64,000 bases of DNA from Candidatus Zixiibacteriota bacterium. GTDB lineage: Bacteria > Zixibacteria > MSB-5A5 > GN15 > FEB-12. The position numbers were made by a program, and so were the translations under genes. Below are positions 1-64,000 of this stretch, piece after piece; within the stretch, counting starts at the first letter, position 1, and each line of letters starts with the position of its first letter. The stretch spans positions 1-64,000 of the forward strand of contig JACZXB010000006.1 in assembly GCA_022571845.1 (NCBI GenBank). The letters are read 5' to 3'. The notes beneath the pieces are model-generated. The model did no database searches, was not told where the DNA came from, and saw only the letters and a program-made list of their open reading frames with translations.

Positions 1-2027
1 CGGTCAATGGCGAGCTGATGGTAACAATCTCGGACAACAATGGCATAAGCTGGGACCTCCCTCATAATTTGACAAATTCTTTTACCCCCGGGTGCGATTC
101 TGACACTGGGGTAGTCGGTGCTTGTGAATCCGACCATTTTGCTTCAATGGCTCCTTACGGATTTGTGACAACTGCCTCTGACGGAGCGGTGTCGGGCGCC
201 ACGGTTTTACCTCGACCCGTAGCTTATCCCAATACTGTGGGAACTCCCTGGCTGCCGGTTATGTACATTAATGACAAAGACCCCGGCACGGTCTTTTTTG
301 ACAATTCTACCTGGCAGAACAACCCGGTCAAGTTTTTCTATATGGCCTGCGTTGACCCGGATCACTTGGCACCAAGTCCCGGATCTGGCTGGTCAATTGA
401 CGAGATCACTTGGCCGACATTTACTGAGCCCGGTACTCAATTAGATACTTCTGTCTTTATTGAAAATACCGGCTCACTCCCCATGGACTATAATGTGATT
501 ATTGAGGAGTTTAATGGTCCGTCCGGTTGGCTCGGCATATCTGGAGTTGACTCACCTATTCCAACGTTTCAAGAGGACGCCCTGACTATACACCTGAATG
601 TTGGAGGAATCATAGAGGATGTAGGGATTTATTCTGGCAGACTTATTATGGATGTAGGGAACCCTCTTTACGGTGACACTCTTTACGTTTCACTTTATGT
701 CGCTTACACTGTAATCACTTCCTTTGTTGACACAATTTCAACCGGTGTTGTTTCCTTAGCAGTTGGACATGATGCTCAATTTGGAATGGGTGGTCTTGCA
801 GGCGCAGCAGGCGTTAGAATGGACTATTTCTATCATCCTGACGAGTGTGATACGGAAGACTCAATTCCCGGCAATACAGAGGTTTATCTATACGACGGCA
901 GCATGATATTCGGCAATATTGTTGGCGGTGACACGATTCTTTCCAACAGTATTTTCAGCCAGGGACCGCTACAAGAAAACTCAATCTATGCTCTGACAGA
1001 GCCGGAAATTGACACAAGCGGCGAAGTTTTTAATTACTACAGGCTGCCTTCGCTGAGTAATGCCGATACCACAATTGGTGCAAGTCTTACATATTATGCA
1101 CCAAAGTTAACTCAGACCTGGGCTTTTGGTTACAACAAGACCTGGCATGCCGACCAGCAGTTCATTACCAAAGAATTCAAAATCTGGGCGATTGACAGTG
1201 TCGTACACGAGGGAATGGTGGTCGGCGAAGTTATCGACTGGGACATACCGGCAGATTTAAAAGATGTAGGCGGTACCAGTTCTGACAACACCGGTGAAAT
1301 GAATGCCAGCTTGAATCTGCTTTACAGCGTTGGCGCGGAGTATAACAATGATGACTCGGTAGAATGTCAGGATAATGATCAGCGCTTTGGTGGAATGGCC
1401 TTTGGCTATACCAAGCAATACTTCGCAGATTCTAGTAAGTGGTTAATTACAGATACTGTTCCATACGGGGGCTATCACGAAGCTAACGCCCAGTATGTCT
1501 ACCCCGGCTGGGATGACAACGAATTATACGTTAATATGGAAGCAGCTACGGGGTTTATAACATGGCCTCCGTGGCTGCCACCGGAATCTACAGCGACCGA
1601 TTTACACAGCGTATTGACTTATGTTTTTGGCCATGACCTTTTGCCAGGTGATACTTTGGCTTTTTATTCAGTTATTGCAACTGTTCTAAACGATGAAGTA
1701 GAGGCGCCCGGCCCGGGACTACGAATCGAAGAACTTGCCGAAAGAGGCCGGAATTTTATGACCTACTTCGGCTGCTGCCACGGCCTGCGCGGTGACTTTA
1801 ACTCCGATGGCGTCTCTGGCAACATACTGGATTTGACCTATTCCGTTGACCGAATTTTTCGTGGCGGTAATCAAGCGCTATGTTTGGGAGAGGCTGATAT
1901 TAATGCCGACGGTTCACCCTTGGATGTTCTCGACTTAGTTTTCCTGGTAGACTACATTTTCCGGAGCGGGATAGCGCCATATCGCTGCAGCGATGCTCCT
2001 TGCAACACGCCCGGCTGTCATGATTAA
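1..2027 (+). CDS. Secreted dockerin-repeat protein, 5' end cut by window
   Basis: The reading frame is open to the left edge of the window (codons for V-N-G-E-L precede the first Met at 18), so the N-terminus and any signal peptide are missing. About 670 residues are visible. Most of it is Asp/Asn/Gly/Tyr-rich beta-type sequence typical of extracellular proteins, with a possible Ig-like or CARDB-like stretch around residues 130-230 (ENTGSLPMDYNV). The last 70 residues carry two dockerin-type EF-hand repeats, DFNSDG...ILDLTYSVDRIF and DINADG...VLDLVFLVDYIF. Each has Asp/Asn calcium-binding positions followed by a hydrophobic helix. Such terminal repeats are very common in secreted proteins of Zixibacteria-like genomes, where their partner is unknown. 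The substrate or function of the main body is not recognisable. It converges with the epimerase gene, whose stop is only 5 nt away. Confidence 0.75.
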   Translation, partial: VNGELMVTISDNNGISWDLPHNLTNSFTPGCDSDTGVVGACESDHFASMAPYGFVTTASDGAVSGATVLPRPVAYPNTVGTPWLPVMYINDKDPGTVFFDNSTWQNNPVKFFYMACVDPDHLAPSPGSGWSIDEITWPTFTEPGTQLDTSVFIENTGSLPMDYNVIIEEFNGPSGWLGISGVDSPIPTFQEDALTIHLNVGGIIEDVGIYSGRLIMDVGNPLYGDTLYVSLYVAYTVITSFVDTISTGVVSLAVGHDAQFGMGGLAGAAGVRMDYFYHPDECDTEDSIPGNTEVYLYDGSMIFGNIVGGDTILSNSIFSQGPLQENSIYALTEPEIDTSGEVFNYYRLPSLSNADTTIGASLTYYAPKLTQTWAFGYNKTWHADQQFITKEFKIWAIDSVVHEGMVVGEVIDWDIPADLKDVGGTSSDNTGEMNASLNLLYSVGAEYNNDDSVECQDNDQRFGGMAFGYTKQYFADSSKWLITDTVPYGGYHEANAQYVYPGWDDNELYVNMEAATGFITWPPWLPPESTATDLHSVLTYVFGHDLLPGDTLAFYSVIATVLNDEVEAPGPGLRIEELAERGRNFMTYFGCCHGLRGDFNSDGVSGNILDLTYSVDRIFRGGNQALCLGEADINADGSPLDVLDLVFLVDYIFRSGIAPYRCSDAPCNTPGCHD

Positions 2028-2032
2028 TGTGA

Positions 2033-3091
2033 CTACATAAACCGTTTGAAAAGTTTGAGAATGCCCTGGTCCCAGCCTACTCTATGCGTCACGCCTGCTT
2101 TCTGGGTCTCTAGTTCGTCTTTGTGCTCAAGGTACCATTTATGTGAGGTGATTAGTGCCTCCTGATTGGAGTATCTTGATTTCCAGCCGAGCTTATCTTC
2201 GATTTTTTGAGTCGAAACATAGGAATCTTTGTCGGCGGTGCCGTAGACCCATTTATAAAGCGGTGACAGCTTCAAAAACTCAAACAGAGCCAGGGCAGGT
2301 TTAACCAGCGCCGCCGGAGTCGGCATCACTCTGGCGCCATTGCCGGCGAAATCACACAAGGCGCCGACATCGAGCTTCACTTTTTCAAAATGCTGCGCGC
2401 CGACATTGAAAAAGTCATTGGCAATCTCAGCCGGGGCAGTAGCCGCTAAGTTTATGGCTTCGATCAAATCGGTAACTTCCAGAAGCTGATACAAATTATC
2501 ACCTTTACCGATTATGGGAATGCGCTTGCCGCAATCAACCCAGTCGTACAAAATCTGAAAGACGCCCAATCTTGCGGTGCCGATAAAAGTCTTAGGACGG
2601 ATAACTGTTACACACATACCGCCATCACGAAACTCTGAGCAGACGGATTCACCCGCTATTTTGCTTTCGCCATAAGCGCCAACTCCGATAAGCGGGTCGT
2701 CCTCGGTAAGCGGATGTTTATCCGGCACACCGTAGACAGCAGTCGAACTGATAAAAATAAACCGCTCGACATTACATTTGCGCGCCTGCTCTAAAGTATT
2801 TCTGAGGCCGCCTATATTGGTCGTCATTATTTCTTCGCGCGGCCAAAGTGGCAGAGCCGCCGCGCAGTGAATTATGATATCAATTTTATTGTCATGAATA
2901 AGCTGGTACATGGCGTCTTCGTCACGCACGTCGATTTGTACCAGAAGATAATCATCCGGATATTCATCGGCAAAAAACGGAGCGATGTCGTTCATGGCCA
3001 CAAATGACGCTCCCAGTCGGGGGAGGCTCTGTGCCAAATGATACCCCAAAAATCCGGCCCCGCCGGTGACTAAAACTCTTTTATCTTTCAT
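2033..3091 (-). CDS. NAD-dependent epimerase/dehydratase (extended SDR)
   Basis: Extended short-chain dehydrogenase/reductase, about 352 residues. The N-terminus has the dinucleotide-binding glycine motif VTGGAGFLG, followed by an acidic NAD-ribose region (QIDVRD). The catalytic region reads FISSTAVYG, with an active-site YGESK motif (Tyr-x3-Lys) near residue 145. It would act on a nucleotide-sugar or a sterol-like alcohol in the cytoplasm; the precise substrate cannot be told. I prefer the ATG at 3091 because the residues before the glycine motif then have the usual length. A TTG at 3106 would add five residues (MAAEF). Downstream it converges on the dockerin protein. Upstream lies a repeat-rich gap, so it is probably transcribed alone. 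Confidence 0.85.
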   Translation of the reverse strand: MKDKRVLVTGGAGFLGYHLAQSLPRLGASFVAMNDIAPFFADEYPDDYLLVQIDVRDEDAMYQLIHDNKIDIIIHCAAALPLWPREEIMTTNIGGLRNTLEQARKCNVERFIFISSTAVYGVPDKHPLTEDDPLIGVGAYGESKIAGESVCSEFRDGGMCVTVIRPKTFIGTARLGVFQILYDWVDCGKRIPIIGKGDNLYQLLEVTDLIEAINLAATAPAEIANDFFNVGAQHFEKVKLDVGALCDFAGNGARVMPTPAALVKPALALFEFLKLSPLYKWVYGTADKDSYVSTQKIEDKLGWKSRYSNQEALITSHKWYLEHKDELETQKAGVTHRVGWDQGILKLFKRFM

Positions 3092-3111
3092 AAACTCTGC
3101 AGCCAACTCTC

Positions 3112-3200
3112 TTGTAGGTCACGTACTCGCCCGCCTCCTTGGCGTGGTCCTGACATTAAAAGTGTCGAAACCTCACCCAGGGGAGGTGGGTTTCGACCTA
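3112..3200. repeat. Intergenic hairpin repeat cluster (GTAGGTCA family)
   Basis: Two back-to-back elements. The first starts TTGTAGGTCA and ends GGCGTGGTCCTGACATT; a close copy lies at 3643-3684. The second is a hairpin with arms GTCGAAACC (3164-3172) and GGTTTCGAC (3189-3197), both perfect. Related hairpins occur at 4404-4450 and 57843-57909. They look like REP-like dispersed elements, not coding sequence. Confidence 0.7.
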
Positions 3201-3284
3201 CTCAACTATTTATTTTTCATTGAACGTGAATATAAGGGCTTATTGAGAATTGACAAGGGCTGTCTGAAATAGCACAAACTTATC

Positions 3285-3410
3285 TGTCATTCTATTGCTA
3301 TTACCTGTCATTCCAAGCAATTACTTGTCATTCCCGAGCTAATGCTTGTCATGCCCCACTATTAATTGTCATTCCCGAGTAGTCGGGAATCCATCTTTCC
3401 GTCATTCCCT
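3285..3410. repeat. Imperfect 20-21 bp tandem array (TGTCATTCC units)
   Basis: Units beginning TGTCAT start at 3285, 3306, 3326, 3347 and 3367, that is every 20-21 bp, with a looser copy of the motif at 3401. The units share TGTCATTCC followed by an AGC/ATTA-like tail but are not identical. The last full unit runs into an inverted repeat CCCGA-gtag-TCGGG. The gap holds no gene that I can support. Confidence 0.65.
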
Positions 3411-3795
3411 GAATAAAAAATGGATTCGGTTTGTTATATTTTAACATCTTTTTTTGGTTTCCTTTCAGAGAATCGACAGCACCCTTCGACAGGCTCAGGA
3501 TGACTGTCGAAATGGGTTCGTTTTGTTATATTTCACTTTTTGTATAATAGACTTTGTAGCGATTTCGAAATCAGGGCTCGAATCTATTTGTATTCAGTTG
3601 CGGTTGGTATTTTGCAGGGGATTAGGAGTGAAATTGCAGTCTTTGTAGGTCAGTACCCGCCTCCTTGGCGTGGTCCTGACATTGTCTTTCCAGCTTTAGT
3701 CCCTATAAGGGGCGCAGGCTGGAATCCATCTTTCTTGGCTGGTCACGAGCCTTGCAGTCGTGAGCGAAGCCGAAGGGCTTGCGCCCCTGACAAAA
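3366..3795 (+). repeat. Composite dispersed intergenic repeat, copy A
   Basis: This stretch contains, in order: the block GGGAATCCATCTTT; a block with TTCGGTTTGTTATATTTTAACATC; a spacer with CCTTCGACAGGCTCAGGATGA; a second similar block GGGTTCGTTTTGTTATATTTCAC; and a conserved tail ending in TATTTTGCAGGGGATT near 3625. The same order appears in reverse complement at 14650-14945. From 3640 on there is a second GTAGGTCAG element and a CTTTCCAGCTTTAGTCCC...GGAATCCATCTTT element that recurs at 57789-57840. Small open frames here overlap one another and follow the repeat, so I treat them as non-genic. Confidence 0.7.
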
Positions 3796-4461
3796 TCAAT
3801 CCCTTTTACTGCCAGACAGCACCAATTTTATCCGGTGTAAGACTGACAAATTCGAAAGTACGGCCAACATGGCGATTATATATACCAAATAGTTAAGGCT
3901 GAGTGGTGTAAGCAGCATCCCCAAAATCAAAAGTATCATCCGCTCGGCTCTTCCCAAAAAACCACCCACTAACTCTGTTTTAATTAGGTCTTTTTCCTTA
4001 GCACAGGCCTTGACATAAGTAGTCATAAAGGAGCCGAAAAAGTATGCAAACAGCCACAGTTTTGATTCGATTAGAAAATTCGGAAGTTCGACAAACAGCA
4101 GCGCAAAGATTACTGTTGCTTCTATATATCGATCGACTATAGTATCAAAATAACCGCCGCTGGCAGTAGCCTTGCCGGAATGTCGGGCAACGGCGCCATC
4201 GACAACATCCAAAAAGACCGAGAGACTTATTAGCATTGCCGCAGTTATAAAGTTGAGATTAACAATAAACCAGGCTGCCACGATAACCACAATCAGCGAA
4301 ATAAAAGTCCACTGATTGGGAGTCAGGCCGAATATAGAAAAAATCCGACCAACGATTTCTTTGAATCGATAAATTAGTTTGTTGTTTTTATTCAAATGCA
4401 ACCAGTTTTCTTTGTAGGTCAGAACCACAGGGCTGCTGACCTGCAAACCGTTACTTCCCAT
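3796..4461 (-). CDS. CDP-alcohol phosphatidyltransferase family protein
   Basis: Integral membrane enzyme of the CDP-alcohol phosphatidyltransferase family, which joins a CDP-activated lipid or alcohol to an alcohol acceptor in phospholipid synthesis. The signature is complete: D-G-x2-A-R-x8-G-x3-D-x3-D is visible as DGAVARHSGKATAS followed by GGYFDTIVD. Several hydrophobic helices surround it. The acceptor (glycerol phosphate, inositol phosphate or other) cannot be decided. The ATG at 4461 overlaps the end of the M14 peptidase gene by 11 nt. A TTG at 4401 is a serious alternative, because the codons in between coincide with a dispersed hairpin repeat (4404-4450) and 24 residues would still precede the first helix. 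Confidence 0.8.
   Translation of the reverse strand: MGSNGLQVSSPVVLTYKENWLHLNKNNKLIYRFKEIVGRIFSIFGLTPNQWTFISLIVVIVAAWFIVNLNFITAAMLISLSVFLDVVDGAVARHSGKATASGGYFDTIVDRYIEATVIFALLFVELPNFLIESKLWLFAYFFGSFMTTYVKACAKEKDLIKTELVGGFLGRAERMILLILGMLLTPLSLNYLVYIIAMLAVLSNLSVLHRIKLVLSGSKRD
4404..4450. repeat. GTAGGTCAG hairpin repeat at a gene start
   Basis: TTGTAGGTCAGAACC and GCTGCTGACCTGCAAA form imperfect arms around a short ACAGG loop. It belongs to the same family as the hairpins at 3112, 3643 and 57843. It sits just after the M14 peptidase stop codon and at the beginning of the phosphatidyltransferase frame, so it may act as a transcript-end or processing hairpin. Confidence 0.55.
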
Positions 4462-7306
4462 ATGGCGTATCAAACGATGTCCCAAAACCGGGGCCGTACA
4501 AGACGGCATTCATGAACATCGCCCGGGTGCCGTAAAAATAAGCGCGCATGTTTGGTTCGTGGGCAAACAAAATGATCTGACCCTTGCCGCTGGATTCACG
4601 AGTGGCATAGGCAGTCTCGGCCCAGCGCGCTCTGGCTTCGGGCCAGAGCAGACCGGCAATGCGCAGGTCATTGGCCGATTTAAAGCGGGCCACTGTCTTA
4701 ACCGGTGGAGAGGCCAAAAAGGCATAACTGGTGTACATCATGGCCGGTACGTTCTTGCCTAAGCCGATAGAAAGCCAGTATTCGGTGTCAATTGCTGCAT
4801 TCATTATAACACCGCGCGGGAAAAACTTGCGCTGCCATTCGTCTATCTCTTTGGCTTTATCTTTGTCTGGAGGAGACGTCGTCTCTTTGTCGTCATCCGT
4901 TTCTTCGTCAGTAGCTTGAACTTTTTCAGGATGCCAGATGGCCATAGTGTCAATCTCCGGCTGTTCGGCCTGGCGCTCGCGCGATACGGCAGTGGCAAAT
5001 TTGTCAAGTTTGTCAAGCGCCTGCCGTTTTAGCCGTACTTTCGAAAGATCTGTCGATGAATCTGCCGCCCAGACTGCAGACTGTCCCATGCAAATCAAAG
5101 TGCCGCCGTTCTTGACCCAGCTTTTGATTTTACTCGTGCCAGTTTTACCAAATCGTTCACCCAAAGCAGATCCCCAGCTGGACGGCACGATCAATACATT
5201 ATATTTGGCAAGATCTGTTCGCTGCAAATTTTCCAGATACAATAGCGAATGCGGTATTTCTATCTGCTTATCAAGCGAAAACCAGAGTGTTGCAAAAGAT
5301 GTCGAGCTGAACGGACTTCCGGTCAAAAGAGCCACTCGCGGTTGGCGAAGAACTTCAAATGTCGGAGCACCCAGGTATGAGCCCTTGGATGAACCGCCCG
5401 AGTTCACACCATAAATATTTACACCAATCTCTGTGGCAATTTTGCTTAAGACTTCGATCAAATCGCTGAGGTTGCCCCGCCGGCGAATGACCAAGGCTCC
5501 GGACTGATACTCTCTGTTTTCAAGCGTGAAAGGTTTCTGGGAACCAAAGACAATAACCTCTTTCTGGAAAAGCAGATTGAGCGCCCGATAAGTTTTCTCG
5601 CCTTCCATATCTATAACAAAGGCATACTTTGCCTCAGGCTGAAACAGCTCTCCAGTTCCGTCGGTAACCTCTGTTACACTTTCGGCAGCGACAGAGACAG
5701 CAGAGTTGGTACTGTAGGCGTCGAGATTGTATGCCACCGGAGTTGACCAGGCGGTGACTTCGTAGATTCGGGTGTCGCCGTGCTTTTCAAGCTCCCGGCG
5801 CTCTTCTTTTAAGAATTCAGCGCTAAAATGCGGATCAAACTCAAAAATTGTTTTAGCCAGAGCGCCATGGGCCTGAGCTGTGCTGACTATGTAAGTTCCG
5901 GCAGCAAAATTTTTTGAACGGTAATCTTTGCCGTAAATATTTGTCGCTTTGCTGACTGTAAACGAGGCGGTCGCCCGGCTGACTTCTATATTCTGATCAA
6001 GCAGCGACTGGATAAACCGGTTCATCTTTAGCTTATCTCTGTCGGGTGCGACCAGAAATTTTAGTCCGCTGCTTTGTCCCTGTTTTAAAATTGCCAGACG
6101 CGTGTCGCGATAATCAGAGAGGAGTTCACGGCGGTTGTTGGCCACGGTATATAGATTCGTCAATGACGAAGTAAACTGATGGTTGACAGATTCATGATAG
6201 GTCAGAAGGTAATCGTCTCCCTGTTTGACAAACGAACCATCGACACCGGCCTGTTCGTAAAGAATACCAACCGAACCAAAAAATGTCGACCAAGCCGAGC
6301 CATAGCCGGGATACCACTGCTCGTGCCACTCACCTATATAATACGGCCAGCGGTGCGAATCAAATGAACCAGACTGCTCTTTTGAAAAAACATCCCACCA
6401 TTTACGGACATTTTGAGGAGTGTTAGCATTTATCGGTTCACGCGGGGGAGTGAACAGATAGGTGGCATTTGCTCCCATTTCATGAGCGTCGACTGTCATA
6501 ACCGGATTATATTTTAAGATTGTCCGCAGTTTGCCTTTAGTCTCCGGCTGGTTGACCAATATCCAGTCGCGGTTAAGATCAAACAAATAGTGGTTGCCGC
6601 GTCCGGCCGGCCAGACTCCGCCGTGCTGCAGCGAATGACGGTCGTAGTTGGGGGTGTAGCTGCGGTAAGTCTGCAGCATCGACAAATACCGCTCGCGGCC
6701 ATCGGGGTTTTCAATCGGGTCAATTATGACAATGACATTTTCCAGAAGATGAAGTGTGACCGAATCTCTGCCTGCCGCCAGATGATACAATAGCTGTATG
6801 CCGGCATCGACCCCCGAAATCTCATCACCGTGTATGCTATAACCCAACCAGGCAAAAGCAGGCAGGTCATCCAAGAGAGATTTTCGTTCGGCTGTGGTCA
6901 AATTAATTGTCGGGTCGGCCAGACGCGACATGTTCTCTCTATATTCTTTGAGTTTGGCCAGATTGTCCTTGGTGGATATAAAAATGTTAAAAAGCTCACG
7001 GCCTTCGTGGGTTGTACCGTGGGTCTCTAATCTGACGCGGTCACTTGTCTCAGCTAAAAGATTAATATAATCGACCAGATCATTGTACCTGACCGGCCAT
7101 TCGCCAATCGGGTGTCCGAAAATTTCTTTTGGCTCGGGGATAGAACGATCGTAATTGCCGCCGCTGTAAAAAGGCAGAGTGTCTATATCGTCCAGTTTAT
7201 TGGGCGAAAAAGATGGATGGGTTGAGCCAAAAGCCGAGGCAGCAAAAAGTAACAGTAAAATTAATCCGACAGAAAGGTAGTTAGTCGTCTGGTATAATTT
7301 AGACAT
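4451..7306 (-). CDS. Secreted M14-family zinc carboxypeptidase with C-terminal amidotransferase-like domain
   Basis: About 951 residues starting with a signal peptide (hydrophobic LSVGLILLLLFAASAFG). The peptidase domain shows the M14 zinc ligands: H-G-D-E near residues 160-163 and the third ligand in VDAHEMG near 276. NPDGR and DLNRDW substrate-binding segments lie between them, and a likely catalytic Glu is in ILYEQAG near 352. The middle and C-terminal part (roughly 670-760) resembles a class I glutamine amidotransferase-like fold (VALLTGSPFSS, YNVLIVPSSWG) used as a non-catalytic domain in large secreted M14 proteins. An Asp/Glu/Lys-rich linker lies near residue 810. It probably degrades peptides in the periplasm or outside. 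I chose the ATG at 7306, which follows AGGAG by 6 nt. The TTG just before it is less likely. Confidence 0.88.
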   Translation of the reverse strand: MSKLYQTTNYLSVGLILLLLFAASAFGSTHPSFSPNKLDDIDTLPFYSGGNYDRSIPEPKEIFGHPIGEWPVRYNDLVDYINLLAETSDRVRLETHGTTHEGRELFNIFISTKDNLAKLKEYRENMSRLADPTINLTTAERKSLLDDLPAFAWLGYSIHGDEISGVDAGIQLLYHLAAGRDSVTLHLLENVIVIIDPIENPDGRERYLSMLQTYRSYTPNYDRHSLQHGGVWPAGRGNHYLFDLNRDWILVNQPETKGKLRTILKYNPVMTVDAHEMGANATYLFTPPREPINANTPQNVRKWWDVFSKEQSGSFDSHRWPYYIGEWHEQWYPGYGSAWSTFFGSVGILYEQAGVDGSFVKQGDDYLLTYHESVNHQFTSSLTNLYTVANNRRELLSDYRDTRLAILKQGQSSGLKFLVAPDRDKLKMNRFIQSLLDQNIEVSRATASFTVSKATNIYGKDYRSKNFAAGTYIVSTAQAHGALAKTIFEFDPHFSAEFLKEERRELEKHGDTRIYEVTAWSTPVAYNLDAYSTNSAVSVAAESVTEVTDGTGELFQPEAKYAFVIDMEGEKTYRALNLLFQKEVIVFGSQKPFTLENREYQSGALVIRRRGNLSDLIEVLSKIATEIGVNIYGVNSGGSSKGSYLGAPTFEVLRQPRVALLTGSPFSSTSFATLWFSLDKQIEIPHSLLYLENLQRTDLAKYNVLIVPSSWGSALGERFGKTGTSKIKSWVKNGGTLICMGQSAVWAADSSTDLSKVRLKRQALDKLDKFATAVSRERQAEQPEIDTMAIWHPEKVQATDEETDDDKETTSPPDKDKAKEIDEWQRKFFPRGVIMNAAIDTEYWLSIGLGKNVPAMMYTSYAFLASPPVKTVARFKSANDLRIAGLLWPEARARWAETAYATRESSGKGQIILFAHEPNMRAYFYGTRAMFMNAVLYGPGFGTSFDTPYGK

Positions 7307-7424
7307 CAAAAGCTCCTATTATTGATTTTGATTTCCGGAGTAATTAAATGGCAGAGATAGGCGCTGTAAAGCGAAATTGCGATTAATTGGCAAGGTCATA
7401 AGGAGGATACAAAGAAGGGAACCG

Positions 7425-9152
7425 CTAAGCCTTCACTTCTTCTAAACATCCAATCTTTGTTTTGAATTCTTCATGGCTCATCGTTTTGTTCATTATCATT
7501 TCTGCAAACATTAGGAGCATATATGAGGATATTGCGCTGCCAAGCGTGCCGTCAGTGCTCCTGCTTAAAATTTGCAATTGTTGTTTCAAGTTCCCCTTAA
7601 AACTTCCTGAGATAAACAAGAATAGGAAGTTGTCAAGGTAGGATGGAAAAAACTCCCACCACTTAGTAGCATTCAATATAGCGTCCCTCTTGCGGTTTTC
7701 CTCTATGTATCTTTTCATCTTATCTCTTTCAGGGGCAGTAATCGCAAAACCATCTACGTAAGCTTTATTGTCGATAATAATGCCAAATGAATCATTGTAA
7801 ATGATGCCATCAGGCCTTTTGGATTTACCTAGATGCATACCTTCAAAACCACAGTGCTCTGTTAATAGTTCAATTGTTTTAATCTCAAAGTATAAACTTT
7901 GTTTACTATCAAATCCAAGATCAATAAGGATCAAAAATTCATGTGGCAATACTTTCAATACTCTACGACACTTTTCAGTTAACTCTAAGATATCGCTTTT
8001 GCGGGTTTCAACTACTTGCAATTTGGGAATAGACAAACCCGTTATATCATCTATACAACGAAACTTATTATTAGAGAAAATTACTAATAGGCCGATGTTA
8101 ATCAATCCGCTTATGTCAGCCTTGATATTCGAAGGATCTTCATCAAATCCTTTTGCCCTAAGTTTTGAGTTTATCTGTACGATTGATAACGGTGACTTGT
8201 TCATCAATTGTAGAACGTTTGCTCTTCGACTTCTTAGGTAATTTCGGTCACGTCCTTTAGTACAAAGCATTTCGAAATTAACAAGCTTTTTTATTTTCTT
8301 GAATTTACTTTCTCCAGTTAGCCTTTTCCTTATTTCGAAACCCCTTGGAGTAACCGTGAAGGCTTGCAGGTCATAAAAGAATCTGTTACCGCCAAACGTA
8401 GCAGTAACTGTTTTTTTGGTTTTTGCAACCCATGGATATTTTAGCTGAAATAACCAACTACATATCATTCTAGCATACTTATCAGAATCTCCTTCCCAGT
8501 TTGATCTAATCTTTTTTTTATCTTTAGCTGCAGCCTGAGAAATTTCCTTAACAAATAATTCTTGAGATATATTAGTAAACCCCTTTTCCCCTTTAAATCC
8601 GAGTTGTTTACCAATCTCAAACTTAGTCATTGCTTGAGACACTTTTGCGGCTTCAACCAATAGGTTGATTACTCTTGAAACTGGGGGGTACGATAAGAAA
8701 GCTCTTTCAAAAATACTGTACTCTTGATCGGACTGTTTTTCTGAATTCGATAACAACTCACCTAGTTTTGTTATTGAAAATGTGTCCCTAGATCTATTCC
8801 ATTTGACAAGTCCCAATGCTTGAGCCCATCTAATAAAATTATCAGCGGGCCAATCAGAAATAAATGGTCTTTTTTGACCGGGTATTACTGCTTGTATTAT
8901 GGCGTTACATCGTGCAGATGGTCGGGGGCTGAACGCAGTTCCTACTAGATCTGAATAGCTAATTTCCAGAGGACGCTTTTTTAGTGCCTTTATAAGTCGT
9001 ATCTGACCATCAGCTCTTGTTACAAGCTTAGGTAGCAATACGTTCTTGAGGTCCATATGAACCCGAGAACTTGGATCAAAAACTTCTACTACTCTTCTCA
9101 GATGTTCAAGTTTTCCAGGATCTTGAATCCAACCAAACGTTCTCTGAATCAT
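7425..9152 (-). CDS. FokI-like type IIS restriction endonuclease
   Basis: At 575 residues it is close to FokI in length and, from memory, alignable with it almost throughout. The N-terminal recognition half shows RTFGW-Q-PGK, RRVVEVFD, NNW-like NWEGDSDKYARM and winged-helix segments. The C-terminal cleavage domain carries the PD-(D/E)xK site, RPDGIIY (Asp ~448) and IIIDNKAY (Asp ~461, Lys ~463), followed by ERDKMKRYIEENRKRD, WWEFFPS and FISGSFKGN, all of which have counterparts in FokI. FokI cuts 9/13 nt from GGATG after dimerising its nuclease domains; the same specificity here is an inference. The start codon lies 1 nt after the methyltransferase stop, so the two are co-transcribed, methyltransferase first. 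AT-rich codon use differs from the flanks and suggests transfer. Confidence 0.92.
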   Translation of the reverse strand: MIQRTFGWIQDPGKLEHLRRVVEVFDPSSRVHMDLKNVLLPKLVTRADGQIRLIKALKKRPLEISYSDLVGTAFSPRPSARCNAIIQAVIPGQKRPFISDWPADNFIRWAQALGLVKWNRSRDTFSITKLGELLSNSEKQSDQEYSIFERAFLSYPPVSRVINLLVEAAKVSQAMTKFEIGKQLGFKGEKGFTNISQELFVKEISQAAAKDKKKIRSNWEGDSDKYARMICSWLFQLKYPWVAKTKKTVTATFGGNRFFYDLQAFTVTPRGFEIRKRLTGESKFKKIKKLVNFEMLCTKGRDRNYLRSRRANVLQLMNKSPLSIVQINSKLRAKGFDEDPSNIKADISGLINIGLLVIFSNNKFRCIDDITGLSIPKLQVVETRKSDILELTEKCRRVLKVLPHEFLILIDLGFDSKQSLYFEIKTIELLTEHCGFEGMHLGKSKRPDGIIYNDSFGIIIDNKAYVDGFAITAPERDKMKRYIEENRKRDAILNATKWWEFFPSYLDNFLFLFISGSFKGNLKQQLQILSRSTDGTLGSAISSYMLLMFAEMIMNKTMSHEEFKTKIGCLEEVKA

Positions 9153-9153
9153 G

Positions 9154-11043
9154 TCATCTTTCTTTTCGGAAAATTAATATAAATTGATGAAATTGATTCG
9201 ACACGAAAGCGTGAGGATAACCAAATGGATATAACTTCTGAGTAGCATCATACCAAATTTTGTAACCGCGAAATGACAAATTAGGGATTTCTAATAGCCT
9301 TTGCGTAATGTAACAATGTAACATGTTGTGTTCTTTATCCTTTGGTTGCATGTCCTTGACGAACAATGCCAAGTATCCTTTCTGTTTTAAGTGCTTCAGT
9401 GATGAATTGATAACGGTATATAATGAGGACAAAAATTGTTCTCGATCCATGTTCCCTAGGTCACGCTCATCGTCGGTAAAAGGGGTAGAGACTGCTTGTC
9501 CAGTCTTCTTTTTTTTCTCACCAGTTCTTTTATTGCTTAGCATTTCTCCGTACGGCGGATCAGTTAGAATAAAATCAAATTTGTCTCTCTTGGTTAATAG
9601 GCTCTCCACTTCGGTTGAGTTTCCCACGATTGCACGTTCTTTTTTAAGCCCAAGCTCTTTACAAACTTGTTTGTACAAATCAACGTACTGTTTAGATATG
9701 TCAATTCCGATTCCTTTTCTTTTACTTAAAGAGCAAGCCAGCAAGACGCCACCTACTCCCATAAAAGGATCGAATACGGTATCTCCTTCTTTAGTAAAGA
9801 ACTCAATAAACTTTCTCATCAGTTGAGGAGGTTTTGGAGAAGGATGTTGTTTCCTTAAAAAGTGAGCATAGCCGCTATTTCCATTTGTAGAATAATGAGT
9901 AACTTCTACTGAATTCAAAAAGTACAGCCATTCCGAGCCACCTAGGTCATTGAGCTTATTTTTGGGGCTTATTAATTTGAGGTGGTACAGTTTTTCTTTA
10001 ACTTTATTCCTTAGATTTTTGCCACCATTGTTGCTTTTGAAGCGTTGGTAAGGCTGTTCGAAGATCTCAACCTTTCCATATTTTCTGAAGATCTCAAGAA
10101 TTTTATTTTCAGGAATAATACCTTCGTCATTATAACTAAGCAGAAGATGTTTAAAATTACCTGATTTTAAGATGTTTTCAAGGGCTTGAAGGCCTGAAGC
10201 TGAGTTGCAAAATTCAGATTTTTGATCGCTATAGCCCCTCATTCCGGTCTTTCCCTTTATTATGGGTTTATCCCACCTAGCGATTGTTTCGAGCAAGTGG
10301 TAATTGGGTGCATACTGTCTTGCGTTGTAAGGAGGGTCAAGGTATAGTATGTCTACTTTACGTATATTCGAGATTAACTCTAAGCCATTTTTATAATAAG
10401 CATCATGTTTTTTATTCGTACTAATGATCTCAGGCACTCTTAATTCCAATTTTTTCAATGCCCTTTTGTCCCAGTTCTTGAGAAACGCTGCATACGTTCC
10501 ACTTATATTTGCAACAAATGGAACTGCTTCTATTACTGCGCATATTAAAAAGAAATATTCGTCGTCACTAATTATGTCTTTCAATTTCCATTTTTCAATT
10601 TTTTCTCTGATTGCATCAATTCTTTGAGCATTATCCCCCGTAAAGTATTTTCTAATATATTTTTTCCCCTTGGTTCCCTCTGGAGAGTAGTTTTGGTATA
10701 TGAAGCCGTTTACCCCATCAAGGTTATTTAGATATTCGACAATTTCATGAGCATTTGCATTTTCACAGTCAAATAAGGTTTCTTTTCTATGCTCTATTTT
10801 TAAATATTTCAGCAACCGACTAAATTTCGGATAACTGTTCAATTGCAAATAGACTCTTTGTAAAACATAGGAAAAATAAAGAATATCAGTAGAGATTATT
10901 CTGTACCCAAGTCTCTTAAAATGTTTTCCAACGCTCGCTGTTCCAGAAAACAAATCACAGAACACTTCCCCCCTTATATCCCTTTGTGTTATAAGGTTTT
11001 CAATGAAAAGTAAGAGGTTTTTTTTGCATCCGATAAATCTCAT
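9154..11043 (-). CDS. M.FokI-like bifunctional N6-adenine DNA methyltransferase
   Basis: A fusion of two adenine methyltransferase domains in 629 residues, as in M.FokI, where each half methylates one strand of the asymmetric site. Domain 1 starts MRFIGCKKNL (motif X) with SAM-binding DLFSGTASVG at ~30-39 and catalytic DPPYNARQY at ~236. Domain 2 has HPSPKPPQLM (motif X-like) at ~400, SAM-binding FDPFMGVGG at ~424 and catalytic DPPYGEM at ~495. Motif order X-I-IV in both halves indicates the alpha-type arrangement. It protects host DNA from the nuclease encoded immediately downstream. The SD-like CGGGAG lies 4 nt before the ATG, and a near-consensus promoter lies at 11097-11125. No controller gene is visible, so methylation is favoured only by gene order. 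Confidence 0.92.
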   Translation of the reverse strand: MRFIGCKKNLLLFIENLITQRDIRGEVFCDLFSGTASVGKHFKRLGYRIISTDILYFSYVLQRVYLQLNSYPKFSRLLKYLKIEHRKETLFDCENANAHEIVEYLNNLDGVNGFIYQNYSPEGTKGKKYIRKYFTGDNAQRIDAIREKIEKWKLKDIISDDEYFFLICAVIEAVPFVANISGTYAAFLKNWDKRALKKLELRVPEIISTNKKHDAYYKNGLELISNIRKVDILYLDPPYNARQYAPNYHLLETIARWDKPIIKGKTGMRGYSDQKSEFCNSASGLQALENILKSGNFKHLLLSYNDEGIIPENKILEIFRKYGKVEIFEQPYQRFKSNNGGKNLRNKVKEKLYHLKLISPKNKLNDLGGSEWLYFLNSVEVTHYSTNGNSGYAHFLRKQHPSPKPPQLMRKFIEFFTKEGDTVFDPFMGVGGVLLACSLSKRKGIGIDISKQYVDLYKQVCKELGLKKERAIVGNSTEVESLLTKRDKFDFILTDPPYGEMLSNKRTGEKKKKTGQAVSTPFTDDERDLGNMDREQFLSSLYTVINSSLKHLKQKGYLALFVKDMQPKDKEHNMLHCYITQRLLEIPNLSFRGYKIWYDATQKLYPFGYPHAFVSNQFHQFILIFRKER

Positions 11044-11096
11044 AATCTCCCGTCGTTTTTTATAAACTAGACAATAATTAGAATATCCAAATCACA

Positions 11097-11125
11097 AATT
11101 TAGTGTCAGCTGGTATATGTGTCAA
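11097..11125 (-). promoter_or_regulatory. Predicted sigma70-type promoter of the FokI-like system
   Basis: Read on the minus strand: TTGACA, 17-nt spacer, TAAATT. The -35 is a perfect consensus. Transcription would start near 11090 and give a leader of about 45 nt before the methyltransferase ATG at 11043. Confidence 0.6.
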
Positions 11126-11200
11126 ATGGTGTTACCAACATTATTATGATCTATATACTTGAAAAAAGTACAGTAGCACACACTTTATTTGGTTTCCTAT

Positions 11201-12271
11201 TTATTCTTCCACCTCCACATCAACCGGGTGGAGTTTGTATTCCAAAATCTGTAGTAGCGTAATAAATACCGCTGCAATTAATGGTCCTAAAATTAGCCCC
11301 AAAAGTCCAAACAAAGAGATTCCTCCCAAAATACTGAAAAACAAAAGCAGCGGATGTATCGACGTTCGCCCGGATATCATGATCGGTCTGAGGACATTAT
11401 CGACCTGACTAATAATAATCATGCCTATAGCAATTATCAAAAAGCCTTGTAAAAAAGAGCCGCCTATCATCAGAATTAAGCCGGCAGGAATATAGACCAC
11501 GAATGCGCCTACAATCGGAATAATAGACAGCAGCGCCATCACCGCCCCCCAGAAGACGGGTGAAGTGAAATCAAATATCCAGAACATTATTCCTCCCAAA
11601 ACACCCTGCAGAAGTGCAATGACAACACCGCCGTACATAGTGGCATAAATGACTTCGCGCAGGCGCTTGAAAGTTATTTCAACCTGTTCGACTGTCAGGG
11701 GAATTAGTCTTTTTATCTGATGTATTATCTCGTCACCGTCTTTGAAGAAATAGTACATGCTGAAAATCATTAAACCGAAGTAAAAGATAAACTTGGTGCC
11801 GTTGGTTATAAGCCAGCTGGTCTGGGCAAACAGAAACCCGCCAAGATTATCGGCGGCTTGTTTAATCAGACTGTCTAAATTAATCTCAGACAGATCATAG
11901 TACTGCGAGAGCCTGGATTTGACCGTCTCGAGCCAGGGCAGGTCGACCGCCAGAGTTTTTTCTAGCTGCCCGCTTTGATACATCGCATTTACTTTGGCCA
12001 CGGCGATAGTAGCCTCGTTTATCAGCACCCCAAACAGATAGGCAAACGGACCGATTATCAATATGACTATTCCGGCTGTTAAGATTATCGAAGAAATTCT
12101 TTCAGATTTCAGCTTCAGAGAAAGTTTTTCATAAAGAGGATAGAATATGATGACAAAGACAGCTGCCCAGCTTATGGGAGCAAAGAAATCTATCATCAGC
12201 CGGTAAAAGAGATAGAAAAAGATTGAGACAAACGACAGGAATAGAACTATCAGAACATGTTCACGCTTCAT
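11201..12271 (-). CDS. AI-2E family permease (PerM/UPF0118 type)
   Basis: Polytopic membrane protein of 356 residues. It has two N-terminal helices (VLIVLFLSFVSIFFYLFYRLMI and a second with FFAPISWAAVF), a central extracytoplasmic or amphipathic region (~95-160), and a cluster of C-terminal helices including PIVGAFVVYIPAGLIL and the family segment VDNVLRPIMISGRTSIHPLLLFFSILGG-like, of which DNVLRP is most characteristic. Members have been linked to autoinducer-2 export and to sodium/proton antiport, so the substrate is open. It ends in an acidic tail (VDVEVEE). It lies alone between the restriction system and the long leader of the basic protein. Confidence 0.85.
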   Translation of the reverse strand: MKREHVLIVLFLSFVSIFFYLFYRLMIDFFAPISWAAVFVIIFYPLYEKLSLKLKSERISSIILTAGIVILIIGPFAYLFGVLINEATIAVAKVNAMYQSGQLEKTLAVDLPWLETVKSRLSQYYDLSEINLDSLIKQAADNLGGFLFAQTSWLITNGTKFIFYFGLMIFSMYYFFKDGDEIIHQIKRLIPLTVEQVEITFKRLREVIYATMYGGVVIALLQGVLGGIMFWIFDFTSPVFWGAVMALLSIIPIVGAFVVYIPAGLILMIGGSFLQGFLIIAIGMIIISQVDNVLRPIMISGRTSIHPLLLFFSILGGISLFGLLGLILGPLIAAVFITLLQILEYKLHPVDVEVEE

Positions 12272-12849
12272 TGATTTTTTCTCATGCGATTACCACAATT
12301 TAGCTCAGGCCGAACTCTATGGCAACCATAAAGCGGAGCCGCCAATTCTCTTAGATTCACGCCATCTAATTCCGGAAATCACAAAACAGAATATTATTGC
12401 GCAATATTGGAGCAGAACTGGTCAATCTTTGTAGTCCATTTTTGGTACAGCGCTACAGTATATAATGAGATAAGATGCTGCTAGATTTCTGCCGGCATTT
12501 CCAAAAGCTAAGGATTTAAGGCATCTCTATCAAGGCCAGCTCACTGTCTGGCTCCGGTAACTATCGATATAACAACAAGTTACCACCGCCAGAGAAGCTC
12601 CCCAAAAGCGCTTTGTTGCAAATTGCGACTGTGGCTCAAGTTAAGAGGCTGCGGAAAACAGCAAGTATTAAAACTGCCAATCTTTAAAATCCGGTTAACG
12701 TAGAGAAGCTGGGACAAAATACTTAAACGATTGTGGTCAAGTATTTTAAGAAAAAGACGATTATTAGATGGAAACTAAATAAACGGGTGCAGGAGCCTCG
12801 CACGGTTTTTCTGCTCCTAAGGATTAACGACTCACACAAGGAGTTGAGC
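12272..12849 (+). other. Intergenic region and leader upstream of the histone-like gene
   Basis: Over 570 nt without a gene I can support. A TATAAT box at 12461-12466 is preceded, 16 nt away, only by a weak TTTTTG. If used, it would give a leader of nearly 400 nt. Near the 3' end, AGGAGC (12791-12796) can pair with GCTCCT (12813-12818). The same CTCCT (12814-12818) can instead pair with the Shine-Dalgarno AGGAG at 12839-12843, so two mutually exclusive helices are possible just before the start codon. Confidence 0.4.
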
Positions 12850-13263
12850 ATGCCAATTCGCAAAAGACGCCCAACAGCCAAGCGTAGCACACGCCGTCCT
12901 GCACGTCGTAAAGCTACACGTCCGTGGTCACGCGGAGAATGCGCTTTCATGCGCAAATACTATCGCAACCACGAGACCAAATGGGTAGCCAGTCAGATGC
13001 ATCGTACTGTTTATTCAGTGCGTTACAAAGCTGTCGACCTGAATATCAAGAAATCCAAACCTTCTGTCTGGAAAGGCAACAAGGGTTCTAAGACGGCTTT
13101 CAAGAGATTCGGTGGAAGCACAAAAGCTGGCCGTAAATCTACTGCCAGACGCCGTCCGACAAGCCGTCGCACATTTCGCTCGACAGCTCGTCGTCGCACA
13201 ACTCGTAAGAGTTCTGCCCGTCGCAAAACTCGCAAGAGCTCTGCACGTCGCAAAAGACGCTAG
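12850..13263 (+). CDS. Small basic histone-H1-like DNA-binding protein with SANT/Myb-like core
   Basis: 137 residues, extremely basic, no membrane segment. Residues 1-25 are Arg/Lys/Thr-rich. Residues ~25-72 form a predicted helix-turn-helix core, WSRGECAFMRKYYRNHETKWVASQMHRT followed by VYSVRYKAVDLNIKK, with the spaced aromatic residues of SANT/Myb or GcrA-like domains (W, Y, W, Y). The last 60 residues are an Ala/Ser/Thr/Arg/Lys tail with repeats such as KSSARRK, like the C-terminal tails of bacterial histone H1 homologues. It is probably a nucleoid-associated protein that binds DNA through the core and compacts it with the tail. ATG 12850 follows AAGGAG (12838-12843) by 6 nt. An upstream in-frame TTG/GTG extension is not needed. 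A strong terminator follows. Confidence 0.75.
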   Translation: MPIRKRRPTAKRSTRRPARRKATRPWSRGECAFMRKYYRNHETKWVASQMHRTVYSVRYKAVDLNIKKSKPSVWKGNKGSKTAFKRFGGSTKAGRKSTARRRPTSRRTFRSTARRRTTRKSSARRKTRKSSARRKRR

Positions 13264-13274
13264 ATCAATTACAA

Positions 13275-13295
13275 GTCCCGCCCCAGCAGCGGGAC
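13275..13295 (+). other. Hairpin after histone-like gene
   Basis: Perfect 7-bp arms GTCCCGC (13275-13281) and GCGGGAC (13289-13295), followed by ATTCTT. It precedes the stronger terminator at 13311 and may protect the transcript end or act as a first weak terminator. Confidence 0.5.
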
Positions 13296-13310
13296 ATTCT
13301 TATGAAATTT

Positions 13311-13347
13311 GACCCGTTTCAACTATTTTTGAAGCGGGTCTTTTCTT
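13311..13347 (+). terminator. Rho-independent terminator of the histone-like gene
   Basis: 12-bp stem, GACCCGTTTCAA (13311-13322) against TTGAAGCGGGTC (13329-13340) with one G-T pair, a 6-nt loop, and a TTTTCTT tract. Confidence 0.85.
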
Positions 13348-13457
13348 ATTAATCAAAGCCCTAATATCAATATCAGAGCAGTTGCCAAAGCTGCTTTTCT
13401 TTCATATTATCTGCATAGAACTTCCATACGTGCGAAGCATAAAACAAACTTAGTTTG

Positions 13458-13530
<73 letters not shown>

Positions 13531-13635
13531 TTTTTAATATCTAAAAAAAGTGATGTATATTTACTAATTGGTATTGTATCCTGAATGGTAGACTAAAAGA
13601 AGACATTATTACAACCAAAATAATAGGTGTAAATC

Positions 13636-14181
13636 ATGATTAGAGAAGGAATAAAGCTTACCCAAATAGAGCGCTTACTCTTATACAATCAGTATCTAAT
13701 TCTGGAAGCGCTTTATCCAGATGAAGCAAAAGGGTTTCAAGAGAAGCGTGAAATTATCGAGTGTGGTTATGAATCACACTATAATGATCTTAATTTGGGA
13801 ATTATTGAAGCTCCTGTGTCGGTAGAAGTATCCGGAGAGGTCATGGATATCTTAGATATGTATGCTTTCCTAAAATCGAGTTACAGCAAATTGGACAACC
13901 CTAGAGATATTAATGAGAAGCAAATCGAGTTTGACGGTTTTGACGGGAATAACGAATCAGACAGATTAGCCTACGCGAGATTCTTGATTCTTACACAAGG
14001 GAGATGGAAAGAGTTGCGTGATGGTCGCCCTGGTTTTGACTTTAATAGTCATTATCAAACAATTGACATTTATCGCAGAATGCTGAAGGCCTGGTTTGAC
14101 TTGGGTAAGAAACCTGTACTCTCTATTGATGAAATGAAACAGATCCTTGACGAGAGAATTCATCCAGATAGTCGCAGCTAA
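13636..14181 (+). CDS. YfbU family protein
   Basis: 181 residues, soluble, no signal peptide. The order of motifs fits the YfbU family: ERLLLYNQYLILEAL at the N-terminus, EIIECGYESHY, VMDILDMYAFLKSSY, a conserved FDGFDGNNE segment, the RFLILTQGRW segment, and YQTIDIYRRMLKAW near the C-terminus. The family's biochemical role is not established. SD AGGTG lies 7 nt before the ATG. Its stop codon overlaps the start of the next gene by one base (TAATG), so the two are translationally coupled. The pair sits directly downstream of tRNA-Lys and upstream of dispersed repeats, a typical location for mobile or accessory genes. Confidence 0.85.
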   Translation: MIREGIKLTQIERLLLYNQYLILEALYPDEAKGFQEKREIIECGYESHYNDLNLGIIEAPVSVEVSGEVMDILDMYAFLKSSYSKLDNPRDINEKQIEFDGFDGNNESDRLAYARFLILTQGRWKELRDGRPGFDFNSHYQTIDIYRRMLKAWFDLGKKPVLSIDEMKQILDERIHPDSRS

Positions 14182-14660
14182 TGGAATTATTGTCTGGAAT
14201 AGCATCGCTAGCTTCAATCGCAGGGGCAATATTTGCGTGGCGTCAGGCAACAAATGCGAAGAAGTTCGCTGACAAAGCAGAAATTCAAGTTGCTAAAGCT
14301 AGACGTATAGCGGACCTGTCTGTCCTGAAAATCAGATGGGATGATGCTTACAAATTTTTAGCAGTCTTTGGACCGTCATCTTCAGAAAATTCCCTTAGAG
14401 GAAGGAGCCAAGCACTGGCGGCAAGAAAAGTTCAAGACTATGTAGTAGAAGTGACAAAATGTCAATCAAGCCTGAAATCATTATCTGAACTAGACAAACG
14501 TATTGGGAGAATCAACGCTATATTAGGAGATTTCTCATCGAGCCAAGATACATTGGAACTGAAAGAGAAGGGTTCTCTTTTGATTCAAGAGCTTGGACAT
14601 TTAGATGCTGGAATCTGTTCAATTTTGCAGTCAGATCGAGAAGATATTCAGCTGAGTTGA
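14181..14660 (+). CDS. Small membrane-anchored hypothetical protein
   Basis: 159 residues of no recognised family. Residues 3-20 form one hydrophobic helix (LLSGIASLASIAGAIFAW), followed by a basic and mostly helical cytoplasmic part (QATNAKKFADKAEIQVAKARR, heptad-like) that continues to the C-terminus with few prolines. The topology, a short N-terminal anchor plus a helical domain, recalls sensor or effector partners in two-gene accessory cassettes, but this is only resemblance. Its start overlaps the yfbU-like stop by one base, which argues that the two products work together. It ends just before the dispersed repeat block. Confidence 0.65.
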   Translation: MELLSGIASLASIAGAIFAWRQATNAKKFADKAEIQVAKARRIADLSVLKIRWDDAYKFLAVFGPSSSENSLRGRSQALAARKVQDYVVEVTKCQSSLKSLSELDKRIGRINAILGDFSSSQDTLELKEKGSLLIQELGHLDAGICSILQSDREDIQLS

Positions 14661-14945
14661 TATTACAAATTCGCTGCCAATTCCCTGCAAAATGCCCGAC
14701 CTCACCTTAATACAAATGCGTTCGAACGCCAATTTCGATATCAATACAAAACCTATTATGCAAAAAGTAAAATATAACAAAACGAACCCATTTCGCGAAG
14801 CGTGCAAGGGGCCGTGGCCCATTTACAGCCCTCAATCGGAGGCAACTCAAAAAAAGATGTTAAATATGACAAAACGAACCCACTTATAAGTGGTTTGATA
14901 TGACGAAAAGATGGATTCCCCCGCCGCGGCGGCTGGAAAGACAAG
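14650..14945 (-). repeat. Composite dispersed intergenic repeat, copy B (inverted)
   Basis: Read on the minus strand this matches copy A at 3366-3660. It has CTTTCCAGCCGCC..GGGAATCCATCTTTTC, then a block with GGGTTCGTTTTGTCATATTTAACATCTTTTTTT, a spacer unrelated to that of copy A, a second block GAAATGGGTTCGTTTTGTTATATTTTACTTTTTG, and the tail with ATAATAGGTTTTGTATTGA and CATTTTGCAGGGAATTGG. Short frames in both copies encode the same GFVLLYFTFCII-like peptide, but the frames are interrupted and the conservation is at DNA level. Confidence 0.75.
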
Positions 14946-15099
14946 TTATGGGTGCCCATCCGCTTGCGGCCATGGTCCCGAGCTTAGCCTCGGGGTGGGG
15001 TCTAAGCATTAAGTGGGCGGCCGCATAGACGGGTCCTCGTCTGCCACTTTGGTACTAATCGTGCCAAACTACTTTTTGAGATTTCTTTTTCTCCAGCAA
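14946..15099. other. Repeat-bearing intergenic stretch before the O-antigen-ligase-like gene
   Basis: Continues the non-coding gap. It contains hairpin-prone pieces: CCCGAGcttagCCTCGGGG near 14978-14993 and AGACG-ggtcct-CGTCT with flanking GTGGGCGGC/GTCTGCC near 15013-15045. The latter resembles the GTGGGCGGCAGATGTCCTCATCTGCC element at 60219-60243. No gene is visible. Confidence 0.45.
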
Positions 15100-15128
15100 T
15101 TGACCGCTCAGCCTCCACAAACTAAATT
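15100..15128 (+). promoter_or_regulatory. Predicted promoter, possibly leaderless
   Basis: TTGACC (15100-15105), 17-nt spacer, TAAATT (15123-15128). The ATG of the next gene is only 6 nt downstream, so the transcript would begin at or next to the start codon. No Shine-Dalgarno is present. Confidence 0.5.
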
Positions 15129-15134
15129 CCAACT

Positions 15135-16589
15135 ATGAATAATGTCCAGACAGTTTCGATACTTCCGGAAGAATTTAATAAATCCGTTTTTACTTTTTAT
15201 CTTATTCTGTTTGGAATCCTGTCATTCAGCGGGTTTGGATATCTGCTCTGGAAAGGTAAATTTTTATATCTGGGATTGATCGCATCTATTCCGATGGTGC
15301 TGCTCTTGGTATCACGGCCAAAGTTAGCCGTTGGCCAATACATATTTGTTCTATTTATTAGTCGCTCGGTATTAGAAGGACAACCCTGGCTATATGCAGA
15401 TCTCAGCGGCTTTATAGTCATAGCAGCTGCCATGCTCGACTTGGTCTCAGAATCAAAACTTCATGAAAGGCTGCCTCGTCTTTCGTTCAACTTTCTGTTT
15501 TTGCTGGCGGTTGTATTTACAGCCGGCGTATTCAGTTATCAGCCGGAGGCTGCTCTTAGGCCCTTTGGAAGAATCACGCTGCTGTTCCTGCATTTTCTTG
15601 CATTGTACAGACTTTCAGGAAAAGTTTCTGTGGCCTGGTCCTTAAATCTGTTTTTTATCTTGTCAGTAGTTCACTCTATAATAGTATTGATACCGTTTGT
15701 AGCCTCAGGCGGGACATTGCGTTCGTTTGGGCTGGCGCCTGTTATATTTGACGAGCTAGCCATGCTGGCACTTGTCGTGGCAACTGCAAAATTCTTATGG
15801 GCCGAGAAGGGCACAGCCTGGATATATTTGCTGGGGATGGTGGTCATATTCTTTGCCCTGCTTTCTACTCAATCCCGCGCTCCTATCATCATAGGGGTAG
15901 CTATGTCAATTCTGGTGATATTTTTATCCCGCCGCCGCGCAAGGCAGGAACTTGCTAAGGCTTCACCTGAAACTGGTAACATCAGCAGCGAAGAGTTATC
16001 ACGAGTCAGAATAAGACCGCTCTATCTTCTGGTCGGACTGCTGTTTAGTGTAATTCTTGTAGTCATGCTATATCCTCAACTTCTTGCGCCTTTGTTTGTA
16101 AGATTCGAAAGTCTGCTGACGACCAGCCCGTCTGGTTCTTTCTTGTCAAGAATAGTCTTGTGGAAACTGGCCTGGTCGCTGTTTATTGATAATCCCTTGG
16201 TTGGAATAGGTCCGGGTCTGTTTATTCAAATTCAGAGTGTTCTTCCCACTATCCGGCTCGATGTCTACCATTTGTATCTTCGGGGCCTGTCGGCGCACAA
16301 CCTCTTGCTGCACTATCTGGCCGAAGCGGGCATCATTGGCGGAGTCGCTGTACTTGCCATGATGCTCAATCAATTGCGATTGTCATATAGAGCCTGGCGG
16401 GCCTCGGTTTTGAGGCCGAATTTTGAAGTTTCAGCCGTTCTTTTGGGTATTGGGGCAACTCTTCTGGTCACCACGCTGGCAGAATCGGGCTGGCTTTGGG
16501 GACAGTCGAGTATAATTTTTGTCTTTTTCATTTCGCTGATTTCCCGCAATCACAATAATCTCATTATTTCTAATAATTCCAGATCATAG
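15135..16589 (+). CDS. O-antigen ligase family membrane protein (Wzy_C type)
   Basis: 484 residues with about 11-12 predicted membrane helices. The long periplasmic loop near residues 355-415 carries the family features DNPLVGIGPGLF and SAHNLLLHYLAEAGIIGG (the H-N-x-x-L motif). Proteins of this family join or polymerise surface polysaccharide units on the outer face of the inner membrane; the polysaccharide is unknown. No glycosyltransferase or Wzx-type gene is adjacent, so it may be an orphan of a capsule or exopolysaccharide locus. Start: ATG 15135, with a promoter whose -10 ends 6 nt upstream and no ribosome binding site, which suggests leaderless initiation. Confidence 0.8.
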   Translation: MNNVQTVSILPEEFNKSVFTFYLILFGILSFSGFGYLLWKGKFLYLGLIASIPMVLLLVSRPKLAVGQYIFVLFISRSVLEGQPWLYADLSGFIVIAAAMLDLVSESKLHERLPRLSFNFLFLLAVVFTAGVFSYQPEAALRPFGRITLLFLHFLALYRLSGKVSVAWSLNLFFILSVVHSIIVLIPFVASGGTLRSFGLAPVIFDELAMLALVVATAKFLWAEKGTAWIYLLGMVVIFFALLSTQSRAPIIIGVAMSILVIFLSRRRARQELAKASPETGNISSEELSRVRIRPLYLLVGLLFSVILVVMLYPQLLAPLFVRFESLLTTSPSGSFLSRIVLWKLAWSLFIDNPLVGIGPGLFIQIQSVLPTIRLDVYHLYLRGLSAHNLLLHYLAEAGIIGGVAVLAMMLNQLRLSYRAWRASVLRPNFEVSAVLLGIGATLLVTTLAESGWLWGQSSIIFVFFISLISRNHNNLIISNNSRS

Positions 16590-16644
16590 CTCTTGATTTC
16601 TTCTGCAGTCGATAAAATCCATAAAATTTTTGAAAAACATCGCA

Positions 16645-16673
16645 TTGTGAGCTAATTAGGGCTTGAATAATAT
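16645..16673 (+). promoter_or_regulatory. Candidate promoter of the heme o synthase/respiratory cluster
   Basis: TTGTGA (16645-16650), 17-nt spacer, TAATAT (16668-16673), about 110 nt before the ctaB-like start. The spacing is ideal and the hexamers are moderate matches. Confidence 0.4.
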
Positions 16674-16784
16674 TTTCAATTTGGCTATATATGGCCAATA
16701 ACTTGTGAATTATGGAACAAGCTCGATACAAAGATGTTAATATCTTTATTGATGGTAAACTGATAATAAATGGGGTAGCCAATT

Positions 16785-17645
16785 TTGCTGGCGTCGATTA
16801 ACAACTATATTCAGCTCACCAAGCCGACTATAATGCTGCTGGTAGTTTTTACCGGTTCGGCAGCGCTGGTAGTCGAAGGCTCCTTTTTGGCAGAACCTCT
16901 AAAATTTCTTTTAGTCATAATCGGGCTATATATGACTGGCGGCTGTGCCAACGCCCTCAATCAGTACTTGGAGCGGGATCTTGACGCCAAAATGGAGCGG
17001 ACCAAAAACCGCCGGCCGTTGCCATCGGGACGTTTGAGCCCAGCTAGAGCGCTGATCTTTTCAGTTTCAATCGGAATAGGCGGGGTATTTCTTTTTGCTT
17101 ATTTCTTTAACTGGCTGACTGCTCTTTTGGCATTGGGCACGATTCTCTTTTATAGCCTTTATTATACATTGTGGCTTAAGCCAAACACTACCCAAAATAT
17201 TGTCATCGGCGGCATAGCCGGGGCAATGGCGCCGATTGGTGCCTGGACCGCAGCTACTAACTCAATGAGCGTTATTCCCTGGCTGTTGTTTTTGATAATT
17301 TTTCTGTGGACACCGCCACATTTTTGGGCTTTGGCGCTGTTTAGTAAGAAAGATTACAAGATTGTCGGGCTGCCGATGATGCCTGTCGTAAAAGGGGATA
17401 ACTCCACCCGCCTTCAGATTCTTGTCTATACAATAATTTTGGTTATTTCCAGCCTGGGGTTACTGTTTTTCGGGGCCGGCTGGATATATGGGGCAACCGC
17501 TCTTGTATTGGGAGTTCTTTTTGCAAGAAGAGCTTTTCAATTATATATAGGCAAGACTGATAAGCTGGCCCGCCAGCTGTTTGGGCAATCTCTGCTATAC
17601 TTGTTTGGTCTGTTTAGCGCTGTTATTGTGGATGCTTTATTATGA
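16785..17645 (+). CDS. ctaB: Protoheme IX farnesyltransferase (heme o synthase)
   Basis: UbiA-type prenyltransferase of 286 residues with about nine membrane helices. The first polyprenyl-diphosphate-binding motif reads NALNQYLERDLDAKMERT, followed by RPLPSGR, both typical of CtaB/CyoE. The second loop shows WTPPHFWALAL and the YKIVGLPMMPVV segment. It adds a farnesyl tail to heme b, giving heme o for the A-type oxidase encoded downstream; no ctaA (heme a synthase) is in the window. The start is a TTG at 16785, because an overlapping ATG at 16770 is followed at once by a stop in its frame. A GGGG at 16772-16775 is the only SD-like element. It opens the respiratory cluster. Confidence 0.92.
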   Translation: MLASINNYIQLTKPTIMLLVVFTGSAALVVEGSFLAEPLKFLLVIIGLYMTGGCANALNQYLERDLDAKMERTKNRRPLPSGRLSPARALIFSVSIGIGGVFLFAYFFNWLTALLALGTILFYSLYYTLWLKPNTTQNIVIGGIAGAMAPIGAWTAATNSMSVIPWLLFLIIFLWTPPHFWALALFSKKDYKIVGLPMMPVVKGDNSTRLQILVYTIILVISSLGLLFFGAGWIYGATALVLGVLFARRAFQLYIGKTDKLARQLFGQSLLYLFGLFSAVIVDALL

Positions 17646-17837
17646 ATTGTGGAACTTTGTTCGTGAATAAGCTCTCGGAAATCTTTATGCCATTTAACCT
17701 TGACATGAATATCCGGAGGTGCTTTATTCGCCACTTCAAAGCGAAAGCAGCTTACAGGTTGGACAGCTGACTTGCGCTTTTTTTGGAATTGTGCTTGTGA
17801 ATATTTGAACAATCTTTTTTTTAGTAGAAAGTAACGT

Positions 17838-18485
17838 TTGGCCCAGATATTTCCTAAATGGACCAATTATCTTGGTCCCGGTACTGCATTAGCGGCCGTA
17901 CTACTAATATCAGGGGGCACCTGGTTTTTTTGGTTCTATGCCTCGCCCTCGTTTACTGATGTTGGCTACCGTCCGGTTCAGCCAGTTGCCTACAGTCATA
18001 AACTTCATGCCGGAGATTTGGGCATCGACTGCCGCTACTGTCACACTACTGTTGAATTCGCTGCTGCCGCCAACGTTCCGCCCACCAGAACCTGCATGAA
18101 CTGTCATACCCTGGTTAAACAAGACTCAAAAAAGCTTCAACTGGTGCGCGACAGCTGGAAAGACAAAAAATCTCTGCAATGGACCCGGGTTCACGACCTT
18201 CCGGATTTTGCTTATTTTAATCACAGCGTTCATATAAACGCCGGAGTTGGCTGCATCTCCTGTCACGGCAATGTTGCCCAGATGGAAGTAGTTGAGCAAA
18301 AAAAAATGCTTAGTATGGGCTGGTGTCTGGAGTGCCATCGCAATCCGGAACCGAATCTCAGGCCGGTATCCGAAGTCACCAATATGGACTGGGTAGCGCC
18401 TGCAAATCAGGCCGAAATTGGCAAGCTGCTCAGAGCAACAAAGAATATTAATCCTCCTGAAGATTGTTCGGGATGCCATAGATGA
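17838..18485 (+). CDS. actA: Alternative complex III subunit ActA, pentaheme cytochrome c
   Basis: 215 residues with one N-terminal membrane anchor (ALAAVLLISGGTWFFWF) and five CxxCH heme c sites: CRYCH, CMNCH, CISCH, CLECH and, at the very C-terminus, CSGCH. This matches the ActA multiheme subunit of alternative complex III, which passes electrons from the Fe-S subunit to the oxidase. Many scattered histidines (SHKLH, NHSVH) are available as distal ligands. The start is TTG at 17838. It overlaps actB by 4 nt. The gene order ctaB-actABCDEF-sco-coxBACD is known from several Bacteroidota-related phyla. Confidence 0.92.
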   Translation: MAQIFPKWTNYLGPGTALAAVLLISGGTWFFWFYASPSFTDVGYRPVQPVAYSHKLHAGDLGIDCRYCHTTVEFAAAANVPPTRTCMNCHTLVKQDSKKLQLVRDSWKDKKSLQWTRVHDLPDFAYFNHSVHINAGVGCISCHGNVAQMEVVEQKKMLSMGWCLECHRNPEPNLRPVSEVTNMDWVAPANQAEIGKLLRATKNINPPEDCSGCHR

Positions 18486-21457
18486 GCAAGAAGAACGGCG
18501 ACATGAAAATAAAAGGGAAAGATTACTGGCGCAGCCTTGACCAACTGGCCGACACGCCCGAATTCAACAATTTCCTTAAGCGGGAATTTCCTCTGGGCGC
18601 TGCGCAGTTCGACAACTCCTGGTCGCGCAGAAAGTTTTTGACCCTGATGGGCGCCTCTTTGGCAATGGCCGGTTTGGCCAGCTGCCGCCGTCCCGAAGAA
18701 AAAATCGTTCCTTATGTAGAACGACCCGAAGAAGTTATCCCCGGCGTGCCGCTTTATTACGCTACTTCGATGCCGTTTTCCGACCACGCTTTCGGGCTGG
18801 TGGTGGAGAGTCACGAGGGCCGACCGACAAAAATCGAAGGCAACAAACTTCATCCTTCTACTTTGGGTGCCTCAAGTGCCATAATTCAGGCACAGACGCT
18901 TAGTCTGTTTGATCCCGACCGTTCCAAAAAAGTTCTCAAAGGCCAGCAGGAAAAAAGCTGGAATGATTTCGTGCTTAACTGGATTACTGCCTTTGAAAAA
19001 TTCAAAGAGAATAAAGGCGCCGGTCTATCAGTCTTAAGCGGCATGTTTTCATCGCCGACATTATCACGCTTAAAAAAATTATTTGATAAAAATTTCCCGA
19101 AGGCCAGATGGCTGACTTACGAAGCTGTCTCCGATGAAAATATTTACAGCGGTACCAAAGCTGCCTTTGGTAAAAGATATCGTCCTATTTATTTATTCGA
19201 CAAAGCCAGAGTTGTCTTGTCGCTCGAATCTGATTTTCTTTTGACCGAAAGTGACAGCATCAAAAATGCCAGAGGCTTTGCAGAGGCCCGAAATGTCGAA
19301 ACCGAAAAAGATGAGATGAACCGTCTCTATATAGTTGAAAGCGGCTATTCCACAACCGGCGCTAACGCCGACCATCGTCAGGCCTTTAGCTCAGGCGATA
19401 TCGGTGCCTTTGCGCTTAATCTGGCCAACGCCTTGAATAATCTGGGCGTTAATGTAGCCGGAACTTCTGGACAATTAGTTTCGGACAAAAAATTTAAGTG
19501 GCTGAATGAATTAGCGCGCGATCTGGCGGGAGCCAAAGGCGCCAGTCTGATTGTAGCCGGCAGAAGACAGCCGGCTGCGGTGCATGCGCTGGCTGCAGCC
19601 ATCAATGATGCCTTGGGCAATATCGGAAAGACTGTAGAGTATTCCGAGGTTTCCGATACAAGCTCTTCTGACAGCGCCGGCCTGCAAAGCCTGGTGGCCG
19701 ATATGAATAGCGGTTCCGTTTCAACTTTGATAATGTTTGGTTCAAACCCTGTTTACGATGCTTCATCGGAATTAGGTTTTGCAGCTGCCATGGCAAAAGT
19801 CAAAACCACCATTCACTTTAATGATTACACCGATGAAACCGGACAGCTTACTACCTGGCATGTGCCAAAGTCGCACTTCTTAGAAAGCTGGGGAGACACC
19901 CGCTCCTATGACGGCACCACTGGATTAACACAGCCCTTGATTCGTCCGCTTTTTGGGTCGGTAAGTGAATCAGAAATGATGGGACTCTTAGCTGAAGGCA
20001 AATTCACCAAGGGTTATGATCTGGTTCGCCAAACCTGGAAGAACAAAAATAAAGGCGGAAATTTTGAGTCGCGCTGGCGAAAAATCCTGCACGATGGCTT
20101 AGAGCAGAAAAGCGCTTATAAATTGCAGAGTCCCGCGGTTAGAAATTCCGTAATTTCAAAGTTTTTAAGAGATAACCCGCTGACAAATTCTTCGGGCACA
20201 AGCGGCATGGAGATAATTTTCCAGTCTTCGCCGAGCCTGTACGATGGCCGCTATGCCACCAACGGCTGGCTTCAGGAGCTGGCCCATCCGATTTCCAAAT
20301 TGACCTGGGATAACGTGGCTTACTTAAGCAATGCCGACGCTAAATCATTGGGCGTTAAGAACAGCGATGTCGTGAAGCTTGAGCTTAACGGCCGTTCATT
20401 GGAGCTGCCGGTCTGGATTCAGCCCGGACAGGCCAAAAATTCTGTCGTGGTCGAACTCGGCTATGGCCGAAAGGGAGCCTTCAAAGTAGGCGACGGTGTC
20501 GGCGGCAATGTTAATTTGCTCAAAAGTTCAAGTACCGTTGGTTTTGCAACAGGTCTAAAAGTTACTAAAATGAATCGAACGCATGCTCTGGCCTGTACTC
20601 AGGACCACTGGAGCATGGAAGGCCGCGCTATCGTGCGTGAGGCAACTTTGAAAGAGTACCGCCAGCATCCCAAGTTTGCCGAAGAGGCTGTAAAACACAA
20701 GCCGCTGGAGTCGATTTTTGATGAGCACTCCTACGCCGAAGGCTACCAATGGGGGATGACAGTTGACCTGAACTCCTGTGTTGGCTGTAACGCTTGTATG
20801 ATAGCCTGCCAGAGTGAAAATAATATTCCGATAGTTGGTAAAGAGCAGGTCGCTAATGGCCGCGAGATGAACTGGATTCGTCTCGACCGTTATTATAGCG
20901 GCGACGTTGAAGATCCTGAAACGGTCCATCAGATTATTCTCTGCCAGCACTGCGAAAACGCTCCCTGCGAAACAGTCTGTCCGGTTAATGCAACAATGCA
21001 TGACGCCGAGGGACTCAACGTCATGGTTTACAACCGCTGCATTGGAACGCGCTACTGCTCGAATAACTGCCCCTACAAAGTGCGCCGCTTCAACTTCTTT
21101 AATTACACCAAAGATTACAGTGAAGTTGAAAAAATGACTCAGAATCCGGACGTAACTGTGCGGTTCCGCGGTGTCATGGAAAAATGCACTTACTGTATCC
21201 AGCGTATCAGCGCGGCAAAAATTGAAGCCAAGAATAACGGCAGGAAAGTGGTTGATGGCGACATAACTACCGCCTGTCAGCAGGCTTGCCCGGTTGATGC
21301 GCTTACTTTCGGAAATATCAACGATGCCGAGAGCAGAGTCTCCAAAAAGAAGAAATTCAACCGCGATTACGCTTTATTGTCAGAGCTTAATGTGAAGCCA
21401 CGAACAACTTATCTGGCAAAAATTAGAAACCCGAATTCGAATATAAAGAAAGCCTGA
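18482..21457 (+). CDS. actB: Alternative complex III subunit ActB, molybdopterin-like/Fe-S fusion
   Basis: 991 residues. A Tat signal [10 protein letters not shown] lies at ~48-57 and ends in LASC (Cys ~68), which could be a lipid-anchored Tat lipoprotein. Residues ~70-720 form the molybdopterin-oxidoreductase-like domain, which in ActB carries no cofactor. Residues ~755-960 form the ferredoxin-type domain with clusters of cysteines: [43 protein letters not shown] and CQQACP, enough for three 4Fe-4S and one 3Fe-4S cluster. The fused arrangement is usual in this complex. It oxidises quinol together with ActC. It lies between actA (4-nt overlap) and actC (22-nt gap). Confidence 0.92.
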
Positions 21458-21479
21458 ACCAGCTTTTAAGGAAATAGAA

Positions 21480-22898
21480 TTGGCAGATTTGGCACAGACA
21501 GCAACAAAAGCCCTAAAAGAACCGGCGCATCATGAACGGCTTATTACCGGTGAGCCAAGTTTTGAGCAGGTCACTAATGCTGTCAGTAGAGTTGTAGAGA
21601 GTAAAACACCAAAAGCCTGGTGGGTGCTTTTTGGAATTTCATCGTCGGCCACTCTTCTTTTGCTGGTGGCCATTGCCTATCTGTTCTGGGAAGGAATCGG
21701 CATCTGGGGGCTGAACGTTCCTGTCGCCTGGGGACTTGCCATTGTTAACTTGGTTTTCTGGATAGGTATAGGTCATGCCGGCACTCTTATATCGGCAGTT
21801 CTATTTTTGCTGCGTCAAAGATGGCGCACCTCGATAAACCGTTTCGCCGAGGCGATGACTATTTTTGCAGTTATTTGCGCGCTTATTTTCCCGGCTATCC
21901 ATGTCGGTCGAATTTGGGTCGTCTACTATATCTTCCCGATTCCCAATCAGATGGGAGTCTGGCCCAATTTCCGCAGCCCGCTTTTGTGGGATGTCTTCGC
22001 GTTCGGCACCTACTTTACGGTTTCTCTTTTGTTCTGGTATGTGGGACTAATACCGGATCTGGCAACTCTGCGCGAACGGGCTACCAATAGGATAAAAAAG
22101 ATTGTCTATGGCGTTCTCTCGCTCGGTTGGTATGGCGGCAATAAGCAATGGAAACATTATGAGATGGCTTATTTGATATTGGCGGCTATTGCTACACCAC
22201 TGGTGCTTTCTGTGCACAGTATAGTCAGTATGGATTTCGCGGTGTCGCTTCTGCCGGGCTGGCACACCACCATCTTTCCGCCATATTTTGTAGCCGGCGC
22301 TATTTTCTCCGGCTTTGCTATGGTAATGACTTTGGCTATTTTGGCTCGTGCCGCCTTTGGCCTTAAAGATATTTTCAATATGCGCGTATTGGAGAGAATG
22401 AATTTGATCATGCTGGTGACCGGTTCGATGGTCGGTTATGCCTACGCCATGGAGTTTTTCATCGCCTGGTACAGCGGCAACGAGTATGAGATGTTTGCTT
22501 TTGTCAACAGAGCTTTTGGCCCCTACGCCTGGGCTTACTGGATTATGATTTCCTGTAACGTGATTGTCCCGCAGTTTTTCTGGTCGAAAAAACTACGTAC
22601 CAATATCGCTTTTATGTTTATCGCTTCGATTCTGATCAACGTAGGTATGTGGTTTGAAAGATTTGTGATTGTGGTAACGCTTTCACGCGACTATCTGCCG
22701 TCTGCCTGGGGCTATTATACACCAACTTTCTGGGACATTGCCATATTGATTGGCTCGTTCGGTCTCTTCTTTAGTCTCTTCTTGTTGTTCTTAAGGTTCC
22801 TGCCGATGGTGGCCATGTCTGAAGTCAAGGGCGTCTTGCCGCAAGCCGACCCGCACTTTGCCGGCAACAAACAGGCTCATAGCCAGGCGGTGAGTTAA
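21480..22898 (+). CDS. actC: Alternative complex III subunit ActC, NrfD-type quinol-binding membrane protein
   Basis: 472 residues, NrfD/polysulfide reductase-type integral membrane subunit with about ten helices. Visible conserved stretches include [26 protein letters not shown]-type segments (PVAWG, GIGHAG), [19 protein letters not shown] and the final FERFVIVV. It holds the quinol site next to the proximal Fe-S cluster of ActB and is a candidate proton-translocating subunit. The start is TTG at 21480, with AAGGAA 7 nt upstream, a clear SD that decides the start. The neighbouring actD begins directly after its stop. Confidence 0.92.
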
Positions 22899-22901
22899 GT
22901 G

Positions 22902-23447
22902 ATGAAACTTGTTAAGAAAATAGACAGAGTGATTCTGGCCGAGTTTGGCTCCCCCAAAGAATTATTAAAAGCCGCAGAAAAAATGCGCCAGGAAGGCTAT
23001 AAAGAATTTGACTGCCATTCCCCTTTTCATATACACGGTATGGATGCTGCTATGGGGCTAAAGCGTTCGCCTCTTGGTTATATAGTATTTGCATTCGCAA
23101 CAATGGGACTATTGGGGGCGCTTGGTCTGCAGTATTGGACAAGTGCGGTTGATTATCCTCTGGTAATTTCAGGCAAGCCGTTTTTCAGCGGTCCGGCATT
23201 CGTACCGGTTGTATTCGCCCTGACAATTTTAACTGCAGCTATTACGGCAGTTGTAGGGATGATTGCCATAAACCGGTTGCCGCGCTTGAGGCATCCCTTG
23301 TTTAGTTCAGACAGGTTCGGTAAGTTTTCCGATGGCAGCTTTTTTATAAGTGTCGAATCAAGCGACAAAAAATATAACGAGGCTCATACTGCCGGTTTCT
23401 TAAAAACTATAGGCGGGCAGAATATAGAGATTTTAAAAGACGAATGA
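22902..23447 (+). CDS. actD: Alternative complex III subunit ActD (DUF3341)
   Basis: About 181 residues. The N-terminal cytoplasmic domain contains the family features AEFGSPKELLKAAEKMRQEGYKEFD-like sequence (GSPKELLKAAEKMR) and CHSPFHIHGMDAAMGLKRS. Two membrane helices follow (IVFAFATMGLLGALGL and FVPVVFALTILTAAITAV). A C-terminal region with HPLFSSDRF and GxDxF-like SDGSFFISV is also typical. It caps the cytoplasmic side of ActC/ActF. GTG 22899 directly precedes ATG 22902; I take the ATG. It overlaps actE by 4 nt (ATGA). Confidence 0.9.
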   Translation: MKLVKKIDRVILAEFGSPKELLKAAEKMRQEGYKEFDCHSPFHIHGMDAAMGLKRSPLGYIVFAFATMGLLGALGLQYWTSAVDYPLVISGKPFFSGPAFVPVVFALTILTAAITAVVGMIAINRLPRLRHPLFSSDRFGKFSDGSFFISVESSDKKYNEAHTAGFLKTIGGQNIEILKDE

Positions 23448-24079
23448 AAATTTTTGGCAGCACAAATTCTGTATTAAAGCAGAGTATAATATTATTGGCA
23501 GGCACCTTGATACTTGTTTCAAGCGGCTGTTACCGGGGTAAACCATCAAAACAGCCGCCGATACACATCAACCCCAATATGGATGATCAGCCAAGATTTA
23601 ACGCCCAGAAATCGAGCGATTTCTTCGAGGATGGACGGGCCATGCGCGACCTGATAGAAGGCACTTTGCCGCGCGGATTCCTGCGTGAAGATGTTGTCTA
23701 CTATACCGGAAAAGACGCCAGCGGCAAACTAGTCAAGAAATCTCCGGTCGCGCCAACGATGGAAGTTTTAAGGCGAGGCCAGGAGCGCTTTAATATTTAC
23801 TGCTCACCCTGCCACAGCCGCTTAGGAGATGGCAAGGGCATGGTAGTGCAAAGGGGCATGTTCCCACCGCCGACTTACCATCAGGACAGAATCCGGGATA
23901 TCGAAGACGGCCATATTTTTGACGTTATCACCAATGGCATACGCAATATGCCATCATACAGAAGCCAGATTCCGGTATCTGACCGCTGGGCGATTGTAAA
24001 TTATTTGAGAGTTCTGCAGCGCAGCCAGAATGCAGAGCTTAAAGATATCCCTGAAAGTGAAAGAGCAAATATTAAGTAA
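23444..24079 (+). CDS. actE: Alternative complex III subunit ActE, monoheme cytochrome c lipoprotein
   Basis: 211 residues. The signal peptide ends in a lipobox LVSSGC (Cys ~29), so it is probably a periplasm-facing lipoprotein. A single heme c site lies in IYCSPCHSRLGDGKG near residue 125, with a downstream Met (NMPSYRSQIP) as likely axial ligand. This monoheme subunit is thought to hand electrons on to the oxidase. It overlaps actD by 4 nt and is followed 7 nt later by actF. Confidence 0.9.
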   Translation: MKIFGSTNSVLKQSIILLAGTLILVSSGCYRGKPSKQPPIHINPNMDDQPRFNAQKSSDFFEDGRAMRDLIEGTLPRGFLREDVVYYTGKDASGKLVKKSPVAPTMEVLRRGQERFNIYCSPCHSRLGDGKGMVVQRGMFPPPTYHQDRIRDIEDGHIFDVITNGIRNMPSYRSQIPVSDRWAIVNYLRVLQRSQNAELKDIPESERANIK

Positions 24080-24086
24080 AGAGAAT

Positions 24087-25268
24087 ATGAAATTAGACAG
24101 AAATACATATAAATTTACAGACAAAGGAAACTTGGGGAATATCGCTCTGGTAGTCGGTATCGTCGGGCTGGCTGCTTCGGCAGTTGGCTATATACAGGAC
24201 AGCCATCAGTTTTATTTCTCATATCTGGTAGCGTTTTTCTTCTGGATATCTGTCGCGCTGGGAGCGCTCTTTTTTAATCTGCTGCATCACTTGACCAGAG
24301 CCAGCTGGAGTACAGCTATTCGTAAGCTGACTGAAAGTATGATGTCGGTAATTCCATTTATGTTTGTGCTGATTATTCCGGTTCTATTGGGCATGCACGA
24401 ATTATATCACTGGACTCACGAAGATGTGGTCGCGACAGATTTAGTATTACAGCAAAAAGCGCCTTATCTGAATATTCCGTTTTTCATAATCAGGGTGGTT
24501 TTCTATTTTGCAGTCTGGTCAATTTTGACATTTGCGCTTATAAAGAATTCCGCCAGGCAGGACATTAAGCATGAAGATTCCATACTGGCACGGATGCGCA
24601 AGTACAGCGCTCCGGGGATGATGCTATTTGCATTCACACTTACCTTTGCATCGTTTGACTGGCTGATGTCGCTGGAGCCGCACTGGTTCTCAACAATTTT
24701 TGGTGTCTATATTTTCTGCGGCGTATTTATTTCTATGCTGGCCTTTACAATCATTATGGTCAGGTATCAAAATGGTCAGGGAGCTTTTGATGGTATTGTC
24801 ACGGTTGAACACAGACATACCCTGGGTAAGCTGCTTTTTGCGTTTACAATAATGTGGGCCTATATGGGTTTCAGCCAGTATTTACTAATCTGGTATGCCA
24901 ACCTGCCCGAAGAAACATTCTGGTATTTGCAGCGCTGGGAAGGTTCCTGGAGAACTTTGAGTATTATTCTTCCGATTGCCCATTTCGGCCTGCCTTTTGT
25001 GGCGCTTCTTCCCCAAGCTGCCAAACGAAACGGGAATTGGCTTTTGATGATGGCTTTTTACATGCTTCTTATGAGATACATGGACCTTTACTGGATTGCC
25101 ATGCCAACTCATAGCCCGGAGGGGATCAATTATTCATGGATGGATATTTCAACAATGGCCGGAATCGGCGGCATTTTCATCTGGCTTTTCTGGCGGAAGT
25201 ATACCTCGGGCGCTGCTGTGCCCGTCAATGACCCGGGACTTAAAGTTTCAATGGAATACGTTAACTAA
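24087..25268 (+). CDS. actF: Alternative complex III subunit ActF, quinol oxidoreductase membrane subunit
   Basis: About 393 residues with ten membrane helices, homologous to ActC-type quinone-binding subunits. Features include FFFWISVALGALFFNLLHHLTRASW, PFMFVLIIPVLLGMHELYHW, FTLTFASFDWLMSLEPHW and FSQYLLIWYANLPEETFW (quoted as separate short segments of the helices). I start at ATG 24087, preceded by AAAGAG, rather than at an in-frame codon at 24030 that would overlap actE by 50 nt. It completes the ActABCDEF set. Confidence 0.9.
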   Translation: MKLDRNTYKFTDKGNLGNIALVVGIVGLAASAVGYIQDSHQFYFSYLVAFFFWISVALGALFFNLLHHLTRASWSTAIRKLTESMMSVIPFMFVLIIPVLLGMHELYHWTHEDVVATDLVLQQKAPYLNIPFFIIRVVFYFAVWSILTFALIKNSARQDIKHEDSILARMRKYSAPGMMLFAFTLTFASFDWLMSLEPHWFSTIFGVYIFCGVFISMLAFTIIMVRYQNGQGAFDGIVTVEHRHTLGKLLFAFTIMWAYMGFSQYLLIWYANLPEETFWYLQRWEGSWRTLSIILPIAHFGLPFVALLPQAAKRNGNWLLMMAFYMLLMRYMDLYWIAMPTHSPEGINYSWMDISTMAGIGGIFIWLFWRKYTSGAAVPVNDPGLKVSMEYVN

Positions 25269-25282
25269 AAAGGATTGATGAC

Positions 25283-25603
25283 TTGTCACACGACTCAGGA
25301 CATGCCAGCGGTTACGAAAAGACCGATATAGATATCAAAATGATTGTTATCTTTGCAGCTCTGTTAATTGCTTTTCTGGTAGTTTCCATAATCCTTCTTG
25401 ATGATTATTTCATTTATAAAAAGGAACAGATGTACCAAGAAATGGTTTTGGAGCCTGAGAACCCACAGCTAGTGGAGTTAAGAGCCAAAGAAAACAGAGT
25501 TCTTAATTCGTACGGTCTGGCAGATTCGGCAGCCGGTGAATATCACATACCGATTGACAGCGCCATGAAACAAGTCGCCGCCACAGCGGGCGGAAATAAT
25601 TAA
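25283..25603 (+). CDS. Small single-span membrane protein of the respiratory cluster
   Basis: 106 residues with a short His/Asp-rich start, one helix (MIVIFAALLIAFLVVSIILL) and a C-terminal periplasmic tail with EYHIPIDSAMKQVA. Small proteins with an IPID-x-AM motif are, from memory, frequent between complex III-type and oxidase genes in several phyla. They may be assembly or accessory subunits, but the role is not established. The start is TTG 25283, with AAGGA upstream. It ends immediately before the SCO gene. Confidence 0.75.
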   Translation: MSHDSGHASGYEKTDIDIKMIVIFAALLIAFLVVSIILLDDYFIYKKEQMYQEMVLEPENPQLVELRAKENRVLNSYGLADSAAGEYHIPIDSAMKQVAATAGGNN

Positions 25604-26479
25604 ATGATTCAAGCTAACATGGCACATAGGAAAATATTACTGGCTGCTTTGATTGGTCTGTTTGCTGGTCCGGTCGTTAAGGCACAGGTAATTCAGGACT
25701 CTGTCCCGGAGCTGATGGAGATTGACATAATAGAACATCTGGGTGACTCTCTGCCGCTAAATCTTTCCTTTGTAGATGACAATGGCAGCGAAGTTACTTT
25801 GTCTGATTATTTCAAGGGAGACAAGCCGGTAATATTAACTCTCGGATATTATGAATGCCCCATGCTCTGCAATCTTGTCTTCAATGGCGTCAGCGAAGGC
25901 ATAAAAGAGCTGGGCTGGGTTCCGGGAGAAAAGTACCAGGTTATCAGCGTTAGTATTGATCCTCTGGAAACAGCTGATTTGGCAGCTAACAAGAAAGCAA
26001 ATTATATCAAATTCCTGGAGATGCCTGGCGCTTCAGATGGCTGGCATTTTCTGGTGACAGAAAGCGAAAATGCCAGAACTCTGGCAGATGTAATAGGATT
26101 TAAATACTACTATGTTGAAGACCGCGACGAGTATGCTCATGCCGCGGCCGCCTATCTGATATCGCCCGATGGTGTCATCAGCCGTTACTTATATGGCATT
26201 CAGTATACGGCAATTAATCTGAAACTTGGTCTTTTGGAAGCGTCTGAAGGCAAGATTGGCAGCACCATGGATAAAATCTTATTGTACTGTTATCGTTATG
26301 ACCCGGATGCCAAGGGATATGTGCTCTTTGCTCAGAATGCCATGAAAGTAGGCGGAGTAGTCACAGTGGTGCTCATCGCTCTGCTTGTAGGTTCACTCTT
26401 CATAAGAGAGCGGCTGAAAGCGCAAGGTGAGGTTGCGGCTGTTTTAGAAAATAACAAAAGTTCGGAAAGTTCCAGTTAG
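25604..26479 (+). CDS. SCO1/SenC-family copper chaperone, first copy
   Basis: 291 residues with a signal peptide (KILLAALIGLFAGPVVKAQ) and a thioredoxin-like SCO domain. The copper site shows YYECPMLCNLVFNG (C-x3-C) and the distal His in YAHAAAAYLISPDG. A C-terminal helix (VVTVVLIALLVGSLFI) anchors the domain in the membrane, an arrangement seen in SCO proteins of ACIII/caa3 clusters. It would deliver copper to the CuA centre of subunit II, encoded 8 nt downstream. A second possible start is the ATG at 25619. Confidence 0.88.
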   Translation: MIQANMAHRKILLAALIGLFAGPVVKAQVIQDSVPELMEIDIIEHLGDSLPLNLSFVDDNGSEVTLSDYFKGDKPVILTLGYYECPMLCNLVFNGVSEGIKELGWVPGEKYQVISVSIDPLETADLAANKKANYIKFLEMPGASDGWHFLVTESENARTLADVIGFKYYYVEDRDEYAHAAAAYLISPDGVISRYLYGIQYTAINLKLGLLEASEGKIGSTMDKILLYCYRYDPDAKGYVLFAQNAMKVGGVVTVVLIALLVGSLFIRERLKAQGEVAAVLENNKSSESSS

Positions 26480-26486
26480 AAGTAAT

Positions 26487-27431
26487 ATGGATACAACCCG
26501 TTCATTGTTCTTACCGCCGCAAGGCTCGACAGTCGCCAGTGATGTTGACGCCCTGTTTGGCTTTATTTTCTGGATCTCTCTCTTCTTCTTCGTGGGAGTC
26601 ACAGCATTAACAGTCTATTTTTGCATAAAGTATAAGCGGAAAGATGGAAAGGGCGAGACCACACCATATATTGAAAGTCTGGCACTCGAGATTACCTGGA
26701 TCGTCATCCCCACAATTTTGCTAATGGTAATATTTGTCTGGGGGTTTCAGGATTTCATAAGGATGCACATAGTACCGGCGAATTCAATGGAAATTAAAGT
26801 TACCGGACAAAAATGGTTCTGGAGTTTCAATTACGCCGAAGGAGCCACCGGTGTTGGCGAACTGGTAGTTCCGGTTGGTCAGCCTGTCAAACTTCTTATG
26901 TCATCAAAAGATGTCATTCACAGTTTCTTTGTACCGGCCTTCAGAATCAAAATGGATGTGTTACCGAACCGCTACACCATTACCTGGTTTGAAGCGACCA
27001 TGACGGGCGAGTTTGAAATTTATTGCACCGAGTTTTGCGGCAAGGGGCATTCTGAGATGTGGGGCACGGTCAAAGTTCTGCCCAAAGATGAGTTTGCCAA
27101 ATGGCTCGAAGCCGGCAGCGGTCCGGGTGAAGGTGAGTCAATGAAAGAATACGGGGCCAGAATGTTTGTCAAAAACGCCTGCAACACCTGCCATTCCCTA
27201 GATGGTTCCAAAAATGTCGGCCCAACTTTCCAGGGACTCTTTGGCAGGCGCGAAGTTATGTCCGATGGTACAACCATTACGGTAGATGAAAATTATATCA
27301 GAGAGTCGATTTTGAGTCCGATGGCCAAACAGGTAGTCGGTTATGATCCGGTCATGCCGACTTATCAAGGCATCCTAAAAGATGTTGATATTGATGGCTT
27401 GATCGCCTATATAAAATCTTTGGAGAATTAA
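26487..27431 (+). CDS. coxB: Cytochrome c oxidase subunit II with fused cytochrome c (caa3 type)
   Basis: 314 residues: two N-terminal helices, then the cupredoxin CuA domain with KMDVLPNRYT, H in VIHSFFVPAFRIK, and the CuA ligands CTEFCGKGHSEM. A C-terminal cytochrome c domain has CNTCH near residue 230 and a Met ligand in DPVMPTYQG. Such fusions define caa3-type oxidases, in which the attached cytochrome accepts electrons directly from the donor complex, here probably ActA/ActE. It is followed by coxA. Confidence 0.93.
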   Translation: MDTTRSLFLPPQGSTVASDVDALFGFIFWISLFFFVGVTALTVYFCIKYKRKDGKGETTPYIESLALEITWIVIPTILLMVIFVWGFQDFIRMHIVPANSMEIKVTGQKWFWSFNYAEGATGVGELVVPVGQPVKLLMSSKDVIHSFFVPAFRIKMDVLPNRYTITWFEATMTGEFEIYCTEFCGKGHSEMWGTVKVLPKDEFAKWLEAGSGPGEGESMKEYGARMFVKNACNTCHSLDGSKNVGPTFQGLFGRREVMSDGTTITVDENYIRESILSPMAKQVVGYDPVMPTYQGILKDVDIDGLIAYIKSLEN

Positions 27432-27449
27432 AATAAACTGCTAAGCAAT

Positions 27450-29078
27450 ATGGAACATACAATACCTGAGAAACATTATTTGAACGAAGCCACAGGATGG
27501 AAATCCTGGCTTATGACACTCGACCATAAACGTATCGGAATTCTCTATATGATTATGGTTATGTTTTCGTTCTTTTTGGGGGGAGTCTTCGCGCTCTTGC
27601 TGCGCTGGGAGTTAATCAGCCCGGATAAAATTCTGATGGGACCTGAGATGTACAATCAGGCATTTTCTCTGCACGGCATTATAATGATATTTCTCTTTAT
27701 CATTCCTTCCATACCGGCTATTCTCGGAAATTTTGTAATGCCGCTTATGATAGGCGCCAAAGATGTAGCTTTCCCCAGACTAAATCTGGCCAGCTGGTAT
27801 ATTTATGTAATCGGTTTTTGTTTTGCAGTTTATGCTCTTTTCACCGGTGGCATCGATACCGGCTGGACTTTTTACACTCCTTACAGCAGTGAAACAACGA
27901 CAGCGGTAATCCCAATCCTGACAGCAGCATTTGTATTGGGGTTTTCGTCGATATTTACCGGCTTAAACTTCATTGTCACCATTCATAAACTTCGCGCACC
28001 TGGCATGACCTGGTTTCAACTGCCGCTCTTTGTCTGGGCAATCTATGCTACAGCCTTAATTCAGGTTCTGGCGACACCGGTACTGGGCATTACGCTGGCG
28101 CTGCTTATGCTCGAGAGGGTTGTCGGCATTGGAATATTTGATCCCGCTATGGGTGGCGACCCGGTTTTGTTCCAGCACTTCTTCTGGTTTTATTCTCACC
28201 CGGCCGTTTATATTATGATTCTGCCAGGAATGGGAATTATAAGTGAACTAATTGCAACTTTCTCACACCGCCGTATTTTCGGCTACAAGTTCATCGCTTT
28301 TTCAAGTCTGGGGATTGCTTTTACCGGCTTCCTGGTCTGGGGACATCATATGTTTGTTTCCGGGCAGTCGGATTTTGCTGCTGTGATTTTCTCTTTCCTG
28401 ACATTCTTCGTGGGAATTCCATCGGGTATAAAAATATTGAATTGGATGGCCACCATGTACAAAGGCTCAATAAGTCTCGATACACCAATGTTGTGGGCCT
28501 TGTCATTTTTGATTCTCTTTTCCATAGGAGGCTTTACAGGTATCATATTGGGAACCTTGTCTATCGATGTTCACCTGCACGATACATACTTCGTAGTATC
28601 GCACTTTCACTATGTAATGGTAGGCGGTACGGTAATGGCGATATTTGGTGGACTTCACTACTGGTGGCCAAAGATTTGGGGTAGAATGTACAACGAAACG
28701 TTGGCGCGTATCGCCGTAGTTTTGATATTTGTCGGATTTAATGTTACATTTTTCGTTCAGTTCATTATGGGCACGCAAGGGATGCCGCGTAGATATGCCA
28801 CCTACCTGCCGCAGTTTCAGGGGATGCACGGCTTTTCGTCTATTGGCGCTCTTATAATGGGGGTCGGATTCTTGCTGATAGCAATTTACCTTATTCATGC
28901 CATTTTCAAAGGCAAACCGTCCGGACCCAACCCCTGGAAAGCGCTGACAATGGAATGGGAGACGCCTTCACCGCCGAGAGCTGGTAATTTTGAGGGTGCC
29001 CAGAGATTGACACATGGACCCTACGACTATGACAAAGTAGTGCCGGAAAACGCCCTTAAGCAGTACAAAACATTATGA
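27450..29078 (+). CDS. coxA: Cytochrome c oxidase subunit I (A2-type heme-copper oxidase)
   Basis: 542 residues, twelve helices. Heme and CuB ligands are visible: H in [11 protein letters not shown], the CuB loop [14 protein letters not shown] (His cross-linked to Tyr), [10 protein letters not shown], and [12 protein letters not shown]. The A1-type glutamate of the GHPEVY motif is absent and replaced by YSHPAVY, the mark of the A2 subfamily, whose D-channel ends in Tyr-Ser instead of Glu. It reduces oxygen to water while pumping protons. coxC overlaps its end by 4 nt. Confidence 0.95.
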
Positions 29079-29722
29079 GTCAAACTACAGCACGTCCGGC
29101 GCATCTGCAGCATCACTTTACTGACGTCCATCAGCAGGCAGAGTCTGCCAAACTTGGCATATGGATTTTTCTGTTAACTGAAGTTTTGCTGTTCGGCGGA
29201 CTGTTCTGTTTCTATGCCATATACCGCTCATGGAATCCGGATATGTTCCACAATGCCCATGCTTTTCTCAATGTCTGGATGGGCGCTACCAATACTGTGG
29301 TCTTGATTGTAAGCTCACTTACTATGGCTCTGGCCATTCGGTCAATGCAGCTTGGCAGGCGTAAACATACTATAGTGTTCTTGGCAGGAACTGTTCTTTT
29401 GGCCTGTGTCTTTATGGTTATTAAATATTTTGAATACAGTCACAAAATTCATCTCGGTCAGCTGCCGGGCAAGTGGTATTTCTTTGAGGGAATCGCAGGC
29501 ACTAATCCGCATATTTTTTTCTCGGCTTATTTTCTAATGACCGGACTGCACGGTTTTCACGTATTGGGCGGCATTGCAGTAATTACCTGGCTGATTATAA
29601 AGACCGCGCGCGGGTCTTTTTCTCCGGAGTATTACACTCCGATTGAAATGACCGGATTATACTGGCATTTAGTTGACTTAATCTGGATTTTCCTGTTCCC
29701 GCTATTTTATTTGATAGGATGA
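29075..29722 (+). CDS. coxC: Cytochrome c oxidase subunit III
   Basis: 215 residues, five helices. Characteristic segments are [48 protein letters not shown] and the final [18 protein letters not shown]. The subunit stabilises the proton uptake path of subunit I. It overlaps coxA by 4 nt and is followed 4 nt later by the subunit IV gene. Confidence 0.94.
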
Positions 29723-29726
29723 TGAT

Positions 29727-30161
29727 ATGAAAGACGATGCAGCACAGCGACATATTTTACCTTTGAATCTCTATCTGGCGGTAGGTTCGGGACTTCTGGT
29801 TTTGACGGTAATCACCGTGGCCGCAGCACAAATGGATTTTGGACAGATGAATCTGCTGATTGCAATGGGTATTGCTGTTGTCAAAGCTACTCTGGTGGCC
29901 ATGTTCTTTATGCACCTGAAATACGACAATCGTATTTACATGCTGGTGTTTGTCGGCTCACTTTTGTTTTTGGGGGTTTTCATCATCTTTACAATGTTTG
30001 ATACTTTGCGCCGCGGCGACATCTATGAAGAAATATCTGAACCGTATCTAAAAGAAGCCGTAATTTACAGGACAGCAGAAACCGGAACAGCTTCAAGCCA
30101 TGCGGCTGCTGATTCGTCTCATACTGCTGCTGAAGCAGAAACAGAAACAACTGACCATTAG
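29727..30161 (+). CDS. coxD: Cytochrome c oxidase subunit IV (COX4_pro type)
   Basis: 144 residues with three helices (YLAVGSGLLVLTVITVAAA, NLLIAMGIAVVKATLVAMFFMHL, YMLVFVGSLLFLGVFIIFTM). The VVKATLVAMFFMHLKYD segment is typical of bacterial subunit IV (PF03626-type). It has an Ala/Thr/Glu/His-rich C-terminal tail of about 30 residues of low complexity. It closes the coxBACD group. An 85-nt gap with a weak hairpin follows. Confidence 0.88.
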   Translation: MKDDAAQRHILPLNLYLAVGSGLLVLTVITVAAAQMDFGQMNLLIAMGIAVVKATLVAMFFMHLKYDNRIYMLVFVGSLLFLGVFIIFTMFDTLRRGDIYEEISEPYLKEAVIYRTAETGTASSHAAADSSHTAAEAETETTDH

Positions 30162-30246
30162 CGTGAGACCATGTACTCTTTCGGCGGGAGATATACTCTC
30201 CTTATAACAGTTTTCCATTTCATCTCATTTTATACAGAGATATCCC

Positions 30247-30852
30247 ATGTCTAAAAGAATTAACCCGGTAGCAATCGTCATAACTACTGCCATGCTGGCT
30301 ATTCTGTTTACGGTACTGGTGACTATAGTAATTTTCAAGGCGGACAGCTCGCAGGAAAAACTGCCTGTTCTCGGAAACATCACTGGTTTTGAACTTACTG
30401 AAAGAAGCGGTGACACTTTTTCAACAAATGATATGCGGGGTAAAATTAATGTCGTTTATTTCTTTTTTACAAGTTGTCAGGGACCATGTCCGATAATGGC
30501 AGGCAATATGTTTACACTGTATAGGGCCTTTGAAGCAAATGACAGAGTGCAGCTGGTGTCGATATCGGTAGACCCGGCGACAGACAGTCTGCCGGTTCTT
30601 AAAGAGTATGCCCAGAGGCAGGGCGTCACGGACAACCGCTGGCTGTTTGTCAGAGGAGAGCAGGAAGACATTATGCAAATCTCCGAGAAGCAGTTTATGC
30701 TGGCCGCCGATGCCTTACCAATGATGCACTCTATCAAGTTTGTCCTGGTAGACGAACTTGGACAGATTCGCGGCTATTACACCGGAATTGATTCAAGCTC
30801 TGTCGACAGCCTCAAGGCTGATATTAAAGAACTGCTGAATAAAATTTCATGA
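30247..30852 (+). CDS. SCO1/SenC-family copper chaperone, second copy
   Basis: 201 residues anchored by an N-terminal helix (VAIVITTAMLAILFTVLVTIVIF). The SCO copper site appears as FFTSCQGPCPIMAGN (C-x3-C) with the distal His in ALPMMHSIKFVLVD. It is closer to classical SCO proteins than the copy at 25604 and has no C-terminal helix. Two SCO copies in one cluster may serve CuA and CuB separately or act as thiol reductase and chaperone; this is inference. It overlaps the DUF420 gene by 4 nt. Confidence 0.88.
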   Translation: MSKRINPVAIVITTAMLAILFTVLVTIVIFKADSSQEKLPVLGNITGFELTERSGDTFSTNDMRGKINVVYFFFTSCQGPCPIMAGNMFTLYRAFEANDRVQLVSISVDPATDSLPVLKEYAQRQGVTDNRWLFVRGEQEDIMQISEKQFMLAADALPMMHSIKFVLVDELGQIRGYYTGIDSSSVDSLKADIKELLNKIS

Positions 30853-31268
30853 GCGTAAACGATCTTCCTACACTCAACGCTGCCTTAAATTCGATAACGG
30901 CAGTTTTACTGATATATGGTTTTGTGCTGATAAAGTCCGGGCAAAGAGAAAAGCACAAAAAAATAATGTTAAGTGCGCTGGTAAGCTCCGGTCTGTTCTT
31001 GGCCAGTTATCTATTTTACCATTACAGCGTCGGCTCTGTAGCGTATCAAAGATATGACTGGACCCGTACTCTTTATTTTGCAATTTTGATTCCACACACT
31101 ATTTTGGCAGTAGGAATGCTGCCATTTATATTTGTGGCTGTCTGGAGGGCCTTGCATGACCAGTTTGACAAGCACAAAAGAATAGTCCGCTGGCTCTGGC
31201 CGGTCTGGATGTATGTCTCGGTTACCGGGGTGGCAGTCTATTTTATGCTATATCATGTTTCAGGTTGA
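30849..31268 (+). CDS. DUF420 family membrane protein (CtaM-like)
   Basis: 139 residues with four helices. The family signatures are LPTLNAALNSITAVLLIYGF at the N-terminus, KHKKIMLSALVSSGLFLASYLFYH in the middle and WPVWMYVSVTGVAVYFMLYH at the end (given as separate short motifs LNAALN, HKKIM, WPVWMYVSVTG). CtaM of Staphylococcus is needed for heme A-dependent oxidase assembly, so a role in oxidase maturation fits its place at the end of the cluster. Confidence 0.88.
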   Translation: MSVNDLPTLNAALNSITAVLLIYGFVLIKSGQREKHKKIMLSALVSSGLFLASYLFYHYSVGSVAYQRYDWTRTLYFAILIPHTILAVGMLPFIFVAVWRALHDQFDKHKRIVRWLWPVWMYVSVTGVAVYFMLYHVSG

Positions 31269-31354
31269 AAAGTTAAGATGTTGCATGTCAAAAGTTTAAA
31301 GTTTTTCAGATAGTTGTGATTGTGATTAATGGAACAAAGTTTAAAAAATAATCG

Positions 31355-31382
31355 TTGACTTATTTGATGGTTTGGCTATATT
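31355..31382 (+). promoter_or_regulatory. Predicted promoter of the ATP synthase operon
   Basis: TTGACT (31355-31360), 16-nt spacer, TATATT (31377-31382), about 35 nt before the first atp gene. Near-consensus hexamers in an otherwise gene-free 149-nt gap. Confidence 0.65.
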
Positions 31383-31417
31383 GGCAACTTTAATATTTGG
31401 CAGGTTATGGTAGAAAT

Positions 31418-31675
31418 ATGAGCCCTTGGAGGCCCAATAAAAGAGGGGAAAAGGGCAAAAATTTAAGGCAGCTAGCCTTGCTGTCGGTTATACCTGCTAT
31501 GATGGTTGTTGCTCCGCTGGTAGGATTTTTTATAGGTGACTGGGCGGACGGAAAGTTTGGCACTGAACCTTTTTTAACGATTTTGGGATTGATTTTAGGG
31601 TTTGCATCTGCCGGGAAAGAAATATATAAATTGATTAAAAGAGTATCACAAAGCAAAGATGAAAACAAAAATTAG
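31418..31675 (+). CDS. atpZ: AtpZ/AtpI-type small membrane protein
   Basis: About 85 residues with a basic start (NKRGEKGKNLRQL) and two helices (SVIPAMMVVAPLVGFFIGDWAD and PFLTILGLILGFASAGKEIY; key residues are the GDW-D and the G-x3-G-F of the hairpin). It belongs to the AtpZ/AtpI family found first in F-type ATP synthase operons and linked to magnesium/calcium handling and c-ring assembly. I prefer ATG 31418 over a TTG at 31397 because the -10 box of the promoter ends at 31382. It overlaps the next gene by 17 nt. Confidence 0.8.
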   Translation: MSPWRPNKRGEKGKNLRQLALLSVIPAMMVVAPLVGFFIGDWADGKFGTEPFLTILGLILGFASAGKEIYKLIKRVSQSKDENKN

Positions 31676-32087
31676 CACCGGCTTCGAATTGATTGACCGA
31701 ACTTTGCGTACGACCGCTATAGTCTTATCTGTCTTTTTCCCTTTTGGAGTTTATTATCTGGGTTTATATCCGGCACTTGCGGTTTTATCCGGAGGCGTCT
31801 GGGGCATGCTGAATTTTATTTTTATTACTTTTCTGGTCAAAGTTACAATAGGGCCCGAAGGTGCAAATTTAGCTCGTGCGTCAATCATAGCTTTAATTAA
31901 ATTTCCACTCTTGTATTTGACCGGCTACTTTCTACTTAAAGTTCCACACTTTGAACCGCTTTACCTTCTAGCAGGATTCTCCGGACTACTGCTAATTGTA
32001 ATTCTAAAAGTGCTGGGGAGAGCTTTGCTGGGTATGGACAAGCCAACAATAAGTGGCAAGAGCAACGAAGGTATCTCGGCTGTATGA
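31659..32087 (+). CDS. atpI: ATP synthase subunit I-like membrane protein
   Basis: 142 residues with four predicted helices (TTAIVLSVFFPFGVYYLGL, ALAVLSGGVWGMLNFIFITFL, ASIIALIKFPLLYLTGYFLL, PLYLLAGFSGLLLIVILKVL in outline). The pattern and the position directly upstream of atpB match the ATP synthase I chain family, an assembly factor of the c-ring. It overlaps the preceding gene by 17 nt and atpB by 4 nt. Confidence 0.72.
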   Translation: MKTKISTGFELIDRTLRTTAIVLSVFFPFGVYYLGLYPALAVLSGGVWGMLNFIFITFLVKVTIGPEGANLARASIIALIKFPLLYLTGYFLLKVPHFEPLYLLAGFSGLLLIVILKVLGRALLGMDKPTISGKSNEGISAV

Positions 32088-32902
32088 AATTAATTAGACT
32101 GGCTGTTCCAGCACTTTTCATTCTGCTTCTGGCCGAGACAGGTTTTTCTTCGGGCGAGAGCGGCGGCTTTCAGCCTCTGCCGAGTGTCTGGTCTTTGATA
32201 TTCGGGCATGAGGGTCCGGTCTACTTTTTTGTAGATATTGTTTATTCACTAGCCACTTCGATTCTGTTTACAATAACAGTAGTTATCGTTTATCGCAAAA
32301 GACAGATGATTCCCGGAAAATTACAGAATTTTCTTGAGCTCTTAGTTGAAAGCGCCTACAACTTTATTGAATCAATCCTTGGCCATAACGCCAAGAAGTA
32401 CACTCCATTTTTAGGGACATTATTCTTTTACATTTTGATTAACAATATGTGGGGACTAGTGCCGGGCGGACATTCACCATCGACTAATATTAATATTACT
32501 GCCTCAATGGCTATCATGGTTTTTATATATTCACAATATATCGGTTTTACCAGGCTCGGAATCGCCAAGTATTTTGACCATTTAATGGGCGAGCCCCGGG
32601 ACTTTATGGGCTGGATGATGGTACCTTTACTTTTGCCAATTCACATAATCACAGAAATCGCCAAGCCGTTTACCCTGGCGGTGCGACTTTTTGGTAATAT
32701 TACCGGTGAAGACGTACTGGTAGCGGCCTTTGCGGGGCTTGGTATAGGGATGCTGGCATTTATGCATTCTCCAGTCGGGGTGCCTCTGAATGTACCTTTC
32801 ATTTTTCTGGGAATCTTGCTTTCTACTATTCAGGCTCTGGTATTTGCGATGTTGTCAACGATATATTTTTTACTGATGTTACCACATGAAGAGGCGCACT
32901 AA
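32084..32902 (+). CDS. atpB: F1Fo ATP synthase subunit a
   Basis: 272 residues with a possible cleavable N-terminal signal (VPALFILLLAETGFSSG) and five or six membrane helices. The essential Arg lies in PFTLAVRLFGNITGE. Other landmarks are NNMWGLVPGGHSPSTNIN and the C-terminal IQALVFAMLSTIYF. It forms the two half-channels for protons against the c-ring. It overlaps atpI-like by 4 nt and is followed by atpE after 63 nt. Confidence 0.95.
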   Translation: MKLIRLAVPALFILLLAETGFSSGESGGFQPLPSVWSLIFGHEGPVYFFVDIVYSLATSILFTITVVIVYRKRQMIPGKLQNFLELLVESAYNFIESILGHNAKKYTPFLGTLFFYILINNMWGLVPGGHSPSTNINITASMAIMVFIYSQYIGFTRLGIAKYFDHLMGEPRDFMGWMMVPLLLPIHIITEIAKPFTLAVRLFGNITGEDVLVAAFAGLGIGMLAFMHSPVGVPLNVPFIFLGILLSTIQALVFAMLSTIYFLLMLPHEEAH

Positions 32903-32965
32903 ATATGAAACTACAAATTTAAAATATAGTTAATGAACTTTTCAAAACATTAGAGGAGAAATGAG

Positions 32966-33202
32966 ATGGATTATCAAGCAATGTTGTCCCTGGGACTTCC
33001 TATCGGTGTTGGACTGGCAGCTATTGGTTCGGGAATCGGACTCGGTGGTGCTGTAGGATCTGCCTGTGAAGCAATCGGCCGTCAGCCGGAGGCCTCAGGT
33101 AAAATAATGCAGGCCATGATAATTGGCGCCGGGCTTATCGAGGCGCTGACAATTTATGCGCTGGTCGTATTTTTCATGTTGTACGGAAAAATCGGATCCT
33201 GA
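32966..33202 (+). CDS. atpE: F1Fo ATP synthase subunit c
   Basis: 78 residues forming a helical hairpin. The loop is GRQPEA and the ion-binding Glu lies in [13 protein letters not shown]. In sodium-type rings the Glu is followed by Ser or Thr and helix 1 carries a Gln; here Ala follows and no Gln is present in [11 protein letters not shown], so proton coupling is likely. An AGGAG Shine-Dalgarno 9 nt before the ATG (TAGAGGAGAAATGAG) fits the high expression needed. Confidence 0.95.
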
Positions 33203-33262
33203 TTGGCAGAAGTGGTAAAAGAATTAAAATGTTACTTTAGACTTTAGGTTGCAGGAGCGCGT

Positions 33263-33745
33263 ATGAATTTTGAATGGCAACTGCTGATAACTCATTCTTT
33301 CAGCTTCCTTATTACGCTGTGGATTCTCAAGCGTTTTGCCTGGGGACCTCTTTTGAGCTTGATAGAGGAGCGGCGAGAAAAAATTGTCGGCGAGTTTGAA
33401 ACTATTGAGCGGGAAAAAGAAAAGGCCGATGCTCTGAATGCTCAATACGAAGCAAAACTTCGCGAAATCGACAACGAACGTCGGGCCAAAATCGTGGAAG
33501 CGGTCAACGAAGGCAAAAAGATAGCTGAAGAAATTCAGGCCAGTGCTCGCAGCGAAGCACAGGATATCAGGCGGAAGTCCAAATCAGAGCTTGAGCGTGA
33601 ACTGGCCAAGGCCAAAGTACAGCTTAAGAATGATATGGTCTCTCTGGCGCTGTCGGCTACAGAGAAACTCTTAAGAGAAAAACTCGAAGAAACCCAGCAC
33701 CGCAAATTAATTAGTGATTATATCAATGAACTAGAGAAAGCATAG
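33263..33745 (+). CDS. atpF: F1Fo ATP synthase subunit b
   Basis: 160 residues: one N-terminal helix (LLITHSFSFLITLWIL) with the short cytoplasmic motif FAWGPLLSLIEERREKI, then a long charged coiled coil (EREKEKADALNAQYEAKLREIDNERR-type heptads) and the C-terminal SALSATEKLLREKL region that binds delta. It is the peripheral stalk. Only one b gene is present, so a homodimer is expected. AGGAG lies 7 nt before the ATG. Confidence 0.93.
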   Translation: MNFEWQLLITHSFSFLITLWILKRFAWGPLLSLIEERREKIVGEFETIEREKEKADALNAQYEAKLREIDNERRAKIVEAVNEGKKIAEEIQASARSEAQDIRRKSKSELERELAKAKVQLKNDMVSLALSATEKLLREKLEETQHRKLISDYINELEKA

Positions 33746-33752
33746 TTAGCAG

Positions 33753-34301
33753 ATGAAAACTCGCGAAGTTGCCAGAAGATATGCGACTGCATTGTATCTG
33801 TCGACCAAAGACAAAAATATTGTCACGGAGATATTCGAGCAGCTCTCAGAAATTCAAAAAATCGCTCAGCGCGACAAAAAGTTTCTGGATTTTTTGAAGT
33901 CTCCACTGGTGGCCGAGTCCGACAAAAAAGAATTTGTCTCAAGTGTCTTTGGCAGCCGGGTTCATCCCATGATTGTACAGCTTTTTTTGGTGCTTATTGA
34001 GAAAAACCGCTTTGAGCATTTTCTTGAAATCATTGATGAGTTTGACCGCAAAGTCGAAGCCGACAGAGGTATCGGACGCGCCACGGTTATCAGCGCTAAA
34101 GAGCTGACAGAAGCCGAAAAGCAAAAACTGATTGAAAAGTTGTCAAAGAAAATGAACCTGAAAATTCAAATAGAAACGGAAATTGACCCGAATATGATAG
34201 GCGGAGTTATTGTTCTGACTCACAACCAGATAATTGATGGTTCAATTCGTCACGGTCTGGATATGATTGAGCAAAGTTTGCAGAAAGTAAGAGTGGCATA
34301 G
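33753..34301 (+). CDS. atpH: F1Fo ATP synthase subunit delta
   Basis: 182 residues of the OSCP/delta family. It starts with REVARRYATALY, has a helical N-domain with KFLDFLKSPLV, and ends with the conserved IDPNMIGGVIVLTHNQIIDGSIRHGLDMI region (key residues G-G-V and D-G-S). It joins the top of F1 to the b stalk. It follows atpF by 7 nt. Confidence 0.93.
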   Translation: MKTREVARRYATALYLSTKDKNIVTEIFEQLSEIQKIAQRDKKFLDFLKSPLVAESDKKEFVSSVFGSRVHPMIVQLFLVLIEKNRFEHFLEIIDEFDRKVEADRGIGRATVISAKELTEAEKQKLIEKLSKKMNLKIQIETEIDPNMIGGVIVLTHNQIIDGSIRHGLDMIEQSLQKVRVA

Positions 34302-34391
34302 TGGGTAGCTTGTCATAAAACAAGTCACCCTGAGTAGAACCTGATGGGGGACGGATTAAAACGCTAAAGAACATTTTGGAGCGAAAGTAAA
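34302..34391 (+). other. Intercistronic gap with hairpin and repeat fragment
   Basis: Contains CTTGT-cataaa-ACAAG and the fragment AAGTCACCCTGAG, which is related to the GTCACCCTGAGC repeat at 59196. Probably non-functional repeat debris or a processing site between atpH and atpA. Confidence 0.35.
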
Positions 34392-35912
34392 ATGGGATTA
34401 AATCCTGAAGAAGTATCATCGGTAATAAAACAGCAGCTGGAACAGTACGAATCCAAGCTTGAGATGAAATCTGTCGGACGCGTGCTGCAGGTCGGTGACG
34501 GTATCGCCCGTATCTGGGGTCTTGAAGATGTCCAGATGTCCGAACTGATTGAGTTCCCCAACGACGTGGTCGGTATGGTCCTGAACCTTGAGATTGATAA
34601 TGTAGGTGCCGCCATATTTGGCTCCGACATCAAAATTAAAGAAGGTGACACAGTCCGCCGCACAGGTAAAGTGGCCGAAGTTCCCGTTGGTGAGGCCCTC
34701 ATAGGACGAGTGGTCAACCCGGTCGGTCAGCCGCTTGACGGCAAGGGACCGATTGTAACTGACAAAAGACGCATCATTGAGGGAATCGCTCCCGGCGTGG
34801 TACAGCGTCAGCCGGTAAAGGAACCGCTTCAGACCGGACTTAAGGCTATTGATTCGATGATTCCCATCGGACGTGGTCAGCGCGAGCTGGTTATCGGTGA
34901 CAGACAGACCGGCAAAACTGCGCTGGTCATAGATGCTATTATCAATCAGAAAAATACGGATGTTATCTGCATCTATGTTGCTATCGGGCAGAAAGCTTCG
35001 ACAGTTGCACAAGTAGTGGATGTCCTGGAGAAAAACGGCGCTATGGAATACACCATCGTCGTCTGCGCCACTGCCGCCGACCCGGCGCCTCTGCAGTACA
35101 TTGCACCCTACGCCGGCTGCGCCATGGGTGAAGAGTTTATGTACAACGGCAAGCATGTGCTTTGTGTCTACGATGATTTGAGCAAGCAGGCTCAAGCATA
35201 TCGGCAGTTGTCACTTTTACTGCGTCGTCCTCCGGGACGCGAAGCCTATCCCGGTGACATTTTCTACTGCCACTCACGTCTTTTGGAGCGGGCGGCCAAA
35301 CTCTCCGATGATCTCGGCGGCGGCTCTATGACGGCTCTGCCGATAATCGAAACTCAGGCCGGCGACGTATCAGCTTATATTCCAACCAACGTTATTTCTA
35401 TCACTGACGGACAGATATTTTTAGAGGGCGAATTGTTTTTCGCAGGTGTCAGGCCGGCTATCAATGTCGGTATCTCCGTCTCCCGCGTAGGCGGCAACGC
35501 CCAAACGAAAATGATGAAACAGGTGGCCGGCTCTCTCAAGCTTGACCTGGCTCAGTTTAGAGAACTGGAAGCATTCACTCAGTTTGGCTCGGACCTTGAT
35601 GAAGCGACCCAAAAACAGCTCAACCGCGGACAAAGCATGGTAGCGTTATTAAAACAGGGTCAGTACGTCCCTATGAAAGTATCCAGACAGGTTATGATTG
35701 TCTGGGCCGGCACCAAGGGTTATCTGGACGACATTCCCGGCTCGGAAATAGGACGCTTTGAAGAAGAATTTCTGGCTTTCTGCGAAAAAGAATATCCGGA
35801 TATAGAGCATAATTTGAGCAAAGAGATGAAAATTTCTGATGAGATGGAAAAGAAACTGGAAAGCGCCGTAGTGAAATTCAAAAGTCAATTTAAGACAGAA
35901 GAAGACGACTAG
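34392..35912 (+). CDS. atpA: F1Fo ATP synthase subunit alpha
   Basis: 506 residues, usual length. The nucleotide-binding P-loop is [10 protein letters not shown] near residue 170. Typical sequences are [26 protein letters not shown] and [13 protein letters not shown]. It forms the non-catalytic nucleotide sites of F1. The next gene downstream is not atpG but a beta-barrel protein gene 13 nt away. Confidence 0.97.
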
Positions 35913-35925
35913 CGCTTTAAGAAAG

Positions 35926-36540
35926 ATGACAACGAGATATCTAAAACTTATTACGATTGCTGCCTTCCTGCTGGTTAGTTTGTCTTTGGCCGGGCGAGTG
36001 TCAGCGTCAGGCTCTGACGATAAGACAGTCGCTATATACGGCAGCATTGGCCTTAGCGACCCCACCGGCGACCTGGCAGTTGGAGCTGATCTGGGTTTCT
36101 ACGGGCTGACACGCTTAAGTATTGCCATGTCCAATAGAATAGAAGTGACATTTGGAGTTGATTATCATTCTTTCGGCCTTGATGTTCCAGATGACCTTGA
36201 TATCTCACAGAAAAAGGCACTAAGCGGACAAAAATTCACAGCTACATTATTTAACGGCGGTCTGAAAATAAACCCCGGCGAGATTGAGGCCGAGTTGATG
36301 CCGTTTTTAATCGCAGGCGGCGGAATTGCCTTGGTGAACTTTAGCGGTTCCGTAACAGGTTTTTCCTATCCGGGCGGAACAATTAATGCAGACTCTGACA
36401 TCAGGCCATATATGGAATTTGGCGGGGGATTCGAATTTGGACAGATTCAAGCCTGGCTGAAATTTTCAAATGTGTTTCTTCAGGGCTCGGATGCCAGATT
36501 CATTTCTTTTGGAATCGGGGGAAAGCTTTTCTTAATATGA
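35926..36540 (+). CDS. Predicted outer-membrane beta-barrel protein inside the atp operon
   Basis: 204 residues: signal peptide (LKLITIAAFLLVSLSLAGRVSASG), then alternating hydrophobic/polar beta-strands with terminal aromatic residues and many glycines (VAIYGSIGLSDPTGDLAVGADLGFYG, IEVTFGVDYHSFG, FISFGIGGKLFLI). This matches small 8-stranded outer-membrane barrels. It ends in a hydrophobic residue, as barrels do. The role is unknown and it is not an ATP synthase subunit. It sits 13 nt after atpA in the same direction, so it is almost certainly co-transcribed. Confidence 0.75.
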   Translation: MTTRYLKLITIAAFLLVSLSLAGRVSASGSDDKTVAIYGSIGLSDPTGDLAVGADLGFYGLTRLSIAMSNRIEVTFGVDYHSFGLDVPDDLDISQKKALSGQKFTATLFNGGLKINPGEIEAELMPFLIAGGGIALVNFSGSVTGFSYPGGTINADSDIRPYMEFGGGFEFGQIQAWLKFSNVFLQGSDARFISFGIGGKLFLI

Positions 36541-36560
36541 TAGGAGAAGAGCGTAACATA

Positions 36561-36602
36561 GAGCCAAAAATGGCTCAACTGAGTGAACGAACTCAAAGGA
36601 GG
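36561..36602 (+). promoter_or_regulatory. Tandem hairpins and strong Shine-Dalgarno before the second barrel gene
   Basis: Two hairpins in a row: GAGCCA-AAAA-TGGCTC (36561-36576) and TGAGT-gaacga-ACTCA (36580-36595), directly followed by AAGGAGG (36596-36602), 5 nt before the ATG at 36608. This suggests RNA processing or translational control that sets barrel expression apart from that of the ATP synthase subunits. Confidence 0.5.
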
Positions 36603-36607
36603 AACAA

Positions 36608-37153
36608 ATGAGAAAGCTGTTATTGATTTTAACAGTTTTGACACTGGTCCTGGCATCATCGTCATTTGGATTTGATGGTCAGCGCCGAGGATTCGTGTTG
36701 GGTGGAGGCTTAGGCTTTTCACCAGTCGCGAGTTGGGAAGTTAATGGAACCACTCTTGACGAAAGTGGTGCAGGAATTGGGCTAAACCTATTGATAGGTT
36801 ATGCCTGGGATGATCAGAATATGATCGTTTACGAAGGAAATGTAGCCGGCTGGAAATCTGAATTCTTTCTTGATAGACAAGTTTCCCAAGGCTTCTACGG
36901 CGCATCCTGGTATCATTATTTTGGAGAAACAGGTAGATCTGCGTTCACAACTTTGGGAATTGGATATTACGCTTTTGAAGTGGAAGACTTTGATAACAAT
37001 GATCTGGGATTAGGACTTCTCGCAGGCGCAGGATACGAATTTGCCAGACACTGGCAGGCCGGTGCTTACTTTTCCTATGGCAAAACATCAGATCCGGTTT
37101 TTGATTACAATCATTATCATTTTAGTATCCTGGTGGGTGTGGTAGCGTTTTAA
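36608..37153 (+). CDS. Predicted outer-membrane beta-barrel protein, paralogue 1
   Basis: 181 residues with a signal peptide (KLLLILTVLTLVLASSSFG) and a barrel-like body. Conserved pieces shared with the next gene are GFDGxRxGFVLGGG, WYHYFG..GR..FTTLG and GYEFARHWQ.G.Y, and both end in VVAF or MVAF. It is a paralogue of the barrel encoded at 37215. It has the strongest Shine-Dalgarno sequence in the operon. The function is unknown. Its tandem copy and position suggest a duplication inside the operon. Confidence 0.75.
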   Translation: MRKLLLILTVLTLVLASSSFGFDGQRRGFVLGGGLGFSPVASWEVNGTTLDESGAGIGLNLLIGYAWDDQNMIVYEGNVAGWKSEFFLDRQVSQGFYGASWYHYFGETGRSAFTTLGIGYYAFEVEDFDNNDLGLGLLAGAGYEFARHWQAGAYFSYGKTSDPVFDYNHYHFSILVGVVAF

Positions 37154-37214
37154 GTTGGGCGAATGTATGATTACCCAGAGAAAAGAACAGACTGGAAGAG
37201 CAAACTAATTTACT

Positions 37215-37889
37215 ATGGCAACGCTACGAGAAGTAAAAAAAAGAATCAAAACTGTCGTTTCTACCAAGCGCATTACCAGCGCTATGGAAATGTTTTTAAC
37301 TGCACTTGTTGCGTTTTTCCTGTTGGGAGCATCTTCAATCTACGGCTTTGATGGCAATCGCAAGGGCTTCGTTTTGGGCGGGGGTATTGGTTTTGCACCA
37401 ACTTCAGGATGGTCGGGAAATTTAGCTGGTGTGAACACATCGCAGGTCATCGACACTAATGAATATAAAACCGGTGCAGGGTTCAACTTTTTGATAGGTC
37501 ATGGCTGGGATGAAAAGAATTTAATTGTTTTTGAAATAAATATGTCGCGCAGGATTTCAGACTTGTTTGTAATTCGAAATTCGACAGGTCAAATTGAACG
37601 TCAGCCGATCGTTTTGCAGGGATATATTGGAGCCGTTTGGTACCATTACTTCGGTGCACCCGGGCGCACCCTGTTTACAACGTTGGGTTTAGGTCAGTAT
37701 CGTTTTGCTAGAGTTTATTCTTCAGTCTTTCTTCAAAGTGCTGGCACGGGATTAATGATTGGCGGTGGTTACGAATTTGCACGCCATTGGCAGTTTGGCG
37801 GATACTTAAGTACCGGATTTACGACTGAGAAACTTGGATACTGGAATTATACTGATCTCAAGGTATTGGTGAGTATGGTGGCGTTTTAG
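37215..37889 (+). CDS. Beta-barrel protein paralogue 2 fused to the first 26 residues of ATP synthase gamma
   Basis: The open frame of 224 residues starts MATLREVKKRIKTVVSTKRI and continues to ITSAMEM. These 26 residues match the start of AtpG encoded at 37902, with 72 of 78 nucleotides identical by my count. The frame then runs directly into a signal-peptide-like core (FLTALVAFFLLGASSIYG) and a barrel body paralogous to the preceding gene. Either the gamma leader is translated as a long positive n-region, or translation starts at Met24/Met26 (37284 or 37290), which have no clear SD. A tandem duplication from within the barrel signal peptide to codon 26 of atpG would produce exactly this structure. 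Confidence 0.75.
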   Translation: MATLREVKKRIKTVVSTKRITSAMEMFLTALVAFFLLGASSIYGFDGNRKGFVLGGGIGFAPTSGWSGNLAGVNTSQVIDTNEYKTGAGFNFLIGHGWDEKNLIVFEINMSRRISDLFVIRNSTGQIERQPIVLQGYIGAVWYHYFGAPGRTLFTTLGLGQYRFARVYSSVFLQSAGTGLMIGGGYEFARHWQFGGYLSTGFTTEKLGYWNYTDLKVLVSMVAF

Positions 37890-37901
37890 CAAGAGAGAAT
37901 T

Positions 37902-38765
37902 ATGGCAACACTACGCGATGTAAAAAAGAGAATCAAAACTGTCGTTTCTACCAGGCGCATAACCAGCGCTATGGAAATGGTGGCGGCCTCTAAGCTAAGG
38001 CGGGCACAGCAAAAGATAGAACAGACGAGGCCCTATTCTCAAAAGATGGATGAAATGTTACAGCACCTGGCCGCCGGTTCATCAGGCGATATCAGCCATC
38101 CGTATTTTGCGCAAAGAGAACCAAAGAAAAAAACGCTGGTACTGGTTACTTCAGACCGCGGCCTGTGCGGTTCTTTTAACTCAAATGTTATCCGCAGAGC
38201 TGTCAACTGGCTGAGAGAAGAAGGCCTGCCGGAAGTAGAAATTGTAACAGTCGGCAAAAAAGGCAATGACCTCTTAAAAAGCCGACAATGGGAGATAATA
38301 AATAATTATAGTGACTGGGGTGGACAGTTAATTTACGGCAAAGCACGGGACCTGGTAGATTTTTTGACTCAGCGCTTTGTAGCGGGCGAGACTGACTCCA
38401 TTCATTTAATTTATACCCAGTTTATTTCTACTGTAAAATATAAGATTGTGGTGGAGCCATATTTGCCGCTTACCAGACCGAAATCAGGCGAAAAGGCGGG
38501 AATGCGTTCACAATATATTTTTGAGCCGACCCCGGAAAGTATTTATGAATCACTCATGCCCGGTTACGCCTTGACTAAGATGGTCACGGTACTGGTGGAT
38601 TCGTTTGCGGCCGAGCATGGCAGCCGCATGATTGCCATGGGCAATGCTACCAGCAACGCCGGTGAAATGGTTGACGATCTGACGCTTCTTTATAACAAGA
38701 CCCGTCAGGCACAGATTACGAAAGAATTGCTCGAAGTTATTTCGGGTGCGGACGCCTTAAAATGA
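37902..38765 (+). CDS. atpG: F1Fo ATP synthase subunit gamma
   Basis: 287 residues. The N-terminal helix MATLRDVKKRIKTVVSTRRI...AMEMVAASKLRRAQ is complete, the central part shows TSDRGLCGSFNSN, and the C-terminal helix has ERGSRM-like EHGSRMIAMGNATSNAGEM and LLYNKTRQAQITKELLEV. It is the rotating central shaft. It is separated from atpA by about 2 kb of barrel genes, which is unusual. The GAGAG 5 nt upstream serves as ribosome binding site. Confidence 0.95.
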   Translation: MATLRDVKKRIKTVVSTRRITSAMEMVAASKLRRAQQKIEQTRPYSQKMDEMLQHLAAGSSGDISHPYFAQREPKKKTLVLVTSDRGLCGSFNSNVIRRAVNWLREEGLPEVEIVTVGKKGNDLLKSRQWEIINNYSDWGGQLIYGKARDLVDFLTQRFVAGETDSIHLIYTQFISTVKYKIVVEPYLPLTRPKSGEKAGMRSQYIFEPTPESIYESLMPGYALTKMVTVLVDSFAAEHGSRMIAMGNATSNAGEMVDDLTLLYNKTRQAQITKELLEVISGADALK

Positions 38766-38803
38766 TAAATAATATTTTAAATATATCAATGGAGTCAGAT
38801 TAG

Positions 38804-40216
<1,413 letters not shown>

Positions 40217-40221
40217 CCACC

Positions 40222-40629
40222 ATGTTTCAACTTTCAATCGTTACACCTGAGAAAGTAATATTTGACGGAGAGGTCGTCTCGTTACTGGTACCCGGCATGG
40301 AAGGCTATCTGGGTATTTTGTCAAATCATGCCCCTCTCATTACGGCTCTGCAGCCGGGTAGAATAGAATTTCAGGATGATCAGGATAAAATTCAGGTATT
40401 TTCTGTCTCAGGCGGGTTTGTCGAGGTCTCCGGCAATAAAGCCACATTACTCGCAGATACAGCTGAGCATTGTGAAGAAATAGATATAGACAGAGCCCAG
40501 ACGGCCTTACAGAGGGCTCTCAAGGCGTTGCAGGACAAGGACAAAGCCGGTGAGGTCTGTGGTCCGGAGGAAAAAGAAGCCGCCAAACGAGCCGCCAACA
40601 GAGTCAGGATTTATAAAGAGACCCATTAG
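40222..40629 (+). CDS. atpC: F1Fo ATP synthase subunit epsilon
   Basis: 135 residues. The N-terminal beta-sandwich has LSIVTPEKVIFDGEV, GYLGILSNHAPLITAL and FSVSGGFVEVSGNKATLLADTAE. A C-terminal two-helix part follows (RAQTALQRALKAL and AANRVRIYKET). It couples gamma to the c-ring and can inhibit ATP hydrolysis. It is the last gene of the atp operon. Confidence 0.94.
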   Translation: MFQLSIVTPEKVIFDGEVVSLLVPGMEGYLGILSNHAPLITALQPGRIEFQDDQDKIQVFSVSGGFVEVSGNKATLLADTAEHCEEIDIDRAQTALQRALKALQDKDKAGEVCGPEEKEAAKRAANRVRIYKETH

Positions 40630-40687
40630 CCAAAGAGTTCAGAGCCTGGAATTCAGCCCCGTTTAAGAGCCTTAAGCCTATGTCCCC

Positions 40688-40710
40688 AAACGGCTTGAAT
40701 GCCCGTTTTA
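40688..40710 (+). terminator. Weak candidate terminator of the atp operon
   Basis: AAACGG (40688-40693) pairs with CCGTTT (40703-40708), 9-nt loop, followed by TAT. The stem is short and the T tract poor. Confidence 0.3.
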
Positions 40711-40713
40711 TCC

Positions 40714-40742
40714 TTGACTTTCAGCCACTTACAAGTTAGTCT
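40714..40742 (+). promoter_or_regulatory. Candidate promoter of the yceD-rpmF-fab cluster
   Basis: TTGACT (40714-40719), 17-nt spacer, TAGTCT (40737-40742). The ATG at 40751 lies 8 nt after the -10, without a Shine-Dalgarno, so a leaderless or nearly leaderless start is possible. Confidence 0.4.
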
Positions 40743-40750
40743 TACAAGCT

Positions 40751-41260
40751 ATGATATTGGAACTTAAACATTTTGATTCTTTTCCTGTTCAGACAGAATT
40801 GGTAGATGAGACTGTCAGAGCAGTAATAGGAACTGATAACATTCAGGTGATTAAGAACCTGAAACTAAAGCTAAATGTGCAGCAAGCTGATGCCGAGTTT
40901 TTCTGCCAGGGTAGGCTGGAAGCAACAGCAGAGCTGGAATGCGCCCGCTGTACAAAGTCATTCGAACAGCAGCTTGCTACTGATATCGATTTTATTGTCG
41001 CTCCCGGAGGTCGCAACAGAGCAAAAGAAGAAAAGATAATTGATGATGAAGATTATGTCTATTACGATAACGATTTACGTGCCGATTTGTGGGATATCCT
41101 CAGACAGGCTGTAATACTTGCTGTTACTATGAAACCACTATGTGTAGAAAACTGCCGCGGATTTTGTTCAGTTTGCGGCGGAAACCGAAATGAAAAGCAG
41201 TGTAACTGCCGCAATGATAATTCCAGAAATCAGTTTGCAGAGTTAAGAAATCTGCTTTAG
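40751..41260 (+). CDS. yceD: YceD/DUF177 family protein
   Basis: 169 residues. The DUF177 features are the ECARCTKSFEQQ segment near 75-86, an acidic stretch (EEKIIDDEDYVYYDNDLRAD), and the Cys-rich end CVENCRGFCSVCGGNRNEKQCNC (given as its cysteines C-x3-C-x3-C-x2-C and C-x-C). The family is linked to 23S rRNA and ribosome assembly in bacteria and plastids and almost always lies before rpmF, as here. No SD is visible. Confidence 0.88.
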   Translation: MILELKHFDSFPVQTELVDETVRAVIGTDNIQVIKNLKLKLNVQQADAEFFCQGRLEATAELECARCTKSFEQQLATDIDFIVAPGGRNRAKEEKIIDDEDYVYYDNDLRADLWDILRQAVILAVTMKPLCVENCRGFCSVCGGNRNEKQCNCRNDNSRNQFAELRNLL

Positions 41261-41293
41261 AGATTGTAAACTTTTAACAGAAATTTGTAGGAT

Positions 41294-41476
41294 ATGCCAC
41301 TTCCAAAACGAAGACATTCGAGAGCTCGCGGCAGAAAACGCCGTACTCACTGGAAAATTACATTGCCGGTACCGATTGATTGCCCGCAGTGTCATCACGC
41401 CCGGCTGCCGCATCATATCTGCCCCAACTGCGGCTTTTATAACGGCCGTCAGGTAATCGCCGGAAGCGAGACATAG
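41294..41476 (+). CDS. rpmF: 50S ribosomal protein L32
   Basis: 60 residues. It starts MPLPKRRHSRARGRKRR and contains the zinc ribbon CPQCHHARLPHHICPNCG, so it is the C+ zinc-binding form, followed by FYNGRQVI. It lies 33 nt after yceD and 43 nt before plsX. Confidence 0.95.
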   Translation: MPLPKRRHSRARGRKRRTHWKITLPVPIDCPQCHHARLPHHICPNCGFYNGRQVIAGSET

Positions 41477-41519
41477 AATTAGCTATAGAGTCACTCTATA
41501 GCATGGAGAATGCCGCTTC

Positions 41520-42626
41520 ATGAAAGATACTAAGAAGCAGTCGGTTGTTCTTGATGTTATGGGAGCAGACGGCGGTGCAGAGCAAATTATTTTGGGCGGG
41601 CTGGATGCAGCGGTTCAAATCGGAGATGACCTGCAGCTGATACTGGTCGGTCATCGCGATATAATCGAAAAAACACTGACTCAGAGAACAGACGTTCCCG
41701 CTAATGTTGAGATAGAGCACGCCGAAGCTGAGGTTCCGATGGATCTGTCGGCAACCGAGGGAGTTCGCATCAAAAACAGCTCTATCAAAGTCGGGATAGG
41801 CCTGGTAAAAGAAGGCAAGGCTCGCGCCTTTGTTTCTCCCGGTAATACCGGTGCGGTGATGGCTACTGCGCTTTTAACTCTGGGACGAATGAGTCAGGTC
41901 AGCCGTCCTGCTATCGCCAGTTTGTTTCCAACTTCGGCCGGCCGGCCTACAGTTGTTCTTGATGTTGGCGCCAATGCTGAGAACAAGCCACAGCATCTGG
42001 CCCAGTTTGCTGTCATGGGTTCTGTCTATGCCTCTATAATGCTGAACCTTGAGTCCCCCAGGGTGGGACTAATTTCGATAGGTGAAGAGCGCAGCAAGGG
42101 GAATGAACTGATATTTAATTCGCAGGAACTGTTAAAACATTCGACTATAAATTTTGTCGGCAACATAGAGGGACGGGACATTTTATCCGGAACTATTGAT
42201 GTGGCGGTAACTGACGGTTTTACCGGAAATGTTTTACTCAAACTGACAGAATCTATCAAGCCGATGCTGACCAAACATGTACAGAGACAGATTCAGACAA
42301 ATCTTTTTTCACGGCTGGGTGTTTTTCTGCTGCTGCCTTTCTTAAGACGAATGCGCAGAACGCTTGATTATGCCGAAGTCGGCGGTGCTCCGCTCTTGGG
42401 AGTAAACGGCAATGTTTTGATTTGCCACGGTTCATCGGGCAGACGGGCGATTTGCAGTGCCGTAAAAACAGCCTATGAAATGGCTTCAAAGAGGATTGTT
42501 GAAAATATACACGAGAAATTATTGACGGATCATTTTGGGATAAGTGATGGAGAAAAAGATAAGAGCCAGAATAACCGGAACAGGGTCATTTGCACCACCG
42601 CAAGTGATGACCAATGCCGACCTTGA
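41520..42626 (+). CDS. plsX: Phosphate acyltransferase PlsX, with C-terminal overlap into fabH
   Basis: 368 residues. It converts acyl-ACP to acyl-phosphate, the first step of membrane phospholipid synthesis. Family segments are VVLDVMGADGGAEQIILGGLDA at the start, FVSPGNTGAVMATALLTLGR, VVLDVGANAENKPQHLAQFAVMG and LLGVNGNVLICHGSSGRRAI. The catalytic part ends near residue 340. The last 28 residues (basic and polar) have no family counterpart that I recognise and arise because the frame overlaps fabH by 80 nt. The start is ATG 41520 with GGAGAATG upstream. Confidence 0.93.
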   Translation: MKDTKKQSVVLDVMGADGGAEQIILGGLDAAVQIGDDLQLILVGHRDIIEKTLTQRTDVPANVEIEHAEAEVPMDLSATEGVRIKNSSIKVGIGLVKEGKARAFVSPGNTGAVMATALLTLGRMSQVSRPAIASLFPTSAGRPTVVLDVGANAENKPQHLAQFAVMGSVYASIMLNLESPRVGLISIGEERSKGNELIFNSQELLKHSTINFVGNIEGRDILSGTIDVAVTDGFTGNVLLKLTESIKPMLTKHVQRQIQTNLFSRLGVFLLLPFLRRMRRTLDYAEVGGAPLLGVNGNVLICHGSSGRRAICSAVKTAYEMASKRIVENIHEKLLTDHFGISDGEKDKSQNNRNRVICTTASDDQCRP

Positions 42627-43533
42627 GAAAATAGTCGACACCTCAGACGAGTGGATTGCTTCCCGGACCGGCATTAGAGAACGACGCGTTGCCAACGGCA
42701 TGGTTACGTCGGATATGGCTGTAATAGCCGCCACCAGCGCGCTGGAGATGGCTGATACCGACAGGGATGAGATTGAAATGCTCATTCTGGCCACGGTTAC
42801 GCCGGATTACCGTTTGCCCTCGGCGGCCTGCGTCGTACAGGAAAAAATGGAATTGAACAATGCCGGAGCTTTTGATGTTGTTGCGGCATGTACCGGTTTT
42901 ATTAACGCCTTGTCCATTGCAAGTTCATTTATAGAAAATGGAAATATCAAGAAAGCTCTGGTTATCGGAGTTGAAAAACTATCCACTTTTACCAATTACA
43001 AAGACCGCAATACCTGTGTGCTTTTTGGCGATGGAGCCGGGGCGGTGGTTGTGTCTGCCGAAGAAGGTGACAGGGGCATTATTAATTCATTCATAAAGTC
43101 TGACGGCCGTTACAGAAAACTGTTATGGTCCGAAGTAGGCGGAGCGGCGAATCCTTATTCTGAGAGTTTTGATTTTAACGGCAATGACAAAATAATGATG
43201 AACGGCTCCGACATTTTCAAAATCGCCGTCAAAGAGATGAGCAATGCCACTCTCAAAGTAATTGAAGATGCCGGACTAACGGTTGATGATATTGCTATAG
43301 TGGTGCCGCATCAGGCGAATATCAGAATTATAGAAGCTCTGGCCAAAAGAATAAAAATCAGTATGGATAAAGTTTTTCTAAATATCGCAAAATACGGCAA
43401 TACCTCGGCCGCTTCGGTACCGCTCGCTTTAGATGAAGCCAACCGGGAAGGCCGCATAAAAGATGGTGATTATGTTGTTATGGTAGCTTTCGGTGGCGGC
43501 TTAATCTGGGGCGCGACATTAGTAAAATGGTAA
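42547..43533 (+). CDS. fabH: 3-oxoacyl-ACP synthase III (FabH)
   Basis: About 328 residues. The Cys-His-Asn triad is visible: Cys in VVAACTGFINAL (~113), His in VPHQANIRII (~255) and Asn in YGNTSAASVPLAL (~285). It starts fatty-acid synthesis by condensing acetyl-CoA with malonyl-ACP. ATG 42547 directly follows a GTG at 42544. It overlaps the plsX tail by 80 nt. The next gene, fabD, begins 9 nt after its stop. Confidence 0.95.
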   Translation: MEKKIRARITGTGSFAPPQVMTNADLEKIVDTSDEWIASRTGIRERRVANGMVTSDMAVIAATSALEMADTDRDEIEMLILATVTPDYRLPSAACVVQEKMELNNAGAFDVVAACTGFINALSIASSFIENGNIKKALVIGVEKLSTFTNYKDRNTCVLFGDGAGAVVVSAEEGDRGIINSFIKSDGRYRKLLWSEVGGAANPYSESFDFNGNDKIMMNGSDIFKIAVKEMSNATLKVIEDAGLTVDDIAIVVPHQANIRIIEALAKRIKISMDKVFLNIAKYGNTSAASVPLALDEANREGRIKDGDYVVMVAFGGGLIWGATLVKW

Positions 43534-43542
43534 AATGGTAGT

Positions 43543-44475
43543 ATGAGCAAAACTGTTTTAATGTTTCCCGGTCAGGCTTCGCAGTATGTTGGTATGGCCA
43601 GCGACCTTCATAATAATTTTGAAGAAGTCAGAGATTTATACAAGCTGGCCTCAGATGAGTTGGGTGAAGATATTGCCAAGCTTTCGTTTGAAGGGCCTGC
43701 TCTGAAACTAAAGCAAACCCGCTTTACCCAGCCGGCTATACTGCTTCATTCCTTAGCTGTCTTGATCGCTTTAAAAGAGAGCCTGCCGCAATTTGATTAC
43801 GCCTGCGGGCATTCTCTGGGAGAGTATTCGGCGCTGGCGGCTACCGGAGCTTTAAGTTTTGAGCTGGCCATCAAGGCGGTCGTTAAACGTGCCAGCCTGA
43901 TGGAACAGGCCTGCCTTAATAATCCTGGCAGTATGGCGGCAATCATTGGCCTGACGGAAGAAAAAGTTTTAGAAATATGCCGGAAAGCTTCAAGGAGCGG
44001 CGTAGTGGTACCGGCCAATTTTAATTCAAAGTCACAGATAGTGATTTCTGGAAGTGTTGATGCTGTAAAAGTCGCCGCAGAAATTGCCAAATCTGAAGGT
44101 GCCAGGCGGGCGATGATCCTTGAGGTCGGAGGAGCCTTTCACTCACCTCTCATGGAGCCGGCCAAATCAGGAATGCAGCAATTTCTAAAAGATGCGGATA
44201 TTAAATCTTCGGCGGTACCTGTAATCGCCAACGTTACAGCCAAACCGGCTGAGTCTTCAGCTGAAATCAAAAAGCTTCTGGTAGCCCAGATTACTTCTCC
44301 GGTAAAGTGGTCGCAGACCATGACATATCTGGTGTCAAACGATTGCACTAACGTTATAGAAATCGGCCCCGGAAAAGTGCTGGCAGGTATGGCCAAAAGA
44401 GATATGTCGGCTGAAAAAATAACGAATCTTGATACAATAAAAGATATAGAGTCGCTGGCGACTGTTTCGGTTTAA
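43543..44475 (+). CDS. fabD: Malonyl-CoA:ACP transacylase
   Basis: 310 residues. It starts VLMFPGQASQYVGM; the nucleophile Ser lies in CGHSLGEYSAL (~90), the catalytic His in GGAFHSPLMEPA (~205), and the malonyl-binding Arg in VVKRASLMEQA. It loads malonyl groups onto the acyl carrier protein encoded two genes downstream. Confidence 0.95.
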   Translation: MSKTVLMFPGQASQYVGMASDLHNNFEEVRDLYKLASDELGEDIAKLSFEGPALKLKQTRFTQPAILLHSLAVLIALKESLPQFDYACGHSLGEYSALAATGALSFELAIKAVVKRASLMEQACLNNPGSMAAIIGLTEEKVLEICRKASRSGVVVPANFNSKSQIVISGSVDAVKVAAEIAKSEGARRAMILEVGGAFHSPLMEPAKSGMQQFLKDADIKSSAVPVIANVTAKPAESSAEIKKLLVAQITSPVKWSQTMTYLVSNDCTNVIEIGPGKVLAGMAKRDMSAEKITNLDTIKDIESLATVSV

Positions 44476-44502
44476 AGCAGGTATAAATTAGCTCAAGAAA
44501 CT

Positions 44503-45237
44503 ATGAATTTTGAAAACAAAACAGTAATTGTGACCGGCTCTGCTAGAGGTATCGGCAGGACCATAGCGGAGTACTTCGCCAAGTACCAGGCTAACGTGGT
44601 AATCTCAGATATTGATAAAGAAGCGATTGACAAAGTTGTCGCAGAAATTGGGAGCAAGGCGCTTGGCATAAAGGCCGATGTCCTGAATCTGGAGGAAGTT
44701 GAAAATCTTTTCGCCAAAACGGTCGAAAAATTCGGCTCTATAGATATTGTCGTAAATAATGCCGGAGTCACCAGGGATAATCTGTTGGTGCGCTTAAATG
44801 AAAAAGACTGGGATATGGTTGTTGACATCAACCTCAAAGGTGCTTTTTTTGTCACAAAAACTGCTGCAAAAATTATGATGAAACAACGTTCAGGAAAGAT
44901 TGTTAACATAAGCTCGGTAGTGGGCCTAACCGGTAATGCCGGACAGGCCAACTACGCTGCTTCCAAAGCCGGCCTGATTGGGCTGACAAAAAGTGCAGCC
45001 AAAGAGTTAGCCGGCAGAGGCATAACCGTTAATGCCGTCGCGCCGGGATTTATAGAAACAGAGATGACCAACAAGCTACCGGAAAGTGTGCGAGAAGCAT
45101 ATATGCAGAAGATTCCGCTTAAACGCGGGGGCACGTCGCTCGACGTTGCTGCTACCGTAGCTTTTTTAGCGTCGGATGAAGCCTCGTACGTAACCGGGCA
45201 GGTGCTGGCCATAGACGGCGGACTATCAATTTCGTAA
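44503..45237 (+). CDS. fabG: 3-oxoacyl-ACP reductase
   Basis: 244 residues, classical short-chain reductase. NADPH motif TGSARGIGR at ~11, NNAGVTRDNLLVRL, catalytic Ser in ISSVVGL, and Tyr-x3-Lys in YAASKAGL (~150). It reduces beta-ketoacyl-ACP in each elongation round. Confidence 0.95.
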   Translation: MNFENKTVIVTGSARGIGRTIAEYFAKYQANVVISDIDKEAIDKVVAEIGSKALGIKADVLNLEEVENLFAKTVEKFGSIDIVVNNAGVTRDNLLVRLNEKDWDMVVDINLKGAFFVTKTAAKIMMKQRSGKIVNISSVVGLTGNAGQANYAASKAGLIGLTKSAAKELAGRGITVNAVAPGFIETEMTNKLPESVREAYMQKIPLKRGGTSLDVAATVAFLASDEASYVTGQVLAIDGGLSIS

Positions 45238-45273
45238 GTTATTAACTGAGGAAATATACAAAGGAGAAATGTA

Positions 45274-45516
45274 ATGGCATCAATTGATGAAAGAGTCAAA
45301 AACATAATTATTGAACAATTGGGAGTTGAGGAATCTCAGGTAACCGAGACGGCCAAATTTGTCGAGGACCTGGGCGCAGACTCCCTAGATACGGTTGAAC
45401 TGGTGATGGCCTTAGAAGAAGAGTTCACAGTTGAGATCCCCGACGAAGACGCCGAGAAAATTGCTACTGTCGGAGATGCGGTCAAGTATATCAACGATCA
45501 TTCTGAGAAAAGTTAA
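45274..45516 (+). CDS. acpP: Acyl carrier protein
   Basis: 80 residues, acidic. The phosphopantetheine Ser lies in [13 protein letters not shown] (~39). The Shine-Dalgarno sequence AAAGGAG is strong, as expected for an abundant protein. Confidence 0.97.
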
Positions 45517-45540
45517 ACAAGGATACTAGAGCTGAATAAT

Positions 45541-46788
45541 TTGAACAGAAAAGTTGTCATAACCGGCATGGGCATAATATCTCCTCTGGGAGAGTCGATA
45601 GAGGAATTCTGGAAGGCCCTGTTAGCAGGAAAATCCGGAGTTTCCAGACTGACCAAATTTGATTCTTCCGATTTCCCGGTACATATTGCCGGTGAGATAA
45701 ATGATTTTGATGTCACCAAATATATAGACAAGAAAGTAGCCCGCCGGATGGACTTGTCGGCCCAGTATGCCGTTGCAGCCAGCATTAATGCTGTCAAGGA
45801 TGCCGGGCTGAATACAGAAAAACTGGATCTTGACCGATGTGGCGTGGTTATCGGCTCAGGTATAGGCGGGATTCATACTTTTGAGAAACAGCGCGACAGG
45901 CTGGTGGCATCAGGTCCCAGTAAAGTATCAGCATTTTTTATTCCAATGATGATAATAGACATGTGCGCCGGCATGGTTTCCATAAGGTTCGGTTTTCGCG
46001 GACCTAATTATGGAACAGTCTCTGCCTGCGCTTCATCGGCTCACGCGATTTCAGATTGCTACAGAATTATTCAGAGAGGCGAAGCTGACGTGATGATAAC
46101 AGGCGGTACCGAAGCAACCATTACGCCGACAGCGCTGGCAGGATTCTGCCAGGCCAAAGCGCTTTCGACCAGAAATGATGACCCCCAAAAAGCTTCGCGA
46201 CCGTTTGATATTGGCCGCGACGGTTTTGTAATGGGTGAAGGCGCCGGTATTTTAATAATGGAATCAGAAGAGCACGCCAAAGCACGGGGCGCCAATATCC
46301 TGGCAGAATTGGCCGGTATTGGCATGTCCAGCGATGCTTATCATATGACAGCGCCGCACCCGGAGGGTCGCGGAGCGTGCAAGGCCATGGAAAACGCGCT
46401 GGCCGACGCCGGTCTTAAGCCCGAACAGATTGATTATATCAACACCCACGGGACATCGACCAGTCTCGGTGATATTGCCGAAACCAAAGCTATCAAAGAA
46501 GTACTGGGTGAACGCGCCTATAAGATTCCGGTGAATTCCACCAAGTCTATGATTGGCCACCTGCTCGGCTCCGCCGGAGCAATTGAAGCAATTGCCTGTG
46601 TAAAATCTGTACAGGATGACATTGTTCATCCGACAATAAACCTCGACACACCAGACCCGGACTGTGACCTGGACTATGTCCCCAATCAGAAAAGAAACTG
46701 GCAGACAAACTATGCCCTGTCTAACTCATTTGGTTTCGGCGGGCACAATGTTACCTTAGTCGTTGGCAAGTTCAACGGCGCTTCGTGA
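45541..46788 (+). CDS. fabF: 3-oxoacyl-ACP synthase II
   Basis: 415 residues. The Cys-His-His triad is in [12 protein letters not shown] (~164), [11 protein letters not shown] (~305) and [13 protein letters not shown] (~342). It starts [13 protein letters not shown]. The start codon is TTG at 45541 with only a weak upstream AAGGA at about 20 nt. It elongates acyl-ACP with malonyl-ACP. It precedes rnc by a single base. Confidence 0.95.
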
Positions 46789-46789
46789 C

Positions 46790-47542
46790 ATGAGTTTCTG
46801 GGATGCGGTCAAAAGTATTTTCGTTGCCAGTCCTCCTCCAGAGAAAAAAGTAGACCTTGCCAGAGCAGAGTCGATAATTGGCTATCATTTCAAGGACCAG
46901 TCTCTTCTGGCTTTGGCGCTGACTCACCGCTCATTTACAAATAATTCTGAATCAGTAAATGAATCCAACGAAAGAATGGAATTTCTGGGTGATTCTGTGC
47001 TGGGACTGCTGATTGCCGAACAGCTATTTGCGGATCATCCGGATTGGCACGAAGGGGAGTTAACAAAAATGAAATCCCTTTTGGTTAACGAAACGACATT
47101 GGCAGAAATCGGTAAAGATATTGGGCTGAACCAGCATATCTACCTCTCTGCAGAAGAGGACAAATCGGGAGGTGCAGATAGGTCTTCTATCGTCTCGGAT
47201 GCCATGGAATCTGTTATGGCGGCTGTCTATCTTGATGGTGGTATTGAAGCTGCCAAAAAGTTTATATTAAAAGTAGTTTACTCCCGCAAGGAGATGGTAA
47301 GCACCGACAGCTCTCAAAGAAATTACAAAGGGGAACTGCTTGAACTTATACAGGCCTCGGGCAAGGGCATGCCCCGTTATGATGTGGTCTCAGAAACCGG
47401 CCCTGACCACGATAAGACATTCAACATAGTAGTGCGTCTAAACGGCCAGGACCTCGGACACGGTATCGGGTTTTCGAAAAAAGAAGCTGAGCAAAAAGCT
47501 GCTGCCGAAGCTCTTGAACATATTAACGAAAACCAAGACTGA
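46790..47542 (+). CDS. rnc: Ribonuclease III
   Basis: About 250 residues. The catalytic signature NERMEFLGDSVLGL is intact, the second acidic site is in VSDAMESVMAAVYLDGG, and the C-terminal dsRNA-binding domain (NYKGELLELIQASG to KKEAEQKAAAEAL) is complete. It processes rRNA and structured mRNA. ATG 46790 lies 1 nt after the fabF stop (TGACATG). An in-frame TTG at 46763 would overlap fabF and is unnecessary. A basic 25-residue N-terminal extension precedes the catalytic domain. Confidence 0.95.
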   Translation: MSFWDAVKSIFVASPPPEKKVDLARAESIIGYHFKDQSLLALALTHRSFTNNSESVNESNERMEFLGDSVLGLLIAEQLFADHPDWHEGELTKMKSLLVNETTLAEIGKDIGLNQHIYLSAEEDKSGGADRSSIVSDAMESVMAAVYLDGGIEAAKKFILKVVYSRKEMVSTDSSQRNYKGELLELIQASGKGMPRYDVVSETGPDHDKTFNIVVRLNGQDLGHGIGFSKKEAEQKAAAEALEHINENQD

Positions 47543-47630
47543 CGGGCAGGCTCTGTCTTGACAAGGGTCTGGCTCCTGACCATATTCGTCATCTGATTAT
47601 TACGTTAGCGTTTAGTAAGAGAGAAAAGCC

Positions 47631-48416
47631 ATGAACATAGTCGTACTGGTAAAACAAGTCCCCGAAATAGCACTGATAAAAGTCAATGAAGCGGAAAATA
47701 AGATAGAGCTGCCTCAGGGACCGGGCGTGGTCAACCCTTTTGATGAGTACGCAGTCGAAGAAGGCATCCGTATAAAAGAAAAAACCAGCGGCAAGTGCAT
47801 GGTTATGGCAATGGGCAGAGAAAGAGCCGAATCGGCCCTCCGTGACTGCCTCGCACTAGGTGCAGACGAAGCAATTCTATTGACTGATGAAGTTTTTGAA
47901 AAAAGCGACCCTCAGGCTACCGGCAAAATTCTGGCTGCGGCACTAAAGAAACTCGGCGAATTTGACATTGTACTGGCCGGCAAGCAAGCTATTGATTCAG
48001 ACAGTTCCCAGGTGCCAGGCGCGGTCGCAGCTGCTTTAAGCCTGCCGCAGGTGATGTTTGTCAAAAAGTTTGAAAAAGTGGACATGGAGAAGACGGTAGT
48101 TTTCCGTATGACGGAAGAGGGCTACGATGTTGTTGAAACCAGGCTCCCGGCAGTTTTCTCAGTAGTCAAAGAGATAAACGAACCACGTTTACCATCGCTA
48201 AAAGGTAAGATGCAGGCCAAAAAGAAAGAGATTACCAGGTGGTCTGCTACAGATTTGGGCTTAGATGGAACAGGTATTGGCCAGAATTCTCAGACTAAAA
48301 CCTTAAAAGTCGCCCCGCCTCCCTCCAGACCACAAGGGGAGATTATTGAGGGTGACTCAGCCGAAGAGATAGCCGACAAACTTTTTGAGAAACTGCGCGA
48401 AAAGCAAATTATCTAA
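47631..48416 (+). CDS. etfB: Electron transfer flavoprotein subunit beta
   Basis: 261 residues. It starts NIVVLVKQVPEIA; the FAD/AMP-binding part has DIVLAGKQAIDSDSSQVPGAVAAAL-type sequence (GKQAID-D) and the recognition-loop region ends RLPSLKGKMQAKKKEI. ETF beta passes electrons from acyl-CoA dehydrogenases to the quinone pool together with the alpha subunit. No etfA follows here, although the two are nearly always adjacent. An acyl-CoA dehydrogenase and an enoyl-CoA hydratase lie 12-15 kb downstream. Confidence 0.92.
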   Translation: MNIVVLVKQVPEIALIKVNEAENKIELPQGPGVVNPFDEYAVEEGIRIKEKTSGKCMVMAMGRERAESALRDCLALGADEAILLTDEVFEKSDPQATGKILAAALKKLGEFDIVLAGKQAIDSDSSQVPGAVAAALSLPQVMFVKKFEKVDMEKTVVFRMTEEGYDVVETRLPAVFSVVKEINEPRLPSLKGKMQAKKKEITRWSATDLGLDGTGIGQNSQTKTLKVAPPPSRPQGEIIEGDSAEEIADKLFEKLREKQII

Positions 48417-48451
48417 CAGCTGCTTTAGGCAATAAACCCCTTTTTTGAAAA

Positions 48452-48481
48452 TTGACTTAGCAGGCTCTCTGCCGATATTAT
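48452..48481 (+). promoter_or_regulatory. Predicted promoter, possibly leaderless
   Basis: TTGACT (48452-48457), 18-nt spacer, TATTAT (48476-48481). The ATG of the next gene is 6 nt downstream and no Shine-Dalgarno is present. Confidence 0.55.
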
Positions 48482-48487
48482 CAGTAT

Positions 48488-50734
48488 ATGAGAATCTTTG
48501 AATTTGCACCGTTCAGAAGAATCGCTCTGCCGGTTCTTGCTGTTTTGTATGGCCTCATTTTAGCAGCTCCAGTCAGATCCGGGGGAACAGCAGTAGATTA
48601 TGCCCTGTGTGATATCCGTGTCGCCTGCTTTGTACAGTCGACTGAAGAGATAGACTGGCCTACGCTGTACTATCTCAATGATAATTTTGGCTGCCGCATC
48701 GACATAATTCTCATCAAGCAGCGGCCAAAATTTCAGATAGAGACCGAATCTCTTGCTGATAAACATCTCTATCTTCACCGCGTCTATCTTTCAACTAATG
48801 CCTCTATTTCAGTAGATGATGCTGTCAGGGGGCTGTTCATAAATCAAAAACCAGATTTATTGCTTTTTGAGAGCTCTTTTGATGAGCTGTCAATTGATCG
48901 CTGGATTAAATCGATTAAAGAGCTCAACTCCTCAAATATGGATCTGTTTGTTCTCTCAAAAGCGTTCAAACGGGTCAAATACGGTTCCAAAGAGAAAAGT
49001 GAACAGATAATTGTAAACGCACAGGAGTTCAGCAAGCGATTTGAAAGTCGCATGAATGTAGAAATCCGAAAATTGCTGGGCAGAAAATTTAGTTTAAGCT
49101 CTGACTATGACAGATTGAACTACTATCAGCGGATAGAAATAGATGGTGCAAACAAAACAGCAGGCACTGGATTCTTGAGTGGTATTGACATCTTGAGACT
49201 GCCGCAGGTTGCAGAAGTGGCTCTTCCGGTCGGGCCGATAAGAAAGACATTTGTACTCAGGGTAAACAAGTTTGTATCTGCTTTCAGGGCGGCCAGAAAT
49301 GTCAAAGGCAAGGAACATGTTGCTTTTGTTGTCGAAGGTTACCGCGCTCTCTATGATTTGACCCAGCATGCCAGCTACAAGCAAATATTGAGCAGCGCCA
49401 GCGGTTTGGATCTGTATCTCTCAGAAGTTATGGCCAAAGCCGAAAAAGCGGCTCTGGCAGCAGTCGGCCTTAGCTGGGAGGGCAGCGTAATACTGCGGGA
49501 TACGCCGCACGGACCTTCGCTCAAATATAGAATCTCAGTAGTTGTAGACGGTCCTTTCGAAATTACACTCTCAAAAGTTTCATTTCATCCCTACTGGGAT
49601 ACTACTGAAGTCGTACTGAACAAAGATGACAAAACTATATTACCCCATCAGTCTTTTGTCAGGGAATACCATATTGAAATTGATCAGAAATATCTCGATT
49701 CACATCAGCCGGACTCTCTAAGATTCACCGCAGAATTAGCATACTCAAAGATTCCGCTGACTATCTCAGACGTTGTGCCTGTCTGGGAGTCACCCGACTT
49801 AAATGTTCAGTTCTTGCCGGACTTTTATTTTCTACCGCCGGTAGCAAGACTTAATATTGACCGAGTCGTAGAATCGCTCAACTGGCAGGTGGTTATCAGC
49901 AAACCTCATGATTTTGAGGGAACAGTCAAGCTAGACTTGAAAACCCCCAAAGGTATGTTTGCCGGCGCCTATAAACAGGAGATTGACCTGCAAAGCGCTA
50001 CCACATCTAATACTATCCGCATTCCGTTTACTATTTCTAACCTGTTTGAACTGGGTATCCAGATAGTCAGAGTTTCTCTGATCGTAGATGGCCAGGTAGT
50101 GGCGGCAGATTCCGGCAGAATCAGAGTTGCCCAATGCCATATAGCTGATACTGTCAAGATTGGATTTTTGCCGGATAGTTCAGGAAGACTCGAAGATATA
50201 TTAAGAATGACCAACGCTGCTTTTCAGCCAATTACCGACAGGACCTTATTAGTAGGCAATCTAAATGCTTACAATGTCATTGCGATAGGTTCCGAAGCCT
50301 ACCGGAACTATTCGTCATTCCGGAAAGTGCGGGACAGATTTGAAGAGTATATCAGGGCAGGAGGCTCAATAGTAGTATTTGGGCAGAATCAGAATTGGCC
50401 GATCAAGTCGCTGCCGGCTGCGATAGTTCCGACCACGGAACTCGTTACAAAAGAAACTCTGAAAAACCAAATTCCCGGAGCAAGAATACTCTCTCGACCT
50501 TATAAAATTACCGAGACAAATCTGCTTTCGCTTTTTTATAAGCCGGTCGAAGTGGCTTCGGCCATAGTGACACCTGCCGAGCGCGTATATGTGACAGCTT
50601 CCGGGGCGACACTTCTGTCTGTTTCACGATTAGGGCAGGGGCAGATTATATACTGCGGTCTGCCTCTTCTAGAAATGATTGCCAAACTAAATATTGATTC
50701 AATCCATCTGTTTGCCAACATTTTGAACTATTAA
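48488..50734 (+). CDS. Large secreted protein of unknown function
   Basis: 748 residues not assigned to a family. It has a signal peptide (ALPVLAVLYGLILAAPVRSG). Residues ~40-135 look like an alpha/beta domain (DIRVACFVQSTEEI, DIILIKQ, DLLLFESS). Residues ~340-550 are beta-rich and Ig-like or NEW3-like (YRISVVVDGPFEI, WQVVISKPHDF). Residues ~560-748 resemble an amidotransferase-like alpha/beta domain (VIAIGSEAYRNY, YIRAGGSIVVFGQN, GQGQIIYCGLPLLEMI) of the kind found at the ends of secreted hydrolases, here without a recognisable catalytic Cys-His pair. A homologous end domain is seen in the M14 peptidase at 4451. It stands alone behind its own promoter. Confidence 0.7.
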   Translation: MRIFEFAPFRRIALPVLAVLYGLILAAPVRSGGTAVDYALCDIRVACFVQSTEEIDWPTLYYLNDNFGCRIDIILIKQRPKFQIETESLADKHLYLHRVYLSTNASISVDDAVRGLFINQKPDLLLFESSFDELSIDRWIKSIKELNSSNMDLFVLSKAFKRVKYGSKEKSEQIIVNAQEFSKRFESRMNVEIRKLLGRKFSLSSDYDRLNYYQRIEIDGANKTAGTGFLSGIDILRLPQVAEVALPVGPIRKTFVLRVNKFVSAFRAARNVKGKEHVAFVVEGYRALYDLTQHASYKQILSSASGLDLYLSEVMAKAEKAALAAVGLSWEGSVILRDTPHGPSLKYRISVVVDGPFEITLSKVSFHPYWDTTEVVLNKDDKTILPHQSFVREYHIEIDQKYLDSHQPDSLRFTAELAYSKIPLTISDVVPVWESPDLNVQFLPDFYFLPPVARLNIDRVVESLNWQVVISKPHDFEGTVKLDLKTPKGMFAGAYKQEIDLQSATTSNTIRIPFTISNLFELGIQIVRVSLIVDGQVVAADSGRIRVAQCHIADTVKIGFLPDSSGRLEDILRMTNAAFQPITDRTLLVGNLNAYNVIAIGSEAYRNYSSFRKVRDRFEEYIRAGGSIVVFGQNQNWPIKSLPAAIVPTTELVTKETLKNQIPGARILSRPYKITETNLLSLFYKPVEVASAIVTPAERVYVTASGATLLSVSRLGQGQIIYCGLPLLEMIAKLNIDSIHLFANILNY

Positions 50735-50801
50735 TAGCAAATGCTGTTATATTTCGGTATAATCTTCCAATATTGTTATTTATGATATTTAGGAAAAGGA
50801 T

Positions 50802-52556
50802 ACGGCTACGACTAAAAGCAGATCAAAACTCTCAACAGTTCTCAAATATGTAAAGTCTTATAAGGGAGTTATCCTGACCGGCGGGGTTTGCATTGTTATA
50901 ACAAATTCGCTGACGATGGTCATTCCTTATATTATTAAAATAATATTGGATCTTATGGAAAACTCTGCACCCATGAGCGTTCTCTTAGAGTTTATATATC
51001 TTACAGTTGCTCTGGCAGTTACTGCAGGAATTTTCAGATTTTTTACAAGACGTACAATAATCTGGACTTCGCGAAAAATCGAATATAGTCTCAGAAGCGA
51101 ATTATTTGGGCATCTTCTCAAACTGACGCCTTCTTTTTATCACGAAAACCGCACCGGCGATATAATGGCGCGCTCCACTAACGATTTGGAAGCGGTACGT
51201 ATGATGGTCGGCCCCGGGATAATGCATATTTCAAATACTTTTATAACTCTGATCGTAGCAATTCCTCTTATGCTGATTCTCTCACCTACTTTGACAATGT
51301 ATGCTATGATTCCAATGGCACTTTTTCCGTTCATCATAAACCGCTTGAGCAATCAACTTTACAAACGCTCTGTACGAATACAGGAAGAGTTTGCATCGCT
51401 GACTTCAACCGCTCAGGAAAATTTGTCAGGCATCCGGGTGGTAAGAGCTTATAGTCAGGAAGATGCCGAGGTAGAAAATTTTCAGTTAAGGTCTAATAAG
51501 TATATGGGCGTCAATATGGATATGGCCAGAGTTCAGGCGCTGTTTATGCCTTTGGTTACCGCCATCGCGGCCTTATTGAGTCTGTCGATTTTATATTTTG
51601 GTGGATTGGAAGTAATTGAAAAAAGGATTTCTCTGGGAACTCTGGTAGCATTTTTCGCCTATCTCTCGATGATGATTTGGCCTTTGATTGCGATCGGATT
51701 TGTTATATCGATATATCAAAGGGGCATGGCCTCACTTGGCAGAATAAATAAAATTCTTCACACCGAGCCGGACGTCAAAAGGGAAGCCGCGGCAAACTTC
51801 TCACAACCAATGAAAGGCAAAGTTGAATTTAGAAATCTGAGTTTTGGTTATAATGGCAAGAAAATTCTTAATAACATTAATCTGACGATTGAGCCGGGGC
51901 AGACAATAGGGCTGGTAGGCCAGACTGGTTCAGGCAAGACAACTTTGGTTTCTTTATTGTCCAGACTTTTTCCTGTAGCAGACGGCAGCATTTTTATTGA
52001 TGATGTGGATATTAATGAGTGGGACCTTGAATCATTGAGAGCTCAAATAGGCGTTGCCCCGCAGGAGCCGTTTTTGTTCTCTGATACAATTAGTTCCAAT
52101 ATTGGCTTTGGTGTCGATTCAATCGACCAGGAAAAGATACTGACTGCATCTCGTACAGCCGCCCTTGATAAAGATATCAGCGATTTCCCCAAAGGCTATG
52201 AAACGGTAGTTGGCGAAAGAGGTATTACATTATCCGGCGGCCAAAAACAACGTACTGCCATGGCCAGGGCAATTATAACAGAGCCAAGTCTCTTGATATT
52301 GGATGACGCTATGTCAGCGGTTGATACTGAAACCGAAGATCAAATTAATCATCACATCAAAGAAGTCCTAAAAAATTGTACTGCCATAATCATATCGCAC
52401 CGGATGTCTTCGGTCAAAGATGCTGATCAAATCGTATATTTGGCGGATGCTCAAATTGTAGAAAAAGGAACGCATCAGGAGCTTATGGCTGCTGGTGGCA
52501 AGTATGCAGAAACCTATCGCCGCCAGCTTTTGGAACGGGAGCTTGAAGAAGCCTGA
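50802..52556 (+). CDS. ABC exporter, half-transporter 1 (degenerate ATP site), apparent ACG start
   Basis: MdlA-like exporter half. The first canonical start in frame is ATG 50916, which would cut off the first membrane helix. Upstream codons are open to a TAG at about 50790 and encode STVLKYVKSYKGVIL and GGVCIVITNSLTMVIP, a normal start of TM1. AGGA at 50791-50794 lies 7 nt before an ACG (50802) followed by codons for A-T-T-K-S, as if ATG had become ACG. The ATPase domain has GQTGSGKTT, LSGGQKQR and Walker B LLILDDAMS, with Asp in place of the catalytic Glu. It pairs with the next gene, overlapping it by 1 nt. Confidence 0.85.
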   Translation, partial: TATTKSRSKLSTVLKYVKSYKGVILTGGVCIVITNSLTMVIPYIIKIILDLMENSAPMSVLLEFIYLTVALAVTAGIFRFFTRRTIIWTSRKIEYSLRSELFGHLLKLTPSFYHENRTGDIMARSTNDLEAVRMMVGPGIMHISNTFITLIVAIPLMLILSPTLTMYAMIPMALFPFIINRLSNQLYKRSVRIQEEFASLTSTAQENLSGIRVVRAYSQEDAEVENFQLRSNKYMGVNMDMARVQALFMPLVTAIAALLSLSILYFGGLEVIEKRISLGTLVAFFAYLSMMIWPLIAIGFVISIYQRGMASLGRINKILHTEPDVKREAAANFSQPMKGKVEFRNLSFGYNGKKILNNINLTIEPGQTIGLVGQTGSGKTTLVSLLSRLFPVADGSIFIDDVDINEWDLESLRAQIGVAPQEPFLFSDTISSNIGFGVDSIDQEKILTASRTAALDKDISDFPKGYETVVGERGITLSGGQKQRTAMARAIITEPSLLILDDAMSAVDTETEDQINHHIKEVLKNCTAIIISHRMSSVKDADQIVYLADAQIVEKGTHQELMAAGGKYAETYRRQLLERELEEA

Positions 52557-54376
52557 TGACAGCAGAGAATTATCATAAAGAAGAAGCTCTCGGAAAAGCT
52601 TACGATGCTCGCCTGATGAAGCGGCTGTTAACTTATTTGCGCCCATATAAGCCGCAGGTAGCTGTCGGAGTTTTGCTGTTGATTGTTGGTTCAGCAGTTC
52701 AAGTCGGGATGATCTTTTTGGTCAAGTCCGGAATTGATACTTATATTACGCAAGGGGACGCGGACGGTCTTGGAGTTCTGGCTTTTACTTTTGCGGGAGC
52801 AATTCTGATGGGCTTTGGTGCCGGCTATGCCCAATTGTATGTCATGACCTGGCTGGGGCAGCGGGTACAGGATGATATCCGGATGGAGATTTTTAAGCAT
52901 ATTCAAAAACTTCACACCGGCTATTTTGACCGCACTCCTGTTGGTAGAATCGTCACGCGGGTCACCAACGACGTCAATGCGCTCAATGAAATGTTTTCAT
53001 CGGGGGTCATCGCAGTCATCGGTGATATATTTATGCTGACTCTTATTGTTGGGGCTTTGCTTTATCTAAACTGGCAGCTGGCTTTGATTACATTTATCGT
53101 TTTGCCTGTATTAGTTGGCGTTACCATGATTTTTCGCTCCAAAGTCCGCAATGTCTACCGGATAGTTCGTACCAAGCTGGCAGTATTGAATGCTTTCACT
53201 CAAGAGCATGTTACAGGTATGAGTATCGTACAGCTGTTTAATCGCGAAAAGAGAACGCTTGAGAAATACAATGAAATAAACAGTGGCCTGAGGTCTGCCC
53301 ATTTTCGCTCTATTTACTATTATGCCATGTTTTTCCCGGCAGTAGAAATCATTGGCTCAGTTTCCGTAGCATTGCTGCTTTATTTCGGAGGCTCAAGAAT
53401 CTACGAAGGGGTTTTGACTTTCGGTGGACTGGTAGCATTTATTCAGTTGGTCGAAAAATTTTACCGGCCTATAAGAGACCTGTCAGAAAAGTACAATATT
53501 TTGCAGGCCTCTATGGCATCATCGGAGAGAATCTTTGCTCTCTTAGATACCAAGCCAGACATAAAAGAGATCAGAGCTCCTAAGAAAATAAGAGAAGTAA
53601 GAGGGCATATAGAGATAGAACACAGCTGGTTTGCCTATAACGATGAAAACTGGATTATTAAAGATGTCTCATTTTCTGTTAATCCGGGTGAAAAAGTTGC
53701 GATTGTTGGCGCTACTGGTGCCGGCAAAACAACTTTGGTTTCGCTTCTTTTTCGGTTCTATAATTTGCAGCGGGGCTCAATAAAAATTGATGGTGTTGAT
53801 ATCGCTGATATGAGACTGGATGACCTGCGCGGACTGCTGGGACTGGTACTGCAGGACGTTTTTCTATTTACCGGCGACTACGCCAGCAACGTCAGACTTC
53901 GCGATAAAAGCATCACCGACGAACAGGTCAAATTGGCCTTAGAACGGGTCGGCTATTCCCGCTTTTTGAAAGACGAAAAAGACGGCATCCACACTGAGGT
54001 AAAAGAACGCGGTGCTACGCTTTCTACCGGCCAAAAACAGCTGCTGTCATTTGCCAGAGCTCTGGCATTTGATCCGCAGATATTGATTTTGGATGAAGCC
54101 ACAAGTTCAGTTGATACAGAAACAGAGCAGCTGATTCAAACAGCTTTAGATAAACTTCTGGAGGGGCGCACTTCAATAATAATCGCCCATAGACTTTCTA
54201 CTATCGAAAAAGCAGACAAGATAATAGTACTGCACCATGGAGAAATCAGGGAAATGGGAAAGCATCAGGAGTTGCTTCAAAAAGGCGGCATCTATTACAA
54301 ACTATATGAGATGCAATACAAGTCACAGCTCCATCGCTCAGAATTAAGCAGACAAAGCGCTCAGGCGACTGGTTAA
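52556..54376 (+). CDS. ABC exporter, half-transporter 2 (catalytic ATP site)
   Basis: 606 residues, MdlB-like: six helices, then an ATPase domain with GATGAGKTT, the variant signature LSTGQKQL and Walker B ILILDEATS with the catalytic Glu. The altered signature LSTGQ would face the degenerate Walker B of half 1, while the intact LSGGQ of half 1 faces this catalytic site. This is the expected asymmetry of heterodimeric exporters such as TM287/288. The substrate (drug, lipid or other) is unknown. Its start overlaps the partner's stop by one base. Confidence 0.9.
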   Translation: MTAENYHKEEALGKAYDARLMKRLLTYLRPYKPQVAVGVLLLIVGSAVQVGMIFLVKSGIDTYITQGDADGLGVLAFTFAGAILMGFGAGYAQLYVMTWLGQRVQDDIRMEIFKHIQKLHTGYFDRTPVGRIVTRVTNDVNALNEMFSSGVIAVIGDIFMLTLIVGALLYLNWQLALITFIVLPVLVGVTMIFRSKVRNVYRIVRTKLAVLNAFTQEHVTGMSIVQLFNREKRTLEKYNEINSGLRSAHFRSIYYYAMFFPAVEIIGSVSVALLLYFGGSRIYEGVLTFGGLVAFIQLVEKFYRPIRDLSEKYNILQASMASSERIFALLDTKPDIKEIRAPKKIREVRGHIEIEHSWFAYNDENWIIKDVSFSVNPGEKVAIVGATGAGKTTLVSLLFRFYNLQRGSIKIDGVDIADMRLDDLRGLLGLVLQDVFLFTGDYASNVRLRDKSITDEQVKLALERVGYSRFLKDEKDGIHTEVKERGATLSTGQKQLLSFARALAFDPQILILDEATSSVDTETEQLIQTALDKLLEGRTSIIIAHRLSTIEKADKIIVLHHGEIREMGKHQELLQKGGIYYKLYEMQYKSQLHRSELSRQSAQATG

Positions 54377-54386
54377 GCTATGTGCT

Positions 54387-54515
54387 ATGACGAATAAAGA
54401 GATTCGGCAGGCTCTAAAATTTTCTGATAAATTCTTAAGTGTAAAGAATTCTAAAACTTGCCTGAAACAGCGGCTTGATTATCTTCGGTATTATAAACTA
54501 AGAAAGAAAAACTGA
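54387..54515 (+). CDS. Possible 42-residue basic protein
   Basis: A short open frame from ATG 54387 to TGA 54515 fills most of the gap between the ABC exporter and the glmM-like gene. The product begins MTNKEIRQALKFSDKFL and ends with a basic, Tyr-rich tail (LDYLRYYKLRKKN). It has no good ribosome binding site, but it is 10 nt after the exporter stop and 8 nt before the next start, as expected for an operon member. Not recognised; chance is possible. Confidence 0.35.
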   Translation: MTNKEIRQALKFSDKFLSVKNSKTCLKQRLDYLRYYKLRKKN

Positions 54516-54523
54516 CAGCTTAG

Positions 54524-55885
54524 ATGCCTGAAAAAACACTGATAATATCAACCTCCGGAGTTAGGGGAATTGTCGGCAGCGGTCTGGACCCGGCCATTGT
54601 CACAAACTTTGCGGCAGCTTTTGGAACCTTTTTGAAAAGAGGAACAGTCGTAGTTGGCCGTGATAGCCGACCTTCGGGAGAGATGCTCTTAGAAGCGGTA
54701 ATCTTGGGCTTGAAGACTACCGGTATCAATGTTATTGATATTGGTGTAGTGCCCACCCCCACAGTTGAAATAGCAGTAAAAGAACTGAAAGCTGCAGGCG
54801 GAATCTGCATAACAGCCTCGCATAATCCGGCCATCTGGAACGCCCTGAAGTTTTTTAACAGGCGCGGAGAATTTGCAACGCCGGAACAATTTGACAAGAT
54901 TGAAAAACTTTATAATTCGCAAGATTTTTCTTTTGTGCCTTTTAATAAAATCGGCAAAATTGAAACACAGAAAGACTGGGTTGAGAAGCATATCAAGAAA
55001 ACTCTGGCACTCAAAGCCGTAAGAAATTCTGCTATCGCCAAAAGAAAATTCAAAATTGTAGTCGATGCTATAAACGGTGCAGGTTCTACTGCACTTCCTG
55101 ATTTACTCGAAAAGCTCGGAGCAAAAGTGTTCTGTATAAACTGCAACGGCGATGGTAACTTTGTGCATGGAGCGGAACCCGTCCCGAAAAATCTAAAACA
55201 GCTGGAGCGCGAAGTTTTAAAACGAGCAGCTGATATCGGTTTGGCCACAGATCCTGATGCCGACAGACTGGCGCTGGTAGACGAAAGAGGCAAGGCAATC
55301 GGCGAAGAGCTAACTTTGGCTATAGCAGTTCGTGAAATTACCAGACGCTTCAAAGGCCCTATCGTAATTAATATCTCAACTTCAAAAGTAACTGCTGATG
55401 AAGCAGCTAAATCAGGTTCGAAAGTCTATTACTCTAAAGTCGGCGAAGCAAATGTAGTGCAGATGATACAAAAAAAGAAGGCCGTAATCGGTGGTGAGGG
55501 AAACGGCGGCGTTATTTATCCCAGGTTCCATGCCGGACGTGATGCTTTGGTAGCCGCAGCCCTGGTACTTAGTTGTCTGGCCGGAGAAAAGAGAAAAGTG
55601 TCGGACCTTGTAGGAACTCTCAGCCACTATTATACTATCAAAACAAAAGCGAAGTGCTCTGCTAGTTTTAATAAATATCTCAAGAGTTTTGAAAATGAGC
55701 TTGATAAATTTGTTGCTGATGCTCGTATCAGTAAATTAGACGGGCTCAGGGTAGATTTTGGCGAGGGCTGGTTCTTGGTACGAAAATCTAAAACGGAACC
55801 AATTTTCCGCTTGATGGTTGAAACAAATAGTGCGAAATTTTCAAGAGAGCTTTCCAAGAAAGTTATGAACTACTTTGTTAAATAG
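54524..55885 (+). CDS. glmM: Phosphoglucosamine mutase-type phosphohexomutase
   Basis: 453 residues of the alpha-D-phosphohexomutase family. The phosphoserine loop is ITASHNPAIWNALKF (~100), the metal loop DPDADRLALVDERG (~245), and the sugar-binding loop GEGNGGVIYP (~328). A C-terminal phosphate-binding part has KTEPIFRLMVET. The neighbour is glmS 13 nt downstream, which favours phosphoglucosamine mutase (glucosamine-6-P to glucosamine-1-P) over phosphomannomutase. Confidence 0.88.
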   Translation: MPEKTLIISTSGVRGIVGSGLDPAIVTNFAAAFGTFLKRGTVVVGRDSRPSGEMLLEAVILGLKTTGINVIDIGVVPTPTVEIAVKELKAAGGICITASHNPAIWNALKFFNRRGEFATPEQFDKIEKLYNSQDFSFVPFNKIGKIETQKDWVEKHIKKTLALKAVRNSAIAKRKFKIVVDAINGAGSTALPDLLEKLGAKVFCINCNGDGNFVHGAEPVPKNLKQLEREVLKRAADIGLATDPDADRLALVDERGKAIGEELTLAIAVREITRRFKGPIVINISTSKVTADEAAKSGSKVYYSKVGEANVVQMIQKKKAVIGGEGNGGVIYPRFHAGRDALVAAALVLSCLAGEKRKVSDLVGTLSHYYTIKTKAKCSASFNKYLKSFENELDKFVADARISKLDGLRVDFGEGWFLVRKSKTEPIFRLMVETNSAKFSRELSKKVMNYFVK

Positions 55886-55898
55886 GGGACAGATGTAA

Positions 55899-57725
55899 AT
55901 GTGCGGAATAGTGGGATATGTTGGTCCAAAGCCGGTCTTGCCGATACTCATGGCCGGACTGAAAAGACTTGAATACCGCGGCTACGATTCATCAGGGGTG
56001 GCGCTTCTTCACAACCACAGCCTGATAGTAACCAAAACCCCCGGCAAGATTGCCCGGCTGGAAAAGCTTGTCGATGGACAGGATTTTGAAAGCAATTGCG
56101 GCATCGGTCACACGCGCTGGGCAACTCACGGTGTACCAAACCAGCTCAATGCCCACCCCCATACCGATACTCCCGAAGAGATAGCTTTAGTCCACAACGG
56201 CATTATCGAAAACTTTCGAACCTTGAAAGAATTTCTGGAGCGGCAGGGATTCAGAATGAAAACTGAAACTGACACCGAAGTTCTGGTGCACCTTATAAGA
56301 TTCAACTACAACGGTGATTTTACCGAAGCCGTCAGGCGGGCGCTTTTACAGGTTGAAGGAACCTATGGCATCGCTGTGATTTCGTCAAAGGAACCAAACA
56401 AAATAGTCGCGGCACGGATGGGTTCGCCGCTGGTTATCGGACATGGTGAGAATGAAAATTTTGTAGCCTCCGATGTTGCCGCTATGCTCGACCATACCAA
56501 TCAGGTTGTCTATCTTGAAGACGGCGAGATTGCTACTGTCACTCCTGAAGGATATAATATCACTACCATAGAAAACGAAAAGATAGCCCCTCAAATTCAG
56601 GAAGTTACCTGGACGCTCGACCAGATCGAAAAAGGCGGCTATGAGCACTTTATGCTCAAAGAAATCCACGAACAGCCAGACACTCTTCGTAACGCCATGC
56701 GCGGACGGCTGAATTTTGACGAGGCAATATCGCGTCTGAACGGTCTTAACCTGCAGCAGGAACAGCTTCGACAAATAAAAAGGATAGTAATTACCGCCTG
56801 CGGGACCTCCTGGCATGCCGCACTTATCGGTGAATATATGATAGAAGAACTGGCCAGAATACCGGTCGAGGTAGAGTATGCTTCAGAGTTTCGTTACCGC
56901 TCACCTGTGATGGAGCCGGACACCGTCATGTTTGTTATCAGCCAGTCAGGTGAAACGACTGATACTCAGGCTGCCATGCGTGAAGCCAAAAAACATGGCG
57001 CCTCAGTGTTTGGGATTGTCAATGTTGTCGGTTCTACAATTGCGCGCGAGAGTGACGGCGGAGTTTATATCCACGCCGGGCCGGAGATAGGAGTGGCCTC
57101 GACCAAAGCCTTTACGTCGCAGCTGGTAGTGCTGTCACTTATTACTCTCATGTTAGCGCGCATGCGCAATCTTTCGTTTCAGCAGGGGCAGGAATTTATA
57201 GAAGCGCTCGAAAAGATTCCGGAAAAAGCAGAACGAATATTTGAGAGCGAAGACCAGATTAAAAACATAGCCGAGCAGTATTGCCAGACCAATAATTTCC
57301 TCTACTTAGGGCGCGGCATCAACTTTCCAGTAGCGCTAGAGGGCGCGCTCAAACTCAAAGAGATTTCGTATATCCACGCCGAGGGCTACCCGGCCGCCGA
57401 AATGAAACACGGTCCAATTGCACTCATAGACGAAAACATGCCGGTAGTTGTAATAGCGCTCAAAGACCCGGTCTACGAAAAAGTAATGTCAAACATTGCC
57501 GAAGTGCGCACTCGAAACGGGCAAGTGATTGCAATCGCTACCGAAGGCGACACCGAGATAGCCGAGCGCGCCAACCATGTTATATATATTCCCGAAACGC
57601 ACCGGCTGCTGTCGCCGCTTTTGTCGGTAATACCGCTTCAACTATTGGCTTATCATATTGCGCTGCTTCGCGGCTGCCATGTCGACCAACCCCGCAATTT
57701 AGCCAAAAGTGTGACTGTGGAGTAG
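55899..57725 (+). CDS. glmS: Glucosamine-6-phosphate synthase (glutamine-hydrolysing)
   Basis: 608 residues. The N-terminal glutaminase has the nucleophile Cys at position 2 in MCGIVGYVG, then RLEYRGYDSSGVAL and GHTRWATHG. Two SIS domains follow (TACGTSWHAALIGEY; SQSGETTDTQAAM) and the C-terminus has RNLAKSVTVE. It makes glucosamine-6-P from fructose-6-P and glutamine, the entry step to peptidoglycan and LPS amino sugars. Only 13 nt separate it from glmM, so no glmS ribozyme precedes it. Confidence 0.97.
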   Translation: MCGIVGYVGPKPVLPILMAGLKRLEYRGYDSSGVALLHNHSLIVTKTPGKIARLEKLVDGQDFESNCGIGHTRWATHGVPNQLNAHPHTDTPEEIALVHNGIIENFRTLKEFLERQGFRMKTETDTEVLVHLIRFNYNGDFTEAVRRALLQVEGTYGIAVISSKEPNKIVAARMGSPLVIGHGENENFVASDVAAMLDHTNQVVYLEDGEIATVTPEGYNITTIENEKIAPQIQEVTWTLDQIEKGGYEHFMLKEIHEQPDTLRNAMRGRLNFDEAISRLNGLNLQQEQLRQIKRIVITACGTSWHAALIGEYMIEELARIPVEVEYASEFRYRSPVMEPDTVMFVISQSGETTDTQAAMREAKKHGASVFGIVNVVGSTIARESDGGVYIHAGPEIGVASTKAFTSQLVVLSLITLMLARMRNLSFQQGQEFIEALEKIPEKAERIFESEDQIKNIAEQYCQTNNFLYLGRGINFPVALEGALKLKEISYIHAEGYPAAEMKHGPIALIDENMPVVVIALKDPVYEKVMSNIAEVRTRNGQVIAIATEGDTEIAERANHVIYIPETHRLLSPLLSVIPLQLLAYHIALLRGCHVDQPRNLAKSVTVE

Positions 57726-57957
57726 TTTCTTTGGTCGTCATTGCCCTTTTGTGTCTTTCCCGCCCCTTTGTTTTTCCCGTTCCTTTGTCTTTCCAGCTTT
57801 AGTCCCGTGTAGTCACGGGGCGAAGGCGGGAATCCATCTTTTGTAGGTCAGGACCCTTGCAGTCCTGACGCTCCTACGATGAAATAGTCAGGAACACAAG
57901 GTTCCTGACTTACAAAAGAAAGCCCTCTCCAAATTAAACCTTGCCCGCATACCAAAT
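57726..57957. repeat. Dispersed repeats with two perfect hairpins after glmS
   Basis: Contains CTTTCCAGCTTTAGTCCCGTG...GGAATCCATCTTTTGTAGG, also present near 3690-3735. It is followed by the hairpin GTCAGGAC (57847-57854)/GTCCTGAC (57862-57869) flanked by GTAG/CTAC, and the hairpin GTCAGGAAC (57887-57895)/GTTCCTGAC (57901-57909). The second stem lies in a TTTGTAGG-like/CTTACAAAAG frame. No gene is visible. Confidence 0.7.
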
Positions 57958-57985
57958 TTGCATTCATCTTTCACTTTCGTAAAAT
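57958..57985 (+). promoter_or_regulatory. Weak candidate promoter
   Basis: TTGCAT (57958-57963), 16-nt spacer, TAAAAT (57980-57985), 15 nt before the ATG at 58001. Confidence 0.3.
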
Positions 57986-58000
57986 AGTAATCAAGCAGTA

Positions 58001-59182
58001 ATGAAATATTTCAAACAACTATACCGACAGATATCAGATAAAAGATACGTGTTGGTTATTACAGCTACTGGTATTGTTGTCTCGCTTTTTTTGCATCTCA
58101 AAGCTACCTGGACGCCGCTTTTGCTTGATCCGGAAGCCTGGGCAAAAGCGATAGAGTTTCATCTGAACTATTACCCTTACAATATTCGTTTTCCGCAAAC
58201 TCAGGCTACTCTCTTTGTCAGTCAGCTCTTTGGCGTTACACTTAAAGAATCATTTTATATTCTGCAGTACATTCTGGTACTCATACTGGGACCGCTGTTT
58301 TACAATTATCTAAAAACTCTCGGCTTTGGTCGAAATTGGTCACTGGTCGGTCTGGCTCTCCTGATGTTTTCGTTTCCTATTTTATGCGCTCACTTTGAGC
58401 CGGTACATACCTGGGATGATAAGTGGATGTACGGTTTTTTAATTCTTACGTTTTCTGCCCTACTCAAAAATAACTGGCTGGTCGCCTCTCTCTTTTTTAC
58501 GCTGGGTTGTTTTGCCAGAGAGCAGATGGTTTTATTTTATCCAATATTCTTTTTAGAGGGAATGTGGTGCAGGCAAAAGCTGGGAGTTAGAAAACTATCG
58601 CTGGTATTGTCTATCCCAATAATCATATATGGCACGTTCACACTAATAATGTATCAAACAGCTGACCCACATAGGTGGTCTCTATTCGCGTATAATTTTG
58701 AAAACACAGCCAGAGCTGCTGATTCAATAGTATCGCTCTGGATTTCGTTTGGCTTTCTCTGGTTTTTGGGTGTGGCGGGGGCAGTAAGTATATTTGCAAA
58801 AAAATCAGAGCCGAAATTTAGAATTCTTTTCTGGGGAGCTGTTACTGCCCTGCCATTAACATTGATTTTGGGAATCCTTTTTACGTATGTCAGAGAGACT
58901 AGGATTTTGTTTCCGCCGTTTGTATTTTTAATACCGCTGGCACTTGTTGCTCTGAAAAATCTTTGGGCGAAGCTACCTGCTGAGAAATCAAAAGTGTTCT
59001 GGATAATCACAACGTGCTCTGGTGCTTTGCTGATTACCTCTGGAATGTTAATTGCACCGTATATCTGGCCGGTATTTGACTATGGTTCAAGCGCTATGCT
59101 TCGCAGAGATCTCGCCGGAGTGCAGATTGGCCTGAGTTTACTGCTGCTTGTAGGAGTGGTTGTTAGTCGTTTTAGGAAGTGA
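58001..59182 (+). CDS. Polytopic membrane protein, possibly GT-C glycosyltransferase-like
   Basis: 393 residues with about 10 helices and no signal for a known family. Features include an early periplasmic loop (LDPEAWAKAIEFHLNYYP), an Asp pair in THTWDDKW-like HTWDDKWMYG, FAREQMVLFYPIF and a late VRETRILFPPFVF. The helix-loop plan with acidic loop residues and a basic Arg-Glu pair resembles GT-C fold polyprenyl-phosphate sugar transferases, but the family cannot be assigned. It stands alone between repeat blocks. Confidence 0.6.
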   Translation: MKYFKQLYRQISDKRYVLVITATGIVVSLFLHLKATWTPLLLDPEAWAKAIEFHLNYYPYNIRFPQTQATLFVSQLFGVTLKESFYILQYILVLILGPLFYNYLKTLGFGRNWSLVGLALLMFSFPILCAHFEPVHTWDDKWMYGFLILTFSALLKNNWLVASLFFTLGCFAREQMVLFYPIFFLEGMWCRQKLGVRKLSLVLSIPIIIYGTFTLIMYQTADPHRWSLFAYNFENTARAADSIVSLWISFGFLWFLGVAGAVSIFAKKSEPKFRILFWGAVTALPLTLILGILFTYVRETRILFPPFVFLIPLALVALKNLWAKLPAEKSKVFWIITTCSGALLITSGMLIAPYIWPVFDYGSSAMLRRDLAGVQIGLSLLLLVGVVVSRFRK

Positions 59183-59193
59183 CATATCAAATC

Positions 59194-59260
59194 AGAGTCA
59201 CCCTGAGCGGACAAAGTCCCGAGCGCGGTCGAGGGAGTCGAAGGGCAGGCCTCCCCGGAG
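59194..59260. repeat. GTCACCCTGAGC...GTCGAAGGG dispersed repeat
   Basis: AGAGTCACCCTGAGCGGA followed by CGAGGGAGTCGAAGGGCAGG. A reverse-complement relative lies within copy A near 3481-3503 (CCTTCGACAGGCTCAGGATGAC), and a fragment lies at 34322-34333. Such a core is a common dispersed repeat in many bacterial genomes. Confidence 0.55.
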
Positions 59261-59292
59261 AGATTCGTAAGCTGAAATATTTTTTGTGCATT

Positions 59293-60084
59293 TCATTTAA
59301 AATTCCACCTTCGGAATAATGAAAGGAATATTCTAAAAAGTCTCGATATGAAAGCCAATGTCCAGAGCTTGGGAGTCAGAATTTCTTTCGCTAAATGTTC
59401 CGGACTTTCGGCGATAGAGCGCATCGTATCCGATTTTAGGTATTGGTTCTGTAGTCGGCAGGCGTTATACCAGGCTATGCCCCTCGCAATTCGTATACCG
59501 AAGTTGGTGATGATCTCGTCGTGAGTTCCGAATAGTTTGTCAAGAAGGTTAAGCATAGGGTTGTAACGCTTACCCACTGAGTCCTGTAGAAGATTTATTG
59601 AGTGTCCCAAGACATCGTTCATCAGATGAAAATCGTGTAGTCGAGTTTCGCTGTTGTTAGAAGCCTGACCGGTTTCAGCAAGAGCAAGGGGGAGATCCCA
59701 TACTATGTGAGCGACCATTCCGATGATCATTTCTTCTAGTACAGAAGTGCGCCGTTGGTGCAGTACGTTTAGTATGTAACTCCATCCAGCTGGCACTTCC
59801 CCACCTTCATCATAAACATCCATAGCCATAAAATACCGGCTTGCAAATTCTTCATCAAGCTTGACAATCCATGCAGGGTCAAGGAAACCAGAAGTAAAGA
59901 GCGATTCTCCTATTTGCATTGTCATTAGTTCGTAAGTGTAAGTGAAAATAGCACGAGAATCCCGTTGCGATTCGTATTTGAGCCGATAGGATTTTAGAGA
60001 TTGGATAATTTTCGTAATTCGGGCAGTAAGTTCATCGTTGTCAAAGGAAGAATTACTATTCGAATGTGGCTTGTCGTTCATAAA
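59293..60084 (-). CDS. DUF5995 family protein
   Basis: About 263 residues, soluble. The family pattern is visible: FASRYFMAMDVYDEG followed by VPAGWSYILNVLHQRRTSVLEEMIIGMVAHIVWDLPLAL (key residues W, R-R, G-M-x-A-H-I, D-L-P-L-A-L) and HDFHLMNDVL. The His/Asp pattern suggests a helical metal- or ligand-binding bundle; no function is established. I start at ATG 60084, which follows TATAGG, rather than at 60150. The alternative adds 22 residues without family similarity. Confidence 0.75.
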   Translation of the reverse strand, partial: FMNDKPHSNSNSSFDNDELTARITKIIQSLKSYRLKYESQRDSRAIFTYTYELMTMQIGESLFTSGFLDPAWIVKLDEEFASRYFMAMDVYDEGGEVPAGWSYILNVLHQRRTSVLEEMIIGMVAHIVWDLPLALAETGQASNNSETRLHDFHLMNDVLGHSINLLQDSVGKRYNPMLNLLDKLFGTHDEIITNFGIRIARGIAWYNACRLQNQYLKSDTMRSIAESPEHLAKEILTPKLWTLAFISRLFRIFLSLFRRWNFK

Positions 60085-60154
60085 GCCTATACCCTTATTT
60101 GACTCTAGGCTGAGTCGCCTATTGCTTATTGTGGGCTCCCTAAACCCCAAAATG

Positions 60155-60247
60155 ATATTTAGTTTTCATATCGGCGGCAGGTCTGCGCATCCAGCGCACA
60201 ATAACCATAGTGTTTTCGTGGGCGGCAGATGTCCTCATCTGCCCCTT
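60155..60247. repeat. Palindromic intergenic repeat (GGCAGATG-TCCT-CATCTGCC)
   Basis: GGCAGATG (60224-60231) and CATCTGCC (60236-60243) form a perfect 8-bp stem with a TCCT loop, preceded by GTGGGC. A second weaker palindrome, TCTGCGCATCCAGCGCACA, lies at 60182-60200. A relative with AGACG-ggtcct-CGTCT lies near 15013-15045. It could act as a transcript-end hairpin for the gene ending at 60262. Confidence 0.55.
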
Positions 60248-60261
60248 AGTCAAATATGATC

Positions 60262-61464
60262 CTACTGTGCGACGGGTGGCAGGTCTCTTTCCAGTTCTTT
60301 GTCGATGCGTTTGCCTAAAGCATAATCTGCCTGAACTAAAGTATGAATCTCGCGGGTGCCTTCGTATATTGAAGCTCCCTTGGAGTTGCGGTAATACCGT
60401 TCCACCGGATACTCATCAGAAAAACCATAAGCGCCAAATACCTGAACAGCATCAGCCGCGGCCTTTTCAGCCTCGCGACAGGCAATCCACTTAGCCAGCG
60501 AAGTCTCACGGGTAGAACGCTTACCCTGATTTTTTAGCCAGCCAGCCTTGAAACATAAATTGCGGGAATACTCATAGCCGGCTTCCATATTGGCTATCAT
60601 CTGTTTGACCAGCTGATGTTCACCAATCGTGACACCAAAAGTTTTCCTTTCGTTGGCGTATTTAACCGAAGCGTCACGGCAGGCTCTGATAAGTCCGCAG
60701 GAACCGGCGGCGACTGTAAAACGCCCCTGGTCAAGGCAGAACATGGCTATCTTAAAACCCTGGCCTTCTTCGTAAACCAGATTTTCTTTGGGAACTTTGA
60801 CGTCCTGAAACGAAAGGTAGCCGGTATTGCCGGCCCGCACGCCAAGTTTGCCTTTGATCGTGCCGGTGGTAACGCCGTCATAGCTGCGTTCAACTATAAA
60901 TGCCGAAAGACCGCTGTGGTCGCGGTTCTTCTTTTTCTCTAAATCTGTCCAGGCAAACACCAAAAAGTAGTCGGCAATAGCTGCAAGCGAAATCCACATC
61001 TTCTCGCCATTCATTACGAAGTGGTCGCCATCTTTGACGGCGGTAGTCTGAATCCCGACAGCGTCGGTGCCGGCGGCAGGTTCGGTCAGGCCGAAGGTAG
61101 CAATCTTTTCACCTTTGGCAGCCGGTATCAAATATTTTTCTTTTTGCTCTTCGCTGCCCCAGGTCAAGAGGGGCAGAGAAAAGAGACCGATATGCACCGA
61201 GAGAATGACCCTGGCCGAGGTGTCGACATATTCAAGTTCTTCGGAGGCCAGCCCCAGTGAGATATAATCCATGCCCAATCCGCCGTATTTTTCAGGGATA
61301 CAAAAGCCGAGCAAATTAGCCTTGCCCATGGCTGGCAGGACTTCCGGGTTGGTTTCGTGTTTACGGTCATACTCCTGAATGGTCGGCAGTATTACTTTTT
61401 TGGCCAAATCTCTGGCCATTTCCTGAACTGCTATTTGATTCTCTGTAAATTCAAAATCTATCAT
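60262..61464 (-). CDS. Acyl-CoA dehydrogenase
   Basis: About 400 residues. Family features are FGLTEPAAGTDAVG and WISLAAIADYFLVFAW (FAD/substrate region), FEYSRNLC-like EYSRNLCFKAG, AADAVQVFGAYGFSDEYPVERYYRNSKG and the catalytic Glu in SIYEGTREIHTL (~376). It oxidises acyl-CoA to enoyl-CoA and hands electrons to ETF, whose beta subunit is encoded at 47631. I start at ATG 61464 after GGGAG; an upstream in-frame codon at 61530 would overlap the -35 of its promoter. Confidence 0.93.
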   Translation of the reverse strand: MIDFEFTENQIAVQEMARDLAKKVILPTIQEYDRKHETNPEVLPAMGKANLLGFCIPEKYGGLGMDYISLGLASEELEYVDTSARVILSVHIGLFSLPLLTWGSEEQKEKYLIPAAKGEKIATFGLTEPAAGTDAVGIQTTAVKDGDHFVMNGEKMWISLAAIADYFLVFAWTDLEKKKNRDHSGLSAFIVERSYDGVTTGTIKGKLGVRAGNTGYLSFQDVKVPKENLVYEEGQGFKIAMFCLDQGRFTVAAGSCGLIRACRDASVKYANERKTFGVTIGEHQLVKQMIANMEAGYEYSRNLCFKAGWLKNQGKRSTRETSLAKWIACREAEKAAADAVQVFGAYGFSDEYPVERYYRNSKGASIYEGTREIHTLVQADYALGKRIDKELERDLPPVAQ

Positions 61465-61501
61465 TATTTTTTGCTCCCAATAGTTCTTTTTTAGACTGTT
61501 G

Positions 61502-61530
61502 AAAGTAGACAAACTGTAGTGATAAGTCAA
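61502..61530 (-). promoter_or_regulatory. Predicted promoter of the acyl-CoA dehydrogenase gene
   Basis: Minus strand: TTGACT (61530-61525), 17-nt spacer, TACTTT (61507-61502), about 38 nt before the ATG at 61464. It is divergent from the promoter at 61559. Confidence 0.5.
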
Positions 61531-61558
61531 TTGAGATATAGCTGCGGGACAAGTTCAA

Positions 61559-61587
61559 TTGCCCGGAACGCTTAGTTTTACTATATT
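61559..61587 (+). promoter_or_regulatory. Predicted promoter of the GNAT gene
   Basis: TTGCCC (61559-61564), 17-nt spacer, TATATT (61582-61587), 14 nt before the ATG at 61602. Confidence 0.4.
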
Positions 61588-61601
61588 TCACAGGCGAAAA
61601 T

Positions 61602-62078
61602 ATGGCAGATTCCAAAACAATAAAAGCCGATATAATTCCCTACAATTCGGGGCATTCCAGTCTGGTTCATTCCTGGATAGACAATGAGAAGTGCTATTAT
61701 AATCTTTGTTTGGGAAAGGGTTTTCCTCCTCCCGAAGATCTGATAGATAGCTGGCAAAGAAACGCCGTAAAATCTTACCTGATAGTTACCGCAGGAGAGC
61801 CGGTGGCCTATGGCGAACTGTGGGACAAGCCTTTTGAGATGGCCGTAGAAATCGCGCATCTGCTGGTTGACCCGGCCAGACGCTCTCTGGGCTACGGCAC
61901 CAGGATGATTGAGCTTCTTTTTGAGTTAGTTTCCCAGAGAACAGCAGTAGCTTCTGTTCACTTAAATCTGTTCGTAGACAGCAAAGAAGCGCTGAACTGT
62001 TACCTTAGCGCCGGTTTTGAACTGGTAGGAGCGGCCAATTACACTACCGGACTAAAAATGGTGCGGATGATAAAATAG
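61602..62078 (+). CDS. GNAT family N-acetyltransferase
   Basis: 158 residues. The acetyl-CoA-binding motif A is HLLVDPARRSLGYGTRMIELL (key R-R-S-L-G-Y-G-T), followed by SVHLNLFVDSKEALNCYLSAGFELVG, a typical motif B with N and Y. The substrate (amino group of a protein, polyamine or other small molecule) is unknown. Divergent from the acyl-CoA dehydrogenase gene, and followed 27 nt later by the enoyl-CoA hydratase gene, so possibly in one operon with it. Confidence 0.85.
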   Translation: MADSKTIKADIIPYNSGHSSLVHSWIDNEKCYYNLCLGKGFPPPEDLIDSWQRNAVKSYLIVTAGEPVAYGELWDKPFEMAVEIAHLLVDPARRSLGYGTRMIELLFELVSQRTAVASVHLNLFVDSKEALNCYLSAGFELVGAANYTTGLKMVRMIK

Positions 62079-62105
62079 ATTCAGGAATTTTCGGAAGGGA
62101 TAAAG

Positions 62106-62891
62106 ATGACAGACTACAATAATATCATAGTTGAAAAAAACAAGAGCACGCTTTTGGTGACAATCAATCGTGAACAGGCGCTGAATTCTCTAAACAAAGA
62201 AACAATAGCGGAACTTCAGAGCGCTTTCGATGCCTACCAAAGCGACAGCGATATCCGTTGTGTCATAGTCACCGGCGCCGGGAGTAAATCATTTGTGGCC
62301 GGTGCCGATATCGCCGAGCTTTCTGAACTTGATCAGGCCGGTGGCGAAATTCTGTCCCGAAACGGCCTGCAACTGATGCAGACAATTCAGGATTTCCCCT
62401 GGCCTGTTATTGCAGCTATAAACGGTTTTGCTCTGGGCGGAGGTTGCGAATTAGCTTTGGCCTGTGATATCAGGCTGGCCTCGACAAAAGCAAAGCTGGG
62501 CCAGCCCGAAGTCAGCCTCGGTCTTATTCCCGGCTATGGCGGCACCCAGAGATTAGCCCGCTTAGTTGGCAGGGGCAAAGCGGCGCAGCTTATTATGACC
62601 GGTGCCATGATAAGAGCCGATGAAGCTTATCGCATTGGTTTAGTCGACGAACTTTGCGAACCGGAAGAGCTAATGGACAAAGCTCAGGCTATGGCCGACG
62701 AGATAGCTTCCAAAGGACCTCTGGCTATCAAGAAAGCCAAAGAATGTATAAACGGCGGCCTTGAGATGACTCTTGCTGAGGGCTGCCAGCTCGAGATGAA
62801 AAAATTTGGTGAAGTTTGCGGAAGCAGCGACAAAACCGAAGGCACCAAAGCTTTCATGGAGAAACGAAAACCTGATTTCAAAGGCAATTAG
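62106..62891 (+). CDS. Enoyl-CoA hydratase (crotonase family)
   Basis: 261 residues. Oxyanion-hole segments are SFVAGADIAELSE (~65) and GFALGGGCELALACD (~105), and the catalytic Glu pair lies in GCELALAC and PEVSLGLIPGYGGTQRL. It hydrates trans-2-enoyl-CoA. Together with the neighbouring dehydrogenase it fits beta-oxidation, although other crotonase reactions are possible. Confidence 0.92.
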   Translation: MTDYNNIIVEKNKSTLLVTINREQALNSLNKETIAELQSAFDAYQSDSDIRCVIVTGAGSKSFVAGADIAELSELDQAGGEILSRNGLQLMQTIQDFPWPVIAAINGFALGGGCELALACDIRLASTKAKLGQPEVSLGLIPGYGGTQRLARLVGRGKAAQLIMTGAMIRADEAYRIGLVDELCEPEELMDKAQAMADEIASKGPLAIKKAKECINGGLEMTLAEGCQLEMKKFGEVCGSSDKTEGTKAFMEKRKPDFKGN

Positions 62892-62905
62892 TCAGGTCAG
62901 TTCTA

Positions 62906-63547
62906 ATGGATTTAGGCTGGGTATTTTTTAACTCATTTATAGTCGGCTTTTCAGGGGCAATGATGCCCGGACCGTTATTGGTAGTCGGTATTTCTGAAAC
63001 ACCCCGCCATGGCTGGCGCACCGGTGTAATTATATCTGTGGGTCATGCTATAGCAGAAATAGGCGTGGTGTTAGTGCTGGTGCTGGGCATTGCCGCCTTC
63101 GCCAAAGACGAAGTGGTTACTCAAGTCATAGGAATTGTTGGCGGCGCGGCATTAATCCTGATGGGACTGACCATGGGCCGGGATATTTTGAAAAATAGAG
63201 TGAGTTATGATTCAATCGACAGTTCACAAAAAGGCAGCCGGCGGCTACTGGCCGGCAAGGGAATCTCCGCCACTCTTTCAAATCCGTTCTGGTTTGTCTG
63301 GTGGGGAACGGTCGGACTTAGTCTGCTGGTAGATTCTCAGCGTCTCGGAACCCAAGGACCGATTGTGTTTTATTTTGGGCACATCTTGTCGGATTTTGTC
63401 TGGTACACGGCAGTCAGCATTGTCTTATGGAGCGGTAGAAAATTATTTGTGGGGAAAGTTCTCAAGTCATTGATTCTAGCCTGTGCTGCTTTTTTAGTTT
63501 ATTTGGGTGTAACTTTTCTGATAACTGGACTATCGAGTATTACGTAA
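62906..63547 (+). CDS. LysE/RhtB family exporter
   Basis: 213 residues with six helices. The signature GFSGAMMPGPLLVVGIS (~12-28) resembles the GxxxPGP motif of LysE-type exporters, followed by RHGWRTGVIISVGHAIAEIGVVL. The middle holds SNPFWFVWWGTVG. Substrate, probably an amino acid or derivative, unknown. Its stop TAA shares the palindrome TTACGTAA with the stop of the convergent gene. Confidence 0.85.
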   Translation: MDLGWVFFNSFIVGFSGAMMPGPLLVVGISETPRHGWRTGVIISVGHAIAEIGVVLVLVLGIAAFAKDEVVTQVIGIVGGAALILMGLTMGRDILKNRVSYDSIDSSQKGSRRLLAGKGISATLSNPFWFVWWGTVGLSLLVDSQRLGTQGPIVFYFGHILSDFVWYTAVSIVLWSGRKLFVGKVLKSLILACAAFLVYLGVTFLITGLSSIT

Positions 63548-64000
63548 ACAAAGCTTCATGAAGCCTCTCATATATCGGACCCCGCGGCGTCAGGGTAGAT
63601 TTAAACAGGGTCAGTCTGTCAATTTGAAAAGGCATTGCTTCGATTTTATAACTCTCAATAAAATGAGCGAGTTGCGGCAGCGCCTGCGGTTTTTTGACTC
63701 GGCCCAGAGTAAGATGCGGCCGGAACTTTCTGGTTTCTTTGGCATAGCCTAACTTATGAACCCGCTCGTCAAGGCTGCCGGCCAGCCTTTCCAGTTCAAT
63801 ATGGTCTCCTTTAAGACCGGCCCATAAAGCTCTGGGGCGAATCAGATTGGGGAAGCCGCCAATTTTGGAAATTTTGAAATCCAGGATATTGGTTTCCCGA
63901 GAAGTTTCGTTTAGTATTTCCGAGATAGGTTCGACTAATGAATCGTCGGTCTCGCCCAGGAATTTAATAGTCAGGTGAATGTTTTCCGGTTTTACCCATT
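63540..64000 (-). CDS. thpR: RNA 2',3'-cyclic phosphodiesterase (ThpR), N-terminus outside window
   Basis: No start codon lies inside the window: the frame is open from the right edge (codon TGG at 63998-63996) to TAA at 63542-63540, about 152 residues. Both 2H phosphoesterase motifs are present: NIHLTIKFLGET near the beginning and FRPHLTLGRVK about 100 residues later. Between them lies SKIGGFPNLIRPRALWAGL, typical of the family. It hydrolyses 2',3'-cyclic phosphate RNA ends; earlier called 2'-5' RNA ligase. It converges with the LysE-type gene and overlaps its stop codon by 8 nt. Confidence 0.88.
   Translation of the reverse strand, partial: WVKPENIHLTIKFLGETDDSLVEPISEILNETSRETNILDFKISKIGGFPNLIRPRALWAGLKGDHIELERLAGSLDERVHKLGYAKETRKFRPHLTLGRVKKPQALPQLAHFIESYKIEAMPFQIDRLTLFKSTLTPRGPIYERLHEALFT

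Follow-up and report, generated by a model that had tools for sequence, protein, structure and literature searches.

The window, i.e., the whole 64,000-nt stretch of DNA analysed, belongs to a metagenome-derived genome of the Zixibacteria and carries three outer-membrane protein (OMP) genes between atpA and atpG, the third of which (37215-37889) begins with a copy of the 5' end of atpG. The interval is made up as follows.

34392..35912, + strand: atpA (506 aa), upstream border of the array, with homologues 5' of atpG across the phylum
35926..36540, + strand: OMP gene 1, with an ordinary signal peptide; orthologues in L024, L031, L016/L033 and L035
about 36541..36607 (to 36612 as a block), + strand: slot-1 5' UTR, a constant block that has a strong Shine-Dalgarno (SD) sequence, AAGGAGGAACAAATGA (SD energy -10.0)
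36608..37153, + strand: barrel gene 1, 181 aa, a paralogue of barrel 2 without the leader (PF13505, E=2.5e-7)
37154..37214, + strand: spacer between barrel gene 1 and the leader; about 46 nt (37154-37200) absent from G001b, a closely related strain, then GCAAACTAATTTACT, which is similar to other leader spacers
37215..37292, + strand: leader, by sequence comparison copied from atpG codons 1-26; supplies the start codon and a predicted 25-aa n-region, charge +5
37293..37346, + strand: putative hydrophobic core of the signal peptide with its cleavage region, FLTALVAFFLLGASSIYG, placed from hydrophobicity alone
37347..37889, + strand: mature barrel 2, eight predicted strands (AlphaFold model, pLDDT 86.9; Foldseek matches Ail, OmpX, NspA)
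37404..37913, no strand: tract near-identical to congener G002 within diverged surroundings (2/510 differences), read as a recent inter-lineage exchange
37902..38765, + strand: atpG, encoding the gamma subunit, from which the leader derives (PF00231, E=6.8e-98)
37902..37940, + strand: atpG codons 1-13, with excess divergence in the genus (10-13%; other genera 0-8%), interpreted as the result of conversion by leader copies

The leader and the barrel behind it

The repeat that contains the leader (D2; 37214-37292 against 37901-37979) is 79 nt long with 92% identity. A first-pass annotation of the window had noted that the first 26 codons of the barrel gene match those of atpG, and a recount returned the same 72 of 78 nt, with four synonymous and two nonsynonymous changes (E6D and K18R). 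Taken alone, the leader is found by PF00231 at E=6e-4, its residues 3-26 aligning with profile positions 1-24 of 285, i.e., a small part of the gamma domain and not its full length. A chance match is excluded, as further assembled loci of the genus also have the leader block on several barrels, again in frame and placed at the start codon. Profile and structure model agree with the annotation that the frame runs from the leader into a signal-peptide-like core and then into a barrel paralogous to the gene at 36608, and the claim that the two barrel bodies are far more diverged than the leader also holds (56% nucleotide identity with saturated synonymous sites, compared to 92% for the leader).

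By profile and fold the bodies of the leader genes belong to the PorT/OmpX-type small barrels (PF13568, PF13505), from which they differ in having the start and n-region taken from atpG. Window barrel 2 scores 17.2 bits against PF13568 (E=0.0057), under the Pfam cut-off of 27; barrel 1 is above its profile cut-off (31.5 vs 28.7 bits) and two other leader barrels are far above theirs. The AlphaFold model of the leader with barrel 2, built from 19 aligned homologues, predicts a long helix (residues 4-44) followed by an eight-stranded barrel at a mean pLDDT of 86.9, and Ail, OmpX and NspA are among the best Foldseek fold matches, as for an eight-stranded barrel with an N-terminal signal. A homologous barrel match in G009 (L006 1501-2130) contains an in-frame TAA and is possibly a pseudogene, or may have its start further in. 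The Rfam search at the locus returned no known RNA element.

Leader copies in the genus and beyond it

Comparison of the atpA-atpG region among related genomes, as the annotation had proposed, revealed atpG-derived leader chimeras in the congeners. The genus comprises four genomes, all data are metagenome assemblies, and G001 contains two strains (G001a and G001b). OMP gene 1 was found in every genome of the genus. The shared leader MATLREVKKRI[K/R]TVVS is present in three congeners, in one of them as two strain variants, and is attached to barrels of several kinds between atpA and atpG: G002 has three consecutive leader barrel genes (MATLREVKKRI(R/K)TVVS) 5' of atpG, in G001 the leader is carried by a PorT-type barrel in both strain variants, and in G003 it is borne by a relative of barrel 1. 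Apart from atpG itself this amounts to seven leader copies in the genus (window 37215; L035 2836, 3575 and 4221; L031; L024; L033). The junction lies directly past codon 16 or 17 in G001, G002 and G003 and past codon 26 in the window. Outside the atpA-atpG array no leader copies were found in G000 and G002.

Two alternative accounts of this pattern come into question. First, the use of metagenome assemblies and the two strains within G001 invite the suspicion of an assembly or binning artefact. The annotation had named an artefact of this kind, with only one atpG 5' end, as grounds for refuting its reading, but chimeras were assembled several times independently, among others on a 544-kb contig of G002, on a 179-kb contig of G000 and in the single-contig 3.6-Mb genome of G050, and an artefact is hardly conceivable. 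Second, a mobile element could recognise and restore the atpG 5' end, in the manner known for certain integrative elements at the ends of genes. The inserted genes are indeed bordered by direct copies of the atpG 5' end, and the 3' end of a PorT-type gene followed by spacer and leader continues as atpG in L031 and as another barrel in L035, i.e., an unfilled and a filled site. However, no integrase or transposase was found among the neighbouring genes scanned (a subset of the ORFs), the inserts are single genes and the junctions vary between codon 16, 17 and 26; site-specific integration is very unlikely.

In a survey of 133 genomes of the phylum no leader copies were found beyond the window genus and G050, duplicate atpG contigs aside; additional matches in G016 and G098 proved on inspection to be second starts of atpG and not chimeras. 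In G050, which belongs to another genus, a barrel gene of 244 codons is present twice, with MPTLREVKKRIRT.. or MITLREVKKRIRT.. at its start and the junction at codon 26. The closer leader copy agrees with the G050 atpG at 70/78 nt and with the window leader at 57/78 nt, and since it is closer to its own atpG it is read as an independent origin. G050 also has two separate atpG loci (L074, L075). In L075 a 36-nt piece of the atpA 3' end occurs twice (791-826 and 1563-1598, 81%), the repeat lying between two OMP genes, which mirrors the atpG 5' duplication. Small OMP genes with ordinary signal peptides lie in the atpA-atpG gap in several genera of the window family, f1 (L040, L042, L047-L049, L052, L083-L085, L094, L106, L116, L117 and others), and in no examined genome outside f1. 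As such barrels occur in a number of f1 genera, the resident barrels of the interval probably predate the chimeras, judging from their distribution.

The annotation had explained all junctions by one tandem duplication extending from inside the barrel signal peptide to codon 26 of atpG. Part of this stands. In G001b the spacer between barrel 1 and the leader, TTTTAACAAAATAGTACTATGG, resembles the spacer between barrel 2 and atpG, TTTTAGCAAGAGAGAATTATGG, and this likeness together with the 36-nt atpA repeat of G050 fits tandem duplications that end in neighbouring genes, so that a tandem-duplication step may well be how the chimeras originated. The spacer similarity and the paralogy of the neighbouring barrels would also fit one old duplication in the window lineage, followed by slow drift of a leader that has no role or is held by conversion from atpG, a plausible donor. 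A single duplication is nevertheless insufficient, because the leader sits on unrelated barrels, junctions fall at codon 16/17 besides 26, the barrel-2 body appears recently exchanged and the leader pool apparently converts atpG. As a full explanation it is ruled out by the congeners and G050 together, the latter with its separate origin, and a leader without a role is further at odds with leader-private variants that are still mostly silent and with the lack of another usable start in most carriers (see below). This alternative is largely refuted by the congeners already and we consider it improbable.

Probable translation start and predicted signal peptide

If translated, the annotation argued, the leader would put the N-terminal helix of gamma ahead of a signal peptide. 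The leader is very probably translated in this position, providing start and n-region and with them the true N-terminus of the protein, as most carriers are without another good start. In the chimeras an uncharged core follows directly after the leader, and in the PorT-type and 208-aa chimeras the core even takes in the TVVS of atpG. The predicted n-region charge, which is supplied by the leader, ranges from +3 to +7 across the carriers. Internal ATG, GTG or TTG starts in the leader genes give no positive charge or a partial core, the exception being ATG13 in G003 (+1, weak). In the window gene Met24 and Met26 are possible starts, but the charge of the n-region would then be zero; as a general account, initiation at Met26 only fails on the PorT-type leader genes, in which no internal start retains the full core.

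Selection, conversion by atpG and retention in register had been offered as reasons why the leader is kept, and there is evidence for the first two. Variants private to the leaders, i.e., seen in leaders but absent from all three copies of atpG in the genus, number nine synonymous to four nonsynonymous, three of the four being in G003 alone. A 3:1 ratio of nonsynonymous to synonymous changes is expected without constraint and the binomial probability of the observed counts is 1e-3, the variants not being fully independent events. Conservation of the leader could also partly stem from conversion by unsampled atpG alleles.

Leader starts have a weak Shine-Dalgarno sequence and are A-rich and mostly of low structure, compared to an SD energy of -10 in slot 1, and their SD strength is not below that of many other window genes (median -2.5). 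It is conceivable that the leader is kept as a portable translation leader for the initiation of SD-poor genes, its peptide being irrelevant to export, and the strong SD of the leaderless slot-1 genes would agree with this. On the other hand, the leader-private changes are under constraint at the protein level and the only n-region charges come from the leader, which makes a role confined to initiation rather unlikely. More probably the leader serves as start context and n-region at once.

Exchange, probable conversion and comparison with known systems

Between the window and G002 only 2 of 510 nt differ at 37404-37913, compared to 63/691 (9%) in the later part of atpG (p=2e-13, with tract bounds set after inspection). 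The corresponding dS is 0.05 for the barrel-2 body and 0.37-0.44 for atpG and atpA (atpA 0.44). On this divergence the barrel-2 body is recently exchanged with another species. The tract begins in the early barrel-coding region, just 3' of a signal peptide and leader that are wholly different, and ends within the first codons of atpG. In atpG codons 5-13 the two genomes differ at 5/27 sites, followed by low divergence to about codon 57. Within the genus codons 1-13 of atpG diverge by 10-13% in three pairwise comparisons, although they are usually the least diverged part of the gene (0-8%) in the family's other genera; the pooled Fisher test gives p=0.009 for pairs that are not independent. Of the five patch sites, the first three have in the G002 atpG the same bases as in two leaders of G002. 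This agreement and the excess divergence suggest that leader copies act as conversion donors for the beginning of atpG. G001a and G001b differ at 8/48 positions in the leader and at none of the following 55 nt, a run at a contig end that equals a common assembler k-mer length and shows adjacency, not the extent of identity. A shared 5' block lies at the inferred recombination breakpoints, in the few genomes available. A constant 5' block (..TCAAAGGAGGAACAAATGA) occurs in slot 1 as well, at window 36541-36612, L035 2127-2200 and L031, in three congeners and each time ahead of a different OMP gene (n=3), and is read as a possible second anchor for barrel swapping.

Repeated tandem duplication probably made the chimeras, with the leader exapted as start and n-region and later serving as a shared block for cassette exchange. 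The starting state would have been a small array of outer-membrane barrel genes between atpA and atpG. Duplications running from within a barrel signal peptide into the start of atpG would have fused atpG codons 1-16 to 1-26 to the hydrophobic core of a barrel. The copied piece would then have provided a start codon in a weak-SD, A-rich and mostly weakly structured context, together with nearly all positive charge of an n-region that directs export. A block of 48-78 nt common to several genes and atpG would in turn allow homologous recombination, presumably of the RecA type, in or near it, by which barrel bodies could be gained, lost and swapped between strains, possibly under selection for barrel diversity, and the first codons of atpG converted. 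More tentatively, the atpG 5' end may be a dual-use module, at once a portable front of start and export signal and a site of barrel exchange without a recombinase, for which the essential gene pays by repeated conversion of its N-terminus and which arose at least twice. One may speculate that surface barrels under such exchange have a role toward phages or neighbours.

No published atpG-derived leader was found in the literature searched, in which few subscription journals were covered. The nearest functional analogue found is the upstream homology sequence (UHS) of the Borrelia hermsii vmp genes, a stretch of 61-62 bp shared by the 5' ends of surface-protein genes that reaches into the coding region, is required for expression and is the proposed crossover site for body swapping, in a system with a single expression site and some 60 silent copies (PMC6011951). 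Both blocks straddle the gene start and are tied to expression and exchange. In contrast to the vmp genes, however, the atpG-leader copies are all in an operon and their block has been taken from atpG, a housekeeping gene that is essential; a silent leader-bearing archive was not found when leader copies were sought in G000 and G002. The extended signal peptide region (ESPR) of autotransporters is likewise a long charged N-terminal extension before an ordinary Sec core (PMC2805444), and the leader genes share with it the positive charge, the Sec signal core and the outer-membrane destination. The leader is however gamma sequence with an origin of its own, it has one n-region and one core instead of the N1-H1-N2-H2 order, and the carriers are small eight-stranded barrels, not type V secretion proteins, so that it is not an ESPR on a type V protein.

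The beginning of a housekeeping coding sequence has here repeatedly been put to use as the start and the signal-peptide front of proteins at the cell surface, with duplication, junction variants, inter-species exchange and apparent donor-gene conversion documented as steps. This provides a natural system in which to test signal peptide evolution from a cytosolic helix and surface gene shuffling without a dedicated recombinase. Tandem duplication is known to create chimeric genes in which one gene's 5' end continues in frame into the body of the adjacent gene while both parents are kept. The atpG leader differs from these in having been joined to several neighbouring genes, in two genera, with subsequent exchange and apparent conversion of the parent gene.
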